Below, one piece after another: positions 1-64,000 of a stretch of 64,000 bases of DNA. The notes beneath the pieces were generated by a model. The model worked only from the letters and a program-made list of their open reading frames with translations, was not told the origin of the DNA and searched no databases. Where the stretch lies: NCBI RefSeq assembly GCF_004345365.1, contig NZ_SLVF01000007.1, positions 310,001 through 374,000 on the forward strand, read 5' to 3'. Position 1 is the first letter of the stretch. Every line of letters starts with the position of its first letter. Both the position numbers and the translations under genes were made by a program. This DNA is from Kribbella sp. VKM Ac-2568 (GTDB lineage Bacteria > Actinomycetota > Actinomycetes > Propionibacteriales > Kribbellaceae).

Positions 1-328
1 CTGGTGAGACCTCTTCAGGTGTCACGGGTTCGTAGTAGGTCCACAGCGTGACCACGAAGCCATCACGCTCATAGACACGCGGTTCCACTCGAGGCTCGAG
101 AGCAGCCACAGGGCTCCCGGACTCGGCGAGGCGTTGAGCAAGCTTGATCTCGAACTGTGCGACCTGCTCGGCCACAGGTGCCACCCGGGCCAGGACGTCA
201 CAAGGCAGAAGACGCAGAGTGAGCTTGTTCGAGTCATTGAGAACGATCGCGTCGTCGACCGGCAGTCCGAGGGATGAGGCGATAGACATGGCCGCAGCCA
301 CCGCACGCTGGGCCTCTGACGCCCGCAT
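1..328 (-). CDS. APH-family phosphotransferase, 3' part outside window
   Basis: The reading frame starts at the ATG complementary to 326-328 and is still open at base 1, so about 109 N-terminal residues are seen. The stretch LTLRLLPCDVLARVAP, followed by FEIKLAQRLAESGSPVAALEPR and VTLWTYYEPV (read as separate blocks), is the N-lobe pattern of aminoglycoside phosphotransferase/choline-kinase-like proteins; the catalytic HxD loop would lie outside. An AAGG element sits six bases before the ATG. Codon use (TGT, CTT, CAA) is less GC-biased than in most of the window, which may mean later acquisition. Substrate cannot be told. It diverges from the S51 peptidase gene. Confidence 0.8.
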   Translation of the reverse strand, partial: MRASEAQRAVAAAMSIASSLGLPVDDAIVLNDSNKLTLRLLPCDVLARVAPVAEQVAQFEIKLAQRLAESGSPVAALEPRVEPRVYERDGFVVTLWTYYEPVTPEEVSP

Positions 329-615
329 CGTTCGCCTTGCCCCTCTCCTCTGAGAACCGCCGAATCGCTCCAAGCGGCACAACCCGGGCACCATACCAAG
401 TTGTCGATATGGCGCCATCGTGCGCTGGCTACCAGAAAGTTTCTTGGAGAAATCCGGGAGGCGCTGTCGGATCGGGGCAGAGACGTTCGTTGCAGGGGTG
501 AGCGGCCGCACATGAGGGCGCTCGCTCCACCGCTACTGACAGACTGTGAGCTCGGTGTGACGCCTGACGACGGCTCGGCGGCATCGCACTCGCCAGACAA
601 CCAAGGAAAGGCGAC
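329..615. other. Divergent intergenic region, no gene seen
   Basis: This gap separates the start of the kinase fragment from the peptidase S51 gene. It should hold both divergent promoters. I could not pick convincing -35/-10 pairs and found no coding frame with a plausible protein. It is somewhat less GC-rich than the flanking genes. Confidence 0.5.
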
Positions 616-1350
616 ATGAGGCTTCTTCTCACTTCCGGTGGCGTCAAGAACGCGAGCATCCACGACACGCTGGTCGACCTGCTAGGCAAACCGATCGCCG
701 AGTCCAACGCCCTCTTCATCCCCACCGCCATCTACCCCTTCCCCGGCGGCCCCTACATGGCGTCGCGGGCGATCAGCGGCGAGACTCCATCGAAGTTGTG
801 CGAACTGGGGTGGAAATCGTTGGGGATCCTGGAGTTGTCGGTGCTGCCGAGCATCGAGGAGGCTGCTTGGGTGCCAACGGTCCGCGACGCCGACGCGCTG
901 CTGGTAGGGGGCGGCGACCCCCTGTTTCTCGCAAACTGGATGCAGCGCTCCGGTTTGGCCGATCTCCTGCCGACGCTGCGCTCCGAGGCGGTCTACGTGG
1001 GGGTGAGCGCCGGGAGCATCGCTGCTACCTCCACCTTCGTCGAGACCTACACCGAACCGCCCCGCGGAAACGACGGACCACTGAAATCGGAGGACATCGT
1101 CTTCGCCACACCCCAAGGAGACGTCGACAGAATCCTGGTCACGGGACAGGGAGTGGGACTCGTTGACTTCGCGGTGATCCCGCACCTGGACCACCCCTAC
1201 CACCCCGACGCTTCCTTGGCCAACGCAGAGAAGTGGGCGGCACGGATTCCCGCGCCGACGTACGCGATCGACGACCAGACCGCCATCAAAGTGACCGACG
1301 GCACCGTCGAAGTCATCTCCGAGGGCCAGTGGAAGTTGTTCACCCCCTGA
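616..1350 (+). CDS. Peptidase S51 family protein (dipeptidase E/cyanophycinase-like)
   Basis: A 244-residue cytosolic protein. Family S51 serine peptidases use a Ser-His-Glu triad in a class I glutamine-amidotransferase-like fold; PepE cleaves Asp-X dipeptides. The nucleophile elbow is visible as GVSAGS (about residues 132-137), preceded by LLVGGGDP, and a conserved histidine block IPHLDHPYH lies near residue 195. Length matches PepE-like members (about 230-250). The start is supported by AAGGAAAGG seven bases upstream. It stands alone before a strong hairpin terminator. Substrate is inferred only from family; related proteins are often labelled Type 1 glutamine amidotransferase-like. Confidence 0.85.
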   Translation: MRLLLTSGGVKNASIHDTLVDLLGKPIAESNALFIPTAIYPFPGGPYMASRAISGETPSKLCELGWKSLGILELSVLPSIEEAAWVPTVRDADALLVGGGDPLFLANWMQRSGLADLLPTLRSEAVYVGVSAGSIAATSTFVETYTEPPRGNDGPLKSEDIVFATPQGDVDRILVTGQGVGLVDFAVIPHLDHPYHPDASLANAEKWAARIPAPTYAIDDQTAIKVTDGTVEVISEGQWKLFTP

Positions 1351-1521
1351 TACACGAAGGGGCCGCGATACCACCCTGTGGTCAGGATCCCGGTCTTGCT
1401 CGCGATCGCCCTCTTCGCGGTCGAATTCACTGCGCGGTCCCGCCACTTCAGTTTCGTAGCGCGCCCCGCCGGACATGCAGTGTTCGTCCGGCAACTGCTT
1501 TGGCGAGCTCTAGTTGCACCG

Positions 1522-1550
1522 GGCCCCCTTCGGTACGAGCGAAGGGGGCC
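1522..1550. terminator. Hairpin terminator between convergent genes
   Basis: Perfect 11-bp inverted repeat GGCCCCCTTCG (1522-1532) and CGAAGGGGGCC (1540-1550) with a seven-base loop. It lies between the S51 peptidase gene (+) and the 3' end of the DUF664 remnant (-), so it can serve both strands. The stretch 1351-1521 holds no gene that I can support. Confidence 0.7.
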
Positions 1551-1569
1551 GGGCTGCGCCGGGTATGGC

Positions 1570-1866
1570 TCACATTCCGCGTGAGCCGTCGAGGGTCTCG
1601 CGGATGATGTCCGCGTGGCCGGCATGGCGCGCGGTCTCTTCGATCATGTGGAACAGGACGTATCGCACGTTGCACTCGATGAGGTCTGGCCGCGCGCATG
1701 GACTGTCAAGATCCATCGAAGCCGCGACAGCGCGGGACTGCTCAATCTGCTCCCGGTAACACGCGACCCAGTGGTCCACTGTGTCGTTCTCACCGACCAT
1801 CAGGTCGGCGTCTCGGGGCTCGGTTTTGACGGTGGGCCACTCGTCGGGAAACTCACGTCCGCCCAT
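1570..1866 (-). pseudogene. 5'-truncated DUF664/mini-circle (DinB-like) remnant
   Basis: The 98 codons match the C-terminal half of DUF664/DinB-like four-helix proteins, seen as VACYREQIEQSR and VRYVLFHMIEETARHAGHAD, with the last metal-ligand-type histidines kept. Full-length relatives have about 165-180 residues; the N-terminal helix with the first histidine (typically in LVxHL) is missing. The frame is continuous with pncA upstream: the pncA stop TGA (1882-1884) is the only break, and five further codons separate it from the first ATG. No ribosome site is evident. I read this as a remnant left when its 5' half was lost at the pncA 3' end; expression as a short protein cannot be excluded. 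Confidence 0.6.
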
Positions 1867-1881
1867 GACGACTTGGAACCG

Positions 1882-2460
1882 TCAGGTAGTGACAGTGACT
1901 CCCGCAGTGCGCAGGTCGGTGATGGCCTGCTCGGTGCTGGCCGGTGCCACCCCTGCGGTGAGCCGGGCCAGCACCGTCGTACCGAAGCCTGCGTTGTTCG
2001 CGTCGAGGGCGGTCGCGCGGACGCAGTAGTCGGTGGCGATCCCGCACACGTCGACCTGGGTGACGCCCTTCTCCTGCAGCCACGCGGCCAGCCCCTGGCC
2101 GTCCTGGCACTTCCCCTCGAACCCGGAGTACGCCGCGGCGTGCTCGCCCTTGTCGAAGATCGCGTCGAACGGTTGCGGGTCGAGGTTCGGGTGGAAGCCG
2201 ACGCCGTCCGTGCCGGCCACGCAGTGCCGGGGCCAGGAGGTGACGAAGTCGGGATTCGCGGAGAAGTGGTCGCCCGGGTCGACGTGGTGGTCCCGGGTCG
2301 CGACGACGTACGCGTACTCCCGGTCCTTCTCATCGGCCTCGTGCCACTGGTGCAGCAGCTGCCCGATCCGGAACGCCACGTCGGCGCCGCCGCGGACGGC
2401 CAGGCTCCCGCCCTCGCAGAAGTCGTTCTGCACATCGACCACGATCAACGCCCGCGTCAT
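1882..2460 (-). CDS. pncA: Nicotinamidase (isochorismatase-fold)
   Basis: Hydrolyses nicotinamide to nicotinate and ammonia in NAD salvage; cytosolic, 192 residues, the usual PncA length. Catalytic triad residues are visible: Asp9 in VVDVQNDF, Lys104 in FDKGEHAAAYS and Cys146 in TDYCVRAT. Metal-ligand residues Asp57 and His59 (RDHHVDPGDHF) and His79 are in place. Relatives in this clade also activate pyrazinamide. Upstream, 92 bases separate it from the SDR gene on the same strand. Downstream its stop codon lies in frame with the DUF664 remnant. Confidence 0.93.
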   Translation of the reverse strand: MTRALIVVDVQNDFCEGGSLAVRGGADVAFRIGQLLHQWHEADEKDREYAYVVATRDHHVDPGDHFSANPDFVTSWPRHCVAGTDGVGFHPNLDPQPFDAIFDKGEHAAAYSGFEGKCQDGQGLAAWLQEKGVTQVDVCGIATDYCVRATALDANNAGFGTTVLARLTAGVAPASTEQAITDLRTAGVTVTT

Positions 2461-2552
2461 CGCAACGCTCCTTCAGAGTGTCCTGACAGCTACGGTACAA
2501 GCCTCAGGCCTGATCTCCGGGCGTTGCCGTGTCGCCGATGTGGCGCGATCGG

Positions 2553-3338
2553 TCAGGCCGGGATCGGCGAGCCGCCGTTGACGCGGATGATCTCGCCCTG
2601 CGTGGCGGTGGTCCGCGGCGAGCAGAGGAAGACGATCGCGGCCGCGACGTCCGCCGCCTCGGGGAGCCGCCGGGCGGTGAACTTCTGTGCGATCTCCGCC
2701 AGCGCGGGCTGCGGGATCACCCGGTGCTCGCCGTTCTCGAGGGTGATGCCGGGCATCACGATGTTCACGAGTACGCCGTCCTGGCCGAGGTCGTGCTGCA
2801 GGCTCGCCACCATGCCGTGCAACCCGGCCTTCGCGGCGCCGTACGCCCAGGAACCGGCCATGCCACGCTCGGCCAGATCCGTCGACAGCAACACCAGCCG
2901 GCCCTGGTTCGACTGCCGCAGGGCCGGAGCCGCCTGCTGGACAAGGTGGAAATTGCCCTCCAGGTTGGCCCGCATCACCGGCACCCACTGCTCGGCCTGC
3001 GCATCCTCGATCCGGGTCGGCCGGTCGTGGAAGCTGCCGCTCCCCCAGTTCACCGCGTTCCCCACCAGCACGTCGAGCCCACCCCACGCGGCGACAACCG
3101 CCCCGACCGCCTCCTCGACGGACTCGGGCTCCCGCAGGTCCATCGGTACGACGAACGCCTCGCCGCCGGCGGCCTTGATCTCCCCGGCGACCTCCTCGGC
3201 CGCGTCCAGTCGGGAGTTGTAGGTGATCGCCACCCGAGCCCCCTCCCGGGCAAACCCGACCGCCGTCGCCCGCCCGATCCCCGAAGACCCGCCCGTCACC
3301 AACACGGCCGCGTCGCGCAATCCCAGATCCATGACCAT
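2553..3338 (-). CDS. SDR family NAD(P)-dependent oxidoreductase
   Basis: Classical short-chain dehydrogenase, 261 residues, cytosolic. The Rossmann motif TGGSSGIG is at residues 15-22, catalytic Ser152 (LLSTD) and Tyr166-x3-Lys170 (YGAAK) follow, and the C-terminal ITLENGEHR to GEIIRVNGGSPIP resembles FabG-like members. The usual NNAG is degenerate (VGNAV). I start at the ATG at 3336-3338 because AAAGGA lies just before it; the ATG at 3330-3332 is an alternative. Two palindromic operators overlap the leader (3347-3378), so a dedicated repressor acts here, but no regulator is adjacent. Substrate unknown. Confidence 0.88.
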   Translation of the reverse strand: MVMDLGLRDAAVLVTGGSSGIGRATAVGFAREGARVAITYNSRLDAAEEVAGEIKAAGGEAFVVPMDLREPESVEEAVGAVVAAWGGLDVLVGNAVNWGSGSFHDRPTRIEDAQAEQWVPVMRANLEGNFHLVQQAAPALRQSNQGRLVLLSTDLAERGMAGSWAYGAAKAGLHGMVASLQHDLGQDGVLVNIVMPGITLENGEHRVIPQPALAEIAQKFTARRLPEAADVAAAIVFLCSPRTTATQGEIIRVNGGSPIPA

Positions 3339-3346
3339 TCCATCCT

Positions 3347-3378
3347 TTAGTCGGCTAACCAAAAACTTAGCCGACTAA
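3347..3378. promoter_or_regulatory. Double palindromic operator upstream of SDR gene
   Basis: TTAGTCGGCTAA (3347-3358) and TTAGCCGACTAA (3367-3378) are exact reverse complements with an 8-bp AT-rich spacer, and each arm is itself of the form TTAG-N4-CTAA. Centres are 20 bp apart, two helical turns, so two dimers could bind one DNA face. The site overlaps the -10/ribosome-site region of the SDR gene, as expected for a TetR- or MarR-type repressor. Confidence 0.7.
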
Positions 3379-3450
3379 TCACCCGCCCGCAACCAGGCTC
3401 GAGGACCCAGGCTCCTGCACCCTGGCCGAGCACCACTCCCGGCGGGTTGA

Positions 3451-3668
3451 CTACTTCTGCACGAACCCCAGTTCATTGCCGTCGCCGTCGCGGATTCGGC
3501 GACCTCGAAGTTGAACCGCGCACCCGTCGCCGGCGCCGGCTCGTACTGCCCGAGAGCGAACTGCACGGGCCCCAGAGTGAAGTGGACGGAGGTGCCATCA
3601 CCCGGGCGACTGGTGATCTCGGCAACCAGCTGATCGTTGCCCACAGCCACCACCACTTCCACAGACAT
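3451..3668 (-). pseudogene. Broken VOC/glyoxalase-like gene remnant
   Basis: From an ATG at 3666-3668 one frame reads a glyoxalase-like stretch (FTLGPVQFALGQYEP, then RFNFEVAE). The expected C-terminal signature IRDGDGNELGFVQK followed by a TAG stop (3451-3453) lies in another frame, joining near 3490-3505. VOC proteins carry about 40 more residues between these two blocks, so a deletion with a frameshift is the simplest reading. The intact frame instead runs on into implausible sequence to 3375. Family assignment rests on the short tail motif and overall pattern only. Confidence 0.4.
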
Positions 3669-3772
3669 CCCGGATGCATGCTTGCATCCGCTGCCGACGT
3701 ACCAGTACGGACTGAGTCGTGGATTTCGGGGCGGGAATGCGGTTGCCCAGAACGCTGATCCACGAATGAGCG

Positions 3773-3822
3773 CCGGCTCACACCTCGCGTGCGTTCTCGA
3801 GCAGCGCGGAGGTGTGAGCCGG
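3773..3822. terminator. Long-stem hairpin terminator
   Basis: Perfect 14-bp inverted repeat, CCGGCTCACACCTC (3773-3786) and GAGGTGTGAGCCGG (3809-3822), with a 22-base loop. It lies just past the stop of the nucleotidase gene at 3847 and is read on the minus strand as its terminator. Confidence 0.65.
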
Positions 3823-3846
3823 GGCGGGGAGGAGGGGGCGGGGGAG

Positions 3847-5724
3847 TCAGGGCGTGATGACGACGGGGGCGCCGTTGGCGGTGAGGGACCAGTCGGTGGT
3901 GTGGAAGGTGTTCGGGTTCACTTCGCCGGTGGTGGTGACGTAGTCGATCATCAGCTGGCGGATCTCGACCTGGCGGTTGTAGAGCACCGGGGCGGTCTTG
4001 ACGTGCGGGAAGTTCCCGCCGCCGGACTGGCGGTAGTTGTTCACCGCGACGACGAACTGCTGGTCGGCCGTCACCGCCTCCCCGCCGTACGTCAGGTCGC
4101 TGATCCGCGCCCCGACCGCCTTCGCGATGTCGATCTTGTACGCCAGCGGCTTCGCCAGCCCGCCGAGGATGTCGTAGTTGTAGTCCGGCGTCCCGCCCGG
4201 CGCGGTCGGCGTCGGCGCGTTCGTCACCTGGTCCGGCGTGAACGGCCCCGGGCCGCTGACCTGCTTGAAGTACTGCGCGGAGAACTCGAGGTAGTCCTTC
4301 ACTTGAGCGCCCGTCATCGTCACCGCGAGCAGGGTGTTGTCGAAGATGTACAACCCGGCGACGTCCCGCACGGAGACGTCACCCGCGGGGATCGCCGCCG
4401 CCCGGTTGAACGGCGCCGCGATCGCGAGCACGGGCAACGCCGCCTCCGGAGTACCGGCGAGGGCCTTGCTGACCGCGTCGGCCTGGACGAAGTTCACGAA
4501 GTCCAGCGCGGCGGTGTCCTCCCAGGGCGCGGTCGCCGCGGACATCGCCTCGGTGCAGGTACCGATCTTGGAGTTGACGTACTCGACGACCTTGTCGTGG
4601 TCCTTCTGCAGCAGCTTGGTGACGTTCGGGTCGGCGGCGACCGTGTTCGCGTTCAGCACCTGGCTGTGCCGGCCGACCACCTTCCACTGGCCGCGGACCT
4701 TCTGCAGGTCCAGGTCGATCAGAGCGAGCCGCATGCCCCACTTGAGCGGCTCGACCAGTACTACGGACTCGCCCGTCGCCTTGTTCGTCACGAGGCGCTC
4801 GGGGATCTCCAGGTGCGCGTGCCCGACGAGCACCGCGTCGATGCCCGGGACCTCCTCGGCCATCAGGGCGGAGGCGTTCTCCGGGACCGGCAGCGCGTCG
4901 CCGTACGAGGAGGACAGGTCCATGCCGGAGTGCGCGGACACGATCACCACGTCGGCGCCGGCCTTGCGGACCCGCGGCACCCAGACCTTGGCGAGCTCGA
5001 CGATGCCGCCGAACTTGACCTTGTTCTCGACGTTCGCCTTGTCCCAGATCGCGATGCCCGGGTTGGTCAGACCGAGGATGCCGACCGTGATCGGCTTCTC
5101 GCCCGGTACATGCACCCGCTTCAGCACGTACGGCGGGAAGACCGGCAGCCCGGTGGTCCAGTCCTGCGCGTTGGCGCCGAGCAGCGGGAACCGCAACTGC
5201 CGCTGGAACTTGCGGAGGATGTCGAGCCCGTAGTTGAACTCGTGGTTGCCGAGTGCGGCGGCGTCGTACCCGATCTCGTTCATCGCCGCGGCCATCGGGT
5301 GCACGTGGCCGCCCGTGATCGGCTCGATCTTGGCGAAGTAGTAGGCCAGTGGGGTGCCCTGGATGGTGTCACCGGCGTCGAGCATCAGCGGGGCCGGAGT
5401 ACGGCGCTCCTTGGCGATCCGGGCGCGGACCGCCTTGACCAGGGTCGAGACCTTGGCCAGGCCGATGTCGTTGTGCGCGGTGTCGTCGTACTCGGTGTTC
5501 TTGAAGTAGTCCCAGTTGAAGACGTTGCCGTGCAGGTCGGTGGTGCCCATCACGCTGAGCCGGACCGTCCGTCCGTTGGATCCCCCGCTGTACGAGCCGC
5601 CGGCGTACGCGGGGACCGCCTGGAAGCCGGCCGCGGCCAGGGCCGTCGCAGCGGCGCCCCCGATCACCGTTCGCCTGCCCATGCTCCGGTCAACCGCCTG
5701 GTCCTCGCTCCTGCTGTCCGTCAT
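3847..5724 (-). CDS. Tat-exported 5'-nucleotidase/2',3'-cyclic phosphodiesterase family
   Basis: Extracellular metallophosphoesterase of the CpdB/UshA family, 625 residues, releasing phosphate from nucleotides or cyclic nucleotides. The N-terminus carries a twin-arginine signal (GRRTVIGG then hydrophobic ATALAAAGF, ending VPAYA). Metal motifs appear in order: DLHG (Asp63, His65), DAGDT, GNHEFNYG, SAHSGMD and GHAHLEI. The second half holds the 5'-nucleotidase C-terminal domain ending in NNYRQSGGGNFP, typical of CpdB-like enzymes. I start at ATG 5722-5724, preceded by GAGGCG, rather than at a longer frame. It diverges from the deacetylase gene across repeated GGGAGGAC hairpins. Exact substrate is uncertain. 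Confidence 0.9.
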   Translation of the reverse strand: MTDSRSEDQAVDRSMGRRTVIGGAAATALAAAGFQAVPAYAGGSYSGGSNGRTVRLSVMGTTDLHGNVFNWDYFKNTEYDDTAHNDIGLAKVSTLVKAVRARIAKERRTPAPLMLDAGDTIQGTPLAYYFAKIEPITGGHVHPMAAAMNEIGYDAAALGNHEFNYGLDILRKFQRQLRFPLLGANAQDWTTGLPVFPPYVLKRVHVPGEKPITVGILGLTNPGIAIWDKANVENKVKFGGIVELAKVWVPRVRKAGADVVIVSAHSGMDLSSSYGDALPVPENASALMAEEVPGIDAVLVGHAHLEIPERLVTNKATGESVVLVEPLKWGMRLALIDLDLQKVRGQWKVVGRHSQVLNANTVAADPNVTKLLQKDHDKVVEYVNSKIGTCTEAMSAATAPWEDTAALDFVNFVQADAVSKALAGTPEAALPVLAIAAPFNRAAAIPAGDVSVRDVAGLYIFDNTLLAVTMTGAQVKDYLEFSAQYFKQVSGPGPFTPDQVTNAPTPTAPGGTPDYNYDILGGLAKPLAYKIDIAKAVGARISDLTYGGEAVTADQQFVVAVNNYRQSGGGNFPHVKTAPVLYNRQVEIRQLMIDYVTTTGEVNPNTFHTTDWSLTANGAPVVITP

Positions 5725-5765
5725 GATTCGCCTCACGCATCGTTGGGTTCTGGCTTCAGGGCGCT

Positions 5766-5817
5766 GTCCTCCCGGGCGGGGAGGACCTTTGTCCTCTGGT
5801 TCCCGGGCGGGGAGGAC
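5766..5817. repeat. Duplicated GC-rich hairpin in a divergent promoter region
   Basis: GTCCTCCC (5766-5773) pairs with GGGAGGAC (5779-5786) over a five-base loop. A second 17-bp copy of TCCCGGGCGGGGAGGAC (5770-5786) follows at 5801-5817, 31 bp later, again preceded by GTCCTC. The block lies 42 bp before the nucleotidase start and 81 bp before the deacetylase start, so it is placed for regulation of the divergent pair. Confidence 0.55.
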
Positions 5818-5897
5818 GCGGCCTGGGCTGCACGATACGGGCGACACACCCCGGGGTGGTGATGGGATGGCCCCTTCCCCGCGAGAAGATGCCGCCC

Positions 5898-6686
5898 ATG
5901 ACCTTGCCGCCCGGCAGACTCCTGCTCGTCGCTGCCGTCCTGTTCGGGGCCGCCCTCGCCCAAGCAGCCAAGCCCTCCTCCGACCACGCGACCGCGGGCC
6001 CGGTCGCGCAAACCGAGGTGAGACCCGCCGCGAACCACGGACCGCTGGCCGTCGTACCGGAAGGCCGCCATACGACGCCGCCGGCGCGGCGGACCGGGCA
6101 AACGTCCCACCCGGTCACGCATCAGGGGAACGCCCAGCCCCACGGGCCTGGTGGGAAGGTGCTCTACCTGACCTTCGACGACGGGCCGCAGCGGGAGTGG
6201 ACGCCGCGCGTGCTCAGCCTGCTCGCCAAGCACAAGGCGAAGGCGACGTTCTTCGTGCTCGGCCGTGAGGCGGCCGCGCACCCGGACCTGGTGGCACTGG
6301 AGAAGCGCCTCGGGCACCACGTCGGCAACCACACCTGGGACCACCCGATGCTGACCCACCTGACGCCGGCCAAGATCCGCCAGGAGATCTCGTCGGGCGT
6401 GCCGTCGAAGTGCTTCCGTCCGCCGTACCGCGCCACCAACGCGCACGTGGCGGCGGTCGCGGCGTCGTACCACCAGCGCCAGGTGCTCTGGGACGTCGAC
6501 ACCCTCGACTGGGAGAAGCCCGGCACGGCGAAGATCGAACGCGCGATCCTCCAGGGCGCCCGCCCCGGCGCGATCATCCTGATGCACGACGGCGGCGGCA
6601 ACCGTGCCCAGACGGTCGCCGCCCTGGACCACGCCCTGACCAAACTGACCGCCCAGGGCTACACCTACCAAGCCCTGGGCTGCTGA
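5898..6686 (+). CDS. Secreted polysaccharide deacetylase (NodB/CE4)
   Basis: Carbohydrate esterase family 4 enzyme that removes N- or O-acetyl groups from chitin-, peptidoglycan- or xylan-type polymers. It has 262 residues: an N-terminal hydrophobic signal (LLLVAAVLFGAALAQA), a low-complexity linker, then the NodB domain from about residue 87. All motifs are present: TFDDGP (92-97), HTWDHP (His145, His149), RPPYRATN, DVDTLDW and ILMHDGG. The ATG at 5889 is an equally possible start, and GAGAAG precedes both. Specificity cannot be told; small single-domain members often act on peptidoglycan or chito-oligomers. Confidence 0.88.
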   Translation: MTLPPGRLLLVAAVLFGAALAQAAKPSSDHATAGPVAQTEVRPAANHGPLAVVPEGRHTTPPARRTGQTSHPVTHQGNAQPHGPGGKVLYLTFDDGPQREWTPRVLSLLAKHKAKATFFVLGREAAAHPDLVALEKRLGHHVGNHTWDHPMLTHLTPAKIRQEISSGVPSKCFRPPYRATNAHVAAVAASYHQRQVLWDVDTLDWEKPGTAKIERAILQGARPGAIILMHDGGGNRAQTVAALDHALTKLTAQGYTYQALGC

Positions 6687-6693
6687 GCCGTTC

Positions 6694-7320
6694 TCAGTGC
6701 TCGATGCCGGCCGTGCCGCCGGAGAAGTGCTTGAGCGCCTGGTCGATCACGTGGACCGGCTGGTCGAGCGCGTTCACGAGGTACAGCCCGGTCGGCTTCA
6801 GCAGCGGACTCGGCTTGATGACAGCGCGCACGGCCGGCTGATCGAGTCCCCGTACTCCGGCCGTGGTGGCCCCGATCCCCGGAGCCAGCCGCAGCTCAAG
6901 CACGAACAGCCGGAAGATCTTCACCTGCCGGAACCCCTTCACCGTCTTCCAAGGCAGGATCACCGGGAAGGCAGCGCCTTCGACCGCGAGTTCGAGCGCC
7001 TTCGGCGACATCCGCATCGCGACCGGCGGCAACTCGTTCGCGGCGTACCACTCCTGCCGCTCCTTCTCCAGCCTGAGCGCAAGCACGGTACTGAGCACCA
7101 AGGGCACCATCGCCGCGATCAGCAGCAACGCAAACGGCCACAACCCCGCACCCCGGAAGGCAACCAACGCGACCAGCGCCACAAGGATGCCCAAGGCCCC
7201 GATCACCAACGTGACCCAAGCCCCCCGCCGCTGCACCCTGCTGACCAAACCCCGCCGCCGCAGCACAACCTCCCGATCAATGCCGACAACAAACGTCTGC
7301 ACCGGCGCCCGCTCACTCAT
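6694..7320 (-). CDS. Membrane protein with two TM helices, PH-like cytoplasmic part
   Basis: A 208-residue protein I do not recognise by name. Two adjacent hydrophobic helices (about residues 33-78, VTLVIGALGILVALVALVAF and the next segment WPFALLLIAAMVPLVLSTVL) are followed by a soluble domain with the pattern LPWKTVKGFRQVKIFRLFVLELRLAP, reminiscent of bacterial PH-like (YcxB/YdbT-type) domains. The start at ATG 7318-7320 is chosen because upstream sequence is not protein-like. It converges with the deacetylase gene (7-bp gap). Function unknown; an envelope role is a guess from topology. Confidence 0.7.
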   Translation of the reverse strand: MSERAPVQTFVVGIDREVVLRRRGLVSRVQRRGAWVTLVIGALGILVALVALVAFRGAGLWPFALLLIAAMVPLVLSTVLALRLEKERQEWYAANELPPVAMRMSPKALELAVEGAAFPVILPWKTVKGFRQVKIFRLFVLELRLAPGIGATTAGVRGLDQPAVRAVIKPSPLLKPTGLYLVNALDQPVHVIDQALKHFSGGTAGIEH

Positions 7321-7657
7321 AGGTACACAATCGCAGCACCCAAGGTCCCCCGCAGCGACACACCCCCAGTACTCCGGCCCGCCCCACGCGCCGACCGCCC
7401 GGACAGCTGACGGAGCAACCCCACAGCGGGCACCAAAACCGCCCCGGTCTGTTACTCCGTGGCGTCGCCCCAGGTCGACGTACCGAGTGACAGGAAGTAG
7501 TCCAGTCGTCGGCCCCAGGCCCCGCGTGCCAACTCCCGCAAGATGACCGAATCCCGTCGACCTCCTGTCACTCGGTACGCCGCCCCCGGCAACCGGCAGG
7601 GCTGACACGCACGTTCGGGCAGTCGCCCACTGAACATTACGGTCTGCAAGCAGGAGC
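7321..7657. other. Intergenic stretch with no supported gene
   Basis: Between the PH-like membrane protein start and the hmgA terminator I find no credible gene. The main structure is a 17-bp inverted repeat with a 67-bp spacer (7479-7579). A 65-codon frame on the minus strand (7452-7649) runs across the repeat but lacks a ribosome site and a recognisable domain. Confidence 0.5.
7479..7579. repeat. 17-bp inverted repeat flanking a 67-bp core
   Basis: CGTACCGAGTGACAGGA (7479-7495) and its exact complement TCCTGTCACTCGGTACG (7563-7579) flank a 67-bp spacer. The layout resembles a small intergenic palindromic element rather than a terminator, because the loop is long and no gene ends near it. 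Copies elsewhere in the genome are expected if it is a dispersed element; I see none in this window. Confidence 0.55.
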
Positions 7658-7691
7658 CGCGGCCGCGCCCACCGAGTGGGTGGGGGCCGCG
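7658..7691 (-). terminator. Terminator downstream of hmgA
   Basis: Nested inverted repeats CGCGGCC (7658-7664) with GGCCGCG (7685-7691), and CCCAC (7668-7672) with GTGGG (7676-7680), form a GC-rich stem about 20 bp past the hmgA stop. Confidence 0.6.
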
Positions 7692-7710
7692 ACGCAGGAG
7701 GGGCGTGGGA

Positions 7711-8901
7711 TTAGACGCGGCGGCCGGCCCAGGTCCAGGCGTAGACCCCGTCGTCGACTGCCGCGCCGCCTTCGCCGAGTTCCAGGGGACGGAAGGTGTC
7801 CACCATCACCGCCAACTCCTCGAACCGGTCCGCGCCTAGAGACGCCTCGATGGCCGACGGTTGCGGGCCGTGGGCGTAGCCGCCGGGGTGCAGGGAGATG
7901 GAGCCGAGGCCGATGCCGGAGCCCTTGCGGGCTTCGTAGTCGCCGCCGCAGTAGAACATGACCTCGTCGGAGTCCACGTTCGAGTGGTAGTACGGCACGG
8001 GCACCGACAGCGGGTGATAGTCGACCTTCCGCGGGACGAAGTTGCAGATGACGAAGTTGTTGCCTTCGAAGACCTGGTGCACGGGTGGCGGCTGGTGGAT
8101 GCGGCCGGTGATCGGCTCGTAGTCGCTCACGTTGAAGGTGTACGGGTAGAGGCAACCGTCCCAGCCGACCACGTCGAAGGGGTGGGTCGCGTACGTCATC
8201 CGGCTGCCGACGATCCCGCTCGGCCCGTTGCCCCGGTGCTTGACGAGCACCTCCACATCGTTGCTCTCGACAACGAAGACGTCACCTGGCGTCTGCAGAT
8301 CGCGTTCGCAGTACGGCGCGTGCTCGAGGAACTGGCCAAAGCGACTGAGATAACGCTTCGGCGGCGCGATGTGACTGTTCGCCTCGATGCAGTAGGCCTG
8401 TACTCCGTCCGCGCCCGGGATCCAGCGGTGCGTGGTGGCTCGCGGGATGATCACGTAGTCGCCCTCGGCTGCGGCGAGCACGCCGAACACGGTCTCGACG
8501 GTCGCGGAGCCGCGCTCGACGTAGACACACTCGTCGCCGATGGCGTTGCGGTAGTACGGCGACGGTTCGGCGGCCACGACGTACGAGATCCGGACGTCGC
8601 CGTTGCCCAGCACAAGCCGGCGGTGCTCGACCGCGTTGTTGTCGATGCCGGCCTTGAACAGGTCGTGCAGTTTCAGGTGACGCGGCGTCAGCGGGTGGTT
8701 CGGCGTGGTCGAGAGGTCCGGCAACTCCCAGACCTGCGAATCGACGATCGCCGACGGCACCCCCGCGTGGTACAGCAGCGACGAGTCGGACGAGAACCCC
8801 TCCTCGCCCATCAGTTCCTCGTAGTACAGCCCACCGTCGGGCTTGCGGAACTGGGTGTGTCGCTTCGGCGGGATCTGCCCGACCTGCCGGTAGTGCGCCA
8901 T
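7711..8901 (-). CDS. hmgA: Homogentisate 1,2-dioxygenase
   Basis: Opens the ring of homogentisate to 4-maleylacetoacetate with Fe(II) and O2, in tyrosine/phenylalanine breakdown. The 396-residue cupin shows the family blocks: THRWIPGADGVQAYC, GNNFVICNFVPRKVDYHP, YYHSNVDSDEV, then LHPGGYAHGPQP, which supply the His/acid/His iron ligands. The start at ATG 8899-8901 is backed by GAAGGAG seven bases away. It diverges from an unknown gene coupled to fahA, across a 102-bp region with a palindrome (8925-8945). The partner hpd lies 11 kb away with its own regulator. Confidence 0.95.
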   Translation of the reverse strand: MAHYRQVGQIPPKRHTQFRKPDGGLYYEELMGEEGFSSDSSLLYHAGVPSAIVDSQVWELPDLSTTPNHPLTPRHLKLHDLFKAGIDNNAVEHRRLVLGNGDVRISYVVAAEPSPYYRNAIGDECVYVERGSATVETVFGVLAAAEGDYVIIPRATTHRWIPGADGVQAYCIEANSHIAPPKRYLSRFGQFLEHAPYCERDLQTPGDVFVVESNDVEVLVKHRGNGPSGIVGSRMTYATHPFDVVGWDGCLYPYTFNVSDYEPITGRIHQPPPVHQVFEGNNFVICNFVPRKVDYHPLSVPVPYYHSNVDSDEVMFYCGGDYEARKGSGIGLGSISLHPGGYAHGPQPSAIEASLGADRFEELAVMVDTFRPLELGEGGAAVDDGVYAWTWAGRRV

Positions 8902-8924
8902 GGCTCCTTCTTCCGAACGGAAAC

Positions 8925-8945
8925 ACACCGGTGACCGACCGGTGT
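8925..8945. promoter_or_regulatory. Palindrome in the hmgA/fahA-operon divergent promoter
   Basis: ACACCGGT (8925-8932) and ACCGGTGT (8938-8945) form an 8-bp inverted repeat around GACCG. A second weaker pair, CGGAC and GTCCG, follows at 8957-8972. Either could bind a regulator of the divergent catabolic units. Confidence 0.5.
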
Positions 8946-9003
8946 CGTACGTTTATCGGACGCTTGTGTCCGCTTACCGAAAGCATCCGTTAGGCTCACC
9001 AGC

Positions 9004-9858
9004 ATGTCAACCATCCCTGCCCTGTTCCGGCACCTGGTCGACGACGCGGCGATGTTCCCGCCCGGGGACCTGCCCCTGGTCGAGGCCGTGGCCGCGCACC
9101 GGGCGCACCGGAAGTCGGACCATGCAGACCTCGTCGGCCCGTTCGTGTGCACCGATGACGACCTGATGAAGGTTGCCGCCGAGGCGGCCCGCACCGGCGG
9201 CGGCCCGCTCGAGGTCAGCGTGGTCATCATCGGCGGCGCCGGCGGCATCGAGCCCGCCGTCCGGTACGGCGACCGCTCGTCCGAAGTGGTCGTCAAGTCG
9301 GTCGAGGTGCGACTCCGCGACGAGGACGACCTGTCCCGCAACGCGCTCCGGGTGGTCCGCGTCTGCGACGACTGCCTCGACGAGGAGAACGCCTTCGTCG
9401 AGATCGGCCTGGACGGCGCCTGGGAGCGGGCGCTCGACGTGGTCGCCGACGCGGGCTACGCGGCCAAACTGCGCACCGGCGGCCTCGACGCCTCGCTGTT
9501 CCCGAACGCGGACCAGGTCGCGGCGTTCATCACCGCCTGCCTGGATCGCGAGGTCGCGTTCAAGTGCACCGCCGGCCTGCACAACGCCGTCCGGCACACC
9601 GCGACCGACACCGGATTCGAGCATCACGGCTTCCTCAACGTCCTGCTCGCCACCCGGGCCTCGCTCGACGGAGCCGCCCAGGACGAGATGGCCGCGCTGC
9701 TGGAGAATCGTGACGGCGAACCACTCGCCGCACAGGCGAGGGACCTGTCCGAGGCTCAGGCCGTCGGCACCAGGAAGTGGTTCACCTCGTTCGGCTCGTG
9801 CAGCATCGACGAACCCCGTCACGACCTGACCGAACTCGGCCTGCTGGAGACCAAGTGA
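9004..9858 (+). CDS. Uncharacterised protein linked to homogentisate pathway
   Basis: A 284-residue soluble protein that I cannot assign to a named enzyme. The order of strands and helices, with motif-like blocks AKLRTGG (154-160), FKCTAGLHNAVRH (186-198) and HHGFLN (207-212), suggests a beta/alpha-barrel with a conserved Lys/His site; that fold call is inference. It lies between hmgA (divergent) and fahA, whose GTG overlaps its TGA, so it is made together with fumarylacetoacetase. That context makes a catabolic role likely. No glutathione-dependent maleylacetoacetate isomerase is seen here, so an isomerase or hydrolase role is conceivable. The start ATG 9004 is the first in frame. Confidence 0.75.
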   Translation: MSTIPALFRHLVDDAAMFPPGDLPLVEAVAAHRAHRKSDHADLVGPFVCTDDDLMKVAAEAARTGGGPLEVSVVIIGGAGGIEPAVRYGDRSSEVVVKSVEVRLRDEDDLSRNALRVVRVCDDCLDEENAFVEIGLDGAWERALDVVADAGYAAKLRTGGLDASLFPNADQVAAFITACLDREVAFKCTAGLHNAVRHTATDTGFEHHGFLNVLLATRASLDGAAQDEMAALLENRDGEPLAAQARDLSEAQAVGTRKWFTSFGSCSIDEPRHDLTELGLLETK

Positions 9859-11057
9859 CCTGGATCGAGATCCCCGCGAACTCCCCGTTCGGACCCGAGA
9901 ACCTGCCGCTCGGCATCTTCCGGGCCGGGGACGAGGAGCCCCGGGTGGGCGCCGCGATCGGCGACCAGGTGATCGATCTGGCGCTGGTCGCGTCGGCGCA
10001 GATGCTGGACGGCGCGCAGGTCTTCGCCGAGCCGACGCTGAACGCGTTCCTCGCGCGCGGCCCGCGGATCTGGCACGCGACCCGCGAGTGGCTGCTGCAA
10101 CTGGTCTGGAACTCCAACGAGCGGGACGCGGTCGAGCCGCACCTGATCCCGCAGTCCGCGGTGACGATGCTGATGCCGTTCGAGGTCGCGGACTACGTCG
10201 ACTTCTACGCCTCCGAGCGGCACGCGACGAACCTCGGGCGGCTGTTCCGGCCCGACTCCGCACCGCTGCTGCCGAACTGGAAGCACCTGCCGGTCGGGTA
10301 CCACGGCCGCGCCGGCACAGTGGTTGCCAGCGGCACCGACATCGTCCGCCCCTCGGGGCAGCGGAAGGCCCCGGCCGACGACGCCCCGACGTACGGGCCG
10401 TCGCAGCGGCTCGACATCGAGGTGGAGCTCGGCTTCGTCGTCGGGAGCCCGTCGATGCTCGGAAAGCCTGTCTCCGTTGATGATTTCAAGGACCACGTGT
10501 ACGGCGTGGTCGTGGTGAACGACTGGTCCGCCAGGGATCTGCAGGCCTGGGAGTACGTGCCACTCGGGCCGTTCCTCGGCAAGTCGTTCGCCACCTCGAT
10601 CTCCCCGTGGGTGGTCTCGCTGGAGGCACTCGAGGCCGCGGCCGTCCCACTCGGCAAGCAGGAACCCGCCGTCCTCCCGTACCTCGCGGGCGACGGGCTG
10701 ACGAACTACGACATCACCTTCGAGGTGTACCTGAACGGCCAGCTCGTCAGCAGTCCGCCGTACAAGGAGATGTACTGGTCGCCGGCCCAGATGCTCGCTC
10801 ATCTGTCGGTGAACGGCGCCTCGGTCCGCACGGGCGACCTCTTCGCCTCCGGCACGGTCTCCGGGGCCGGGAAGGATCAACGCGGCTCGCTCATCGAGCT
10901 GAGTTGGGGCGGTCGCGAGCCGCTGACCGTGAACGGCGAGGAGCGCACCTTCCTGCAGGACGGCGACGAGGTCACCATCACCGCCCACGCCACCGCCGCC
11001 GACGGCACCCCCATCGGCCTCGGCTCCGTCACCGGCCGCATCCTCCCAGCCATCTGA
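9855..11057 (+). CDS. fahA: Fumarylacetoacetase
   Basis: Cleaves fumarylacetoacetate to fumarate and acetoacetate, the last step of homogentisate breakdown. The 400-residue protein has the N-terminal SH3-like FAH domain and the C-terminal catalytic FAH domain: HATNLGRLFR and LLPNWKHLPVGYHGRAG, LDIEVELGFVVG with the metal-binding acids, NDWSARDLQAWEYVPLGPFLGKS (read as consecutive blocks), and GTVSGAGKDQRGSLIELSWGG. The start is a GTG overlapping the upstream stop (GTGA, 9855-9858), indicating translational coupling. A terminator follows at 11067-11102. Confidence 0.95.
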   Translation: MTWIEIPANSPFGPENLPLGIFRAGDEEPRVGAAIGDQVIDLALVASAQMLDGAQVFAEPTLNAFLARGPRIWHATREWLLQLVWNSNERDAVEPHLIPQSAVTMLMPFEVADYVDFYASERHATNLGRLFRPDSAPLLPNWKHLPVGYHGRAGTVVASGTDIVRPSGQRKAPADDAPTYGPSQRLDIEVELGFVVGSPSMLGKPVSVDDFKDHVYGVVVVNDWSARDLQAWEYVPLGPFLGKSFATSISPWVVSLEALEAAAVPLGKQEPAVLPYLAGDGLTNYDITFEVYLNGQLVSSPPYKEMYWSPAQMLAHLSVNGASVRTGDLFASGTVSGAGKDQRGSLIELSWGGREPLTVNGEERTFLQDGDEVTITAHATAADGTPIGLGSVTGRILPAI

Positions 11058-11066
11058 AGCCCCTCG

Positions 11067-11102
11067 AAGCCCGTCCCCGGTTGACCGATCGGAGGCGGGC
11101 TT
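11067..11102 (+). terminator. Rho-independent terminator after fahA
   Basis: AAGCCCG (11067-11073) pairs with CGGGCTT (11096-11102); additional inner CCCC/GGAGG pairing extends the stem, and TTTGTG follows. Confidence 0.65.
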
Positions 11103-11147
11103 TGTGCTGTCAAAACCGCCAATCCTGTTCATAACTGTTCGTTTCTC

Positions 11148-11177
11148 TTGACTGATGCTCGTTCCTGCGCACAGAAT
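11148..11177 (+). promoter_or_regulatory. Possible sigma-70-type promoter of the GH101 gene
   Basis: TTGACT (11148-11153) and CAGAAT (11172-11177) have an 18-bp spacer and lie 40 bp before the GTG start at 11217. The -35 is five-sixths consensus; the -10 is weak. Confidence 0.35.
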
Positions 11178-11216
11178 CCGGATCGACACCCCTTCCGTCC
11201 TTCCAGGAGTGCGCCC

Positions 11217-14200
11217 GTGATTCCCATTCGCCCAGCGGCTCTGACCGCCGCTATCGCCCTCGCCGGCAGCCTCCTCGTGGCCGCCCCGGCACTCGCCCCA
11301 GCACAGGCCGCCCCAGCCGCGGCAGACCCGCTCACCCTCAGCTCGAACGAGCTGACCGTCACCATCGGCGCCGACTTCCCGCGCGTCATCCGGTACGCCG
11401 ACACCGCGTCCGGCAGGTCCCTCGGCGGCCAGCCCGACGCCATCTCCACGATCACCATCAACGGCACCGCCCGGACCGCGCACCTGGCCGGCCCACCGAC
11501 GATCACCGGCAGCCGGGCGTCGTACAAGCTGGCTTTCGACGCGCTCCCCGGAGTCGAGCTCGACGCCAGCCTGGCCGTGACCGGCCGGGTGACCAAGTTC
11601 AGCATCGACGCGGTCAGCGACACCGAGACCAGCCGGGTGAAAACGATCGACATCCCCGACCACGACCTGGTCTCCGTCGCCAGCACCGACGCCGGCGCGA
11701 CCACCGCCTTCACCACGCTGGACCCGGACTCCACCCGGACCGCGGACAAGATCACCCCGGTCACCCCGACGACTCCGGCCGAGCCCGCAGCCACCGGAGC
11801 GGCGTACGCGTTCGTCAACACGAGCGGGCTCGCCGCCGGGATCGAGTCGAACTCCGTTTACGACAAGCCGTCCGGGCAATCCGTGGACGACGGTGCGCGT
11901 TTCTGGCACCGCGCTCGCAAGGCCACCGACGGGACCAGCCGGGTCGGCGTGTGGAGCGGCCAGTGGACCTACCGCGCCGACACCTCGCCGTACACCGAGC
12001 CGCTCCCCTGGGCGAAGGTCGTCGTGACGCCAGATGCGAACAACGACAAGACCGTCGACTGGCAGGACGGCGCGATCGCGTTCCGCTCGATCATGACCGA
12101 GCCGAAGGGCGGCGACCAGGTGAAGAACCGGGTCGTCACGCACATCCCGTTCAACTTCGCCAGCCAGGCGACGCACCCGTTCCTGCGCACGCTCGACGAC
12201 GTGAAGCGCATCTCGCTCGCCACTGACGGCCTGGGCCAGATGGCGCTGCTGAAGGGATACGGCTCCGAGGGCCACGACTCGGCTCATCCGGACTACGGCG
12301 GCAACTACAACATCCGCGCCGGCGGTCTCGCCGACCTGAACACGCTGCTGACGACGGGCAAGGACTGGAACGCCGCGTTCGGCGTACACGTGAACGCGAC
12401 CGAGTCGTACCCCGAGGCGAACGCGTTCAGCGAGGACCTGGTGGACAAGTCCAGCAAGGGCTGGAACTGGCTGAACCAGAGCTACTACATCAAGCAGCGC
12501 CCGGATCTTGCCACCGGCAACATCGTGAAGCGCTTCCAGCAACTGCGGGACGAGACCGACAAGAACCTGCAGGAGCTCTACATCGACGTGTACTACCAGT
12601 CCGGCTGGCTGGCGGACGGCCTGACCAGGCAGCTCGCCGACCAGGGCTGGCAGGTCGCCACCGAGTGGGCGGACCGGCACGAGCGCACCTCGCTGTGGTC
12701 GCACTGGGCCAACGACCTCGACTACGGCGGCGCCACCAACAAGGGCCTCAACAGCAAGATCATCCGGTTCGTCCGTAACCACGAGAAGGACGTCTGGAAC
12801 GCCGACCCGATCCTCGGCCAGTCGTCGATCGTCGAGTTCGAGGGCTGGACCAGCGAGACAGACTGGAACAAGTTCTACGCCAACATCTGGCAGCGCAACC
12901 TGCCGGCCAAGTTCCTCCAGCAGCAGAAGATCAGCGACTGGAACCCGAACGAGATCGCCTTCACCGGCGGCGTCCGCGGCACCGTCGAGAGCGGCAAGCG
13001 CAGCCTGTACGTCGGCGCGGCCAAGGTGCTCGACGGCGACAAGTACCTGCTCCCGTGGGATGACAACAAGAAGCTCTACCACTACAACCCCGAAGGCGGC
13101 CTGACCGCGTGGCGGGTGCCCGCGGCGCTGGCGAGCACGAGCAAGTTCACCGTCTACAAGCTGACCGACACCGGCCGGGTCAAGACGACCACGGCACCGG
13201 TCCGCAAGGGCGTCGTGACCCTGAACGCCGAACCCGGCCAGCCCTACGTCCTGTACCCCGACGAGGCCCCGGCTCCGCAGGCGGTCAACTGGGGCGAGGG
13301 CAGCCACCTGAAGGACCCGGGCTTCAACGCGGGTGACCTGAAGGCCTGGAGCCCGACCGGTTCCGCGAAGCTCGACACCCTGGCCAACGGACAGCACGTC
13401 GCCGTCATGGGACCCGACCAGACCACGCTCAAGCAGCGGATCACCGGCCTCACCAAGGGCCGCACGTACAGCGCCTCCGCGTGGATCGAGGTCGAACCGG
13501 GCAAGTCCCGCAAGACCACGATCTCGGTGAACGGCGTCAGCACCTCGCTCAGCCGGTCCACGGCGCAGAACAAGGTCGCGTCCGACGACAAGCAAGACCT
13601 GTACTACCAGCGGGCGCGCGTGCTCTTCGACGCCACCGGCTCCACCGCCGACCTGAGCATCGGAGCCGCGGCCGGCAACGCCAAGGTCCGCATCGACGAC
13701 GTCCGGGTGGTCGAGACGAAGCGGCCGAGCGCCGGCCTGGTGGACGACTTCGAGAACGTCGACCAGGGCTGGGGACCGTTTGTGAAGGGCGATGCCGGTG
13801 GCACCACGGACCCGCGGACCAGCCTGCTGAAGAAGCACGCGCCGTACACGCAGGCCGGCTGGAACGGCAAACTCGTCGACGACGTGCTCGACGGCGACTG
13901 GTCGCTCAAGTCGCACGAGGAGAACGAGGGCCTCGTCTACCGGACCGCACCATGGACTGTCGACTTCAAGCCGGGCCACAAGTACAAGGTCAGCTTCGAC
14001 TACGAGAGCGGCCAGGCCGGCCAGTACACCTGGGTGCAGGGTGTCGACCGCCCGCAGTCCGTCGAGGTGAAGTCCACCCCGATCGGCGCGCAGCGGACCA
14101 AGGCGACCTTCGACCAGGAGTTCGTGGCCGGTTGCGGCGGCGACTACTGGGTCGGCCTCCGCAAGCTGTCATCCGGTGGCGACCAGGCCGACTTCATCAT

Positions 14201-14999
14201 GGACAACTTCGCCGTCACCGACCTGGGCGCATCCAGTGAAGCTGCCGACTGTACTTCGCTGAACCTGTCCGGGGCGGGCCTCAACGGCATGGTCTCGGGC
14301 GAGGCGAACACGGTGGTCACCACCTTCGCCAACAACGACGTGGTTGCCGTCAACAACATCACGCTGGCCCTCACGGCGCCGGCCGGGTGGACCGTCGAGG
14401 CAACCACTCCGGCGGCCCACCCGACGGTTGCCGCCGGCACCAGTGTCACCACGACCTGGAACGTCACCCCACCGGCCGGGACACCGGAGGGCAAGTACGT
14501 GCTCACGGCAACCGGTGGTACGGCGACGACCACGGCCGAGGCTACGCTCCTGCCGCCCGGGATCGTGCCGCAGTCCCGGATCAAGGTGGCCGACGTGAGC
14601 AGCGAGGACGTCGCCACCGGCGGCCCGGCGATCGCTGCCCTCGACGGAAACCCCAGCACCCTTTGGCATTCCGCCTGGTCCGAGGTCCCCACCCCGGCCA
14701 CGTATCCGCACCACATCACGCTGGACCTCGGTACGACGTACCAGGTGGACGGGTTCAGCTACCTGCCTCGGCAGAGCGGCACGAACGGGATGTTCAAGGG
14801 CTACGAGATCTACGTCAGCGCGGACGGGCAGGACTGGGGTACACCGGTGCAGACCGGTGAGTTCCCCAACTCCATCGCCGTGCAGCGGGTCGACTTCCCC
14901 GCGAAGGCCGGCCGCTACGTGAAGTTCGTCGGCACCAGTTCGCTGAACGGCGCCGTCTTCGGATCGGCCGCGGAACTGAACGTCTACGGCACCCGGTAG
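11217..14999 (+). CDS. Secreted endo-alpha-N-acetylgalactosaminidase (GH101) with binding domains
   Basis: Releases Gal-beta-1,3-GalNAc (core 1 O-glycan) from serine/threonine of mucin-type glycoproteins. The 1260-residue secreted protein starts at GTG 11217 (AGGAG seven bases before) with a signal peptide. Order: N-terminal beta-sandwich; GH101 barrel with LYIDVYYQSGW (Asp457, expected nucleophile) and ATEWADRHERTSLWSHW (Glu483, expected acid/base); galactose-binding-like modules at about 698-840 and 840-1010; a NEW3-type domain (about 1014-1110); and a C-terminal CBM32/F5-8C domain (about 1120-1260). Catalytic residue roles are transferred from characterised GH101 enzymes. No glycan-transport genes are adjacent. 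Confidence 0.88.
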   Translation: MIPIRPAALTAAIALAGSLLVAAPALAPAQAAPAAADPLTLSSNELTVTIGADFPRVIRYADTASGRSLGGQPDAISTITINGTARTAHLAGPPTITGSRASYKLAFDALPGVELDASLAVTGRVTKFSIDAVSDTETSRVKTIDIPDHDLVSVASTDAGATTAFTTLDPDSTRTADKITPVTPTTPAEPAATGAAYAFVNTSGLAAGIESNSVYDKPSGQSVDDGARFWHRARKATDGTSRVGVWSGQWTYRADTSPYTEPLPWAKVVVTPDANNDKTVDWQDGAIAFRSIMTEPKGGDQVKNRVVTHIPFNFASQATHPFLRTLDDVKRISLATDGLGQMALLKGYGSEGHDSAHPDYGGNYNIRAGGLADLNTLLTTGKDWNAAFGVHVNATESYPEANAFSEDLVDKSSKGWNWLNQSYYIKQRPDLATGNIVKRFQQLRDETDKNLQELYIDVYYQSGWLADGLTRQLADQGWQVATEWADRHERTSLWSHWANDLDYGGATNKGLNSKIIRFVRNHEKDVWNADPILGQSSIVEFEGWTSETDWNKFYANIWQRNLPAKFLQQQKISDWNPNEIAFTGGVRGTVESGKRSLYVGAAKVLDGDKYLLPWDDNKKLYHYNPEGGLTAWRVPAALASTSKFTVYKLTDTGRVKTTTAPVRKGVVTLNAEPGQPYVLYPDEAPAPQAVNWGEGSHLKDPGFNAGDLKAWSPTGSAKLDTLANGQHVAVMGPDQTTLKQRITGLTKGRTYSASAWIEVEPGKSRKTTISVNGVSTSLSRSTAQNKVASDDKQDLYYQRARVLFDATGSTADLSIGAAAGNAKVRIDDVRVVETKRPSAGLVDDFENVDQGWGPFVKGDAGGTTDPRTSLLKKHAPYTQAGWNGKLVDDVLDGDWSLKSHEENEGLVYRTAPWTVDFKPGHKYKVSFDYESGQAGQYTWVQGVDRPQSVEVKSTPIGAQRTKATFDQEFVAGCGGDYWVGLRKLSSGGDQADFIMDNFAVTDLGASSEAADCTSLNLSGAGLNGMVSGEANTVVTTFANNDVVAVNNITLALTAPAGWTVEATTPAAHPTVAAGTSVTTTWNVTPPAGTPEGKYVLTATGGTATTTAEATLLPPGIVPQSRIKVADVSSEDVATGGPAIAALDGNPSTLWHSAWSEVPTPATYPHHITLDLGTTYQVDGFSYLPRQSGTNGMFKGYEIYVSADGQDWGTPVQTGEFPNSIAVQRVDFPAKAGRYVKFVGTSSLNGAVFGSAAELNVYGTR

Positions 15000-15016
15000 G
15001 GACTGCCCGAACAGCA

Positions 15017-15055
15017 GACAGCGGCGCCATCTCCCCCGAGAATGGCGCCGCTGTC
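15017..15055. terminator. Bidirectional hairpin terminator
   Basis: Perfect 14-bp inverted repeat GACAGCGGCGCCAT (15017-15030) and ATGGCGCCGCTGTC (15042-15055), with an 11-base loop, between the ends of the GH101 gene (+) and the histidine kinase gene (-). Confidence 0.8.
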
Positions 15056-15094
15056 CTGGGTCAGGAGCTGTGCTGGGTTGGCAGCTGTCCTGGG

Positions 15095-16339
15095 TTACGA
15101 CTCCGTGTCAGGAGTGCCGGGGAGAACCAGCCGGGCGCAGGCGCCGCCGCCGGGCGCCGTACCGAAGGTGAGTTCCGCGCCGAGGACTTTCGCGTGGCCG
15201 GCGGCGATGGTGAGGCCGAGTCCGTGACCGACCCCGCGCTCGGCCATCCCGGACCGGAACCGACGGGGGCCCTCGGCAATCAACTCCTCGGGATAACCGT
15301 TGCCGTGGTCCACTACCTCGATGGTCCGGCCCTCCACCGTCACCTCGATCGGCGGCCGTCCGTGCCGCAGGCCGTTGACGATCAGGTTGGCCAGGATCCG
15401 CTCGATCCGGCGGGAGTCGGTGGACACCACTTCCTCCCGGCCGACCCGGTGTACGACGACGCTGTCCGGGGCGAGCGACTGCTGCATCCGGAGCCGGCCG
15501 ACCGCGGACCCGACGAACGCGCCGAGGCCGACGTGTTCCAGGTCGGCCTGCTCGACACCGGAGTCGAACCGCGCGATCTCCAGCAGGTCCTCCACCAGCC
15601 GCCGCAGAACTTTCGCACGGTCCCGGACCAGTTCACTCGGACGGCCGGGCGGCAACAGCTCAGCCGCCGTCAGCAGCCCGGTCACCGGGGTTCGCAGGTC
15701 GTGTGCGACGTCCGCGGTGAAGCGGCGCTCGGCCTCTAGCTGGCCCCGCAGGGAACTGGCCATCGTGTCCAGCGCGGTCGCCAGCGATTGCACCTCGTCC
15801 TTGCCCTTGCCGGCCACTTCCGCCGCCGAGGCATCGAGATCACCGCCCGCGATGCGACGCGCGGTACCGGCGACTGCGACGATGCGGCGGGACAGGCTGC
15901 CGGCCGCGACGACACTGACCAGGGCGACCAGGGCCACCGTTCCGATCCCGCCCAGGATGAGGGCGCGGCGCAGCGCGCTCATCGACGCGTCATCGGTGTC
16001 GTAGTCCTGCACGATCGACAGGATCCGGCCGTCATTGACCCCGACGGCCGCCCACATCTTCGCGTTCGGCGACGCCGTCTTGAAGGTGGCCCGCTTGCCT
16101 TCCAGCACCGCCTCCCGCAACTGCGGCGGCAGGTCCGGATCGTCCAGCCGGGCGCCCAGCCCCTGCACGTCGGTGCGGTTGTAGATCTCCGCGGCGGACT
16201 GGATCCGTTCGTCGGCGAAGCTGCGGGTCCGGTCCAGCCGGGACGACTGCGCCTGGGTGTAGACCGCGACGCAGAGCACCAGGATCGCGAGTGAGGAGAC
16301 GAGCAGGATGATCAGGCCTAGTTTGCTGCGGAGGCCCAT
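15095..16339 (-). CDS. Sensor histidine kinase (HisKA/HATPase, HAMP)
   Basis: Membrane sensor kinase of 414 residues. TM1 is about residues 7-28 and TM2 about 125-148, enclosing an extracytoplasmic sensor of roughly 95 residues. A HAMP segment leads to the H-box FTADVAHDLRTPVT (His213), and the ATP domain shows NLIVNGLRHG (N box), VVDHGNGYP (G1) and GVGHGLGLTIA (G2). It should phosphorylate the OmpR-type regulator encoded just upstream. The ATG at 16337-16339 follows GGACGGAGGAC, which is also the end of a 162-nt inverted repeat filling the gap to the regulator gene, so its ribosome site may be sequestered in RNA structure. Confidence 0.92.
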   Translation of the reverse strand: MGLRSKLGLIILLVSSLAILVLCVAVYTQAQSSRLDRTRSFADERIQSAAEIYNRTDVQGLGARLDDPDLPPQLREAVLEGKRATFKTASPNAKMWAAVGVNDGRILSIVQDYDTDDASMSALRRALILGGIGTVALVALVSVVAAGSLSRRIVAVAGTARRIAGGDLDASAAEVAGKGKDEVQSLATALDTMASSLRGQLEAERRFTADVAHDLRTPVTGLLTAAELLPPGRPSELVRDRAKVLRRLVEDLLEIARFDSGVEQADLEHVGLGAFVGSAVGRLRMQQSLAPDSVVVHRVGREEVVSTDSRRIERILANLIVNGLRHGRPPIEVTVEGRTIEVVDHGNGYPEELIAEGPRRFRSGMAERGVGHGLGLTIAAGHAKVLGAELTFGTAPGGGACARLVLPGTPDTES

Positions 16340-16341
16340 CC

Positions 16342-16503
16342 GTGTCCTCCGTCCGGGGTCAGTGCGTCAGCTCCGGCGTCCAGGCGGGTGGATCGCAAGG
16401 CGGAGGAAGCGCTCGATGCGGGGTTCATCGTTCGCTTCCGACAACGCAGCGAGGCGCCCGCCTGGACGCCGGAGCTGGCGTGCGGATCTCGGACGGAGGA
16501 CAC
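16342..16503 (-). repeat. 162-nt long inverted repeat between regulator and kinase genes
   Basis: Outer arms GTGTCCTCCGTCC (16342-16354) and its exact complement (16491-16503) are followed by a 21-bp perfect pair (16368-16388 with 16457-16477; core CTCCGGCGTCCAGG). A central imperfect pair is around GGAAGCG (16409-16422 region with 16428-16441). The intervening segments are equal in length (13 each) and partly complementary. The element starts on the regulator's stop codon and ends two bases before the kinase ATG, so the whole intergenic mRNA can fold into one hairpin, and the kinase ribosome site lies in its base. Confidence 0.8.
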
Positions 16504-17201
16504 TAGGCCCGCAGCTTGTACCCGAATCCGCGCACCGTCTCGATCCGGTCCGCGCCGATCTTGGTCCGCAACCGCTGCAGGTGGACGTCGACCAGCCGGC
16601 CGTCGCCACCCCACTCGTAGTCCCAGACCCGCTGCAGCAGGGTGGACCTGCTCAGCACCACGCCCGGGTTGTTCGCGAACTCGATCAGCAGCTTCAGCTC
16701 GGTCGGCGTGAGCTGCACGGTGCTGCCGGCCCGGCGGACCTCCAGCGCCTCGCGGTCGAGCTCGAGGTCGCCGAACGACTCGATGCTCGCGCCCGTCGAC
16801 GGCGCGGGCCGCTCCGGGTCCGCGACCGCGCGGCGCATCACGGCGCGCAACCGGGCCACCAGGACCTGGGTGTCGAACGGCTTGGTGACGTAGTCGTCGG
16901 CGCCTGCCTCGAGCCCCAGGACCACGTCGAGCGCGTCGCCGCGGGCGGAGACCATCACGATCGGGACCGTGCTGGACTCCCGGATCCGCCGGCACACCGA
17001 GATGCCGTCCAGGCCGGGCAGCATGATGTCCAGCATCACCGCGTCCGGGTGCAGCTTCTCGAAACTCTCGATCGCCTCCAGGCCGTCCTCGGCCGTGGTG
17101 ACGTCGTACCCGTGGCGTTCAAGGCTCAACTGGGTCGCCTCACGGATCACCGCGTCGTCCTCGACCATCAGGATGCGCGCTGCCGGTTCTTCCGGTACCA
17201 C
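16503..17201 (-). CDS. OmpR-family response regulator
   Basis: DNA-binding response regulator of 232 residues. The receiver domain shows acidic Asp15-Asp16 (LMVEDD), phospho-acceptor Asp58 (VMLDIMLPG) and Lys107 (VTKPFD). The C-terminal winged helix contains VQLTPTELKLLIEFANNPGV and DVHLQRLRTKIGADRIETVRGFGYKL as separate blocks. It starts at GTG 17199-17201, six bases after the stop of the lipoprotein gene, with AAGGGAG inside that gene's 3' end. This gives one operon of lipoprotein, regulator and kinase. The signal is unknown. Confidence 0.93.
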   Translation of the reverse strand: MVPEEPAARILMVEDDAVIREATQLSLERHGYDVTTAEDGLEAIESFEKLHPDAVMLDIMLPGLDGISVCRRIRESSTVPIVMVSARGDALDVVLGLEAGADDYVTKPFDTQVLVARLRAVMRRAVADPERPAPSTGASIESFGDLELDREALEVRRAGSTVQLTPTELKLLIEFANNPGVVLSRSTLLQRVWDYEWGGDGRLVDVHLQRLRTKIGADRIETVRGFGYKLRA

Positions 17202-17207
17202 CGAAGT

Positions 17208-17816
17208 TCAGTCTCCCTTTTGATCCTGCGAGCTCACCTTGGTCATCTGCCCGCCGACCCAACGGTAGACCTCTACCCGGGTTCCGGACGGACAACAGGG
17301 CTTGTCGTCCAGGTCGAATAGCTCCGACTGGACGATCAGCTCGCCTTGCCTACCGGCATTGATCTTCAACTGCTGAGCCGCGATACTCCAAACCCGACGT
17401 GGCGGCGACGGCTCCGGCGCGATCAGGAACGCGCCGAAGACGAAGGGGTCCAACGTCTGGATCAGCACCACCTGCTGGGGCCGGCCGGTGTGCATCGCGT
17501 CGACGGTGGGGCCAGGCTTCAGGCAACGCGTGGTCACGGTGCACTTGTCCAGCACCTTGCGCGACTGCTCGTCCAGCTTCTTGTCTGCCAGCAGGATCTT
17601 GCGGACCTGGTCCAGGCTCAGGGTGACGGCCGGGACGGTTTTCGCTGTCGGCTCCTCGCTCGATCCGAACCCTTGTTTGGTGGACATCGACGGCGTCGAC
17701 GCGGGGGCGGGCACGTTGGAGTCCTCGACCCGCAGCCCGCTGCCGTTCGCACAACCGGCCGGCGCCAGCAGGCTGCCCACGGCGAGTGCAGCCGGGATCA
17801 GCTGCCGTGCGCGCAT
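17208..17816 (-). CDS. Predicted lipoprotein, first gene of the two-component operon
   Basis: A 202-residue secreted lipoprotein of unknown function. The signal peptide ends in the lipobox LAPAGC, and a Pro/Ser/Thr-rich linker follows. The mature part has four cysteines (KCTVTTRC and PCCPS) that could form disulfides. ATG 17814-17816 is preceded by GGAGGAG. It lies six bases before the response-regulator gene, so it may be a sensor accessory or target of the pair; this is inference from operon order. Confidence 0.8.
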   Translation of the reverse strand: MRARQLIPAALAVGSLLAPAGCANGSGLRVEDSNVPAPASTPSMSTKQGFGSSEEPTAKTVPAVTLSLDQVRKILLADKKLDEQSRKVLDKCTVTTRCLKPGPTVDAMHTGRPQQVVLIQTLDPFVFGAFLIAPEPSPPRRVWSIAAQQLKINAGRQGELIVQSELFDLDDKPCCPSGTRVEVYRWVGGQMTKVSSQDQKGD

Positions 17817-17966
17817 GGGTCTCCTCCTGCCTTGCCTCAAAATCTCCCCCGCTGGTTCAGTCAACTGCCTTCCATGGTGCGGCCGGCACGTCACATTCGA
17901 CGGCCATGAACGTCCTGTGGCCGCGGCAGTTCCGTTGCGGTTGAATCACAGAACTTGAAAGAACCC

Positions 17967-19340
17967 TCACATCACGACCTTGCCGGGATTGAGAAGGTTC
18001 TTCGGGTCCAGCGCGGCCTTGATCGCGTGGTGCACCGAGACCGCCACCGGACCGATCTCCTGGACCAGCCAGTCCCGCTTCAGCACGCCCACCCCGTGCT
18101 CGCCGGTGATGGTGCCGCCGAGCTCCAGACCGATCTCCATGATCCGGTCGAACGCCACCTGGGCGCGGCGGGCCTGCTCGGGGTCGGTCGCGTCGAAGAC
18201 CACGGTCGGGTGCATGTTGCCGTCCCCCGCGTGGCCGAGCACCCCGACGGTGATGTCCAGCTTGGCGGAGAGATCCTCGACCGCGCCGATGAAGTCGGCC
18301 AGCCGCGACCGCGGTACGCAGACGTCGTCGATCATCGTGGTGCCCAGCGTCTCCAGCGCGGTCAGCGCCACCCGGCGCGCCTCGAGCAGCAGTTCGCCCT
18401 CGGCCGGGTCGTCCGCCTCGATGCACTCGATCGCGCCGAACTCGCGGCAGAGCTTCGCCACCGTCGCCACGTCCGCGGCACCGGCCTCGCCGCCCGCGTC
18501 CGACTGCGCGATCAGCATCGCGGCGGCCTCGGTCGGCAGGTCCATCCGCTTGTAGTCGTTCACCGCCGAGATGGTGGTGCGGTCCATGATCTCCAGCAAC
18601 GACAGCGAGACGCCGCTGCGGATGATCTCGATGATCGCGTTGCCGGCCGTCACACCCGAGTCGAACAGCGCCGCCATCGTGCGCGGCCGGGCCGCCGCCG
18701 GCCGCAGCGCCAGCGTGGCCTCGGTGATGATGCCGAGGGTGCCCTCGCTGCCCACGATCAGCTTGGTCAGGTCGTAGCCCGCGACGCCTTTGACGGTACG
18801 GCGCCCGGTCCGCAGCACCTGGCCGTCCGCGAGGACGACCTCGAGGCCGAGCACGTAGTCCGTGGTGACGCCGTACTTCACGCAGCACAGGCCGCCCGAG
18901 TTCGTCGACAGGTTGCCGCCGATCGAGCAGAACTCCCAGCTGGACGGGTCCGGCGGGTAGAAGAGTCCCTGCTCGGCGACGGCGCGCGACAGCACCGCGT
19001 TGAAGACGCCGGGCTGCGTTACGACGTACCGGTCGACGGGCTCGATCTGGAGGATCTTGTCCATCTTCTCCAGGGACACCACGATGCAGCCGTCCAGCGC
19101 GTTCGCGGCACCGGACAGGCCCGACCGCGCGCCCTGCGGCACGACGGGCACCCCAGCCTCGGCGGCGATCCGCACCGCCGCCTGGACGTGCGCCGTCTCT
19201 CGCGCCAGCACAACCGCGATCGGCTCACCGGCCGGGCAGAACATCGCCCGGTCATAGCGGTAGCTCTGGATCCGGTCATGATCGGTTACCAGCGCCTCCG
19301 GCGGCAGCACCTGCCGAAGACGCTCGACTAGATCGTTCAT
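17967..19340 (-). CDS. FAD-linked oxidase, glycolate/D-lactate dehydrogenase type
   Basis: FAD-dependent 2-hydroxyacid dehydrogenase of the GlcD/D-LDH group, 457 residues. The FAD-binding type 4 domain shows VPQGARSGLSGAAN and PPDPSSWEFCSIGGNLSTNSGG (two consecutive motifs), and VGSEGTLGIITEATL. The C-terminal FAD-oxidase domain ends with GEHGVG and LDPKNLLNPGKVVM, hallmark blocks of the family. The start is the ATG at 19338-19340; the ribosome site is weak. It is a single gene with no GlcE/GlcF partners nearby, so D-lactate, glycolate or another 2-hydroxyacid is equally possible. Confidence 0.88.
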   Translation of the reverse strand: MNDLVERLRQVLPPEALVTDHDRIQSYRYDRAMFCPAGEPIAVVLARETAHVQAAVRIAAEAGVPVVPQGARSGLSGAANALDGCIVVSLEKMDKILQIEPVDRYVVTQPGVFNAVLSRAVAEQGLFYPPDPSSWEFCSIGGNLSTNSGGLCCVKYGVTTDYVLGLEVVLADGQVLRTGRRTVKGVAGYDLTKLIVGSEGTLGIITEATLALRPAAARPRTMAALFDSGVTAGNAIIEIIRSGVSLSLLEIMDRTTISAVNDYKRMDLPTEAAAMLIAQSDAGGEAGAADVATVAKLCREFGAIECIEADDPAEGELLLEARRVALTALETLGTTMIDDVCVPRSRLADFIGAVEDLSAKLDITVGVLGHAGDGNMHPTVVFDATDPEQARRAQVAFDRIMEIGLELGGTITGEHGVGVLKRDWLVQEIGPVAVSVHHAIKAALDPKNLLNPGKVVM

Positions 19341-19383
19341 ACCGGTTGAGCCTAGTGCGCCCAGCGGGATGTGGCAGGACTTG

Positions 19384-19854
19384 TCAGCGGGTCCGGCTGG
19401 TCGCGTTCTCCGAGATCTCCTTGAAGCCGCCACCGTAGTTGTGGAACTCGCGGCCGACCGCCACGAACGTCACCCGGCGGTCGGTCGACTTCACCTTCGG
19501 CGTCCGGCACGTTCGCTGCCCGGCGATCACCGCGTCGGTGCCGCCGCTGCTGTCGCACGACAACGTTCGGCCCGCATTGGCTCCGCCGTACTGGACCAAG
19601 TAGGCGTTCGCCCTAGCGTTCTTCGGCAGCCGCGAGATCATCGTGATCTCGGCCCAGTACTGCGAACAGCTGTCCCGGACCAGCCGGACGCTGCCGAAGC
19701 CGGGTGGCTTGTGGTCGCGCAGGATCCTGTTGGACGAGATGGATGTCGCACCCGAGCAGCTGGCGGCTTCGGCCGCCTGAGCTGGGGTGGCCAGGGCGAG
19801 AACGCCTACTCCGGCCAGGCCCGCGGTGCTGAGCAGAATGCCCAGTGTTTTCAT
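19384..19854 (-). CDS. Small secreted protein, function unknown
   Basis: A 156-residue exported protein. The N-terminal signal (KTLGILLSTAGLAGVGVLAL, ending ATPAQA) is followed by a mature domain of about 125 residues with conserved-looking cysteines (ASCSG, RDSCSQYW, LSCDS, RTCRTP) and a SQYWAEI block, reminiscent of secreted DUF2690-like actinobacterial proteins; I am not sure of that family. The start ATG 19852-19854 has AGGAAGG six bases upstream. It lies alone on the minus strand between hpd and the FAD oxidase. Confidence 0.75.
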   Translation of the reverse strand: MKTLGILLSTAGLAGVGVLALATPAQAAEAASCSGATSISSNRILRDHKPPGFGSVRLVRDSCSQYWAEITMISRLPKNARANAYLVQYGGANAGRTLSCDSSGGTDAVIAGQRTCRTPKVKSTDRRVTFVAVGREFHNYGGGFKEISENATSRTR

Positions 19855-19954
19855 CGAAACCCTTCCTGAGCGTACGCCCCGACGCACACTCATTGGGCAG
19901 AGTACGCGAACCTCCCCTGACCTGACACTCAATCCGGTAATCGGACAATGAACG

Positions 19955-19979
19955 CGCCCGGAACGGAGTGTCCCGGGCG
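19955..19979 (-). terminator. Terminator downstream of hpd
   Basis: CGCCCGG (19955-19961) and CCGGGCG (19973-19979) form a GC-rich stem with an 11-base loop, 42 bp past the hpd stop. Confidence 0.55.
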
Positions 19980-20020
19980 TGTCACCGTGCGTGTCGCGAA
20001 GTTACCGATCAGTCGGGCGG

Positions 20021-21337
<1,317 letters not shown>

Positions 21338-21383
21338 CTAGGTTCTATTGGGCTATTTGGTCACCATGACTAGGAGGAAGCCA

Positions 21384-21857
21384 GTGACTGGAGTGGACGC
21401 GCTGGACGCGCGCATCCTCGACCTGTTCGCCGCCGAGCCGCGGGTCGGCGTGCTGGAGGCCTCGCGCCGGCTGGGGGTGGCCCGCGGGACCGTGCAGGCC
21501 CGGCTGGACAGGTTGCAGCGCGACGGCGTGGTCCGCGGCTGGGGCCCGGACGTCGACACCACCGCGATCGGCTACCCGGTGACCGCGTTCGCGACTCTGC
21601 AGATCGAGCAGGGCTCAGGCCACACCGCGGTAGCAGCCGCCCTGGCCAGGATCCCCGAGGTGCTGGAGGTCCACACGATCACCGGTGCCGAGGACCTGTG
21701 GTGCCGCATCGTCGCCCGCTCCAACGCCGACCTGCAACGCGTCATCGACCAGGTGGTCATCGTCCAAGGCATCCAACGCGCCTCCACCGTCATCGCCCTG
21801 GCCGAACAGATCCCCCACCGAGTCCTCCCGCTCCTGCACGCCGCCACGAAGCCGTGA
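21384..21857 (+). CDS. Lrp/AsnC-family transcription regulator
   Basis: A 157-residue regulator with an N-terminal HTH (DALDARILDLFAAEP, then SRRLGVARGTVQARLDRLQRDGVV) and a C-terminal RAM ligand domain (VTAFATLQIEQG, EVLEVHTITGAEDLWCRIVARS). I prefer GTG 21384 because AGGAGGAAG sits directly upstream; a longer start at ATG 21366 is possible. It is divergent from hpd, so control of tyrosine catabolism by an aromatic amino acid is likely; this is inference. It converges with the IclR gene (22-bp gap). Confidence 0.9.
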   Translation: MTGVDALDARILDLFAAEPRVGVLEASRRLGVARGTVQARLDRLQRDGVVRGWGPDVDTTAIGYPVTAFATLQIEQGSGHTAVAAALARIPEVLEVHTITGAEDLWCRIVARSNADLQRVIDQVVIVQGIQRASTVIALAEQIPHRVLPLLHAATKP

Positions 21858-21879
21858 TTCTCGGGCGTGTCGCGGGCGG

Positions 21880-22524
21880 TCAGGCGAGGCGTTTGGCTAC
21901 TTCTACGGCGGCGCGGGCTACTCGGGGGCCGACGAAGTCGCGGTCGAGCTTGCCGAGGACAACGACGCCGATCGAGGCTTCGACGCCTGGGACGCCGAGG
22001 ACCGGGGAGGACACGCCTTGCGCGCCGGCCTGGAGTTCGCCGGCGGTGATGACGAAGGGGCGGCCGGCCGGATCCGGCTTGCGGCGGCCCGCGAGGATGG
22101 CCTTGCCGGCGGCGCCCTGGTCGAGCGCGTGCCGTGATCCCATCCGGTACGACACGTGGAAATCGGTCCAGCTCGGCTCGATCACCGCGATCGCGAGCGC
22201 CTCATCACCGTCAGCCACGGTCAGGTGTGCCGTCGCACCGGTGTCCTCGGCCAGCGAGCGCAGTACCGGCAGGGCCGCGTCGCGAAGGGTGGGCTGGACG
22301 CGGCGGCTGTAGTGCAGCACGGCCAGCCCGAGCCGGGCTCTGCCCTCACTGTCGCGCCGGACCAGCCGGTGCAACTCGAGGGTGTTCACCAAGCGATAGA
22401 CGACGGTCCGGCTGACGCTCAGCGCGGCGGCCAGTTCGGTGATGGACAGGCCGTCCGGGGCGTCCGCCAGCAACTCGAGGACGGTGAGTCCCCGGTCGAG
22501 AGTCTGGGACGTCTCTGCGGGCAC
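21880..22524 (-). CDS. IclR-family transcription regulator
   Basis: A 214-residue regulator: winged HTH (QTLDRGLTVLELL, LSITELAAALSVSRTVVYRLVNTL) followed by an IclR effector domain (LRSLAEDTGATAHLTVADGDEA, SRHALDQGAAGKAIL). IclR proteins often control aromatic or carboxylic acid catabolism. Its start is GTG 22522-22524. The nearest targets could be the homogentisate genes (hpd, hmgA/fahA) or its divergent membrane neighbour. The effector domain is slightly short compared with the family (about 250 residues total). Confidence 0.9.
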   Translation of the reverse strand: MPAETSQTLDRGLTVLELLADAPDGLSITELAAALSVSRTVVYRLVNTLELHRLVRRDSEGRARLGLAVLHYSRRVQPTLRDAALPVLRSLAEDTGATAHLTVADGDEALAIAVIEPSWTDFHVSYRMGSRHALDQGAAGKAILAGRRKPDPAGRPFVITAGELQAGAQGVSSPVLGVPGVEASIGVVVLGKLDRDFVGPRVARAAVEVAKRLA

Positions 22525-22558
22525 AGGCGAAGCGTAACCGTTTTTCGGCCGCGGCCCG

Positions 22559-23323
22559 ATGGCCCCGTATCTTGCTGCCGTGCGAAATTACTGGGCGCTC
22601 CTCCCCGCCATCGCCTTCTGCGTCGTGCTGATTCTCGTCTACGCCGTCCCGACGCTGATCAATCCGCGCTGGACGAGCAACGTTCTGGGGCTGTTCCGGC
22701 AACAGCCGACGGACGCGACGGCCGAGGAGGTCGAGGACGCCGATCGGCTCGGCGACAAGCAGATCCGGTCCCGGCGAATGCTCGCCGGCACCCTGGTGAT
22801 CGCCGCGCTGGCACTGATCGGCTTCAACGTCTCGCTGAACCGGGAGGCGAACGGCTGCTACCAGGCGGCCAAGGCGTGGGGCGCGGTGGACGACCAGAAG
22901 ACGATGGCCGATCCGTGCATCAACATGATCTTCGGCGAGTTCTTCAACACCGGCAGCGGCGAGGCGTTCGAGAAGACCCAGCAGCCGGTCCCGGCGTACC
23001 AGATGGTCGAGGGCAAGAAGCCCAAGTACCTGAAGTGGATCCAGAACAGGCCCGACTACGACGAGGCGGACTTCCTGGTCGGCGTGGGCGCGGACTGCAC
23101 GATCGACCTGAAGATCCAGCAGACCGACGAGAAGATCTCGGTGCTGTTCGACTCCACCGAGCCGTGCCCGCCGGACGACGCGATCTCGCTCACCCCGGTC
23201 AAGCTGAAGAAGCCGCTCGGCGATCGCAAGATCGTCACCGTAGGCGACAAGCCGATGACCCAGATCAACCCGGACATGGACTCCTGGCCCACCGTGCTCA
23301 AGAAGCTCGCCACCGGCGGCTGA
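22559..23323 (+). CDS. Membrane-anchored protein with extracytoplasmic domain, unknown
   Basis: A 254-residue protein with two TM helices (WALLPAIAFCVVLILVYAV, near residue 10-30, and LAGTLVIAALALIGFNV, near 76-92) and a C-terminal domain of about 160 residues containing four cysteines (NGCYQ, DPCIN, ADCTIDL, EPCPPDD), likely outside the membrane. No family recognised. The ATG at 22559 has no clear ribosome site; GTG 22580 just before the first helix is an alternative. It abuts the MFS gene with no spacing (TGATCA, both stops). Confidence 0.7.
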   Translation: MAPYLAAVRNYWALLPAIAFCVVLILVYAVPTLINPRWTSNVLGLFRQQPTDATAEEVEDADRLGDKQIRSRRMLAGTLVIAALALIGFNVSLNREANGCYQAAKAWGAVDDQKTMADPCINMIFGEFFNTGSGEAFEKTQQPVPAYQMVEGKKPKYLKWIQNRPDYDEADFLVGVGADCTIDLKIQQTDEKISVLFDSTEPCPPDDAISLTPVKLKKPLGDRKIVTVGDKPMTQINPDMDSWPTVLKKLATGG

Positions 23324-24559
23324 TCAGCGCAGGGCGCGGACTTGCGAGTCGTAGCGGCGGAAGGGCTTGTTCCAGGCGAGCAGGATGAGCAGGCCGACGA
23401 TGCACACGCACGCTCCGCCGAGCAGCGCGATCGTGGGCGTGGTGAGTGAGGCAGTCGTGCCGGCGACGAAGTCCCCGAGCCTCGGGCCACCCGCGACCAC
23501 GACGATGAACACGCCCTGGAGACGCCCGCGCATCGCGTCCGGCGCCGCCGACTGCAGGACGGTGTTCCGGTACGCCGAACTCACCATGTCGGCGGCTCCC
23601 GACAGCGCGAGCAGGCTGACTCCCAGCCAGATCGTGCGGGACAACCCGAACAGGCCGACCGCGGCGGCGTACACGGTGATCGCGGCAACGATCGCCACGC
23701 CCTGGCGGCGTACCCGGCTCACCCAGCCCGAGAACAGCACTCCCACCAGCGCCCCGATCGCGGGAGCCGCCTGCAGGAGGCCGACGGTCCGTACGCCGCC
23801 CCCGAAGAAGGAGCCCGCCACCGCGGGGAAGAGCGCGCGGGGCTGCGCGAAGACCATGGCCAGGATGTCCGCGACGAAGGTGGCGAGCAGGACCGGTGCC
23901 GCCCTGAGGAAGGTGAATCCCTCCAGCACCGAGCGGAGTCCCGCGCGCCGGACCGTGCCGGTCGGTGGGACCGGGGGTAGCCGGAACAGCGCGTACAGGG
24001 CGGCGGTGAAGGTGATGACATCGACCAGGTACGCCGCGCCGAACCCCTGCCAGGCGATCACCGCGGCTCCGAGCAGTGGCCCGGCGGTGAAGCCGAGGTT
24101 GAAGGCCGCCTGGCTGAGCGTGTTCGCGGCCGGCAGCAGTTCCGGGCGGATCAGCCGCGGGATGATCGCGGAGCGCGCCGGGCCGTTCACCGCGAAGCAC
24201 GCCGACTGGACGGCGACCACGGCGTACAGGACCCAGACCTGGTTCCAGTGCAGCTCGGACTGGACGACCAGCAGCATCGAGAGCAACCAGAGACCGCCCG
24301 AGGACACCAGTGCGAGGAGTCGCCGGTCGACGGCGTCAGCCATCGCCCCGCCGTACAGGCCGAAGACGACCAGGGGCACCAGCGAGCAGAGTCCGACCAG
24401 GCCGACCGAGAACGTCGAGTGGGTCAGGGCGTAGACCTGGATCGAGACGGTCACCGCGGTCATCTGCTGCCCGAGCTGCGAAACCGTGGACCCGATCCAC
24501 AACCGCCGGAAATCGGCCGACTCCTTGAGCGGACGGATATCAGTCAGCAGGCGGGCCAC
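23324..24559 (-). CDS. MFS transporter (EntS-like exporter family)
   Basis: A 411-residue integral membrane protein with 10-12 predicted helices. The N-terminal pattern (DFRRLWIGSTVSQLGQQMTAV split over two blocks, GLYGGAMADAVDRRLLAL) and the motif YRNTVLQSAAPDAMRGRLQG after the central loop are typical of MFS group 3/EntS-type exporters of siderophores or drugs. No biosynthetic cluster is nearby, so the substrate is unknown. Confidence 0.88.
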   Translation of the reverse strand: MARLLTDIRPLKESADFRRLWIGSTVSQLGQQMTAVTVSIQVYALTHSTFSVGLVGLCSLVPLVVFGLYGGAMADAVDRRLLALVSSGGLWLLSMLLVVQSELHWNQVWVLYAVVAVQSACFAVNGPARSAIIPRLIRPELLPAANTLSQAAFNLGFTAGPLLGAAVIAWQGFGAAYLVDVITFTAALYALFRLPPVPPTGTVRRAGLRSVLEGFTFLRAAPVLLATFVADILAMVFAQPRALFPAVAGSFFGGGVRTVGLLQAAPAIGALVGVLFSGWVSRVRRQGVAIVAAITVYAAAVGLFGLSRTIWLGVSLLALSGAADMVSSAYRNTVLQSAAPDAMRGRLQGVFIVVVAGGPRLGDFVAGTTASLTTPTIALLGGACVCIVGLLILLAWNKPFRRYDSQVRALR

Positions 24560-24672
24560 GGTCAGAACCTATGTCACGACCAACTCGCTCGTTATAGCGG
24601 CCGGGTGGCACCGCTTGGCGGACCATCTGGTTCGGGGGCACCGCGGACGGGCGGCGTGCGTCAGTACCCGTT

Positions 24673-24861
24673 ATGACGAACCAGCCGCAAGCACCGACGC
24701 TCACCTGCCCACTCTGCAGCTGCCCGCAGTTCCAGCAGGAGGAGGCCCGCAGCGACTCGCGCTGGGGCTTCACCTCCCACCGGATGACCCTGCTGATCTG
24801 CCAGAACTGCCGCTACGTCCTGCACTTCTACGACAAGAACTCGATCTTCGACTTCGACTGA
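24673..24861 (+). CDS. Small zinc-ribbon protein
   Basis: A 62-residue protein with two CxxC knuckles (CPLCSCPQF and CQNCRYVL) around a conserved core WGFTSHRMTLLICQNC, ending in an acidic tail (KNSIFDFD). Small proteins with this arrangement are widely conserved in bacteria as zinc-ribbon proteins of unknown role. The start ATG 24673 is the only in-frame choice. The two cysteine pairs should bind one zinc. Confidence 0.75.
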   Translation: MTNQPQAPTLTCPLCSCPQFQQEEARSDSRWGFTSHRMTLLICQNCRYVLHFYDKNSIFDFD

Positions 24862-24923
24862 CACATTCACGCCCGACCTGACTGCACCGCGGCTTCGGTG
24901 GCGGCCTCAGCCGGGGCGTGCTC

Positions 24924-25649
24924 TCACCAGGGCAGGCGGCCGGATTCGGCGTGGAGCTCGCCGGAGGGGCCGTCGGGCGTGAGGGTGGCGAGGCGGACGG
25001 CGACGGCCGCGCCCTGGGACGGCGTGCGTGCGGCGTCCCAGCCGCCCATGTCGGTGGCACAGTTGCCCGGGTCAGCGGCGTTCACCAGGATGCCGGTGCC
25101 TCGCAGCTCGTTGGCCAGCATCACCGTGACCATGTTAACCGCGGCCTTGGACGAGTTGTAGGCGAGCGTCCGCACGGTCGACATCCGCGACTCCGGATCC
25201 CCCACGCGGGTCAGCGACGCCAGCTCGCTCGACAGATTCACGATCCGCGCGTCGTCCGCCCGGCGAAGCAACGGCAGCATCGCCCGGGTGCTGAGAACCA
25301 GCCCGATCACGTTCGTCTCGTACCCCGCCCGCAGCGCGTCCGCCGAGATCTGGGACACCGGCCCGTCGCCCTCGGGGATGATCGCCGCGTTGTTCACCAG
25401 TACGTCGAGCCGCCCGTGCTCGCGCTCGATCGCGGCCGCCGCGGCGCCGGTGGACCGTTCGTCCGTGACCTCGAGGTGGACCGCCCGAGCGTCGATGCCG
25501 TCAGCAACGAGCTCCTTGGCGGTGGCCTCACCGCGGGCCAGGTCCCGCGAGCCCACCAGGACCGTGTAGCCGAGTTCGCCCAACTGCCGGGCGATCTCCT
25601 TGCCGATTCCCTTGTTGGCGCCGGTGACCAGCGCGATCTTCTTGTTCAT
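24924..25649 (-). CDS. SDR family oxidoreductase (carbonyl reductase-like)
   Basis: A 241-residue classical SDR: TGANKGIG (residues 9-16), VNNAA (86-90), catalytic Ser near 140, and Tyr164-x3-Lys168 (YNSSK). The pattern KKIALVTGANKGIG and DPGNCATDMGG resemble carbonyl-reductase-like SDRs. The start ATG is 25647-25649; the frame is open far upstream, but that extension is the reverse of the regulator gene. It diverges from an MmyB-type regulator with a 9-bp palindrome between them, so the regulator very likely controls it. Confidence 0.9.
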   Translation of the reverse strand: MNKKIALVTGANKGIGKEIARQLGELGYTVLVGSRDLARGEATAKELVADGIDARAVHLEVTDERSTGAAAAAIEREHGRLDVLVNNAAIIPEGDGPVSQISADALRAGYETNVIGLVLSTRAMLPLLRRADDARIVNLSSELASLTRVGDPESRMSTVRTLAYNSSKAAVNMVTVMLANELRGTGILVNAADPGNCATDMGGWDAARTPSQGAAVAVRLATLTPDGPSGELHAESGRLPW

Positions 25650-25695
25650 ACGGTCCAGGCTGGGCGGGATCCCGGCTTCCAGGCAGAGCGAGCCG

Positions 25696-25720
25696 AACCA
25701 GGGATCGGCGGTCCCTGGTT
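25696..25720. promoter_or_regulatory. Palindromic operator between SDR and MmyB-type regulator
   Basis: AACCAGGGA (25696-25704) and TCCCTGGTT (25712-25720) form a perfect 9-bp inverted repeat with a seven-base spacer, 32 bp from the regulator start and 47 bp from the SDR start. Confidence 0.65.
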
Positions 25721-25751
25721 GGGACTTTCCGCGCTTGAGATCCTTGGAGAT

Positions 25752-26597
25752 ATGGACAGGGCACAGTTGGCGGAGTTCCTCCGCATCCGGCGGGAACGCC
25801 TGCGCCCTGCCGATGTGGGACTGCCCGCAGGCCTCCGGCGGCGCACTCCGGGCCTGCGGCGCGAGGAGGTCGCCAGCCTCGCCACCATGTCGACGGACTA
25901 TTACACGCGCCTGGAGCAAGGGCGTGGTCCGCGTCCCTCCCGGCCGGTGCTCGCCGGACTGGCCAGGGCGTTGCGGTTGTCCGATGCCGAGCGGGATCAC
26001 CTCTTCCGGCTGGCGGGCGAACAGCCCGCGCCTCCGCCGGGACCACCTGCCGAGGTCCGGACCGGAGTACTGCGGATGCTGGCGCGGCTCGACGTACCGG
26101 CTCTGGTGCTCGACGCGAAGTACGACGTGCTGGCGTGGAATCCGCTGGCGGCCGCGCTGATCGCCGACTTCTCCGCGTTGCCGCCGCGGGAGCGGAATCT
26201 GTTGCGGCTGCGGTTCCTCTCCGGCGACCGGCAGCGGGAGCGGTTCGGGGAGGAGGCGACGAACGACTTCGCCCGGGAGACGGCGGCCGATCTGCGCGCC
26301 GCGACCGGCCGGTATCCCGACGATGCGGCGATCTCGGCGCTGGTGGCGGACCTGCTTGCGGGCAGCGAGGAGTTCGCCCGGATCTGGGCGCTGCACGAGG
26401 TCGCGAACCAGCAGAGCATGTGCCAGACGATCTTCCACCCGACGGTCGGCCGGATCGACATGATCTGCGAGGTGCTGGTGATCCCTGAGCGCGACCAGCG
26501 GGTGATCCTCTACACCGCCGCGCCCGGCTCCTCCTCCGACGAGGCTCTCCGGCTTCTCGATGTCGTGGGGACCCAGTCGCTGCTGGCTGATTCTTGA
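25752..26597 (+). CDS. XRE-family regulator with MmyB-like C-terminal domain
   Basis: A 281-residue regulator: N-terminal HTH (LAEFLRIRRERLRP, RRTPGLRREEVASLATMSTDYYTRLEQGRG as successive blocks, SRPVLAGLARALRLSDAERDHL) followed by the MmyB-like ligand-binding domain (VPALVLDAKYDVLAWNPLAAAL, LLRLRFL, HPTVGRIDM). Members of this actinobacterial group typically regulate a divergent oxidoreductase gene; here that is the SDR. ATG 25752 has GGAG four bases away. Confidence 0.92.
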   Translation: MDRAQLAEFLRIRRERLRPADVGLPAGLRRRTPGLRREEVASLATMSTDYYTRLEQGRGPRPSRPVLAGLARALRLSDAERDHLFRLAGEQPAPPPGPPAEVRTGVLRMLARLDVPALVLDAKYDVLAWNPLAAALIADFSALPPRERNLLRLRFLSGDRQRERFGEEATNDFARETAADLRAATGRYPDDAAISALVADLLAGSEEFARIWALHEVANQQSMCQTIFHPTVGRIDMICEVLVIPERDQRVILYTAAPGSSSDEALRLLDVVGTQSLLADS

Positions 26598-26706
26598 GCA
26601 CGCAGCGTGATGCACCTCGAGCACGTCCCGTCTATCGCACACCCCCGGCGCCGTCTCGGCCTCACGCCCGTAGGACGGCCTGGGTTGGCGGCCGCGCGGG
26701 GTGTCG

Positions 26707-27057
26707 TCAGGGGCGGAGGGCGCCTTCCTGGGGGTCGTAGCAGGTCAGGCCCTGCTCGGCGGCCAGGCGGGCTGCGTACGGGGCCACCTCGTCGGCGCGG
26801 CTGGAGTCGATGCTGAACGGGAAGACGTCGCCGACCGCGTCGGCGATCAGCGGGGAGACGACCCACGGGCTGTCGAAGGCATCGTCGAGCTCAGGCCAGC
26901 GGCGGACGAGAGCCGCCCCGTAGGCCACCAGGCGCGGGTTGGGTGGGGTGTTGTCGGCGTTCGCCTCGAGCAGGTCCATGACTTCCTCGTACCGCTCATC
27001 AGCCTCGGCTGCATCCTTCGGCCGCTTCCCCACCCAAACCACCAAGTCATAACTCAT
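26707..27057 (-). CDS. Small conserved hypothetical protein
   Basis: A 116-residue acidic protein beginning SYDLVVWVGKRPKDAAEADERYEEV, given here only as a start pattern (SYDLVVWVGKRP), with PSWVV-like block DSPWVVSPLIADA and SRADEVAPYAARLAAEQGL. Similar small proteins are scattered in actinobacteria beside unrelated genes, sometimes as immunity-like or toxin-associated orphans, but I see no partner. The start is ATG 27055-27057. Function unknown. Confidence 0.7.
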   Translation of the reverse strand: MSYDLVVWVGKRPKDAAEADERYEEVMDLLEANADNTPPNPRLVAYGAALVRRWPELDDAFDSPWVVSPLIADAVGDVFPFSIDSSRADEVAPYAARLAAEQGLTCYDPQEGALRP

Positions 27058-27159
27058 CACCGGATCCTGCCACCTCAACCACCCACCCCCAAACAATCCC
27101 ACCCCCAGGCGCGGCGTCAGCAGCCACCAGCGCCCAGGAGGTCGGCGTACGGGGGTGGG

Positions 27160-28962
27160 TCAGGCTCGGCGTTGGGTGGCCCAGTCTCGGATGAGTTCGA
27201 TGCGGTCGCGGAGTTCGGTGGAGGAGGCGTGGGCCGCGGCGGGGCCGCCGAGTTTGCGGCGGAGGTCGTTGTGGATGACTCCGTGCGGCTGGCCGGTGCG
27301 GTGGTGCCAGGCGGCGACCAGGCCATTGAGCTCGCGCCGGAGCAGGGAGACCTGCTCGTGGGTGGCGAGTTCCTTCGGCGTCGGGTCCCTGTCGTCGGAC
27401 GCGTCCCCGCGCCGCGAGCGCTTCTGCGCCGCCAGCGACTTCGCCTGGCGCTTGCGGAGCAGTTCACGGACCTGGTCGGGCTCGAGCAACCCCGGCAGAC
27501 CGAGGAAGTCGAGCTCCTCGTCGGACCCGATGTCACCACCCGTGCCGTAGTCGCCGCCGTCGAAGACCACCCGGTCGAACGTCGCGTCCGACCCGAGCGC
27601 CTCGAACTTCGCCTCGAGGTCGTCGCTGGCTCCCTCGGCCTGGTTCGCCTTCTTCAGCAGATCGTCCTCGAGCGCGAAGATATCGCCGTCCTCGTTGGAG
27701 TTCTTCCGGCCGAGGACGTGGTCGCGTTCGACCTCCATCTCCGCCGCGAAGCTCAGCAACCGAGTCACCGACGGTACGAACACCGACGCCGTCTCACCTC
27801 GCTTGCGCGCCCGCACGAACCGCCCGACGGCCTGCGCGAAGAACAACGGGGTCGAGGTGGGCGTGGCATACACCCCGACCGCGAGCCGCGGTACGTCGAC
27901 GCCCTCGCTCACCATCCGGACCGCGACCATCCACCGCTGCTCGCCCTCGGAGAACGCGGCGATCTTCTTGCTCGCCGCCTTCTCGTCGGACAGTACGACG
28001 GTGGGCGCCTCGCCGGTCAGCTCGCGGAGCACCTTCGCGTACGCCCTAGCCGTGTTCTGGTCACCCGAGATGACGAGCCCACCCGCGTCCGGCATATGCC
28101 GCCGTACCTCGGTCAGCCGCTTGTCCGCAGCCGCCAGCACCGCGGGCATCCACTCGCCGGTCGGGTCGAGCGCAGTACGGAGGGCTTGGGCGGTCAGGTC
28201 CTTCGTCAACGGTTCGCCGAGCCGCGCCGCGACCTCGTCGCCGGCCTTGGTGCGCCAGCGCATCTCACCCGAGTACGACATGAAGATGACCGGCCGTACG
28301 ACGTGGTCGCGCAGCGCGTGGCCGTAGCCGTACGTGTAGTCCGCCTTGCTCCGGGCGGCCCCGTCGTGGCCGTGCTCGTAGGTGACGAACGGGATCGGGT
28401 TGTCGTCTGACCTGAACGGAGTACCGGTCAATGCCAGGCGCCGGGTGGCGGGATCGAACGCCTCCCGCACGCCGTCACCCCAGCTCAGCGCGTCACCGCC
28501 GTGGTGCACCTCGTCGAGGATCACCAGGGTGCGGAACTTCTCGGTCCGGACCCGGAAGGCGAGCGGGTTCACCGCGACGCCCGCGTAGGTGACGGCGACA
28601 CCTTGGAAGTCCTTGTTCGTCCGGCCCCGGCGGCCCGCGAAGGCCGGGTCGATCGCGATCCCGGCCTTGTCAGCTGCGTCAGCCCACTGGACCTTCAGGT
28701 GCTCGGTCGGCGTCACCACCGTGATCCGCTCGATCACCCGGCGGTGCAGCAACTCGGCAGCAACCGTCAGCGCGAAGGTGGTCTTCCCCGCGCCCGGCGT
28801 CGCGACCGCCAGGAAGTCCTTCGGCTGCTGGTCCAGGTACAGCTGGAGCGCCTCCGCCTGCCAGGCCCGCAGCTTGCTCGCAGTACCCCAAGCAGCGCGG
28901 TCCGGATAGGCCGGAGGAAGCACGGCAGGTGGTGCGGGCGCGTGCGAATCCACGGACGGCAT
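27160..28962 (-). CDS. DEAD/DEAH-box superfamily II helicase
   Basis: A helicase of about 600 residues. The core shows motif I ATPGAGKTTF, motif Ia VVTPTEHLKVQW, motif II ILDEVHHGGD, motif III LTGTPFR, a second RecA domain with VVLSDEKAASKKIAAFSEG (split from the next block) and SEGVDVPRLAVGVYATPTSTPLFFAQAVGRFVRARKRGE as the motif V/VI region. The C-terminal 150 residues are charged. The XPB/RadD-like architecture suggests DNA repair or DNA remodelling. GGGGGAG is only one base from ATG 28960-28962, so GTG 28951-28953 may be the true start. The Uma2 nuclease gene lies 51 bp upstream on the same strand. Confidence 0.88.
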   Translation of the reverse strand: MPSVDSHAPAPPAVLPPAYPDRAAWGTASKLRAWQAEALQLYLDQQPKDFLAVATPGAGKTTFALTVAAELLHRRVIERITVVTPTEHLKVQWADAADKAGIAIDPAFAGRRGRTNKDFQGVAVTYAGVAVNPLAFRVRTEKFRTLVILDEVHHGGDALSWGDGVREAFDPATRRLALTGTPFRSDDNPIPFVTYEHGHDGAARSKADYTYGYGHALRDHVVRPVIFMSYSGEMRWRTKAGDEVAARLGEPLTKDLTAQALRTALDPTGEWMPAVLAAADKRLTEVRRHMPDAGGLVISGDQNTARAYAKVLRELTGEAPTVVLSDEKAASKKIAAFSEGEQRWMVAVRMVSEGVDVPRLAVGVYATPTSTPLFFAQAVGRFVRARKRGETASVFVPSVTRLLSFAAEMEVERDHVLGRKNSNEDGDIFALEDDLLKKANQAEGASDDLEAKFEALGSDATFDRVVFDGGDYGTGGDIGSDEELDFLGLPGLLEPDQVRELLRKRQAKSLAAQKRSRRGDASDDRDPTPKELATHEQVSLLRRELNGLVAAWHHRTGQPHGVIHNDLRRKLGGPAAAHASSTELRDRIELIRDWATQRRA

Positions 28963-29013
28963 ACTCCCCCGATAGTCGACTGTCGGCCGTGCAGGAACGT
29001 TACCCGACAACGC

Positions 29014-29586
29014 CTACGAGGTCAGATCGGCAGGCACCACCGTCACCGCGAACGGCACCTCCAGGCGCGCCACCTCATCCCCGGTGACCTTCGCGACCTG
29101 CGCATATGCCCCATCCCGCATCTCCCACGCGATCAGGCTCGGCGTGTCGGGATCCACCACCCAGTACGCCGGACAGCCGGCCGCCTCCAGCCGCGACCAC
29201 TTCAGCATCAGGTCGACCCGCTTGGTGCTCGGCGACAACACCTCAACCGCGAGCAAAGGCGCCTTGGGCAGATCCCGCTCGGTGAAGTCATCGCGACGAG
29301 CGACCAGGACGTCAGGCTGAATCACGGTGTCGGGCGCTATGACGACATCAAGTGGAGCGAACAGCACTTCCAACTCGTCGGGACAGGCCGCGAACAGCGC
29401 GCGGTAGACCGCTGCGACGGCTCGCTGGTGCAGGCGTGAGGGCGCGGGCGTCATGATCAGCGCACCGTCGACGAGCTCGTACCGGTGCCCGTCATGGGGC
29501 ATCCGATCGAGGTCGTCCCTGGTCAGCGGCCGGTTGGGTGGCCAGGGAACGGTGTAGTCGTCCTGCACGGGATCCACGAGCCCCAT
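29014..29586 (-). CDS. Uma2-family (DUF820) putative endonuclease
   Basis: A 190-residue PD-(D/E)XK-fold protein. Recognisable blocks are RYELVDGALIMTPAPS, IQPDVLVAR (catalytic Asp), APLLAVEVLSPSTKRVDLMLKW (split; E-x-S and downstream Lys) and AYWVVDPDTPSLIAWE. Uma2/DUF820 proteins are numerous in cyanobacteria and actinobacteria; nuclease activity is predicted from fold. It precedes the helicase gene by 51 bp on the same strand, which allows a nuclease-helicase unit. ATG 29584-29586 follows GGAGGC. It diverges from DUF3039. Confidence 0.88.
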   Translation of the reverse strand: MGLVDPVQDDYTVPWPPNRPLTRDDLDRMPHDGHRYELVDGALIMTPAPSRLHQRAVAAVYRALFAACPDELEVLFAPLDVVIAPDTVIQPDVLVARRDDFTERDLPKAPLLAVEVLSPSTKRVDLMLKWSRLEAAGCPAYWVVDPDTPSLIAWEMRDGAYAQVAKVTGDEVARLEVPFAVTVVPADLTS

Positions 29587-29646
29587 GGTGCCTCCTTCAG
29601 TAGTCCATGCCTACAACGTGCCGTCATCTGCCCGCGGCTGCCCCGG

Positions 29647-29685
29647 TTGTCCACAGGGATGTTTCTGGTGCGGGCTTGTGGACAA
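29647..29685. promoter_or_regulatory. Two perfect DnaA boxes in inverted orientation
   Basis: TTGTCCACA (29647-29655) and its complement TGTGGACAA (29677-29685) match the actinobacterial DnaA-box consensus exactly. They lie 42-80 bp before the DUF3039 start, in the region divergent from the Uma2 nuclease gene. The pair also forms a 9-bp inverted repeat with a 21-bp spacer. Confidence 0.6.
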
Positions 29686-29726
29686 AGTGCGGGTGTTGGT
29701 GGACGGGGCGACCTACACTCTTGGGC

Positions 29727-29990
29727 ATGAGTACTCAGCTGAGCCCCGGCGCAGAGACGGTCATCGACGAGCGCACCAAGCCGTCGCTGGACGAGGGCGA
29801 TCACGAGCGGTTCTCGCACTACGTGCCGAAGGACAAGCTGACCGAGGCGATGGTGATGGGCACGCCGGTCGTCGCCCTCTGCGGCAAGGTCTGGGTCCCC
29901 AGCCGCGACCCGCAGAAGTTCCCGGTCTGCCCGGAGTGCAAGGAAATCTGGGACTCCCTGAACCCCGGCGACGACGACAACGACGAGTAG
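29727..29990 (+). CDS. DUF3039 zinc-binding-type small protein
   Basis: An 87-residue acidic protein of the actinobacterial DUF3039 family. The core HERFSHYVPKDKLTEAMVMG, then PVVALCGKVWVP and KFPVCPECKEIW, gives three cysteines (C, CxxC) plus a histidine, consistent with zinc binding. The tail is acidic (GDDDNDE). DUF3039 genes commonly sit near a superfamily II helicase in actinobacteria, as here; the functional link is unknown. The start ATG 29727 is chosen over an upstream in-frame ATG because the upstream part is not protein-like and holds the DnaA boxes. Confidence 0.88.
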   Translation: MSTQLSPGAETVIDERTKPSLDEGDHERFSHYVPKDKLTEAMVMGTPVVALCGKVWVPSRDPQKFPVCPECKEIWDSLNPGDDDNDE

Positions 29991-30771
29991 TCCCCACGCC
30001 AGCCTGAGGTCGCTCGCCGAGTAACTCGCGTGCCCAGCCAGGCACGCGAGCAAGCACGCCAGCTGTTGTAGGGCGCCATTCGGCCCTAGCCACCGCACGT
30101 ACTGCGCGCTCCCGGCCGCCGCTCGTACTGCGCGTCCCGCCGCCCACGCCGCCGTACTCCGCTTGCCCGGGCTTAGGACAGCTCATACTGCGCGTTCTCA
30201 ACCGCTCCGCCGTACTCCGCATGCCCGGCTGAGGACACCTGTCGAGTAACTCGCGTGCCCGACGGAGGAGTCGCGGGGCGGGGTGAGTGAGAGCTGGTGA
30301 CCGATGAGCCTCAACGACTGGGGCAAGCCGTGGAGGTGGGCTTGCCTCTGGGTGGGCGAAGCGGTGTTGGAAGGTTGAAGCGCGCGCCGCAATCGCTGAG
30401 GACGGGCAAGCGGCGTACACAACGACAGGAAGTACTGCGTTCTCTGCGCCCCTCAACCGTCTGGATAGGTGTGGAGGTTGACCTCGCGAGCGACCTCTTC
30501 CTGTTGTTCGGTACAGCAGTGCCGGAGCAGCAGCTCGAGGTGGATTTCCTGTCAGACGAGCCGGGCCTGACAGCCTCGCGGCGGCCTGGGACGAGACCGC
30601 CTCGCCGTGCGGCGCGAAGTACGCGGGGCGTATCGGCGAACCACCCCGAGCCCGTCCGGCGATTGTTCGCTCCGCTGCGGCTACCCGGCATTCGCTGAGC
30701 GGCGACGGAGCAGCCGCGGGCCGGGGTTGGGTGGGAGCGAGCGGCGTAGGAGCCGCGTGGGGCAGTACCAG
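29991..30771. repeat. About 0.8 kb non-coding stretch with degenerate GTAC-centred repeats
   Basis: No supported gene lies between DUF3039 and the YqgE gene. An 18-bp direct repeat CGAGTAACTCGCGTGCCC occurs at 30018-30035 and 30243-30260. Between them, imperfect units of the form CCGCCGTACTCCGC-N-TGCCCGG (about 30150 and 30207) alternate with GTACTGCGCG blocks. The right part (30300-30770) is low-complexity and reads as decayed sequence. The stretch looks like an accretion of small palindromic elements. Confidence 0.55.
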
Positions 30772-31329
30772 TTAGTTCTGCGTGGGGTCGTCTGGATACG
30801 TGGCCAGATACGCCATTTGGTCGCCTTGGCGGCGGAGGACTCGGCGCCAGAGGCTGTCGGGGTGGAGGCTGAAGACGTCGTCGGGTTCGGAGGGGACGAC
30901 GTACCAGGCGCCTTCGGTGATCTCGCCTTCGAGTTGGCCGCTGCTCCAGCCCGCGTAGCCGGCGAAGATGCGCATTCGCTGGATCGCGCCTTCGAGCAGG
31001 GCGGGTGGGACGTCCAGGTCGATCAGGCCGATGCGGCCGAAGCATCCGCGCCAGCCCGGTGGGTCGGCGGACTCGATCACCTCGGCGACGGCGAGGGCGC
31101 TGTCGGTGCCTACCGGGCCGCCCATGAAGAGCACGCCCGGCTCGCTGACGGTGGTCGACCAGTCGGACAGCACCCGGTCGACCTCCAGGTCGGCGGCACG
31201 GTTGACGACCACCCCGAGTGCGCCGTCCTCGTCGTGGTCCAGCAGCAGGATCACCGAGCGGCGGAAGGGCGGCTCGTCGAGCAACGGGGTCGCCACCAGC
31301 AGCGAACCGGTCAGGGTCGAGGCCGTCAT
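30772..31329 (-). CDS. YqgE/AlgH family protein
   Basis: A 185-residue cytosolic protein of the conserved YqgE/AlgH (DUF179) family. Signatures: LTGSLLVATPLLDEPPFRRSVILLLDHDEDGALGVVVNR (seen as consecutive short blocks), VLFMGGPVG, RIFAGYAGWSSGQLEGEI and GAWYVVPSEPDDVF. Length is standard. Biochemical function is not established; AlgH was named for alginate regulation in Pseudomonas. Its ATG overlaps the VanZ stop (ATGA, 31326-31329), the last gene of a three-gene coupled operon. Confidence 0.93.
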   Translation of the reverse strand: MTASTLTGSLLVATPLLDEPPFRRSVILLLDHDEDGALGVVVNRAADLEVDRVLSDWSTTVSEPGVLFMGGPVGTDSALAVAEVIESADPPGWRGCFGRIGLIDLDVPPALLEGAIQRMRIFAGYAGWSSGQLEGEITEGAWYVVPSEPDDVFSLHPDSLWRRVLRRQGDQMAYLATYPDDPTQN

Positions 31330-31736
31330 GCACCCATCATGTCGTGCCCGGCAACCTTTTGGGCCCGCAGAGCCCGAAAGCCCAGCCAGGCACCTAGCGC
31401 CAGCCCGCAGAGATCCGCGACCGTGTCCAGGGGATCCCCGCTGCGCTGCGGCAGCAGGAAATGCTGGACCAGCTCACTGACGATCGTGTTCGCGGCCAGC
31501 ACCGGAAGCAACCACCGAGCCGGTACGCCGACGCGCAGGCCGAGGTAGGCGACCGAGCCGAACAGCAGCAGGTGGGCCAGCTTGTCCTCGAGCGGGAAGC
31601 TCGCCTCGGGTCCGGCCTGGTGCGGCGAGTACAGCCCGTACAGGTGGATCAGGCAGGCCAGCACGAACGCGGCCCGCCACAACCGGACCCGCCAGACTGC
31701 ACGCGGGCCGGACGACTTCACAGCGGTCGTGCTCAA
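31326..31736 (-). CDS. VanZ-like membrane protein
   Basis: A 136-residue protein with four predicted helices. The family pattern is seen in LYGLYSPHQAGP, FPLEDKLAHLLLFGSVAYLG, VLAANTIVSELVQHFLLPQRSGDPLDTVADLCG (as separate blocks). VanZ proteins modulate teicoplanin response in enterococci; most actinobacterial members have no assigned role. The apparent start is a TTG (31734-31736) overlapping the malic enzyme stop as TTGA; GTG 31719-31721 is an alternative. The overlap and downstream ATGA make coupling with both neighbours likely. Confidence 0.82.
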   Translation of the reverse strand: MSTTAVKSSGPRAVWRVRLWRAAFVLACLIHLYGLYSPHQAGPEASFPLEDKLAHLLLFGSVAYLGLRVGVPARWLLPVLAANTIVSELVQHFLLPQRSGDPLDTVADLCGLALGAWLGFRALRAQKVAGHDMMGA

Positions 31737-33163
31737 AGTGACGGGGAGTCGTCCGGGAACACTTCCGCCGCCGGCGCCTTGCCTCCGCAGGCGTCACGAA
31801 CGGCGTGCGCGACCATCGTGTGCACCTCCGGGTGGAAGACGCTGGGCACGATGTAGTCCGCGTTCAGCTCGTCGTCGGTGACCACACCGGCCAGCGCCCG
31901 GGCGGCGGCCAGTTCCATCTCGATCGACACCGAGGAGGACTGCGCGTCCAGCAGACCGCGGAAGACGCCCGGGAAGACCAGCACGTTGTTGATCTGGTTC
32001 GGGAAGTCGCTCCGGCCGGTCGCGACCACGGCCGCGTGCTCGTGCGCCGCCGCCGGGTCGACCTCGGGATCCGGGTTGGCCAGCGCGAACACGATGGCGT
32101 CCTCGTTCATGGTGGCGATGTCGTCGCCGTTCAGGATGTTCGGTGCCGAGACGCCGATGAACACGTCGGCCCCGGACAGCGCGCCCTTCAGGTCGCCGCT
32201 GTACTTCGCGGCGTTGGTGTTCTCCGCGATCCAGCGCAGCTCCGGGGACAGCCCGTCACGCTCCAGGTGGATGACCCCCGCGATGTCGGCGACGATCGCG
32301 TCCTTGACTCCCGCGGCGGTCAGCAGCTTGAGAATCGCCGTACCGGCCGCACCAGCGCCGGACATCACCACCCGAACGTTGCTGATCTCCTTGTTGACCA
32401 CCCGCAGCGCGTTGAAGAGCGCGGCCAGTACGACGACCGCCGTACCGTGCTGGTCGTCGTGGAAGACCGGGATGTCCAGTTCCTCGCGCAGCCGGGCCTC
32501 GATCTCGAAGCAGCGCGGCGCGGAGATGTCCTCCAGGTTGATGCCGGCGAACCCGGGCGCGATCGCCTTGACCACCTGGATGATCGCCTCGGTGTCCTGG
32601 GTGTCCAGGCACAGCGGCCACGCGTCGATCCCGGCGAACCGCTTGAACAGGGCAGCCTTGCCTTCCATCACCGGCAGGGCGGCCTTCGGGCCGATGTTGC
32701 CGAGCCCGAGTACCGCGGAGCCGTCCGTGACCACGGCGACGCTGTTGCGCTTGATCGTCAGCCGGCGGGCGTCGTCGGGGTTGGCCGCGATGGCCAGGCA
32801 GACCCGCGCCACCCCCGGGGTGTAGATCATCGACAGGTCGTCGCGGTTGCGGATCGGGTGCTTGGCCTCCATCGAGATCTTGCCGCCGAGGTGCATCAGG
32901 AAGGTCCGGTCGGAGACGCGGCCGATCTCGACGCCCGGTACCGCCCGCATCGCCTCGACCAGGCGGCCGGCGTGCTCGGTGTCGGCGGCCGCGCAGGTCA
33001 CGTCGATGCGCAGCCGCTCGTGGCCGGAGGCCGTCACGTCGAGGGCGGTGACGAGGCCACCGGCCTGCTCGACGGCGGTCGTCAGTTTGCTCACCGTCGA
33101 GCCACCGGCGGGGACCTCGAGGCGGACGGTGATGGAGTAGGAAACGCTCGGCAAGGCAGTCAC
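31733..33163 (-). CDS. NAD(P)-dependent malic enzyme with N-terminal ACT domain
   Basis: Decarboxylates malate to pyruvate, linking the TCA cycle to gluconeogenesis or NAD(P)H supply. The 476-residue protein carries an N-terminal ACT-like domain (about residues 5-85, YSITVRLEVPAGGSTVSKL), then the malic enzyme core: GKISMEAKHPIRNRDDLSMIYTPGVARV as successive motifs, NLEDISAPRCFEIE, PVFHDDQHGTAVVVLA, and the NAD-binding SGAGAAGTAILKLL. The ACT-fused short form is typical of actinobacteria and implies amino-acid feedback. I prefer GTG 33161-33163; ATG 33209-33211 would add 16 poorly conserved residues. First gene of an operon with VanZ and YqgE. Confidence 0.92.
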   Translation of the reverse strand: MTALPSVSYSITVRLEVPAGGSTVSKLTTAVEQAGGLVTALDVTASGHERLRIDVTCAAADTEHAGRLVEAMRAVPGVEIGRVSDRTFLMHLGGKISMEAKHPIRNRDDLSMIYTPGVARVCLAIAANPDDARRLTIKRNSVAVVTDGSAVLGLGNIGPKAALPVMEGKAALFKRFAGIDAWPLCLDTQDTEAIIQVVKAIAPGFAGINLEDISAPRCFEIEARLREELDIPVFHDDQHGTAVVVLAALFNALRVVNKEISNVRVVMSGAGAAGTAILKLLTAAGVKDAIVADIAGVIHLERDGLSPELRWIAENTNAAKYSGDLKGALSGADVFIGVSAPNILNGDDIATMNEDAIVFALANPDPEVDPAAAHEHAAVVATGRSDFPNQINNVLVFPGVFRGLLDAQSSSVSIEMELAAARALAGVVTDDELNADYIVPSVFHPEVHTMVAHAVRDACGGKAPAAEVFPDDSPSL

Positions 33164-33233
33164 GCCCGCGATCTTCTCACGACGCCCGGACCGCCCGCAG
33201 GTTCCGTACATTGCGTTCACCCGGATCGGCTGG

Positions 33234-33245
33234 GTAATCCTTTAC
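33234..33245. promoter_or_regulatory. LacI-type operator candidate before the regulator gene
   Basis: GTAATCCTTTAC (33234-33245) is a short palindrome (GTAA/TTAC) 38 bp before the LacI-family start. It shares nine of twelve positions with GTAATCGATTTC (38092-38103) before the sugar importer operon. Confidence 0.4.
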
Positions 33246-33282
33246 TCGCAGGCTACCCTGAGGCGTCGAAGGGAGGGCGGAC

Positions 33283-34278
33283 GTGGCCACCATCAGTGAT
33301 GTCGCGGCCCGGGCCGGGGTCTCCACGGCCACCGTCTCGCGGGCGCTGAACGGCAAGTCCACCGTCGATCGCGACCTGGCTGCCCGGGTCCGCGAGGCCG
33401 CCGAGGAGCTCGGCTACCAGCCGAACGGCCCGGCGCGGAACCTGCGGCGGCAGGAGGCCGCGGTCGTCGCGCTGATCATCTCCGACGTCGAGAACCCGTT
33501 CTTCACCGCGATCGCCCGCGGCGTCGAGGACGTCGCGCACGAGGTCGGCTACTCCGTCGTGCTGTGCAACTCCGACGAGAGCGCCGACAAGGAGAACCGC
33601 TACATCGACATCGCGATCCAGGAACGCGTCGCCGGCGTCATCCTGTCCCCCAGCGGTACGACGACCAGCGTCGAGAAGCTGACCAGCCGCGGTACTGCGT
33701 TCGTGGCGGTGGACCGGCCGCTGCCGGAGCAGGAGAGCGACGTCGTGCTGGTCGACACCAGGCTCGCCGCGAGGCAGGCAACCGCGCACCTGATTGCCCA
33801 GGGCTACGACCGGATCGGCTGTATCACCGGACCACTCGGCGTCCGTACTGCGGACGACCGGCTCGCGGGGTATCGCGACGCGCTCAAGGCCGCCCGTCTC
33901 CGCAGCACGACCAAGCTGGTACGGCGTACGGAGTACAAGGCGGCGGGGGCTCGGCGGGCGGCGCAGGATCTGCTCGACCAGGCCGAGCCGCCGGACGCGT
34001 TGCTCGTCGCGAACAGCGCGATGGCGGTGGGTGTTCTACAGGCGCTGCAGGAGCACGGGATCCGGCCGGGCAGGGATGTCGGGATGGTTGCCTTCGATGA
34101 CGCGCCCTGGGCGGAACTGGTGGATCCGCCGCTCTCGGTGGTCGCCCAGCCGGCGTACGAGATCGGCACCGTGGCCGCGAGGTTGCTACTGGCAAGAATC
34201 GCCGACAACAGCCGCCCTGCCACCACTACCACCCTTGGTGCTCGCCTGATCGAACGCGGCTCCTCCCACCGCGGCTGA
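33283..34278 (+). CDS. LacI-family transcription repressor
   Basis: A 331-residue regulator: N-terminal HTH and hinge (ATISDVAARAGVSTATVSRA, then VREAAEELGYQPNGPARNLR) and a periplasmic-binding-like effector domain (VVALIISDVENPFFTAIARG, DRPLPEQESDVVLVD, GYDRIGCITGP, VGMVAFDDAPWAELVDPPLSVV split). The start is GTG 33283, preceded by GGGAGGG. It faces the RbsABC-type importer operon and is the probable repressor of that operon and of itself. The sugar effector is unknown. Confidence 0.93.
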   Translation: MATISDVAARAGVSTATVSRALNGKSTVDRDLAARVREAAEELGYQPNGPARNLRRQEAAVVALIISDVENPFFTAIARGVEDVAHEVGYSVVLCNSDESADKENRYIDIAIQERVAGVILSPSGTTTSVEKLTSRGTAFVAVDRPLPEQESDVVLVDTRLAARQATAHLIAQGYDRIGCITGPLGVRTADDRLAGYRDALKAARLRSTTKLVRRTEYKAAGARRAAQDLLDQAEPPDALLVANSAMAVGVLQALQEHGIRPGRDVGMVAFDDAPWAELVDPPLSVVAQPAYEIGTVAARLLLARIADNSRPATTTTLGARLIERGSSHRG

Positions 34279-34289
34279 CGACGGCTTGC

Positions 34290-34329
34290 GTCCGAAGAAG
34301 CGCGGAGCGGGGTCCGCACTTCTCCGGAC
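34290..34329. terminator. Bidirectional hairpin terminator
   Basis: GTCCGAAGAAGCGCGGA (34290-34306) pairs with TCCGCACTTCTCCGGAC (34313-34329) at 15 of 17 positions over a six-base loop, between the convergent LacI and binding-protein genes. Confidence 0.75.
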
Positions 34330-34350
34330 GCCAGGGCATCGCGGGGTGGG

Positions 34351-35358
34351 TCAGCCGGTGGGGTTTTCTTCGGCGTAGATGGAGGCGGCGTTGGACTTGT
34401 CGATCAGGCGGGTCTGGAGGGTCTGGGTCTTCTCGATCGTGCCGCAGTCGACCAGGATCTTCTTCGCCGCGGCGATCGCTTCCTTGCCGTTGGTCGGGTA
34501 GGTGAAGGTCGCACTCAGGCGGCCCTGCTCGACGGCCTTGATGCCGCCGGACGGGATCGGCAGCGCGTCGATGCCGATGAACTTCATCTCCTTCTCCCGG
34601 CCGACCGCCTTCGCCGCCAGGTACGCGCCCTCGGCCATCGGGTCGTTGTGCGCGTAGACCACGTCGATCTTCGGGTTGGCCTTGAGCAGCGCGTCCATCT
34701 GCGCCTGGCCTTTCTCGCGCAGCCAGTCGCCGCTGGCGGTGGCGATGATCTTGATCTTCGGGTTCGGCTTGATCCCGGCCGCGAAGCCCTGGTTGCGCTC
34801 GGCCTGCGGGGTGGCGCCGGCCAGGCCCTTGATCTCGACCACGTTGCCGCCGCTCGGCAGCAGCTTCTCGGCCACGAACTTGCCGGCCGCGGTACCGATC
34901 TCGACGTTGTCGCCACCGATGAAGCCGGTGTACGCGTCACCCTCGACCTTGCGGTCCAGCACGATCACCGGGATGCCCTTGTCGAAGGCCTTCTTCACCA
35001 CCGCGGTGAGCGGCTTGGCCTCGTTCGGGCTGATGATCAGCAGGTCGATCTGCTGGGTGAGGTAGTTCTCCACGTCGGCGACCTGCTTGGCGTTGTCCTG
35101 CGCCGCGTCGGCGAACTTCACATCGAACTGCGGCACGTCCTTGGCTGCCGCCTTGATGTCGTCGTCCATCCGCTGCCGGTAGGGCTCGGCGACGTTCGCC
35201 TGGCTCATCCCGATCGTGTACTTGCCGTCGGCACCCTTGCACTCCTTCGAACTGCCGGCCTGCGGCTCGGCCGAGGTTCGTTCACTGGTGGTTCCACAGC
35301 CGGCGAGTACCAGGGCGGCAACGGCCGCGGCGGCTAGCGGGGCTTTCAGGTTTCGCAT
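34351..35358 (-). CDS. Sugar ABC transporter substrate-binding lipoprotein (RbsB-type)
   Basis: Extracytoplasmic receptor of 335 residues in the peripla_BP_4/ribose-binding class. The signal ends in the lipobox LVLAGC. The two-domain binding fold shows YTIGMSQANVAEPYRQRM, DLLIISPNEAKPLTAVV, GIPVIVLDRKV, GFIGGDNVEIG, YAHNDPMAEGAYLAAKAVG and FIGIDALPIPSGGIKAV. It is the last gene of an importer operon (ATPase, permease, receptor). Ligand class is probably a pentose, hexose or polyol; no kinase or isomerase gene nearby narrows this. Confidence 0.93.
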   Translation of the reverse strand: MRNLKAPLAAAAVAALVLAGCGTTSERTSAEPQAGSSKECKGADGKYTIGMSQANVAEPYRQRMDDDIKAAAKDVPQFDVKFADAAQDNAKQVADVENYLTQQIDLLIISPNEAKPLTAVVKKAFDKGIPVIVLDRKVEGDAYTGFIGGDNVEIGTAAGKFVAEKLLPSGGNVVEIKGLAGATPQAERNQGFAAGIKPNPKIKIIATASGDWLREKGQAQMDALLKANPKIDVVYAHNDPMAEGAYLAAKAVGREKEMKFIGIDALPIPSGGIKAVEQGRLSATFTYPTNGKEAIAAAKKILVDCGTIEKTQTLQTRLIDKSNAASIYAEENPTG

Positions 35359-35383
35359 GTCGAGCCTTTCTCTGGGCGGAGCG

Positions 35384-36499
35384 TCACGAAGCGGGACGGA
35401 GCCGTTGCAGCGCGGCCGCGGCGACGATCACGAGTCCCTTGATCAGGAGCTGGATGTTGGAGTCGATGTTGTTGAGGGCGAGGATGTTGTTCAGTACTCC
35501 GAGCAGCAGCGCGCCGGCCACCGTGCCCGCGACGGATCCCCGGCCGCCGGCCAGGCTGGTCCCGCCGATCACCACCGCGGCGATCGCGTCGAGCTCGTAG
35601 CCGATGCCGTCGTTCGGGCTGCCCTGGTTCAGCTGGACCGCGTGCACGATGCCGGCCAGCGAGGCGAGCAGCCCGCAGATCGCGAACACCGCGATCTTGA
35701 CCCGGATCACGGGCACACCCGACAGACGAGCCGCCTTCTCGTTGCCGCCGACGGCGTACAGGTGTCTGGAGAAAGCGCTGACCCGGAGGAAGACGATGGC
35801 GGCGATCGCGACCACCGCGAAGATCAGCACCGGGATCGGGACCAGGCCGCCGAAGGTGCGTTCGCCCAGGATCGCGAACGAGTCCGGCGCCTCGTTCGGA
35901 CCGTTGCCATAGGCGATGGCCACGCCCTGGCCGTCGGACCAGATCCGGGCTAATCCTCTGGCTATCTGCAGGCCCGCCAACGTCACGATGAAGGACTGGA
36001 TCCCGATCATCGCCGTGGCCATGCCCTGCAGCGCGCCGAAGACCAGGCCGATCGCCAGCACCACGACGATCGACGGCAGGAAACCCCAGTCGTTCTCGAC
36101 CATCAGTACTGCGGAGCCGACCGCGGCCAGGCCGAGCACGGCGCCGACCGAGAGATCGATGCCGCCGATCAGGATCACGAACGTCATCCCGACGGCGATG
36201 ATGCCGATCTCGGAGACCGCGCGGACGACGTTGGCGAGGTTGTCCGCGCTGAGGAAGAGGATCTCGCCGTCGCGCCGGGGCGAGAAGATGATCGCCGCGA
36301 TGAACACCGCGAGCAGCCCGAACACACTCTGGAACCGGAACAGCGTCGCGACCACACCACCCGAGCTCTCGGCGACCGCCGTCGGCGCCTTCGCGGCGCT
36401 CACGGCCGTCGTCGTCCCCGCCGCCGTCGGCGGGACAGCTTCCGCCTGCCGGTCGGCGTCCGCCGGTGCCGTTGCCGATTTGTCCTGAGCGTTGGTCAC
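35384..36499 (-). CDS. Sugar ABC transporter permease (RbsC-type)
   Basis: A 371-residue permease of the BPD_transp_2 class with about ten helices. An unusual soluble, Ala/Thr-rich N-terminal extension of about 50 residues precedes TM1. Family blocks: GMTFVILIGGIDLSVGAVLG, QGMATAMIGIQSFIVTLAGL and GYELDAIAAVVIGGTSLAGGRG (split). The start is GTG 36497-36499, overlapping the ATPase stop (GTGA). It forms the channel of the importer with the downstream receptor. Confidence 0.93.
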   Translation of the reverse strand: MTNAQDKSATAPADADRQAEAVPPTAAGTTTAVSAAKAPTAVAESSGGVVATLFRFQSVFGLLAVFIAAIIFSPRRDGEILFLSADNLANVVRAVSEIGIIAVGMTFVILIGGIDLSVGAVLGLAAVGSAVLMVENDWGFLPSIVVVLAIGLVFGALQGMATAMIGIQSFIVTLAGLQIARGLARIWSDGQGVAIAYGNGPNEAPDSFAILGERTFGGLVPIPVLIFAVVAIAAIVFLRVSAFSRHLYAVGGNEKAARLSGVPVIRVKIAVFAICGLLASLAGIVHAVQLNQGSPNDGIGYELDAIAAVVIGGTSLAGGRGSVAGTVAGALLLGVLNNILALNNIDSNIQLLIKGLVIVAAAALQRLRPAS

Positions 36500-38070
36500 T
36501 GCGGTCCTCCGACCTCTTCGAACACGGCCCTGCCTTCGAATTCGGCACGGTCTCCCATAGCGGCAGCGAGCAGATCGCCTTCGCTCGAGTCGGCCGTACT
36601 GAACGACGCCACGTCGCGCCCGTCCCGCAGTACGACCACGCGGTCGCAGACACCGACCAGCTCCGGCAGCTCTGACGAAGCCAGCAGTACTCCGATGCCC
36701 TGCCCGGCCAGTTCGCCCAGCAGGCGGTAGATCTCGGACTTGGCGCCGATGTCGACGCCGCGGGTGGGCTCGTCGAGCAGCAGCAGCCGCGGTTCGGTCA
36801 GCAGCATCCGCCCGAACACGACCTTCTGCTGGTTCCCGCCCGACAGCGTCCCCACGTCGTCCTGCAGCCGGCCGAACTTCAGCCGCAGCCGATCGGCCAT
36901 CCGTACCGATGCCGCGCGCTCCATCCGCCGTGCGATCACCCCGAGCCGCCCGTACGACGGGAGGCTGGAGACGACGGTGTTCGCCAGAATCGAGTGGAAG
37001 AGCACGAGCCCCGAGGTGCGCCGGTCCTCCGGGACGAACCCGATCCCCTGGCTCAATGCGTGCCGCGGACTGCGAGGCTGGATCTCCTTGCCCTGCAGGA
37101 CGATTCGCCCGGAGCGTGACCCGCCCGGCGCAACGCCGTACAGGGTCTCGAGCAACTCCGTGCGGCCCGCGCCGAGCAGGCCGGCGAGGCCGACGATCTC
37201 GCCGGAGCGGACCGTCAGGGAGATGCCGTCGGGGTCGCGACGGCCGGGGCGGGGACGGCGTGGTTTGAGGACGAGGTTGTCGACGCGGAGGAGTTCGTCG
37301 CCGGCGGCCGCGTCGGGGGTGGTGAACATGGTCTGCACGGGGCGTCCGACCATCGCCTCGACCACCTCCGTGGTACTGAGCCTGCGCGGATCGAAGCTGG
37401 TCACGAACTGCCCGTTGCGCAGCACCGTCGCGCGGTCCGCGACCTGCGCGATCTCCTCCATCCGGTGCGAGATGTAGACGATGCCGACGCCGCCGCGGCG
37501 CAGTTCGCGGATCACCACGAAGAGGCGTTCGACCTCGGAGGTGGTGAGCGCGGAGGTCGGCTCGTCCATGATCAGCACGCGCGCGTCGAGCGAGATCGCC
37601 TTCGCGATGGTGACGAGTTGCTGCTCGCCGACGCGAAGCTCGCCGACCGGGCGGCGGGGGTCGAGGTCGACGCCGCTGCGTTCGAGCAGGGTGCGCGCCT
37701 CGCGTTCCATCCGGCGGCGGTCGACCGTCTTCCAGCGGGTGCGGAGCTCACGGCCGAGGAAGATGTTGTCCGCGACCGACAGCCCGGGAACCAGGTCGAG
37801 CTCCTGGTGGATCATCGCGATCCCGGCCGCCTGCGCGTCCGTCGGGCCGGCGAAGCTGACGTTCCGGCCGTTGATCTCGATCTGCCCGTCGTACTCCGTG
37901 ACGTCGCCGGACAGGATCTTCATCAGCGTGCTCTTGCCGGCGCCGTTCTCCCCCAGCAAGGCGTGCACCTCGCCCGCGCCCAGGGTGAAGTCGACCTCCC
38001 GGCAGGCCTGTACACCGCCGTACCGCTTGCCGATCCGGGACATCCGGACCAGGTCGGCGACCTCGGCCAT
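36496..38070 (-). CDS. Sugar ABC transporter ATPase, two-domain (RbsA-type)
   Basis: A 524-residue fused ATPase of the carbohydrate uptake CUT2 type. The first cassette has GENGAGKST (Walker A), VGEQQLVTIAKAI (signature) and LIMDEPTSAL (Walker B). The second cassette has a degenerate P-loop (GLLGAGRTELLETLYG), the signature LSGGNQQKVVFGRML and LLLDEPTRGVDIG. Such asymmetry is normal for RbsA. ATG 38068-38070 opens the operon, with GGAGGTGCC upstream. An operator-like GTAATCGATTTC lies 22-33 bp before it. Confidence 0.95.
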   Translation of the reverse strand: MAEVADLVRMSRIGKRYGGVQACREVDFTLGAGEVHALLGENGAGKSTLMKILSGDVTEYDGQIEINGRNVSFAGPTDAQAAGIAMIHQELDLVPGLSVADNIFLGRELRTRWKTVDRRRMEREARTLLERSGVDLDPRRPVGELRVGEQQLVTIAKAISLDARVLIMDEPTSALTTSEVERLFVVIRELRRGGVGIVYISHRMEEIAQVADRATVLRNGQFVTSFDPRRLSTTEVVEAMVGRPVQTMFTTPDAAAGDELLRVDNLVLKPRRPRPGRRDPDGISLTVRSGEIVGLAGLLGAGRTELLETLYGVAPGGSRSGRIVLQGKEIQPRSPRHALSQGIGFVPEDRRTSGLVLFHSILANTVVSSLPSYGRLGVIARRMERAASVRMADRLRLKFGRLQDDVGTLSGGNQQKVVFGRMLLTEPRLLLLDEPTRGVDIGAKSEIYRLLGELAGQGIGVLLASSELPELVGVCDRVVVLRDGRDVASFSTADSSEGDLLAAAMGDRAEFEGRAVFEEVGGPQ

Positions 38071-38091
38071 GGCACCTCCGCGATCGGGTGA

Positions 38092-38103
38092 GTAATCGAT
38101 TTC
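38092..38103. promoter_or_regulatory. LacI-type operator candidate before the importer operon
   Basis: GTAATCGATTTC contains the perfect palindrome AATCGATT (38094-38101) with the central CG typical of LacI-family sites, and resembles the site at 33234-33245. Confidence 0.45.
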
Positions 38104-38137
38104 CCGGACGCTAGACCCGAGCTCCTCAACCCGTCAA

Positions 38138-38160
38138 CCCCTTACCCCCACCCCACCCCC
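38138..38160 (-). other. G-quadruplex-capable tract
   Basis: On the minus strand four runs of four to five G separated by one to three bases (complement of CCCC 38138-38141, CCCCC 38145-38149, CCCC 38151-38154, CCCCC 38156-38160) meet the G4 pattern. It lies 68-90 bp upstream of the importer ATPase start. The rest of 38104-38312 shows no gene. Confidence 0.5.
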
Positions 38161-38312
38161 AACCGTGACCCCTTCACCACCCGCGCACCCCATCGCGAGA
38201 CCAGGGTCGCCGCAGCCCATCGAAGGGGTCGCGGACCGCCACCACTCACCAACCGCCGAACTGCCGCTCCAGGACCGGGCCGCCACGCGTGAGCCGAGCC
38301 CGACGGCACCGC

Positions 38313-39491
38313 TTACTGAGTGCCGGCGGTCCGGCCTTCGTCGAGCCAGGCTCTGACGGAGGTGTTGTGTTCGCCCAGGCGGGGTGGGGGGAGGTTGGTC
38401 CGGCGGGCGCCGGCGTGGGGGTTGTCGTCGAAGCGGAGGGGTGGGCCGGGGAGGTTGATGCGGCCGAGGGTTGGGTGGTCGACTTCGATGAGGAGGCCCT
38501 GGGAGAGGGTTTGGTCCCACTCGTAGACCTGTTGGAAGTCGCGGACCTTGCCTGAGGGGATTCCGGCCTCCGAGAGGCGAGCGAGCCAGACGTCGGCGGG
38601 AGCCCCGGCGAAGGCGGACTCGATGGCTGCGGTCAGGGCGTCGCGGTGGGCCACGCGAGAGGAGTTCGTGGCGAAGCGCTCGTCCAGGGGATCCAAGTCG
38701 ACGATGGGGGCGAAAGTGCGCCACTGGCCTTCGCTGCCGACGGCGACCTGGATGATGTCGTCGGTCGTGTGGTACATCCCGTACGGCGCGATCTGCGCGT
38801 GGTGGTTCCCCACGCGTTCGGGCAGTTCACCAGCCACCGTCCACTTCGTGCCGTGGAACGCGTGCACCCCGACCACCGACGCCAGCAGACTCGTGCGCAC
38901 CACGCGCCCCTTGCCGGTGATGCTCCGCTCATGGAGCGCGGCGAGCGCACCGTAAGCGCCGTACATGCCGGCCAGCAGATCAGCGATCGGTACTCCGGTC
39001 TTGGTGGGCTCGACCGCGCCGGTGATGCTCATCAGCCCGCCCTCGCCCTGGGCGATCTGGTCGTACCCCGCGCGTCCGCCCTCGGGTCCGTCGTGCCCGA
39101 ACCCGGTGATCGACAGGATCACCAGACTCGGGTTGAGCTCGTGCAGCCGCTCGACGGAGAACCCGAGCCGGTCGAGCACCCCGGGCCGGAAGTTCTCGAT
39201 CAGCACATCCGACTTGCGGACCAGCGCGGTCAGGAACTCCTTGCCCTCGGCCGATTTCAGGTCCGCGGTGACGGATTCCTTGTTCCGGTTGGCGGAGAGG
39301 AAGTACGTCGACTCCTGCTCGCCGTCAGGCCCGACGAACGGCGGCCCCCAGCCCCGGCTGTCGTCGCCACCGTCGGGTGACTCGACCTTGATCACCCGCG
39401 CCCCGAGGTCCCCCAGCATCATGGCGGCCTGCGGTCCCGCGAGCGCCCGGGTCAGGTCCACGACCACGACATCCGAAAGCAGATTCTGCAC
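38313..39491 (-). CDS. CaiB/BaiF (family III) CoA-transferase
   Basis: A 392-residue family III CoA-transferase that moves CoA between carboxylic acids. Signature blocks: VVVVDLTRALAGPQAAMMLGDLGARVIKVE (read as pieces), FLSANRNKESVTADLK, LIENFRPGVLDRLG, and the catalytic Asp144 in AGYDQIAQGEGG. Length is normal for formyl-CoA/carnitine-CoA transferase relatives. It stands alone, with no acyl-CoA dehydrogenase partner, so the acid is unknown. The importer operon follows 242 bp downstream on the same strand. Confidence 0.93.
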   Translation of the reverse strand: MQNLLSDVVVVDLTRALAGPQAAMMLGDLGARVIKVESPDGGDDSRGWGPPFVGPDGEQESTYFLSANRNKESVTADLKSAEGKEFLTALVRKSDVLIENFRPGVLDRLGFSVERLHELNPSLVILSITGFGHDGPEGGRAGYDQIAQGEGGLMSITGAVEPTKTGVPIADLLAGMYGAYGALAALHERSITGKGRVVRTSLLASVVGVHAFHGTKWTVAGELPERVGNHHAQIAPYGMYHTTDDIIQVAVGSEGQWRTFAPIVDLDPLDERFATNSSRVAHRDALTAAIESAFAGAPADVWLARLSEAGIPSGKVRDFQQVYEWDQTLSQGLLIEVDHPTLGRINLPGPPLRFDDNPHAGARRTNLPPPRLGEHNTSVRAWLDEGRTAGTQ

Positions 39492-39538
39492 CTCGCCACA
39501 CTAGGCGAGTGGCACCCCGATCGGCCGTGACGCGTTAC

Positions 39539-39982
39539 TCATTCCGACGAACCAACCGCGGCGGCATACCGGGTGGTGATAGCGGACCACGCATGGCCCG
39601 TGCGTTCCCGGCGGGTGGACGCGGCCGGTTCGCCGAGCTTGTCCCAGCCGGTCTGTTCCAGTCGTACTACGGTGCCGTACGGGTGCGGGGTGAACGTGAG
39701 TTCCACCTCGGTGGCTTCGCTCGGGTCGAAGAAGAGGTGCCAGCGGAAGCGCAGGCGCCCGGGTGGTTCCCAGTCGAGGATCTCGCCCCAGAGGTGTTCG
39801 TCGCCCGCGGGTGAGGTCTCGAAGATCCGGCCGCCCGGGCGTGGTTCGAAGGTGATCGCGTCGGGGTTGCCGCTGACCGTGTGGCTCGGCGGCCACCAGG
39901 TCGCGCACCGTCCGGTCCACACGTCGAACGCGTGCGTCACCGGCGCCGCGACCTCGAACTCGACCACCAGCGGCTCGATCAT
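39539..39982 (-). CDS. SRPBCC (AHSA1-like) domain protein
   Basis: A 147-residue START-like/AHSA1 protein with the helix-grip pattern VEFEVAAPVTHAFDVWTG, TFEPRPGGRIFE, EILDWEPPGRLRFRWHLFFD and TGWDKLG. Its ATG (39980-39982) overlaps the ArsR stop (ATGA), so the two are co-translated. ArsR/SRPBCC pairs of this kind are common in actinobacteria, but the ligand bound in the cavity is unknown. Confidence 0.92.
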   Translation of the reverse strand: MIEPLVVEFEVAAPVTHAFDVWTGRCATWWPPSHTVSGNPDAITFEPRPGGRIFETSPAGDEHLWGEILDWEPPGRLRFRWHLFFDPSEATEVELTFTPHPYGTVVRLEQTGWDKLGEPAASTRRERTGHAWSAITTRYAAAVGSSE

Positions 39983-40395
39983 GTGCCCCCTCCCCCGGAC
40001 CCGCGGCGATCGACCCCGGAGCCGTGGTGATCGCGGGGTTCGGTGTTCTCGGCGACGATACGGAAGCGGGTGGACGCGGCACCCCAGACCTCGGCGAAGT
40101 AGTCGCGGATCGCTTCCACCCCGGCGGCTCTGAGTTGGTACACACGTCGAGTACCGTCCGGCTCGTCGTCGACCAGGCCGGCCTCCTTGAGCAGCCGGAG
40201 ATGCCGCGACACCGCCGGGCGGCTGATCGGCAACCGCTCGGCGATCTGCTGCACCGACAACGCACCGCTCCCCAGGATCTCCACGATCGCCCGCCGGTTC
40301 GCATCCCCGAGCGCCTCCAGCGCACGCCCGCCCTCGGCCGGTACGGCGGCCCCTCCCGCACGGTCGGCCGGCGATCGACTGGCTGGCTCCGACAT
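39979..40395 (-). CDS. ArsR-family winged-helix regulator
   Basis: A 138-residue regulator with winged helix ALEALGDANRRAIVEILGSG, LSVQQIAERLPISRPAVSRHLRLLKEAGLV (two blocks) and wing EPDGTRRVYQL. No metal-binding cysteine motif (ELCVCDL) is present, which fits the ArsR/SRPBCC group rather than metal sensors. A palindrome at 40433-40455 lies upstream, between it and the divergent gene at 40486, and is a likely autoregulatory site. Confidence 0.92.
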   Translation of the reverse strand: MSEPASRSPADRAGGAAVPAEGGRALEALGDANRRAIVEILGSGALSVQQIAERLPISRPAVSRHLRLLKEAGLVDDEPDGTRRVYQLRAAGVEAIRDYFAEVWGAASTRFRIVAENTEPRDHHGSGVDRRGSGGGGT

Positions 40396-40432
40396 CGTCC
40401 CGACCCCTCTCCGACCCTGCCGAACTCGGTAA

Positions 40433-40455
40433 CTTCGGTGTTACGGTAACCGAAG
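40433..40455. promoter_or_regulatory. Operator candidate of the ArsR-type regulator
   Basis: CTTCGGT (40433-40439) and ACCGAAG (40449-40455) form a 7-bp inverted repeat; an overlapping pair GTAAC (40429-40433) and GTTAC (40440-40444) is nested with it. The site sits in the 90-bp divergent region. Confidence 0.55.
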
Positions 40456-40485
40456 GTTGACGGACAACCAAGGGAGGGAACGGCG

Positions 40486-40896
40486 ATGGCCTTCACCGGG
40501 TCGGGGACGAAAGAGGACCCCTGGACAGTGAGTACGCCGCCGGGCGGCTCGCAGTACCAGGTGTATCGGGACGAGACGGCGGATCCGCCGGCGTTGATGT
40601 GCCAGGTGGGGAGCACCAAGCTGAGCTACCAGTTGCGGTGCATCGACGACCTGCACGAGATGCTCAAGGGGTACGGGGACTGGATGCCGCTGGGGAACGC
40701 GGACGAGCAGAAGCCTGCCGCGCCCGGGACCGTCGAGGCTTGGGCTCGCGCCGACGACAACCCGGTCGGCGGATGGTACGGGCTCAAGAAGGGCTTCCGC
40801 GGCCGGTTCGCCAACTACGTGCCACCGGTGCTCGAGGCACTCGGTCTCGCCGAGGTCGAGCACAACGCCCGCAACAACCGCATGCGCGCGATCTAG
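40486..40896 (+). CDS. Conserved small protein, function unknown
   Basis: A 136-residue soluble protein with strongly patterned sequence: GTKEDPWTVSTPPGGSQYQV, SYQLRCIDDLHEML, DWMPLGNADEQKPA, NPVGGWYGLKKGFRGRFANY and EVEHNARNNRMRAI. I believe this is a widespread actinobacterial family, but I know no function. ATG 40486 has GGGAGGGAA upstream. It diverges from the ArsR/SRPBCC pair, so it may share its control. Confidence 0.82.
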   Translation: MAFTGSGTKEDPWTVSTPPGGSQYQVYRDETADPPALMCQVGSTKLSYQLRCIDDLHEMLKGYGDWMPLGNADEQKPAAPGTVEAWARADDNPVGGWYGLKKGFRGRFANYVPPVLEALGLAEVEHNARNNRMRAI

Positions 40897-40923
40897 GCCA
40901 ACCCCCGCAACCCCGCGACCGCA

Positions 40924-41003
40924 GTACGGCGTACCTGGGAGGGGCCGGTACGGCGTGCCCAGGCCGCGGTACGGCGTACCTAGGCGGCGGCGGTACGGCG
41001 TAC
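40924..41003. repeat. Four near-tandem GTACGGCGTAC palindromes
   Basis: The 11-bp palindrome GTACGGCGTAC occurs at 40924, 40948 (one mismatch), 40969 and 40993, with spacings of 24, 21 and 24 bp. The first three lie in the gap between convergent genes; the fourth falls in the last codons of the hydrolase gene. It may act as a terminator-like or protein-binding array. Confidence 0.6.
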
Positions 41004-41951
41004 CAGGGAGGCGAGGCGCTGCGTCACATCCCGGGGCCGCTCCTGCATGAGCATGTGCCCGGCGCCCGGGTACATCCACAGCCGTGCCGACGGTAGTTCG
41101 TGCGCCATCCGGTTGCCGTGCCGCGGCGGCAACAGCCGGTCCCGCGTGCCGTGCATGATCTCCACCGGTATCCCGTCGAGCGCCTTCAACGCATGCCCGA
41201 GCTCATGGCGGGTGATCGCCTCGAAGAACCCGCTGAAGGACCGCCCGGGCGTGTGCGCCAGATCCGCCATCAGGATGTCCACCTCGGCCGGATCCGCCTT
41301 CTTGCCGAACACCAGTTGCCGTACTGCGGGCCGTCGCATCCGCGTCGACGCCAACTCCACCCAGGCGGCCCGTTGAGCCCGTACAGCAGCTTCGGACTGC
41401 CGAGTGGCCCGACGCAGAGCACGGCGCTCGATACGTTCGCCTGCAAGGTTCATCGCCCGCGGCGCGACCGCCGCCGCGGCACCGTCGAACCGCGCGGGCA
41501 GCCCGAACGCGCGCGAGGAGATCTGCCCGCACGACGTACTCACCAGCGCCGCACCGGCGATCCGCGAGCCGAACAACTCCGGGTGCTGGTCCGCCAGCGC
41601 CATCAAGGTCATCCCGCCCATCGAGTGGCCTGCGTAGACGACCGGCCCGTCCCCGACGACCTCGTCGAGCACGGTGACGAGATCATCGGCCAGCTGCTCG
41701 ATCCGGGTGGTCCCAGCCGGTGCGGCATCGGACCGCCCGTGCCCGCGGTGGTCGTAGGCGACGACGCGTACTGCGGACGAGCCGAGCACCCGCGGCAACC
41801 CGTCGAGCTGGTGGTGCCAGCTCCGGGTCGAACACGTCCAGCCGTGCGCGAGAACCACGGTCACCGGCGCATCCGCCGACCCACTGGTCTCCACGTGCAA
41901 CCGCACGCCGTCCGGAGTCACCACCCCGGCACGGTCCGCCTGAATCGTCAT
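40980..41951 (-). CDS. Alpha/beta hydrolase
   Basis: A 323-residue alpha/beta hydrolase fold protein. The oxyanion block LAHGWTCSTRSW, the DHRGHGRSD motif, the nucleophile elbow GHSMGG (Ser110), a late acid in MHGTRDRLLPP and the histidine in GAGHMLMQERP complete the triad. No signal peptide. Its C-terminal codons overlap the palindrome array at 40924-41003. Substrate unknown; ester or lactone hydrolysis is inferred from fold. It lies 70 bp downstream of a large membrane protein gene on the same strand and could be co-transcribed. Confidence 0.9.
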   Translation of the reverse strand: MTIQADRAGVVTPDGVRLHVETSGSADAPVTVVLAHGWTCSTRSWHHQLDGLPRVLGSSAVRVVAYDHRGHGRSDAAPAGTTRIEQLADDLVTVLDEVVGDGPVVYAGHSMGGMTLMALADQHPELFGSRIAGAALVSTSCGQISSRAFGLPARFDGAAAAVAPRAMNLAGERIERRALRRATRQSEAAVRAQRAAWVELASTRMRRPAVRQLVFGKKADPAEVDILMADLAHTPGRSFSGFFEAITRHELGHALKALDGIPVEIMHGTRDRLLPPRHGNRMAHELPSARLWMYPGAGHMLMQERPRDVTQRLASLVRRTAAA

Positions 41952-42021
41952 ATCTTCCCCAGTTTGTCAGTCCACTCGCCCAGTCCACCCTCGCGCCGCT
42001 GCTGCTTGGTCCGCAAGCCGG

Positions 42022-43827
42022 TCACGCAATCTCCCTCGCCCGCTCCTGCGATTCCAGGTGCGCGGCACGCATCCGTCCACCGCGAGCACCTCGACCGACG
42101 AGCCAGGCGATCCCGAGGATCTCCAGCGACCCGACCACCGCCAGCAGCGCATAGCCGCCGTTCCACATCCAGCGTGGTACGTCGGTCCGCTCCTCCCGGC
42201 GCAGCACCTGCTGCTCGCCGATGAACTCGACCGTCTGCCCGTCCGAAACCTGCACGGCCGGCTTCTGGATCGCCAGGTCCTCGGGTGCGTAGACCCACAT
42301 CGCGACCAGATCCCGCTGTCCCTGGTGCAGCCGGACCATCGACTTCCACTTGCCGTACATCGGCAACGGCTCGGCCGACCGGTAGATGCCGTCGGCAACC
42401 TTCATCATCCGGTGCGTCATGAACCCGCCGCCCTGCCACGACATGGCCTCGAACCAGCGCGCATCCACCGCGGCGTCGGCCGGCTGGAGCTTCACCGTCA
42501 CGTACGCCGTCGGCTCGGCACCGGTGGCCACCCGATCCAGCGTGACCGTCCCGCTCACCCCGGGATCAGCCGACCGCGGTACACAGAAGAAGAGAGCCGC
42601 CAGTACTGCGACCAGCCCGATCGCGCCGAGCTGGTGAGTACGGCGTACCGACGGGGTGGCTCGAACCTCGCCCGCGACCTCGGCGTACCGGGTGGCCAGC
42701 CAGGCGCCGACCAGACCCGCGCCGATCCCGGCGACCACCCCGAAGCCCAAGGCGGACGGGATCATCGACGAGGGCCACGGGATCGGCATCCACACTGTGC
42801 TCCACCAGTACTCCGCGAGCACGCCGACGGTCCCGATCAGCGCGCCGGAGACCAGGCCCAGGCGGAAACGGTTCTTGTTGCCGAGGGCAAGCGCGACGAC
42901 CTCGACGATGACGGCCTCGACGATCAGCAGCGGGAAGTGGCCGAGGATCTCCCCCAGCGGCTGGTTCACCGCCCAGGCGATACCGCCCCGGATGATCAGG
43001 TAGACGGCCAGCGCACCGAACGTCGTACCGGGACCGCGCCGGGCACGCAGCAGCGTGAACGCCAGCGCGGCGCCGAACACGATCAGGATCGGCTGCAGGA
43101 TCAACGGGAACTGCGGCACGCCGTAGTTGAACTCGGTGCTGAACAGGTCCCAGGCGATCAGCAAGGCGCCGACGGCAACGATCTCCTGGAACCGGCGGCG
43201 CAGGTTGATGCCGACCAGTTGCTCGACCTCGGCGGACGCCAGCAGCCGGGCGAAGATCGACAACACCACGCCGCCGATCATCAGCAGATGCGTCGGACCC
43301 CACAGGGTGACGTCCTCGCCGAACAGCCGGTGCCACGCGTCGTCCATCGGGAACCCGACCAGTGCGAACGTGCCGCAGAACGTCACCAGCGCCGCACTGC
43401 ACGGGATCCGCCAGCCCTTGGTCAGCTTGATCGTCCGGGCGGGCAGCGGCTTGCGGGCGAGCGCGATCGGCAGCACGCCGGACACGATCACGCCGAGGAT
43501 GCCGAAGAAGATCGGGTAGTGCGCGGGGGTGCCGAACGGGCCGGTGTCGCGGCCCTTGTCGATGTGCACCGCGATGTCCCACCAGACCCCGAAGGCGCAG
43601 GCGAGCAGCGAGACCGCATGCAGGTACGGGGTGATCGCGGCCCATCGGGGGACTCCGTCCAGTCTCCCGATGGTGTCCGCAAGTCTCCCTACCAGCGTGG
43701 GCCTTCCGGTGCGTTCGCGCCACAGGAGCACGGCGAGTGCGAGGTACAGCAGCGAGACGAGGCCGGTGACGATCGCGATCTGGTCGAACGTCGCGGTTCC
43801 GGTCGAAGTCGCCAGCGGGACGGACAT
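42022..43827 (-). CDS. Large multi-pass membrane protein with C-terminal extracytoplasmic domain
   Basis: A 601-residue protein with about ten or eleven helices over residues 15-420, then a domain of about 130 residues (AYVTVKLQPADAAVDARWFEAM, DGIYRSAEPLPMYGKWKSMV, in blocks) flanked by a last helix (NGGYALLAVVGSLEILGIAW). The C-terminal domain resembles the YtkA/FixH-like beta-sandwich found in copper or cytochrome-oxidase accessory proteins. That is my reading of pattern, not a confirmed match. Conserved histidines occur in loops (DAWHRLFGE, GPTHLLMIGG). ATG 43825-43827 follows GAGGGGAG. It diverges from a MerR gene with a perfect palindrome between. Confidence 0.78.
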   Translation of the reverse strand: MSVPLATSTGTATFDQIAIVTGLVSLLYLALAVLLWRERTGRPTLVGRLADTIGRLDGVPRWAAITPYLHAVSLLACAFGVWWDIAVHIDKGRDTGPFGTPAHYPIFFGILGVIVSGVLPIALARKPLPARTIKLTKGWRIPCSAALVTFCGTFALVGFPMDDAWHRLFGEDVTLWGPTHLLMIGGVVLSIFARLLASAEVEQLVGINLRRRFQEIVAVGALLIAWDLFSTEFNYGVPQFPLILQPILIVFGAALAFTLLRARRGPGTTFGALAVYLIIRGGIAWAVNQPLGEILGHFPLLIVEAVIVEVVALALGNKNRFRLGLVSGALIGTVGVLAEYWWSTVWMPIPWPSSMIPSALGFGVVAGIGAGLVGAWLATRYAEVAGEVRATPSVRRTHQLGAIGLVAVLAALFFCVPRSADPGVSGTVTLDRVATGAEPTAYVTVKLQPADAAVDARWFEAMSWQGGGFMTHRMMKVADGIYRSAEPLPMYGKWKSMVRLHQGQRDLVAMWVYAPEDLAIQKPAVQVSDGQTVEFIGEQQVLRREERTDVPRWMWNGGYALLAVVGSLEILGIAWLVGRGARGGRMRAAHLESQERAREIA

Positions 43828-43875
43828 CGGCACTCCCCTCGCTAGGCCTTACAGTCAGCATGCGCCATGAATAAT

Positions 43876-43894
43876 GTTACATAAGATATGTAAC
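43876..43894. promoter_or_regulatory. Perfect MerR-type operator
   Basis: GTTACATA (43876-43883) and TATGTAAC (43887-43894) are exact complements around AGA, a 19-bp dyad in the 103-bp divergent region between the large membrane protein and the MerR-family gene. MerR proteins typically bind such dyads. Its half-site reappears at 47854-47876. Confidence 0.75.
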
Positions 43895-43930
43895 GTGGAG
43901 TCTGCAACACTGTCAAGGGTGGGAGGACAG

Positions 43931-44686
43931 ATGCCGGCGGAGTCGGCCAGCGAGGAGTTCACGGTCGACCAGCTCGCCGCCAAGGTGGGCATGACGGTCC
44001 GCAACGTGCGCGCGTACGCCGGCCGCGGGCTGATCCCGCCGCCTCGCCTGGCCGGCCGCACCGGGTACTACGGCGCCGACCACGTGGCCAGGCTGACGCT
44101 CGTCCGCGAGCTGCTCGACAAGGGCTACACGCTGTCCGCGGTCGAGCGGATGATGAGCGAGCTCCCCGACGGCGCGCTCGCGCTGGGGGTCTTCGAGACG
44201 CTGGTCAGCCCGTGGACGCCGACCGAGCCCGAGGTGATCACCGAGCTCCAACTGGCCGAGCGCGCTGGTATCCCGCACAACGCCGCCACCATCGCCAAGC
44301 TGGTCGAGCTGGGCATCGCCGAGCGGCAGGACGACGGCCGGCTGCGGATCCCGAACCCGGATCTCCTCCGCACCGGCCTCGAGGTGATCAAGCTCGGCGT
44401 CCCGCTGGAGGCGATCTTCGAGATGCTGCCGAAGCTGTTCCACCAGGCCGACGAGGTCGCCAAGATCTACGTCGAGCTGTTCCGCGGTACGGTCTGGCGC
44501 CAGTTCGCCGACGCCCGGATGCCGGCCGACGGCTGGCCCGAGATCCAGCGCACCCTGGAGAACATCATCCCGCTGGCCGGCCAGGCCCTCGTCGCCGCTT
44601 TCCGCGAGGCGATGGGCCGCGAGATCGAGATCGCCGCCTACCAAGAACTCGGCCTTCCCCCGGACACCGCCTCCTCCACCGGCTGA
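43931..44686 (+). CDS. MerR-family regulator with long C-terminal domain
   Basis: A 251-residue regulator. The N-terminal HTH is MerR-like: FTVDQLAAKVGMTVRNVRAYAGRGLIPPPRL (two blocks) and GYYGADHVARLTLVRELLDKGYTLSAVERMM. The C-terminal part of about 150 residues is helical, with no cysteine metal motif, and suggests a small-molecule or lipid ligand; it may contain a second HTH-like helix pair (PHNAATIAKLVELGIAER). ATG 43931 is supported by GGGAGG. It should bind the dyad at 43876-43894 and perhaps the related site at 47856. Confidence 0.88.
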   Translation: MPAESASEEFTVDQLAAKVGMTVRNVRAYAGRGLIPPPRLAGRTGYYGADHVARLTLVRELLDKGYTLSAVERMMSELPDGALALGVFETLVSPWTPTEPEVITELQLAERAGIPHNAATIAKLVELGIAERQDDGRLRIPNPDLLRTGLEVIKLGVPLEAIFEMLPKLFHQADEVAKIYVELFRGTVWRQFADARMPADGWPEIQRTLENIIPLAGQALVAAFREAMGREIEIAAYQELGLPPDTASSTG

Positions 44687-44785
44687 CCCGACACTTCAAA
44701 ACGTTCAGCGGACAGTTATCGTGTGACAGCACTCAGTCACCACGCTTGATCACAAGAGCCCGTCGGCCCGCCCTGAGGACGTTTG

Positions 44786-46303
44786 ATGAAGAAGCTGGTT
44801 CTTGCAGTCGTGACCGCTGCCGCCGTGCTCGCCGCGGCGCTGATCCCCTCCGGGCCACCGGTGGAGGCAGCCACGACGGGCTTCGCCTCGGCCGTGTCCG
44901 CGATCAAGCAGACGTCGTGGCAGACCAACGCCAGCGTGAACGCACTCGCCGTCGCCGGGAACACGGTGTACGCCGGCGGCCTGTTCACCCGGATCCGCCA
45001 GCCAGGCAAACCGGCCGGACAGGGTGAGGCGGCCCGCACTTACATCGCCGCGTTCAACCGCACCACCGGCGCGCCGACCACCTTCGCGCCGAGGCTCAAC
45101 GGCGCGGTCTGGAGCATCGCGACCAGCCCGGACGGCAATTGGGTGGTGATCGGCGGCGACTTCACCACCGTCAACGGCCTGCCCCGCCAACACATCGCGA
45201 TGTTCAGCGTGGCGACCGGCCGGATCGTCTCCGCCTGGGACCCGGTGGTCGGTTACCGCGTCAAGGCGCTGGCGATCTCCGGCAACCGGGTCTTCCTGGG
45301 CGGCTCCTTCGGCCGGTTGGACAACCAGGTCCGCAACCGGCTGGCCGCGGTCCGGCTGATCCAGGGCGACCTGCTGGCGTGGAACCCGGATGCCGACGAC
45401 GAGGTCTACGCGATCGACGTGTCCGACGACGGCACCCGCGTCTTCGTCGGCGGTGGCTTCACCACGCTCAAGGACAACGACCACAACGCGCTGGCGATGG
45501 TGAGCACCACGACCGGCAACGCCTACTCGATGCCGGCATCCGAGGCGATCCCGGAGGCGTCGCCCGACTGCACGAGTCGGGTCAAGGACATCGACACCCT
45601 CGGCGACAAGGTCTTCGTCGCCAACGCCGGCAGCGGCATCGGCTGCTACGACGGCGTACTGGCTGCCAACGCGACGAACGGCAAGCTGGTGTGGCAGAGC
45701 AACTGCCTGGGCGCGACCGAGGCGATCAAGGCGATGGGCAACTGGCTCTACAAGGGGTCGCACGCGCACGACTGCAGCCAGGACGGCGGCTTCCCCGACA
45801 AGACCGGCATGCACCACCTGCTGGTGGAGAACGCCATCGACGGCAAGCTCGGCCCGTGGTACCCGAACACCGACGCTGGCGGCACCACGGAGGTCGGCCC
45901 GCTGGCGTTCGCGTCCGGCGGCAACGACCTCTGGGTCGGCGGCGACTTCACTCGCGTGAACGGCGTGGGGCAGCAGGGCCTCACCCGGTTCACCAACCCC
46001 CCGGGCGGTGCGCGGCCGGGTCTGCCGGTCGCGCCGAAGGCGTCCAGCAAGCGCCCCAACCAGACGACGGTCACTTTCCCTACCGTGGTCGACGTGGACA
46101 ACATCTCGCTGACCTACACCCTGTAGCGGGGTACCACGAAGGTCGGTAGCTGGTCCCGCTACTCGTACTCGTGGACGAAACCCACGGTGACGACGTTCAC
46201 CGACACGGGTGTGAAGAGCGGCCAATCGGTCGGCTATCACGTCGAGGTGAGCGACGGCCGCAATGTCAGGAACGGCGCAGCCGTCGCGGTCAAGGTCCGC
46301 TGA
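44786..46303 (+). pseudogene. Secreted beta-propeller-like protein interrupted by in-frame TAG
   Basis: A signal peptide (KKLVLAVVTAAAVLAAALIP) is followed by delta-60/WD-like repeats (VNALAVAGNTVYAGGLFTRI, WVVIGGDFTTVNG, RVFLGGSFGRL, RVFVGGGFTTL, DLWVGGDFTRVNG). A C-terminal fibronectin-III-like domain starts near PGLPVAPKASSKRP. The frame meets TAG at 46124-46126 within the strand after ISLTYTL. The same frame then reads RGTTKVGSWSRYSYSWTKP and continues through YHVEVSDGRN to TGA at 46301-46303, completing that domain. A single TAC-to-TAG change explains this. The truncated 446-residue form may still be secreted. ATG 44786 has GAGGAC upstream. Ligand unknown. Confidence 0.75.
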
Positions 46304-46508
46304 ACCGCTGTCCACTCTGTGGCATGGCCGGCGCTGACGGGTTCTCGTCCGGCGGGGTGAGATCGCCGAGGTCGGCGTCCCAGTCGTCCTCGTCGTCCAC
46401 CGCGCCCGCTTCGTTGCGCCGAGCGATCTTCAGGAAGGCGATGATCAGCAGGATCGGGCCGAGGAACATCGCGGTCTCGGGAATGCCACCCAGGTGCAGG
46501 ACGATCAT
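46290..46508 (-). CDS. Small membrane protein coupled to the upstream membrane gene
   Basis: A 72-residue protein with one N-terminal helix (AMFLGPILLIIAFLKIA) and an acidic, Pro-rich cytoplasmic tail (EDDWDADLGDLTPPDENP). Its ATG overlaps the stop of the 437-residue membrane protein gene (ATGA, 46505-46508), so it is probably a subunit or accessory of that protein. Its 3' end overlaps the 3' end of the interrupted secreted-protein gene by 14 bp on the opposite strand. Confidence 0.7.
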   Translation of the reverse strand: MIVLHLGGIPETAMFLGPILLIIAFLKIARRNEAGAVDDEDDWDADLGDLTPPDENPSAPAMPQSGQRFSGP

Positions 46509-47818
46509 GAGGCCGTCACCAGCGCGATCCCACCGGCCGTGAAGGCAACCATGGCCGCGAGCATCGGGTACTGCGCGCGCCGCAGCTGCCGCCGCCGGAA
46601 GAGCCCAGCGGCGCGATCGTGGGCGGACACCGCCCCTGTGACATGTCCGAGCACAATCGCGCCGATCTGGACCCTCGCGATCAGCCCGGTACCCAGGAAG
46701 GCGTAGTCGATGCTCGTGTCACCGGCACCGAGCAGGTCCCAGCCGCGGCCGAACGGATCCGTTGCCAGCAGCACCCCTTCCTGGCCCTGGAACATCGCGA
46801 ACGAGAAGTAGCGCGCGACGGCGTACCCGATCGCGATCGGCACCAGCGAGTGCACGAACGCCCCGGGCAGCCCGGCGTTGCCCACAGCCCCGGGCCGGAC
46901 CTGCGCGACGCCGGTAGCCCGCGCCGCGAGCACGAACAACCCGGACACCACGGCGACCGCCGCGAGCAGACCAGCCGTGTGTACTGCGATGTGTCCCGCG
47001 CGGCCGAGTTCGCCGGTGAGGTTCGTCCAGGCGGACCACCGGCTGATGCCGTCGAAGGCGGTCGAGCCGAGTAACAGGCAGAGCAGTCCGACGATGCCCG
47101 GCTCCTGCGGGATCGTGGCCAGCCCGGCGAGCGGGTTCCGCAGTACGAGCCGGCGCTGGTCGTCGCGACCGATCTGGCTCAGCTTGGCGAGCACCTCGGC
47201 GTACACCTCGAAGCTGTCGCCGATCGAGGACCAGCGCGGGCCGTAGACGATGCCGGCGGCAACATTCACGAGCGTGTAGGTCGTCACGAAGATCGCGACC
47301 ACCAGCGGCTCGGAGCCGTCCGGGTAGGCGAGTTCCAGCCAGAGGAACCCGGCCAGTCCCGCGACTGCCGGCCAGTAAGCGATGCTGTCAGGGAGGTCGC
47401 GGTAGGTCTTGCGCCGGATGAGGGCCGCAAGAGTGCGCAGTGGGTTGGCGAGCCGCCAGATCGGGCCGAAGAGCAGCGAAAGCGGGATGATGCCGACCCA
47501 GATCCAGACGTAGAGCCAGGTCGACGCCGGGTTGAGGCTTGGCGAACTGCTGCCGAACCACGCCGAGCCGAGCAGCAGCGCGAGCGCCGCCAGCCCGATG
47601 ACCTTGAGGAACCACCGGGTCGCGCGAGCGTCGACGATCCGCGTCAGCCGGGCGAGCGGCGTACCGGCGGTCAGCTCGAAGCGCGGCCGGGACCAGAAGG
47701 CTGCCAGCGCGAAGAAGGACACCGCGACCGCCGCGGCCGCCGAGTAGACCGCCAGCCACAACGGCACCGGGAGGTCCCCTCGTCCGCCGATACCGTGCAT
47801 TGGAATCAGCAGCGCCAC
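46505..47818 (-). CDS. Multi-pass membrane protein, function unknown
   Basis: A 437-residue protein with about ten or eleven helices, starting HGIGGRGDLPVPLWLAVYSA. Similar actinobacterial membrane proteins are often labelled 'fenitrothion hydrolase', a name I would not trust here. Conserved-looking blocks: LLFGPIWRLANPLRTL, YWPAVAGLAGFLWLELAYP, SIGDSFEVYAEVLAKLS. The start is GTG 47816-47818 with GGAGGG upstream. A TGTAACA/TGTCACA near-palindrome is 38-58 bp before it and matches the MerR operator at 43876. The small gene at 46290 is coupled to it. Confidence 0.75.
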   Translation of the reverse strand: MALLIPMHGIGGRGDLPVPLWLAVYSAAAAVAVSFFALAAFWSRPRFELTAGTPLARLTRIVDARATRWFLKVIGLAALALLLGSAWFGSSSPSLNPASTWLYVWIWVGIIPLSLLFGPIWRLANPLRTLAALIRRKTYRDLPDSIAYWPAVAGLAGFLWLELAYPDGSEPLVVAIFVTTYTLVNVAAGIVYGPRWSSIGDSFEVYAEVLAKLSQIGRDDQRRLVLRNPLAGLATIPQEPGIVGLLCLLLGSTAFDGISRWSAWTNLTGELGRAGHIAVHTAGLLAAVAVVSGLFVLAARATGVAQVRPGAVGNAGLPGAFVHSLVPIAIGYAVARYFSFAMFQGQEGVLLATDPFGRGWDLLGAGDTSIDYAFLGTGLIARVQIGAIVLGHVTGAVSAHDRAAGLFRRRQLRRAQYPMLAAMVAFTAGGIALVTAS

Positions 47819-47853
47819 GGCGCCCTCCGATCAGCTCGCTATATGACCGATCG

Positions 47854-47876
47854 AATGTAACACGATCGATGTCACA
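47854..47876. promoter_or_regulatory. Second MerR-like operator before the membrane operon
   Basis: AATGTAAC (47854-47861) matches seven of eight bases of the TATGTAAC half-site at 43887. TGTAACA (47856-47862) and TGTCACA (47870-47876) form a 6/7 inverted repeat over a seven-base spacer. It lies 38-58 bp upstream of the GTG at 47818. Confidence 0.5.
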
Positions 47877-47887
47877 TAGCCAGGGCG

Positions 47888-49369
47888 TCAGCGGGTCAAG
47901 TACTGGCTGCGGTCGAAGTGCCTGGTCAACTGGCGGAAGCGGAACGTGAAGGACGGCCAGAGTGTGGTGTTGCGGCCCTCGGCGTCGAGGTACCAACTCG
48001 TGCAGCCGCCGCGGGTCCAGACCGTGTTGCGCATCGACGAGCGGACCCCGTCGACGAACTCGCGCTGCACCTCGGGGCGGACCTCCACCTCGCGCAGACC
48101 GTTCGCGTCCATCGTCCGGATCGCGTCGAGGATGTAGGCGATCTGGGACTCGATCATGAACACCATCGAACTGTGACCGAGGCCGGTGTTCGGGCCGATC
48201 AGCAGGAAGAAGTTCGGGAAGCCGGCGATCGCCGTGCCGAGGTGGGCCTCCATTCCGTGCGCCCAGACCTCGCGCAGGGTCCGGCCGTCGCGGCCGTGCA
48301 GCATGTCCATCACCGGCAGGTCGGTGACCCGGAAGCCGGTGCCGTAGATGATCGTGTCGACCTCGTGCTTCACGCCGTCCTCGGTGACGATGCCGGTCGG
48401 GGTGACCTCGAGGATCGGATCGGTGACCACCTCGACGTTCGGCTGCGCGACCGCCGGGTAGTAGTCGTCGGAGATCAGCACCCGCTTGCAGCCGAGGGTG
48501 AATTCCGGCGTCAGCTTGGTGCGCAGTTCAGGGTCGCGGATCTGCTGCTGGAGGTGCCGCTCGGCGATCTTCTGCCCCTGCTTCATGATCGCCGGGAGCT
48601 TGGCGAAGCCGAGCACGAGCGACTCACGACCCCAGTAGATGCCGGCCCGGACGGCCTTCTGCACAAGGGGAAACCGTCGGTAGATTGCCTTCTCGACGCC
48701 GCTGATCTTGCGGTCCGGGCGCGGCATCACCCACGGCGGTGTGCGCTGGAAAAGGTGGAGTTCCTCGACGTCCGGCTGGATCGCCGGCACGAATTGGATC
48801 GCCGACGCGCCGGTGCCGATCACGGCCACCTTGCGGCCGCTCATGTCCAGGTCGTGGTTCCACTGCGCCGAGTGGAAGACGTCGCCCTCGAACGACTCGA
48901 TTCCCGCGAGCTTCGGGTACGACGGCTCGGCGAGCGGGCCCATCCCGGAGAGCAGCAGGTCCGCGGTGAAGTCGCCCTGGTTCGTGTGGATCAGCCAGTG
49001 GTCGCCCTGCCAGTGAGCGGACTCGACGGCGTGGCCGAAGCGGATGTGCGGCCGGACGCGGAACCCGTCCGTCACCTTCCGCAGGTACGCCTCGATCTCG
49101 GGCTGCGGGGAGAACGTGCTCGACCAGTCCGGGTTCGGTGCGAACGAGAATGAGTAGAGGTGCGACGGCACGTCACACCGGCAGCCCGGGTACGTGTTGT
49201 CGCGCCAAGTGCCGCCGACATCATCGGCCCGCTCCAGTACGACGAAGTCGTGGTAGCCGGCCTGCTTCAGGCGGACCGCCATCCCGATCCCGGCGAACCC
49301 GGTCCCGATCACCACGATGCGGTGCTTCTGAGCTTCGGTGCGGGGCTGGTGATCCTGCGCGGCTGCCAT
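47888..49369 (-). CDS. Flavin-containing Baeyer-Villiger-type monooxygenase
   Basis: A 493-residue NADPH/FAD monooxygenase that would insert oxygen into ketones. The FAD Rossmann motif GTGFAG is at residues 22-27, the BVMO fingerprint F160-x-G-x3-H166-x3-W170 appears as FEGDVFHSAQWN, and the NADPH Rossmann motif GTGASA is at 185-190. The block DVGGTWRDNTYPGCRCD is also typical. ATG 49367-49369. It is divergent from a TetR gene with a strong operator, so it is probably induced by its ketone or steroid-like substrate; identity unknown. Confidence 0.93.
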   Translation of the reverse strand: MAAAQDHQPRTEAQKHRIVVIGTGFAGIGMAVRLKQAGYHDFVVLERADDVGGTWRDNTYPGCRCDVPSHLYSFSFAPNPDWSSTFSPQPEIEAYLRKVTDGFRVRPHIRFGHAVESAHWQGDHWLIHTNQGDFTADLLLSGMGPLAEPSYPKLAGIESFEGDVFHSAQWNHDLDMSGRKVAVIGTGASAIQFVPAIQPDVEELHLFQRTPPWVMPRPDRKISGVEKAIYRRFPLVQKAVRAGIYWGRESLVLGFAKLPAIMKQGQKIAERHLQQQIRDPELRTKLTPEFTLGCKRVLISDDYYPAVAQPNVEVVTDPILEVTPTGIVTEDGVKHEVDTIIYGTGFRVTDLPVMDMLHGRDGRTLREVWAHGMEAHLGTAIAGFPNFFLLIGPNTGLGHSSMVFMIESQIAYILDAIRTMDANGLREVEVRPEVQREFVDGVRSSMRNTVWTRGGCTSWYLDAEGRNTTLWPSFTFRFRQLTRHFDRSQYLTR

Positions 49370-49391
49370 CGGAACCTCCGGGGCGAGAGTG

Positions 49392-49410
49392 AACTTACTC
49401 CCAGTAAGTT
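49392..49410. promoter_or_regulatory. TetR operator between monooxygenase and regulator
   Basis: AACTTACT (49392-49399) and AGTAAGTT (49403-49410) form a perfect 8-bp inverted repeat around CCC in the 66-bp divergent region, overlapping both expected promoters. Confidence 0.75.
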
Positions 49411-49435
49411 ACTCGGAGTCAGTTAGACTGCGCAA

Positions 49436-50074
49436 GTGACCTCGACCACCCCGGCCGCTGACAGCGCAGTACCGGTCAAGCGGCGCCGCGACCGCGCGGC
49501 CCGCGAGCGGGAGATGCTCGACGCGGCCGAGCGGATCTTCGGCGAGCGCGGGTATCAGGGCACCTCGATGGACGAGATCGCGGCCGCCGTCGGCGTCTCC
49601 AAGCCGCTCGTCTACCAGTACTACGGCTCCAAGGACGGCCTGTTCCTCGCCTGCCTGTCCCGACTCCGGGCGCAACTGCTGGACGCCGTCTCCGACGCGG
49701 TGCTCGGGGCGAGCGATCCGGAGGACGCCATGTACTCCGGGTTCGTCGCCTGGTTCACGTTCCTCGACGAGCATCCGCGGGCGTGGTCGGTGATCGTCGA
49801 CGAGGGGATGCTCTCGGCAGGTCCCGCCGCACAGGCCGCGGACGAGGTCCGGGCCGACTTCGTCGAACTGATCGCGACGATGGTCCGGCTCAACCTGCCG
49901 GCGGACCGGGCGATCGACGAGGAGCAGATCCAGATCGTCGCCCAGTCCATCTCCGGCGCCACCGAACGCCTCGCCATCTGGCGAACCCAGAACGGCGGCT
50001 CCCCCACCCCGGAGAAACTGGCCACCACCCTGCAGGAACTCCTCTGGCGAGGCCTCGACGCCCTCCGCGGCTGA
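49436..50074 (+). CDS. TetR-family transcription repressor
   Basis: A 212-residue regulator: HTH block MLDAAERIFGERGYQGTSMD, IAAAVGVSKPLVYQYYGSKDGLF, and a helical ligand domain. The start is GTG 49436. It very likely represses the divergent monooxygenase gene and itself through the 49392-49410 palindrome. A 79-bp inverted-repeat block follows its stop (50090-50168). Confidence 0.94.
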   Translation: MTSTTPAADSAVPVKRRRDRAAREREMLDAAERIFGERGYQGTSMDEIAAAVGVSKPLVYQYYGSKDGLFLACLSRLRAQLLDAVSDAVLGASDPEDAMYSGFVAWFTFLDEHPRAWSVIVDEGMLSAGPAAQAADEVRADFVELIATMVRLNLPADRAIDEEQIQIVAQSISGATERLAIWRTQNGGSPTPEKLATTLQELLWRGLDALRG

Positions 50075-50089
50075 CCCGCGGACCCCCAC

Positions 50090-50168
50090 CCCATCAATCG
50101 GCGCCCACCACGCACCGTCCGCGCTCGACACGGAGGTCTCCTCCGGCCGATCCCTGGTGATTGATGGG
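50090..50168. repeat. Inverted repeat enclosing a hairpin, after the TetR gene
   Basis: CCCATCAATC (50090-50099) and GATTGATGGG (50159-50168) flank a 59-bp core that itself contains the hairpin CGGAGG-TCT-CCTCCG (50131-50145). It could be a terminator of the TetR gene or a small palindromic element. The remaining bases to 50236 hold no gene. Confidence 0.5.
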
Positions 50169-50236
50169 CTGGGCGTCCGCCGTCCACACCCCGGGCCTGG
50201 CACGGCGGCACCGGAGCGGCGTGATCTGATCGATTT

Positions 50237-51091
50237 GTGCGTACATTGCGGGTGCCGCCGACGGCGATGGTGCTGGGTGGGGTCGTCTCCGTCCAGTTCG
50301 GCGGGGCGTTGGCGGCGAAGCTGATCCAAACGTTGGGGGCCCCGGGCACCGTTGCGCTCCGGCTCGCGATGGCTGTCCCGATCCTGTTGCTGATCGCCCG
50401 CCCGTCGCTGCGGAACCGGACCAAACGCGACCTGCTCGCGGTGGTTGCCTTCGGCATCGTGCTCGGCCTGATGAACCTGTCGTTCTACCTGTCGCTCGAA
50501 CGGCTCCCGCTCGGCGTCGCCGTCACCATCGAGTTCATCGGACCGCTCGGACTCGCAGCCGCGATGTCCCGGAAGCGCCGCGACCTGATCGCCGTCGCGG
50601 CGGCCGCCCTGGGCGTAGTACTGGTGAACGGGCAGGAGCTCGAGGCCGTCGACTGGGTAGGCATCGGCTTCGCGGCGCTGGCCGGCGCCCTGTGGGCCTG
50701 CTACATCCTGCTCAGCGCCGAGACCGGCCGCCGGTTCGCCCAGCTCGACGGTCTGGCGCTCGCGATGGTGGTCAGCGCGCTCATCACCGTACCCATCGGC
50801 ATCAGCAGCGCAGGCGCCGAACTCCTGCACTGGCACTCCCTCACCCTCGGACTCGCGATCGCCCTGCTCTCCTCGGTTCTCCCCTACTCCCTGGAGACCC
50901 TCGCCCTGCGCCGAATGAAGCCGGCCGTGTTCGGCGTCCTGATGAGCCTCGAGCCGGCCGTCGGCGCCACTGCCGGCTACCTGATCCTGGGCCAGCGCCT
51001 CGCGCCCATCCAACTGATCGGCATGGCCTGCGTCGTCGGCGCCTCCATCGCCATCACCCGCACCCCCCGCTCCGAAGCCCCCGACATCTGA
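50237..51091 (+). CDS. EamA-family exporter (RhtA-like)
   Basis: A 284-residue inner-membrane protein with ten predicted helices in two EamA repeats. The blocks LSFYLSLERLPLGVAVTIEFIGPLG (split) and SLETLALRRMKPAVFGVLMSLEPAV match the RhtA threonine/homoserine exporter group. The start is GTG 50237. Substrate is presumed to be an amino acid or analogue from family only. It stands alone. Confidence 0.9.
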   Translation: MRTLRVPPTAMVLGGVVSVQFGGALAAKLIQTLGAPGTVALRLAMAVPILLLIARPSLRNRTKRDLLAVVAFGIVLGLMNLSFYLSLERLPLGVAVTIEFIGPLGLAAAMSRKRRDLIAVAAAALGVVLVNGQELEAVDWVGIGFAALAGALWACYILLSAETGRRFAQLDGLALAMVVSALITVPIGISSAGAELLHWHSLTLGLAIALLSSVLPYSLETLALRRMKPAVFGVLMSLEPAVGATAGYLILGQRLAPIQLIGMACVVGASIAITRTPRSEAPDI

Positions 51092-51206
51092 CGGCCCCTG
51101 AGGTCGGCCCTGACGGGCGACCCTGATGTGCGGCTGACGGATGTCATGGGTACGTCGTGACGGCCGAACCAGGGCCGGTACGCCGTGCGCCAGCAAGCTT
51201 CTGGGT

Positions 51207-52106
51207 ATGACGACAACGACTGCGGTCACCCTGAGCGGCGTGACCAAGGAGTACGGCACAGTCCAGGCCGTGGCCGGGGTGGACCTCACCATCCGGTCGG
51301 GCGAAGTGGTGGCGCTGCTGGGCCCGAACGGCGCGGGCAAGTCGACCACGATCGAGATGCTGCTCGGCCTGGTCCGGCCCGACCAGGGCAGCGTGCAGGT
51401 TTTCGGTACCTCTGCCGTCGACGCGATCGCCGCGGGCCAGGTCGGCGTGATGCTGCAGAGCGGCGGGATCATCGAGGACGCCAAGGTGGGCGAGCTGCTG
51501 ACCCTGGTCGCCGGGCTGCACCGCAAGCCGCTGCCGGTGAAGGAGGCACTCGACCGCGCGGGGATCGCGGACCTGGCCGACCGCAAGATGAAGGGCCTGT
51601 CCGGCGGTCAGCAGCAGCGGGTGCGATTCGCGATGGCGATCATCCCGCAGCCCGACCTGATCGTGCTGGACGAGCCGACCACCGGGATGGACGTCGAGTC
51701 GCGCCGGGACTTCTGGGCCTCGATGCACGCCGAGACCGCGCGCGGCCGCACCGTGCTGTTCGCCACCCACTACCTCGAAGAGGCCGACGCGTACGCCGAC
51801 CGCGTGGTGCTGATGCGGGACGGCAAGGTCACCGCCGACGGCACCGCCGCACAGATCAAGGCGAGCGTGTCCGGCCGGACCATCCGGGCCACCGTGCCCG
51901 GCGCTGACCTGGCCACCCTCGCCGCGCTCCCCGGAGTACGGACGGTGGAGACGCGTGGCGACGTAGTACTGCTGCAGTGCGCCGACTCCGACGACACCCT
52001 GCGCTACCTGCTTTCCAACACTTCCGCCCATGACATCGAAGTGACCTCGGCCGACCTCGAGGACGCCGTACTGGCGATCAGCGCCGAACAGGAGACCCTC
52101 GCATGA
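51207..52106 (+). CDS. ABC-2 exporter ATPase
   Basis: A 299-residue ATPase: LLGPNGAGKSTTIEMLLGLV (Walker A), KGLSGGQQQRVRFAMAI (signature), LIVLDEPTTGMDVESRR (Walker B) and FATHYLEEADAYADRVV. The C-terminal 80 residues are the usual DrrA-like extension. The start ATG 51207 lacks a strong ribosome site. Its stop overlaps the permease ATG (ATGA, 52103-52106). Together with the DesK/DesR-like genes downstream it forms a typical drug/lipid exporter and sensor unit. Confidence 0.93.
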   Translation: MTTTTAVTLSGVTKEYGTVQAVAGVDLTIRSGEVVALLGPNGAGKSTTIEMLLGLVRPDQGSVQVFGTSAVDAIAAGQVGVMLQSGGIIEDAKVGELLTLVAGLHRKPLPVKEALDRAGIADLADRKMKGLSGGQQQRVRFAMAIIPQPDLIVLDEPTTGMDVESRRDFWASMHAETARGRTVLFATHYLEEADAYADRVVLMRDGKVTADGTAAQIKASVSGRTIRATVPGADLATLAALPGVRTVETRGDVVLLQCADSDDTLRYLLSNTSAHDIEVTSADLEDAVLAISAEQETLA

Positions 52107-52837
52107 ACCTCGACTACCTGCTCTTCGACATCAAGCGCACGCTGCGCAACCGCCGGGTGCTGATCTTCTCGATCCTCATGCCACTGATCCTCTTCGTCAT
52201 CTTCGGGATGAGCCTGAAGCAGACCGACACGGAGGCCGGCATCTCCGCGATCGCCTACGTGATGGTCAGTATGGCGATGTTCGGCTCGCTGTCCGCCGCG
52301 ATGAGCAGCGGCGGCGTGATCGCGATGGAACGCGACGGCGGCTGGAACCGGACCCTGCGGCTCACCCCGCTGAAGCCGCAGGCCTACGTGGTCACCAAGG
52401 TGATCCTGTCGCTGCTGCTGGCGATCCCGCCGCTGGTGGTCGTGTTCGCGGCCGGAATGATCTTCGGCCACGTGCACCTGAGCGCCGGCCAGTGGGCCTC
52501 GGTGGCGCTCGTCTCCTGGCTGGGCGCCCTGCCGTTCGCCGGGCTCGGCCTGGTCATCGGATACGTCGCGAAGCCCGACAGCGTCCAGCCGATCACCGGT
52601 CTGACCACCATGTTGATCGCCGCCTTCGGTGGACTGTGGCTGCCGGTCGAGTCGATGCCCTCGCTGATGAAGCACATCGCCGAGTTCACCCCGGCGTACT
52701 GGACCGGGCTGAGCTCCCGCAGCGCGCTGTCGCAGAGCGGCCTCGACATGCACGCCCTGCTGGTGGTGCTCGGCTGGACCGTGGTGCTCGGCGCCATCGG
52801 CCTGCGCCGCTTCCGCGCCGACACCGCCCGCGCCTGA
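52103..52837 (+). CDS. ABC-2 exporter permease
   Basis: A 244-residue ABC-2 membrane protein with six helices. The initial DIKRTLRNRRVLIFSILMP amphipathic start and the late block FGGLWLPVESMPSLMKHIAEFTPAYW are typical of DrrB/LinH-type subunits. Coupled to the ATPase by ATGA. The substrate cannot be told from sequence; membrane-active antibiotics or lipids are common for exporters next to DesK-type sensors. Confidence 0.92.
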   Translation: MNLDYLLFDIKRTLRNRRVLIFSILMPLILFVIFGMSLKQTDTEAGISAIAYVMVSMAMFGSLSAAMSSGGVIAMERDGGWNRTLRLTPLKPQAYVVTKVILSLLLAIPPLVVVFAAGMIFGHVHLSAGQWASVALVSWLGALPFAGLGLVIGYVAKPDSVQPITGLTTMLIAAFGGLWLPVESMPSLMKHIAEFTPAYWTGLSSRSALSQSGLDMHALLVVLGWTVVLGAIGLRRFRADTARA

Positions 52838-52873
52838 CTCCGGTCCTTCGACCCCGACAGATAGCGTGACAGC

Positions 52874-54019
52874 GTGACGTTCATCAACCAGCCGATCCCG
52901 GACGGGCCGGTGCCGGGACCCTTCGGGGACCTCCGCCGGCGCGCCGGGATCGGCTGGCTGTTCGCGGGGGTCTGGCTGGTCTTCCTGAGCAAGCCGCTCG
53001 GCGAGATCCTGAAGCACCGGGAGATGGCCGAGCGGGTGCTCGGGATCGCCGCGCTGGCGCTCTTCGCGCTCGGCTACCTCGGATTCTTCGGCTGGGCCCG
53101 CTACCAGAACCGTCAGGGCACGCAACTGCCGGTCGTCGTGCGGATCGGCTTCCTCGTCGCCCTGCTCGCCATGACCGCGCTGATGATCCCGGCCGCGGGC
53201 GAGAGCAGTCTGACCACCCTCGTGTACGTCGAGGCGCTGGGCATGATGTTGCTCCCCCTGCGAGCCGGGGTGTTCCTCGGGCTGACGCTGCTGGCGCTCG
53301 TCGAGATCTCCCTGCGGCTGGTCCCGGGCTGGCACGACGACGGCACGTACGGATTCTCGATCGTGCTCGGCGGGTTGGCGGTGTTCGGGCTGCGGCGGGC
53401 GATCCTGCGCAGCGTCGAGCTCGCCGAGGCCCGGAAGGACTTCGCCGAACTGGCCGTGCAGGAGGAGCGGAACCGGTTCGCGCGGGACCTGCACGACATC
53501 CTCGGGCACTCGCTCACGGTGATCACGGTGAAGGCCGAGCTGGCCGGGCGTCTGATCCCGGCCAATCCGGACCGTGCGGCCGCCGAGGTCGCCGATGTGG
53601 AACAACTCGCACGCGCGGCGCTGGCCGACGTACGGGCGGCTGTTGCGGGGTACCGCGAGTTGAGTCTTGCAGGCGAGCTGGTGGCTGCCCGGGCGGCGCT
53701 GCAGGCGGCTGAGATCAGGGCGGACCTCCCGACGACGGTGGACGAGGTGCCGGAGAAGAACCGCGAGCTGTTCGCCTGGGTGGTGCGCGAGGGAGTCACG
53801 AACGTGATCCGGCATTCGGGCGCCAAGCGATGCCGGATCGAGCTCGGCAAGTCGTCGATCGAGGTGATCGACGACGGCAAGGGACCGACTCCCAGCGGTG
53901 AGATGTCCGGGCACGGGCTGATCGGGCTGCGTGAGCGGGCGAACCAGACCGGCGCGACCGTGACCGTCGGGACCGCGCCGAACGGTGGGTTCCGGCTGGC
54001 TGTCAGAGTTGACCCGTGA
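52874..54019 (+). CDS. DesK/NarL-type sensor histidine kinase
   Basis: A 381-residue sensor with five or six helices over residues 25-180 and little extracytoplasmic sequence, so it probably senses the membrane state. The HisKA_3 box FARDLHDILGHSLTVITVK holds His207; the ATP domain has VVREGVTNVIRHSGAKRC and IDDGKGPTPSGEMSGHGLIG (split). The start is GTG 52874. It overlaps the response regulator gene (GTGA at 54016-54019). Expected to control the ABC-2 exporter just upstream. Confidence 0.94.
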   Translation: MTFINQPIPDGPVPGPFGDLRRRAGIGWLFAGVWLVFLSKPLGEILKHREMAERVLGIAALALFALGYLGFFGWARYQNRQGTQLPVVVRIGFLVALLAMTALMIPAAGESSLTTLVYVEALGMMLLPLRAGVFLGLTLLALVEISLRLVPGWHDDGTYGFSIVLGGLAVFGLRRAILRSVELAEARKDFAELAVQEERNRFARDLHDILGHSLTVITVKAELAGRLIPANPDRAAAEVADVEQLARAALADVRAAVAGYRELSLAGELVAARAALQAAEIRADLPTTVDEVPEKNRELFAWVVREGVTNVIRHSGAKRCRIELGKSSIEVIDDGKGPTPSGEMSGHGLIGLRERANQTGATVTVGTAPNGGFRLAVRVDP

Positions 54020-54624
54020 GCATCCGACTGCTGATCGCGGACGATCAGGCACTCGTCCGGGGAGCCCTGGCCGCGCTGCTGGACCTGGAACCGGATCTCG
54101 AGGTGGTGGCCCAGATCGGCCGGGGCGACGAGGTCGTCGAAGCCGCTCGTAGTTCGAAGCCGGACGTGGCTCTCCTGGACGTCGAGATGCCCGGGCTGGA
54201 CGGGATCGAGGCAGCCGCCGCGCTGCGGTCCGCAGTACCGGGGGTTCGGGTGCTGATGGTGACCACGTTCGGCCGGCCGGGGTATCTGCGCCGCGCTATG
54301 GAGGCCGGCGCTGCGGGATTCGTCGTCAAGGACACCCCTGCCGCGCAGTTGGCCGATGCTGTACGGCGGGTCAGCCAGGGGCTCCGGGTGGTCGACCCGT
54401 CGCTGGCCGCTGAGACCCTCGTGGCGGGCACGAGCCCGCTGACCGCTCGGGAGTCCGACGTACTGCGGACCGCTCGCGAAGGGGGCACCGTCGCGGACAT
54501 CGCGCGCGAGCTCCACCTCTCTGAGGGGACCGTCCGCAACCACCTCTCCGCCGCCATCGGCAAGACCGGCGCCCGGACGCGGGCCGAAGCGGTCCGGATA
54601 GCCAACGACAACGGCTGGCTCTGA
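54016..54624 (+). CDS. NarL/LuxR-type response regulator
   Basis: A 202-residue regulator: receiver with Asp55 (VALLDVEMPG), Lys105 (FVVKDTPAA) and C-terminal LuxR-type HTH from about residue 137 (LTARESDVLRTAREGG, VADIARELHLSEGTVRNHLS). GTG 54016 overlaps the kinase stop. It is the partner of the DesK-type kinase and the last gene of the exporter/two-component run. Confidence 0.95.
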   Translation: MSIRLLIADDQALVRGALAALLDLEPDLEVVAQIGRGDEVVEAARSSKPDVALLDVEMPGLDGIEAAAALRSAVPGVRVLMVTTFGRPGYLRRAMEAGAAGFVVKDTPAAQLADAVRRVSQGLRVVDPSLAAETLVAGTSPLTARESDVLRTAREGGTVADIARELHLSEGTVRNHLSAAIGKTGARTRAEAVRIANDNGWL

Positions 54625-54705
54625 CCGGAGACCGGACGCCACACCGGGCGATGACTGGTAGTGAGGTTTGAATTAGGCTGACAGCTGGGGGAAAGGGGCC
54701 TTGTG

Positions 54706-55800
54706 ATGTCGATCGAGCATTTCAGTACCAAGGGGCGGCTGGCCGACACGGGTGAGGGGATCACCGGCGACGAGTTGCAGTTGGCGGCCCGGAATCACGG
54801 GATCCCGCTGGAGGCGTTGCGGTACGAACTGACGCCGCCCGGGTTGCACTACGTGCTGGTGCACTACGACATCCCGGCCACGAACGCGTCGACCTGGCGG
54901 CTGACAGTTGATGGTTGCGTCGAGCAACCACTGTCTTTCGGGCTGACCGAGCTGCGGGCGATGGGGCGGGAGACCGTCCGGGTCACCTTGGAGTGCGCGG
55001 GCAACGGTCGTGCCGGGCTGCATCCGCGGCCGATCAGTCAGCCCTGGCTGATGGAGGCCGTCGGCACGGCCGAGTGGACCGGTGCACCGCTGGCGAACCT
55101 GCTCCGCGCGGCCGGACTGCGCGAGGACGCGGTGGACGTCGTCTTCACCGGCGCGGACCACGGCTTCGAGCGCGGGGTCGAGCAGGACTACCAGCGCGGG
55201 CTGACCGTCGCCGAAGCACTCGAGGCCGGCGCGCTGGTCGCCTGGGAGATGAACGGGATGCCGCTGCCGCCGCAGCACGGGTATCCGCTGCGGCTGATCG
55301 TGCCCGGCTGGTACGGCATGGCCAGCGTGAAGTGGTTGCGATCGATCGAGGTGATCGACCACGAGTTCGCCGGGTACCAGAACGCGGTCGCCTACCGGTT
55401 CCGCCAGGAGTCGGGCGAGGACGGCGTCGCGGTGACCCGGATCGAGCCGCGCGCACTGCTGATCCCGCCCGGCCACCCGGACTTCATGAGCCGCCACCGG
55501 TTCGTTGCCGCAGGCACCGTCACGCTGCAGGGCCGGGCGTGGTCGGGGTGGGCCCCGATCGAGCGGGTCGAGGTCAGCGTCGACGCCGGAGTCAGCTGGC
55601 AGGACGCGAAACTCGATGCCGCGAGCGACGACCTTGCGTGGCGTGGCTTCGAGTACGACTGGGACGCGCGTCCGGGCGAGCACGTGCTGACGGTCCGCGG
55701 GTACGACGAGAGCGGCCGGGTGCAGCCGATCGAGGCGCCGTGGAACCGCGGCGGCTTCGCGAACAACTCGGCCCAGCGGATCACCGTGCTGGTGCGGTAA
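54706..55800 (+). CDS. Sulfite-oxidase-like molybdopterin enzyme
   Basis: A 364-residue cytosolic oxidoreductase of the sulfite oxidase family: molybdopterin domain with Cys97 as Mo ligand (LECAGNGRAGLHP), the block LIVPGWYGMASVKWL, and a C-terminal Mo-co dimerisation domain (VTLQGRAWSGWAPIERVEVSVD split). There is no haem domain and no signal peptide, unlike YedY or eukaryotic sulfite oxidase. ATG 54706 is preceded by AAAGGGG. Substrate could be sulfite or an organic S-/N-oxide; unknown. The 3' end overlaps the RDD gene by 20 bp. Confidence 0.92.
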   Translation: MSIEHFSTKGRLADTGEGITGDELQLAARNHGIPLEALRYELTPPGLHYVLVHYDIPATNASTWRLTVDGCVEQPLSFGLTELRAMGRETVRVTLECAGNGRAGLHPRPISQPWLMEAVGTAEWTGAPLANLLRAAGLREDAVDVVFTGADHGFERGVEQDYQRGLTVAEALEAGALVAWEMNGMPLPPQHGYPLRLIVPGWYGMASVKWLRSIEVIDHEFAGYQNAVAYRFRQESGEDGVAVTRIEPRALLIPPGHPDFMSRHRFVAAGTVTLQGRAWSGWAPIERVEVSVDAGVSWQDAKLDAASDDLAWRGFEYDWDARPGEHVLTVRGYDESGRVQPIEAPWNRGGFANNSAQRITVLVR

Positions 55801-56284
55801 TCACCTGGGTGCCACTCAATACGTCGTACGGAGTTCGCGGTAGGAGGATCGACCAGAGCCAGGCGAGCAGTACGCCGTACGTGAGGATCGTGAGGACGGT
55901 CAGCCAGGCGCCCTCGGAGCCGGCCGCGAACCCGTAAGCGACCGTGTGCCCGAGCTCCCAGGGCAGCGCGACCTTCAGGGAATTCCGTACGAGCGTGCGA
56001 CCGAAGGTGGCTCGTTCGCCTAGTCGGCCGACCACCCTGAGGCCGCGGAGGCGCTTGCCGGGAGTGGCCTGGTGCGGTCCCGACTCGCACCAGGCCAGCC
56101 AGCAGGTCACCGGCACGATCAGGATGAGGAACGCGCCGAGGTTGAGCACCCACCCGGGGACGTCGACACCCGCGCTGTGCACGAGCAGGCCGATCGGCAC
56201 GAGTACAGCCGGCAGGATCAGGATGCAGAGCCAGTCGACCAGCCAGGCAGTCAGACGGCGCCAGGCCAGCTGTCGGGTACGCAT
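55781..56284 (-). CDS. RDD-family membrane protein
   Basis: A 167-residue protein with three or four helices. RDD marks are present: Arg-Asp in RRLTAWLVDWLCI and the later GKRLRGLRVV after HQATPG. RDD proteins are of varied function (some affect ion transport). ATG 56282-56284 has AAAGGGTGGG upstream. It converges on the molybdoenzyme gene with a 20-bp 3' overlap. Confidence 0.88.
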   Translation of the reverse strand: MRTRQLAWRRLTAWLVDWLCILILPAVLVPIGLLVHSAGVDVPGWVLNLGAFLILIVPVTCWLAWCESGPHQATPGKRLRGLRVVGRLGERATFGRTLVRNSLKVALPWELGHTVAYGFAAGSEGAWLTVLTILTYGVLLAWLWSILLPRTPYDVLSGTQVITAPAR

Positions 56285-56403
56285 GCGCCCACCCTTTCGC
56301 ATCTTCGCGACCAGCCGCGTGTCGGGTCGCGAAATCGGCGTCCGGCGGTTTCATGATGGGAAGTGGGCAACGCACGATTTCTCACCTCACGGGGATGCGG
56401 GCG

Positions 56404-56640
56404 ATGAACACACTGGGCACGGAGATCCACCTGCACGCAAGAGTCTTCCGAGCAGGCTGCGACTGGTACGCCGACATCGACGACCACCTCGACCCACAAC
56501 CGGACGACCCCTTCTGGTACGGCTACTACGACACCCAGCGAGCCGCCATCGATGCCGCCTGCGAACGCATAGCCGCCTTCAACCGAGCCCGCGCCGAACG
56601 CATCAGCCAACAGTTGTTGTCGTTGGCAAGTATCAGCTGA
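56404..56640 (+). CDS. Small hypothetical protein
   Basis: A 78-residue soluble protein: N-terminal TEIHLHARVFRAGCDWYADID, then HLDPQPDDPFWYGYYDTQRAA and a C-terminal helix (IDAACERIAAFNRARAERI). The composition (Trp/Tyr-rich centre) and codon bias look like a real protein. The start is uncertain: ATG 56404, 56395 or 56353. No family recognised; the flanking genes give no clue. Confidence 0.55.
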   Translation: MNTLGTEIHLHARVFRAGCDWYADIDDHLDPQPDDPFWYGYYDTQRAAIDAACERIAAFNRARAERISQQLLSLASIS

Positions 56641-56785
56641 GGGCGGTACCCGGTTCCGGACCTTGTGCACGCTCCGAGCATCCTGCCGTGCGCAGACCGC
56701 TCAGGCGGTGCACAAAGTCAGCTCGGCACCTGGTCGCGGTGTCGAGCGGCCGATGGAGGAGGCGCGATGCGGGCCGAAGGACAAG

Positions 56786-58276
56786 TCACTCCGGTTTGTT
56801 GCCTACGGCACCGCCGATCTTGTACGGCGTGCTGACGCCTTCGTAGGCCAGATGCGTCATCAGCCCTTCAGACGCGTGGGGGAGGTTGTGGCAGTGGTCC
56901 ATCCAGATGCCTGGGTTGTCGGCCAGGAAGGCTATTTCATAGCTTTCGTCGTCGCCTACCTCGAGAGTGTCGACCCACCACGGTGAGCCCGTGGCGGCCA
57001 CTCCGTTGCGGGAGAGGACGACGGCGTGGTGGCCGTGGAGGTGCATGGGGTGGGCCTGGCCGCTGGTGTTGCTGATCTTCATCCGCACCACGTCTCCCTC
57101 GGCGACCATGAACATCGGCACGTCAGGGAACTTGTGGCCGTTGATCGTCCACCACAACCCGGGTACGCCGTCCAGGAACCCCGGCCGTCTGCCGATCCGG
57201 TACTCGAAGGACCGGTCCGCCTTCGCCGGGTCCAACCCCAGCGGCGCCGAAGTCCCATAGCTCAACAAATCAACGGTTTCCGACCACAGCGCGTCCCCAG
57301 GCACCTCAGCATCGGCCGGTCCGATCGCCATCGACACAGCAGCAGAACCAGCATCCAACCGCAAGGCGCCCCGCGCAGGAACGACCGCCTCGAGATCCAC
57401 CCGAGCCCCAGCGGCCAACGCATATCCAGCAGTCACAGGAGTCGGCCCGTGCACCTCACGCCCGTCGACCGCGATCACCTTGTACGGCGCCCCGACCAAC
57501 CCCGTCCGGACGATCGCGTTGTCCGTGTTGATCACCCGCACCCGGACCGACGTCCCGGCAGGCGCATCCACTCGCTGAGTGCCGGTGCGCCCGTTGATGG
57601 TCCGCTTGCCGTCGTACGTGTGGATCGCGGCAACCACCTCGTGAGCACCGGCCTCACGAGCACCAGCCCCGCGACTGCCGGCCGCAGTACCGCGCGGCGA
57701 GATCACGATCGTGCCGAAGAGACCACCGCGGACCTCCTCGCTCGACACCTGGTGCGAGTGGTACCAATACGTCCCCACCTGCTCCGCCCGGAATCGGTAC
57801 ACGTGCCTCCCTCCGACCGGTACTGCGTCCTGCGTGACCCCGGCGACCCCGTCCTCCGCGTTCGGTACGTCGATGCCGTGCCAGTGCAAGGTGGCTCCGT
57901 CCGGCACGGACTCGTTCACCAGGGTCACCTCGACAACGTCACCCTGACGCGCCTGGATCAGCGGGCCCGGCGAACTGCCGTTCAGGGTGAACCCGTCGAC
58001 CGATTCCCCGCTGGCGAGGGTGAACTTCTGCTTCCGAGCGGTCAGCGTCACCGCGACATCCGGCGTACTGGAGGTCGGACCCACCAGATCCGCCACGCTC
58101 TTCCCGCCATGGTGCATGTGCTCCGCGGACGACGGCCCGCCACCGTAGTCGGCGTACCCCATGTCCATCGCCGAGTAGTTGCCGGGGACGAGGCTGGTCG
58201 CCCAGAGGTAGGCCAGCGGTACAAGCACCGCCAGCGCCACCCCGAGGGCGACCAGTCGCCCCTTCCACCTAGCCAC
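56786..58276 (-). CDS. Membrane-anchored multicopper oxidase
   Basis: A 496-residue cell-envelope copper enzyme with one N-terminal helix (about residues 8-30) and a His/Met-rich linker (YSAMDMGYADYGGG, AEHMHHGGKS). Three cupredoxin domains follow. Type 2/3 copper ligands appear as HWHG (131-134), YHSHQ (172-176), HPMHLHGHH and DHCHNLPHASEGLM (from 460, with the type 1 Cys). It could oxidise Cu(I), phenolics or Fe(II). The GTG at 58274-58276 overlaps the upstream gene by eight bases, so I prefer it to a longer start. Last gene of a three-gene coupled operon. Confidence 0.93.
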   Translation of the reverse strand: MARWKGRLVALGVALAVLVPLAYLWATSLVPGNYSAMDMGYADYGGGPSSAEHMHHGGKSVADLVGPTSSTPDVAVTLTARKQKFTLASGESVDGFTLNGSSPGPLIQARQGDVVEVTLVNESVPDGATLHWHGIDVPNAEDGVAGVTQDAVPVGGRHVYRFRAEQVGTYWYHSHQVSSEEVRGGLFGTIVISPRGTAAGSRGAGAREAGAHEVVAAIHTYDGKRTINGRTGTQRVDAPAGTSVRVRVINTDNAIVRTGLVGAPYKVIAVDGREVHGPTPVTAGYALAAGARVDLEAVVPARGALRLDAGSAAVSMAIGPADAEVPGDALWSETVDLLSYGTSAPLGLDPAKADRSFEYRIGRRPGFLDGVPGLWWTINGHKFPDVPMFMVAEGDVVRMKISNTSGQAHPMHLHGHHAVVLSRNGVAATGSPWWVDTLEVGDDESYEIAFLADNPGIWMDHCHNLPHASEGLMTHLAYEGVSTPYKIGGAVGNKPE

Positions 58277-58682
58277 TAGTCGCGGGCTGGGCCACGGTGG
58301 CGGCCCGTCGGGACGCGGCGCCGGCCACACCGGCGATCGCGAGCCCGTTGATGCCGTGCAGGATGCCGAGCGCCGGTACTCCGAACGACACGATCGCGAG
58401 CAGGAACTGCAGGACCACCAGACCGACGACGATCCCGGCCAGCGTGCGGCCGCGCGGTACGTCGGTCAGGAAGGACACGATCAGGAACACCAGCGCGAGC
58501 AGCCCGATCGCCGTACCGGCGATGCTGTGGAAGCTCTGCCCGAAGTTGCTGTAGTCCGCGCCGATGGTGGTCCCGTCCTCGGCGTCGCTGGCGATGGTGA
58601 ACCCGGCCAGCGCGATCGACGCGACCTGGAGCACTACCGCCACCGCGATCGCGGACGCGAGCACCCGATAGACCGCCCTCAT
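58269..58682 (-). CDS. Four-helix membrane protein (DUF6220-like)
   Basis: A 137-residue protein with four helices (LASAIAVAVVLQVASIAL, then GTAIGLLALVFLIVSFL, GIVVGLVVLQFLLAIVSF and LGILHGINGLAIAGVAG). Two histidines in FHSIAGT and ILHGINGL lie in adjacent helices, as in small di-haem-like cytochrome proteins; haem binding is only a guess. The family resembles DUF6220. It is coupled by ATGA to DUF1707 upstream and overlaps the multicopper oxidase gene downstream. Confidence 0.82.
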   Translation of the reverse strand: MRAVYRVLASAIAVAVVLQVASIALAGFTIASDAEDGTTIGADYSNFGQSFHSIAGTAIGLLALVFLIVSFLTDVPRGRTLAGIVVGLVVLQFLLAIVSFGVPALGILHGINGLAIAGVAGAASRRAATVAQPATSG

Positions 58683-59191
58683 GCCCGACGCTCCTGCTTG
58701 CGCTTCTTGTAGATCACGACGCCGGCCACGATCAGCAGCAGCGGCAGCACCGGCGGGTGCCCACCGCCGACCACACAACCGATCGACGCCAGTACTCCGA
58801 TCACAGCGAGCGCGATCAACAGCGGGAACGGGATCGTCCCGAACGGCTCCTTCGCGGCCCACGGCGGCCCGGCGCTGCTCCACTGCCCCTGACTGGGACC
58901 GCCCTGACGTGCGGCGTTCGTGTCCTGCGGCGCGGTCCACGGCGGCCGCGTCCAACCCCACGGCGCGCCTTGCTCAGCCTGATCCTCAGCGGCCGGCCGC
59001 TCGCCGGGAAGATCCGCGAACAACCCCGCGAGGTCCTCCTGGGTCTTCGCCTGCAGCGCCTCGCCGACGCGCTCCTGGTGCTCCTCCGCGCTCAACCGGC
59101 CGGCCTCGTAGTGAGCGCCGAGCCGCTTGACCGCGTCTTCCCTCTCCTGGTCGCCAATGCGGATGCTTCCGCCCGGCCTCTCCTCGTTCAT
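58679..59191 (-). CDS. DUF1707 SHOCT-like membrane protein
   Basis: A 170-residue protein: N-terminal DUF1707 domain (RIGDQEREDAVKRLGAHYEAGRLSAEEHQERV in pieces, ALQAKTQEDLAGLFADLP), a Pro/Trp-rich linker and two C-terminal helices (FPLLIALAVIGVLASIGCVV, then VLPLLLIVAGVVIY). DUF1707 proteins are abundant in actinobacteria, with no established role. First gene of the operon with the four-helix protein and multicopper oxidase; ATG 59189-59191. Confidence 0.9.
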   Translation of the reverse strand: MNEERPGGSIRIGDQEREDAVKRLGAHYEAGRLSAEEHQERVGEALQAKTQEDLAGLFADLPGERPAAEDQAEQGAPWGWTRPPWTAPQDTNAARQGGPSQGQWSSAGPPWAAKEPFGTIPFPLLIALAVIGVLASIGCVVGGGHPPVLPLLLIVAGVVIYKKRKQERRA

Positions 59192-59521
59192 GACACTCCT
59201 CGATGCTCGCGATTTCCGACTGCACCGATCGTGTCCTCCGGGACCCCTTCACCGCGTCGCCTCGGCGGCTACACCTCGGCTACTCCAGCCGACGCACCCT
59301 GCACCCCTGGACGCAGTACGACGTACTCCCGCTGGGGTATGCCGTACCAGGGACCGGGCCAGGGTCGAACCCCCAGCGGGCGAAAATCGGATGATCCGGA
59401 AACGCTGATCGGGTTAGGGTCGACAACGGTCGCGCCGATCCGTGTGGCCGCCGGCAGACTCCGGCTATCCAGTGAGGCGGCTCCCCCAGTCTGCGTGGAG
59501 TCGCGGAACGGATGGCGTCCC
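59192..59521. other. Divergent intergenic region with a 10-bp inverted repeat
   Basis: The 330-bp gap separates the DUF1707 operon from the COG4586-type exporter. No gene is supported. CCCGCTGGGG (59328-59337) and CCCCAGCGGG (59371-59380) form a perfect inverted repeat with a 33-bp spacer; GTAC-containing words cluster inside (GTACGACGTAC at 59317-59327, CCGTACC at 59343-59349). Confidence 0.5.
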
Positions 59522-60343
59522 ATGCCCAAATCCGGCGAACCAGCGATCCGCGCCGAGGGACTCACCAAGACCTACCGCTACACCGAGCAGAGCCCCGGGT
59601 TGACCGGTGCGCTGAAGGGCGTGTTCCGCCCCGACCGGCGGGAACGCCTGGCGGTCGACGCCCTCGAGTTGACGGTGCCGCGCGGCCAGATCATCGGCCT
59701 GCTCGGTCCGAACGGCGCGGGCAAGACCACCACGATCAAGATGCTCTGCGGCCTACTGCGGCCGACGGAAGGCGAGCTCGAGGTTCTCGGCCATCGACCG
59801 TCCCGCCGCGGCTTCGACTTCCTGTCCCGGATCTCGGTCGTGTTCGGCCAGAAGTCGATGCTCTGGTGGGACGTCTCGACGTACGACTCGCTGGTGATCC
59901 ATCGGGAGATGTATGCCATCCCCAAGCCGCGGTTCGACCGCAGCGTCGACGATCTCGCCGAACGGTTGGGGATCCAGGACATCCTGCACGTCCCGGTCCG
60001 GAAACTGTCGCTCGGACAGCGGATGCGGTGCGAGTTGGTGCTGGCGTTGTTGCACGGCCCGGAACTGCTGTTCGCCGACGAGCCGACCGTCGGTCTCGAC
60101 GTGGTCGCCAAGCTCAGCGTCCGCAGGTTCCTCGCCGAGCTGAACCGCGACCTCGGTACCACGATCGTGCTCACCAGCCACGACATGAACGACGTGGCCG
60201 CACTCTGCGAACGCGTCGTCGTGATCAACCACGGCGTGACCATCTTCGACGGCGATCTCACCGCCCTGCGCGGCCACGCGGACGCCGGCGGCGAGGCGGA
60301 TCTCGACCAGGTGATGTCGAATCTCTTCACGGCGGGTTCATGA
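59522..60343 (+). CDS. ABC exporter ATPase, COG4586 type
   Basis: A 273-residue ATPase with the features of the COG4586 group, which pair with COG4587 and COG3694 permeases: GALKGVFRPDRRERLAVDAL, LLGPNGAGKTTTIKMLCGLL (Walker A), VFGQKSMLWWDVSTYDSLVI, KLSLGQRMRCELVLALLH (signature) and LLFADEPTVGLDVVAK (Walker B). ATG 59522. Its stop overlaps the next ATG (ATGA). No substrate is known for this transporter group. Confidence 0.93.
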   Translation: MPKSGEPAIRAEGLTKTYRYTEQSPGLTGALKGVFRPDRRERLAVDALELTVPRGQIIGLLGPNGAGKTTTIKMLCGLLRPTEGELEVLGHRPSRRGFDFLSRISVVFGQKSMLWWDVSTYDSLVIHREMYAIPKPRFDRSVDDLAERLGIQDILHVPVRKLSLGQRMRCELVLALLHGPELLFADEPTVGLDVVAKLSVRRFLAELNRDLGTTIVLTSHDMNDVAALCERVVVINHGVTIFDGDLTALRGHADAGGEADLDQVMSNLFTAGS

Positions 60344-61146
60344 CCGCCGCCCCCAAGCTGAGGATCCTTCGCGTACTGCGGGTCCTGGTCGCCCGGGAGA
60401 TCTCCCTGGTCCTGCACTACCGCTGGTGGCTGGCCATGATGCAGCTCAGCAACATCATCGCGCCGGCGATCTCCTTGCTCGTCTGGCGCGGAGCCATCGC
60501 GCAAGGGGCGACGCCACCGGTCTCCGAGTCCTTCCTCACCACCTACCTCGTGCTGGTCAGCCTCGTCTCCATGCTCACCTCCAGCTGGACCTCGGGTTTC
60601 CTTGCCGCCGGCATCCGGTTGGGCGAGCTGAACTCCTGGCTCGTCCGGCCGTGCTCGACCCACGTCAACGGCCTGGCCAACAACGTGGCCGAGAAGCTGA
60701 TGAAGCTGACGTTGCTCGCTCCGCTGGCGGTCGCCCTCGGCCTCCTCTTCCGCGACAAGGTCGCCCTGCCGCCGCCCGGTCTGCGGTGGATCGCCTTCCT
60801 GGTTGCTCTGTTCATGGCCGCGGGAATGACCTTCGCGCTCGATGTGGTGATCGGCTCGCTGGCCTTCTGGTTCGAGGATGTCTCCGCGATCGACAGGCTG
60901 CGGCAACTGCTCGCCAGAACGTTATCCGGGGCACTGATTCCCCTCGCGCTCTTCCCCGCCGCGTTCTCCGGGTTCCTGACCGCACAGCCGTTCCGCTTCA
61001 TGGTGTCCTTTCCGCTGGAAGTGCTGCTGGGCAGGCCATCCGATGAAAGCTACCTCCTGGCCGTCGGCTGGTTCACGACCTTCCTCGGGGCGGCCGTCGT
61101 GATCTGGCGGATCGGTCTGCGCAACTACCAGGGAGCCGGCGCATGA
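60340..61146 (+). CDS. ABC-2 permease subunit 1 (COG4587-like)
   Basis: A 268-residue membrane protein with six helices; blocks LVAREISLVLHYRWWLAMMQ, LGELNSWLVRPCSTHVNGLA and FPAAFSGFLTAQPFRFMVSF fit the ABC-2 subunit that pairs with COG4586 ATPases. Coupled by ATGA at both ends (60340-60343, 61143-61146). Confidence 0.9.
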   Translation: MTAAPKLRILRVLRVLVAREISLVLHYRWWLAMMQLSNIIAPAISLLVWRGAIAQGATPPVSESFLTTYLVLVSLVSMLTSSWTSGFLAAGIRLGELNSWLVRPCSTHVNGLANNVAEKLMKLTLLAPLAVALGLLFRDKVALPPPGLRWIAFLVALFMAAGMTFALDVVIGSLAFWFEDVSAIDRLRQLLARTLSGALIPLALFPAAFSGFLTAQPFRFMVSFPLEVLLGRPSDESYLLAVGWFTTFLGAAVVIWRIGLRNYQGAGA

Positions 61147-61922
61147 GGAGGTTCGCGCGCCTGTGGTGGAGCTGCTTCGTGCAGGCGATCAGGCGGGATC
61201 TGCAGTTCCGCAGTCAGACGATCATCACCGCGGTCTCGTCGACGACCGAGCTCATCCTGGGCGTCATCCCGGTCCTGATCCTCGCCGACGTCTCGGCCAC
61301 GGCCGTCGGCTGGAACGGACCACTGACCCTGGTAGTGGTCGGCCTGTACGGCGCTTGCACCGGGCTGATGGACTGCTTCGTGGCGCCGAATGTCCGCCGG
61401 ATCGACGGCTACGTCCGCCGCGGCGAGCTCGACCTGATCCTGATCCGTCCGGTGAATGCCCAGCTCTACGCGACGCTGAGGTGGATGGAGCCGGCAGAGC
61501 TCGGCCGGGTCGTCACGGGACTCGGGCTAGCGGTTGCGGGCGCCCATGCGGCTCACCTCTCGCCGAGCCCCGGTCTGCTGCTCGTTGCCCTGCTCTGGAT
61601 GGCGATCGGCTTCGTCGGCTTCAGCCTACTCTGGGCGAACCTCGCGTACCTCGCCTTCTGGGTCGACAGCGCGGAACCCGTCAACGAGGTCGCCCAGCAA
61701 CTCCGGGAAGCAGGCAAGTATCCCCTCGCCTACTTCCCGAAAACGGTCCAGCTGATCCTGGCGACGATCGTCCCGGCCGGGCTGATCGCGGCCGTGCCAA
61801 CCGGCGTTCTGACTGGTTCCACCGCCGCGATCTCCCTGGCGATTCTGCTGCTGGCGGCCGGCTTCACGCTCACCGTCGTGCACTGGCGCGTCGCCGGCCG
61901 CCGCTACAGCAGCGCGAGCTAG
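61143..61922 (+). CDS. ABC-2 permease subunit 2 (COG3694-like)
   Basis: A 259-residue membrane protein with six helices; DLQFRSQTIITAVSSTTELI, IDGYVRRGELDLILIRPVNA and EAGKYPLAYFPKTVQLILAT are typical of the second subunit of this exporter. Its 3' end overlaps the alpha-galactosidase gene by four bases on the opposite strand. Confidence 0.9.
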   Translation: MRRFARLWWSCFVQAIRRDLQFRSQTIITAVSSTTELILGVIPVLILADVSATAVGWNGPLTLVVVGLYGACTGLMDCFVAPNVRRIDGYVRRGELDLILIRPVNAQLYATLRWMEPAELGRVVTGLGLAVAGAHAAHLSPSPGLLLVALLWMAIGFVGFSLLWANLAYLAFWVDSAEPVNEVAQQLREAGKYPLAYFPKTVQLILATIVPAGLIAAVPTGVLTGSTAAISLAILLLAAGFTLTVVHWRVAGRRYSSAS

Positions 61923-64000
61923 GAGTTTGCGGACAGGATCTGGTTGACGTCGATGGCCTGAACTTCCAGCAGGATCGCGTTTTCGGGCCACTGCGTCGGC
62001 ACCTGTAAGCCGACCGCGGCGAGGGCTGCGCCGTTGAGCTCCACCCGGCCGCCGTCGACCCACCACGGCGCCGAGTTGCGCGGCTCCGGGCCGGGGGTGG
62101 CGACCTTGCTCACCCGATACGTCCGGTTCGGGTCGAGCCCGGGCAGCCGGACGCGGCCGACATCGGAGGTGACCGACTGGGCCATCTGTACGGCGGAGTA
62201 GACGGCGCGGGATCCGTCCTGCGCGACGACGCCGTGCAGCAGGAAGTCGTCCGAACCACGGTCGGCCCGGACCACCCGGCCGGTGTGCAGCAGCGGCCGG
62301 AGTTCCTTGTGCAGCGCGACCCACCCTGCCAGCTCGGCGCGCTCCTCAGGAGTCGCCGCGCTGATGTCCCACTCGATGCCGAAGTGGCCGAACAACGCGG
62401 TCGTCGCCCGGAACGCCAGGCTCTGGGTCCGGCCCGTGGTGTGCGCCTTCGGTGGGCCGACGTGGCAGCCGATCAGCTCCGGCGGCAGCAGCATCTGGGT
62501 CCAGCGCTGGATCTTCTGCCGCTCCAGGGCGTCGTTGCTGTCGCTGCCCCAGACCCGGTCGGTCCGCTCCAGGATGCCGAGGTCGACGCGAGCCCCACCG
62601 GACGAGCAGGACTCGATCTCCAGGCCGGGGTGGCGGCGTTTGAGCTCGTCGAGCAGCCGGTACACGCCCAGCGTCTGCTCGTGGATCCCGGCGGTGCCGG
62701 TCTGCTGGTTGCCCCCGTCAACGAAGTCGCGGTTGTGGTCCCACTTGAGGTAGGAGATGTCGTACTCGTTCAGCAGACTGTCCAGCCGCTCCAGCAGGTA
62801 TTCGTAGGCCTCGGGGATGCCCAGGTTGAGCCCCTGCTGGTGGCGTGCGGTCGGCGGCATCCGGTTGCCGGTGGCAAGGATCCAGTCCGGGTGCTCACGG
62901 GCCAGGTCGGAGTCGGGGTTGACCATCTCCGGCTCGACCCAGAGGCCGAACTGCAGCCCCAGCCCGGTGACATGGTTCACCAATGGGTGCAGCCCCTTCG
63001 GCCAGATCCCCTCGTCGACGTACCAGTCGCCGAGCCCGGCGTGGTCGTCGCGGCGGCCGCGGAACCAGCCGTCGTCGAGCACGAAGCGCTCGGCTCCCAC
63101 CTCGGCGGCCGCGTCGGCGAGTGCCTTCAGCTTGTCGAGGTCCAGGTCGAAGTACACGGCCTCCCAGGTGTTCAGCACCACCGGGCGGTCGGTCTTCGGG
63201 TGCGTCTCCCGCGCCCGCAGGTACTCGTGGAATCGCGTCGACACCCGGTCGAGGCCAACGCCGTACGAGCCGTAGATCCAGGGGGTGGCATAGGAGCCTT
63301 GCGCTTCGAGACGGCCCTCGCCGGGGAGGAGGAGCTCGCCGCCGCCGATCACGGCGTACCCGCTCATGCCGCGTTCGGCGTACGAGCGGTGGTTGCCGCT
63401 CCAGGCGGTGTGGACGGCCCAGATCTCGCCGGAGCCGAAGTCGAAGCCGCGGGTGCCGGCGATCAGCAGCAGAGTGGCGTCGGCGCCGGTGCGGCCGCGG
63501 CGGTTGTCGCGGATGTGCGCGCCCTGGGTGAACGCGTGCCGCTGCGGGACGCGCTCGCCGATGTGCCGGCCGGTCATGTCGAGCAGTTCGGTCGCCTCGG
63601 TCGGCACCGGCAGCGCGAGCACCAGCCCGTCGACCGTGTACGCCGAATCGCCGGTGTTCGTGAGCTCGGCCTTCGTCCGGATCAGGCCGGAATCCGTCAG
63701 CTCGATGGTGAGGTCGACCTTCAGACCAGCCTGCTGGTCCGACGCCTGGACCTGGACCGTGTTCCCGGTCTGCTCGACAGCGGTCAGCTGGAACGACGCG
63801 GAGAAGTCGTGGCCGTCGCGGTGCCCGTTGAGCCCGGGCAGGCCGAACCAGCCGGCGGAGTACTCGGGGATGATCGCGACCGGCAGGTTGTCGTCGAGCC
63901 CGTTGCCGGCCTGGACCGCGCCGGCGCCCCGGCGGAGATCGGCCAGCGCGGCCTCGTCCATGGCTCCCAGGTCCGCACCCCAGTGCAGGACGGACGGAAG
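61919..64000 (-). CDS. Alpha-galactosidase (GH36), 5' end outside window
   Basis: Hydrolyses alpha-1,6-galactosides such as melibiose and raffinose. About 693 residues are visible and the frame is open to base 64000; the residues LPSVLHWGADLGA precede an internal ATG at 63959-63961, so that ATG is not the start. The GH36 barrel shows LDDGWFRGRRDDHAGLGDW (split), EPEMVNPDSDL, YLKWDHNRDF (Asp nucleophile near 62738), SCSSGGARVDLGILERTD and DSNDALERQKIQ (region of the acid/base Asp). No signal peptide can be judged. The size suits tetrameric bacterial enzymes of about 710-730 residues. Confidence 0.93.
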   Translation of the reverse strand, partial: LPSVLHWGADLGAMDEAALADLRRGAGAVQAGNGLDDNLPVAIIPEYSAGWFGLPGLNGHRDGHDFSASFQLTAVEQTGNTVQVQASDQQAGLKVDLTIELTDSGLIRTKAELTNTGDSAYTVDGLVLALPVPTEATELLDMTGRHIGERVPQRHAFTQGAHIRDNRRGRTGADATLLLIAGTRGFDFGSGEIWAVHTAWSGNHRSYAERGMSGYAVIGGGELLLPGEGRLEAQGSYATPWIYGSYGVGLDRVSTRFHEYLRARETHPKTDRPVVLNTWEAVYFDLDLDKLKALADAAAEVGAERFVLDDGWFRGRRDDHAGLGDWYVDEGIWPKGLHPLVNHVTGLGLQFGLWVEPEMVNPDSDLAREHPDWILATGNRMPPTARHQQGLNLGIPEAYEYLLERLDSLLNEYDISYLKWDHNRDFVDGGNQQTGTAGIHEQTLGVYRLLDELKRRHPGLEIESCSSGGARVDLGILERTDRVWGSDSNDALERQKIQRWTQMLLPPELIGCHVGPPKAHTTGRTQSLAFRATTALFGHFGIEWDISAATPEERAELAGWVALHKELRPLLHTGRVVRADRGSDDFLLHGVVAQDGSRAVYSAVQMAQSVTSDVGRVRLPGLDPNRTYRVSKVATPGPEPRNSAPWWVDGGRVELNGAALAAVGLQVPTQWPENAILLEVQAIDVNQILSANS

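Follow-up and report, generated by a model that had tools for sequence, protein, structure and literature searches.

Bacteria in which the homogentisate pathway has been characterized usually isomerize maleylacetoacetate with MaiA, an enzyme of the zeta glutathione S-transferase (GST) type in which glutathione adds reversibly during the reaction. Actinomycetes lack glutathione. Homogentisate and maleylpyruvate pathways that need no glutathione were described for Gram-positive bacteria in the 1970s and 1980s, in work that reportedly includes that of Crawford and Frick in 1977 and, on Bacillus megaterium (now Priestia), that of Hagedorn and colleagues in 1985. In the sister gentisate pathway a solution is known from Corynebacterium, a mycothiol-dependent maleylpyruvate isomerase (Feng 2006, as cited in PMC3937715). 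Our literature search, in a collection with few subscription papers, found no glutathione-independent or TIM-barrel maleylacetoacetate isomerase, and no enzyme assigned to this step of the glutathione-independent homogentisate pathway. Here we describe a gene family that is the best candidate for this step in bacteria that have no glutathione and lack the usual enzyme.

Gene X and its pathway neighbors

The window analyzed is a 64,000-nucleotide stretch of the Kribbella sp. VKM Ac-2568 genome, in which the following genes are relevant to the pathway:

7711..8928, minus strand: hmgA, a divergent homogentisate 1,2-dioxygenase (stop codon 7711-7713; Pfam HgmA_N and HgmA_C)
9004..9858, plus strand: gene X, encoding a 284-residue protein of an unnamed family (ATG at 9004, TGA at 9856-9858)
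9855..11057, plus strand: fahA, fumarylacetoacetase (GTG start; TIGR01266, 456 bits, cut-off 375)
20024..21271, minus strand: hpd, 4-hydroxyphenylpyruvate dioxygenase (TIGR01263, 425 bits, cut-off 277)

Judged by these model scores, the fahA product is a true fumarylacetoacetase. The hmgA product is of a divergent type: its score against TIGR01015 was 54.7 bits, far below the cut-off of 510.75, and both Pfam models matched it only just above theirs. Its orthologues adjoining X on plasmids are annotated as homogentisate 1,2-dioxygenase. The window hpd is 71% identical to the hppD gene of a Tsukamurella plasmid, on which the pathway genes form a complete operon in the order hppD-hmgA-X-fahA.

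The initial annotation of this DNA described X as coupled to fahA by a GTGA sequence and as divergent from hmgA. Both descriptions hold. The TGA of X and the GTG of fahA at position 9855 have GTGA in common, a 4 bp overlap of stop and start, and X begins 75 bp from hmgA, which is read from the opposite strand. The same annotation spoke of X as "fused" into the pathway, a term that has to be dropped as the genes overlap by 4 bp and there is no fusion. The two sequence blocks to which it drew attention, AKLRTGG and FKCTAGLHNAVRH, are present in X and belong to the most strongly conserved stretches of the family.

X is single-copy in this Kribbella genome. No Pfam or NCBIfam model matched it above cut-off, and sequence searches against solved structures returned chance matches only. 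The models for MaiA (NCBIfam TIGR01262), MDMPI_N (Pfam PF11716) and DeoC (Pfam and NCBIfam) did not match X or any of 26 relatives; X is neither a GST nor a DinB protein. A local likeness to CbiZ (adenosylcobinamide amidohydrolase) was seen in 4 of 27 family members, with a best E value of 7e-5 against Pfam and X itself below the cut-off. It is limited to 48 residues around TAGLHNAVR (X residues 180-227, window positions 9541-9684), and a CbiZ identity was set aside because the likeness spans this one stretch only.

Distribution of X, fahA and MaiA

A neighborhood survey beside hmgA and fahA, the check proposed by the initial annotation, gave the predicted picture. Of 59 loci, drawn from Actinomycetota, Bacillota (Priestia) and Cyanobacteriota (Kovacikia), 57 have X directly 5' of fahA and in the same orientation, often with hmgA nearby and mostly with gaps of less than 60 bp, although many of these loci belong to Kribbella species and the 57 are therefore not independent events. 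In a scan of genome contigs, hmgA lay near X at each of the 31 loci obtained and fahA adjoined X at 30; the exception is a metagenome-assembled contig (L023) carrying hmgA and X without fahA. Phyla beyond Actinomycetota were covered through a plasmid collection and Actinomycetota through a genome survey. Plasmid records with X came from Streptomyces, Pseudonocardia, Rhodococcus, Tsukamurella, Nonomuraea, Priestia megaterium and the cyanobacterium Kovacikia, and the order was always X then fahA among those examined. Sphingobium plasmids show the arrangement hppD-hmgA-fahA-maiA, with maiA directly after fahA. Among the matches listed, plasmid MaiA was found in Pseudomonadota in every case, and plasmid X only in Actinomycetota, Priestia and Kovacikia.

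X was identified in 16 of 296 Actinomycetota genomes (G258 among them). FahA was present in 15 of these 16, compared with 34 of the 296 overall (Fisher p = 4e-15). A wider X profile was positive in 21 of 396 genomes, one marginal match being left out. Moreover, X and FahA diverge in step (Mantel r = 0.70, 0 of 5000 permutations), with X evolving faster (mean distance 0.65 versus 0.44). In genomes G086, G319 and G328 (loci L053, L160 and L161), X-fahA occurs together with a canonical HmgA of the proteobacterial type that shares 52-54% identity with the Sphingobium enzyme, so X tracks fahA and not one type of HmgA. The coupling of the genes and the family-wide link between X and FahA are solid observations.

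Every uncut genome neighborhood had fahA directly 3' of X except that of G279. In this genome (L061, 5918-8654) X directly follows a gene for a FAD-dependent aromatic hydroxylase (PF01494), and hmgA and fahA are on another contig. Genome G331 has a shortened X (L163, about 7553-8150), an open frame of about 210 residues in which the middle of the barrel is missing; it retains both lysine motifs and precedes fahA.

The apparent absence of MaiA from the window, pointed out in the initial annotation, extends to the whole 8.9 Mb genome, where the best match to TIGR01262 scored 12.4 bits against a cut-off of 171, and to all 34 fahA-bearing Actinomycetota genomes, none of which had a MaiA above cut-off. 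Actinomycetota with fahA thus generally lack MaiA, and X, present in 15 of the 34, would make up for this in less than half of them. The remaining 19 carry neither gene. Eight belong to a single genus in the same class (G023, G107, G128, G161, G171, G182, G193 and G246), and G235 has fahA without X or MaiA while its genus-mate G050 carries X. Among the loci listed for X-less genomes, inspected for a replacement isomerase, neither an isomerase-like gene nor a conserved neighbor of fahA was seen; the gene adjoining fahA in G235 encodes a 3-demethylubiquinone methyltransferase-like (PhnB) protein. The step is thus apparently met otherwise in these 19 genomes, which may be served by mycothiol enzymes encoded elsewhere or by spontaneous thiol catalysis.

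The same could apply to genomes with X. A mycothiol-dependent DinB/MDMPI isomerase encoded elsewhere, or mycothiol without an enzyme, would then isomerize maleylacetoacetate and X would have another job in the pathway. The 19 genomes without X and MaiA speak for this, as do the precedent of the gentisate pathway and the roughly two dozen PF11716 genes (MDMPI_N, mycothiol-transferase type) found elsewhere in the window genome. However, none of these genes is in the X-fahA region, the nearest on the same contig being about 140 kb away, and the link between X and fahA spans three phyla, one of them Bacillota, whose members do not produce mycothiol. We regard this explanation as unlikely.

Predicted fold and conserved residues

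The AlphaFold model of X, built with 18 sequences (pLDDT 91.4, pTM 0.90), is a single TIM barrel with its eight strands in order. In a fold search with this model 2-deoxyribose-5-phosphate aldolase (DERA) ranked best, some 45 entries giving Z scores of 14.2-15.9, followed by ribulose-phosphate epimerase at 12.1. A divergent family member about 37% identical to X (L031) was also predicted to be a TIM barrel (pLDDT 90.4), and DERA occupied ranks 1 to 37 in its fold search (best Z 12.2). A TIM barrel like that of class I aldolases, with a remote likeness to DERA, is therefore well predicted for X. This agrees with the barrel bearing an active-site lysine or histidine that had been suggested from the sequence blocks, with structure prediction as the proposed check: the predicted barrel has conserved lysines at strand ends and a conserved histidine. 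Two motifs carry the lysines:

9466..9483, plus strand: beta-6 motif KLRTGG, X residues 155-160, placed by hhalign onto the DERA Schiff-base motif KTSTG in every run covering it
9562..9594, plus strand: beta-7 motif KCTAGLHNAVR, X residues 187-197, placed by hhalign onto DERA KPAGGVR (K201)

Wherever the hhalign alignments between X and DeoC covered them, D13 paired with D16, E133 with the beta-5 glutamate, K155 with K167, the Schiff-base lysine of DERA, and K187 with K201. The numbering of D16 and K201 in E. coli DERA was checked against solved chains. The alignment scores were not significant (E values of 0.1-0.76), so remote homology of X to DERA is likely but unproven, and the predicted likeness of fold does not prove function.

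The residues conserved in the X family are D13, E101, E133, K155, R157, K187, H193, H208, N212 and C266. Among 39 members, D13 and K187 were found in all, and K155, H193 and C266 in 38 each. The model places D13 on beta-1, E101 on beta-4, E133 on beta-5, K155 and R157 on beta-6, K187 on beta-7 and C266 just after beta-8. In genome G057, three of these residues of X (L062, 7417-8316) are replaced together, K155 by A, H193 by D and C266 by R; the protein retains D13, K187, H208 and N212, and its locus has the normal order, hmgA-X-fahA. This joint loss, read from the sequence, fits a joint role of the three residues. It cuts the other way too, as a pathway operon here keeps an X in which three key residues are changed.

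The translational coupling and near-universal adjacency would also suit a non-catalytic X that acts as a partner of FahA and enables it to hydrolyze the maleyl isomer. Yet the barrel carries its conserved acidic and basic residues and its conserved Cys where the strands end C-terminally, as an active site would, and FahA occurs without X in many genomes. We consider a partner role of this kind highly improbable.

Proposed reaction and comparison with known enzymes

We propose, with a probability of roughly 55%, that X carries out the cis-trans isomerization of maleylacetoacetate in a homogentisate pathway independent of glutathione and works through a lysine iminium in a DERA-like TIM barrel. 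K155 on beta-6 would attack maleylacetoacetate at the ketone adjoining its cis double bond to form the iminium, with K187, D13 and E101 shuttling protons. The iminium would lower the order of the C2-C3 double bond, either through a dienamine, formed when the acidic proton flanked by the two carbonyls is removed, or by reversible addition of H193 or of C266, the latter serving as an in-built stand-in for the glutathione thiol. The initial annotation had suggested that X may isomerize maleylacetoacetate without a thiol; the cysteine C266 is kept in 38 of 39 members. Rotation about C2-C3 and hydrolysis of the imine would then give fumarylacetoacetate, which would pass to the FahA made from the same message. 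According to the titles of structure entries 7p75, 7p76 and 9fd8, engineered forms of DERA take alpha,beta-unsaturated carbonyls as Schiff bases.

An isomerase function, with maleylacetoacetate as substrate, a Schiff base and a role for C266, is the best explanation of the gene coupling, the link to FahA, the lack of MaiA, the predicted fold and the conserved residues taken together. The genetic link to hmgA and fahA expected of a maleylacetoacetate isomerase was found in the 57 of 59 loci. The presence of X wherever the pathway lacks MaiA was not, since 19 of 34 fahA-bearing genomes have neither, which is where the proposal is weakest. Also counting against an isomerase are Kovacikia, which carries X though Cyanobacteria make glutathione, and G279, whose X is away from hmgA and fahA.

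An active site like that of DERA could accommodate beta-keto acids in general, and X could depend on its lysines but convert a different metabolite of this pathway, or a damage product. It might, for instance, serve as a beta-diketone acid tautomerase, as an acetoacetate decarboxylase or aldolase, or in the removal of maleylacetone or succinylacetone. X is associated more closely with FahA than with HmgA and some genomes have FahA without X, which is consistent with such an activity. Nevertheless, two X clusters contain CoA transferase genes and so have a route for acetoacetate already, and a dispensable side role poorly explains the position of X beside fahA in several phyla where MaiA is missing. 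We find this alternative quite unlikely.

If X is the isomerase, it could stand for a third unrelated family for this kind of cis-trans isomerization, an aldolase-like TIM barrel in which a lysine iminium and the protein's own cysteine replace a diffusible thiol cofactor, present in several phyla and mostly in members without glutathione; we put this forward tentatively, as a fair possibility. X represents a concrete family with residues to mutate, which makes the question of the homogentisate isomerase directly testable, and its assignment could correct the label "hypothetical protein" in many genomes.

The mycothiol-dependent maleylpyruvate isomerase (DinB/MDMPI, PF11716) likewise replaces a glutathione-dependent isomerase, in the gentisate pathway of Actinomycetota, but it belongs to a different family, to which X has no match and from which its predicted TIM barrel sets it apart. 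The gentisate pathway has its answer in this mycothiol enzyme; for homogentisate, the X family gives one concrete gene candidate. With MaiA (TIGR01262), X shares its pathway company (hppD, hmgA and fahA) and the reaction proposed. However, MaiA has a thioredoxin-fold N-terminal and a helical C-terminal domain whereas X is predicted to be a single TIM barrel, has no sequence match to MaiA and is not confined to glutathione-based organisms. The closest likeness is to DERA (DeoC, TIGR00126), which the predicted barrel matches best (Z up to 15.9). The lysine pair of DERA on beta-6 and beta-7 and its aspartate on beta-1 have counterparts in K155, K187 and D13, and the DERA motifs KTSTG, KPAGGVR and FGASS are resembled by KLRTGG, KCTAGLH and FGSCS. 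X differs from DERA in having no significant DeoC sequence match, in its additional conserved residues R157, H193, H208, N212 and C266, in a conserved stretch after beta-7 and in its setting, adjoining fahA in tyrosine catabolism.
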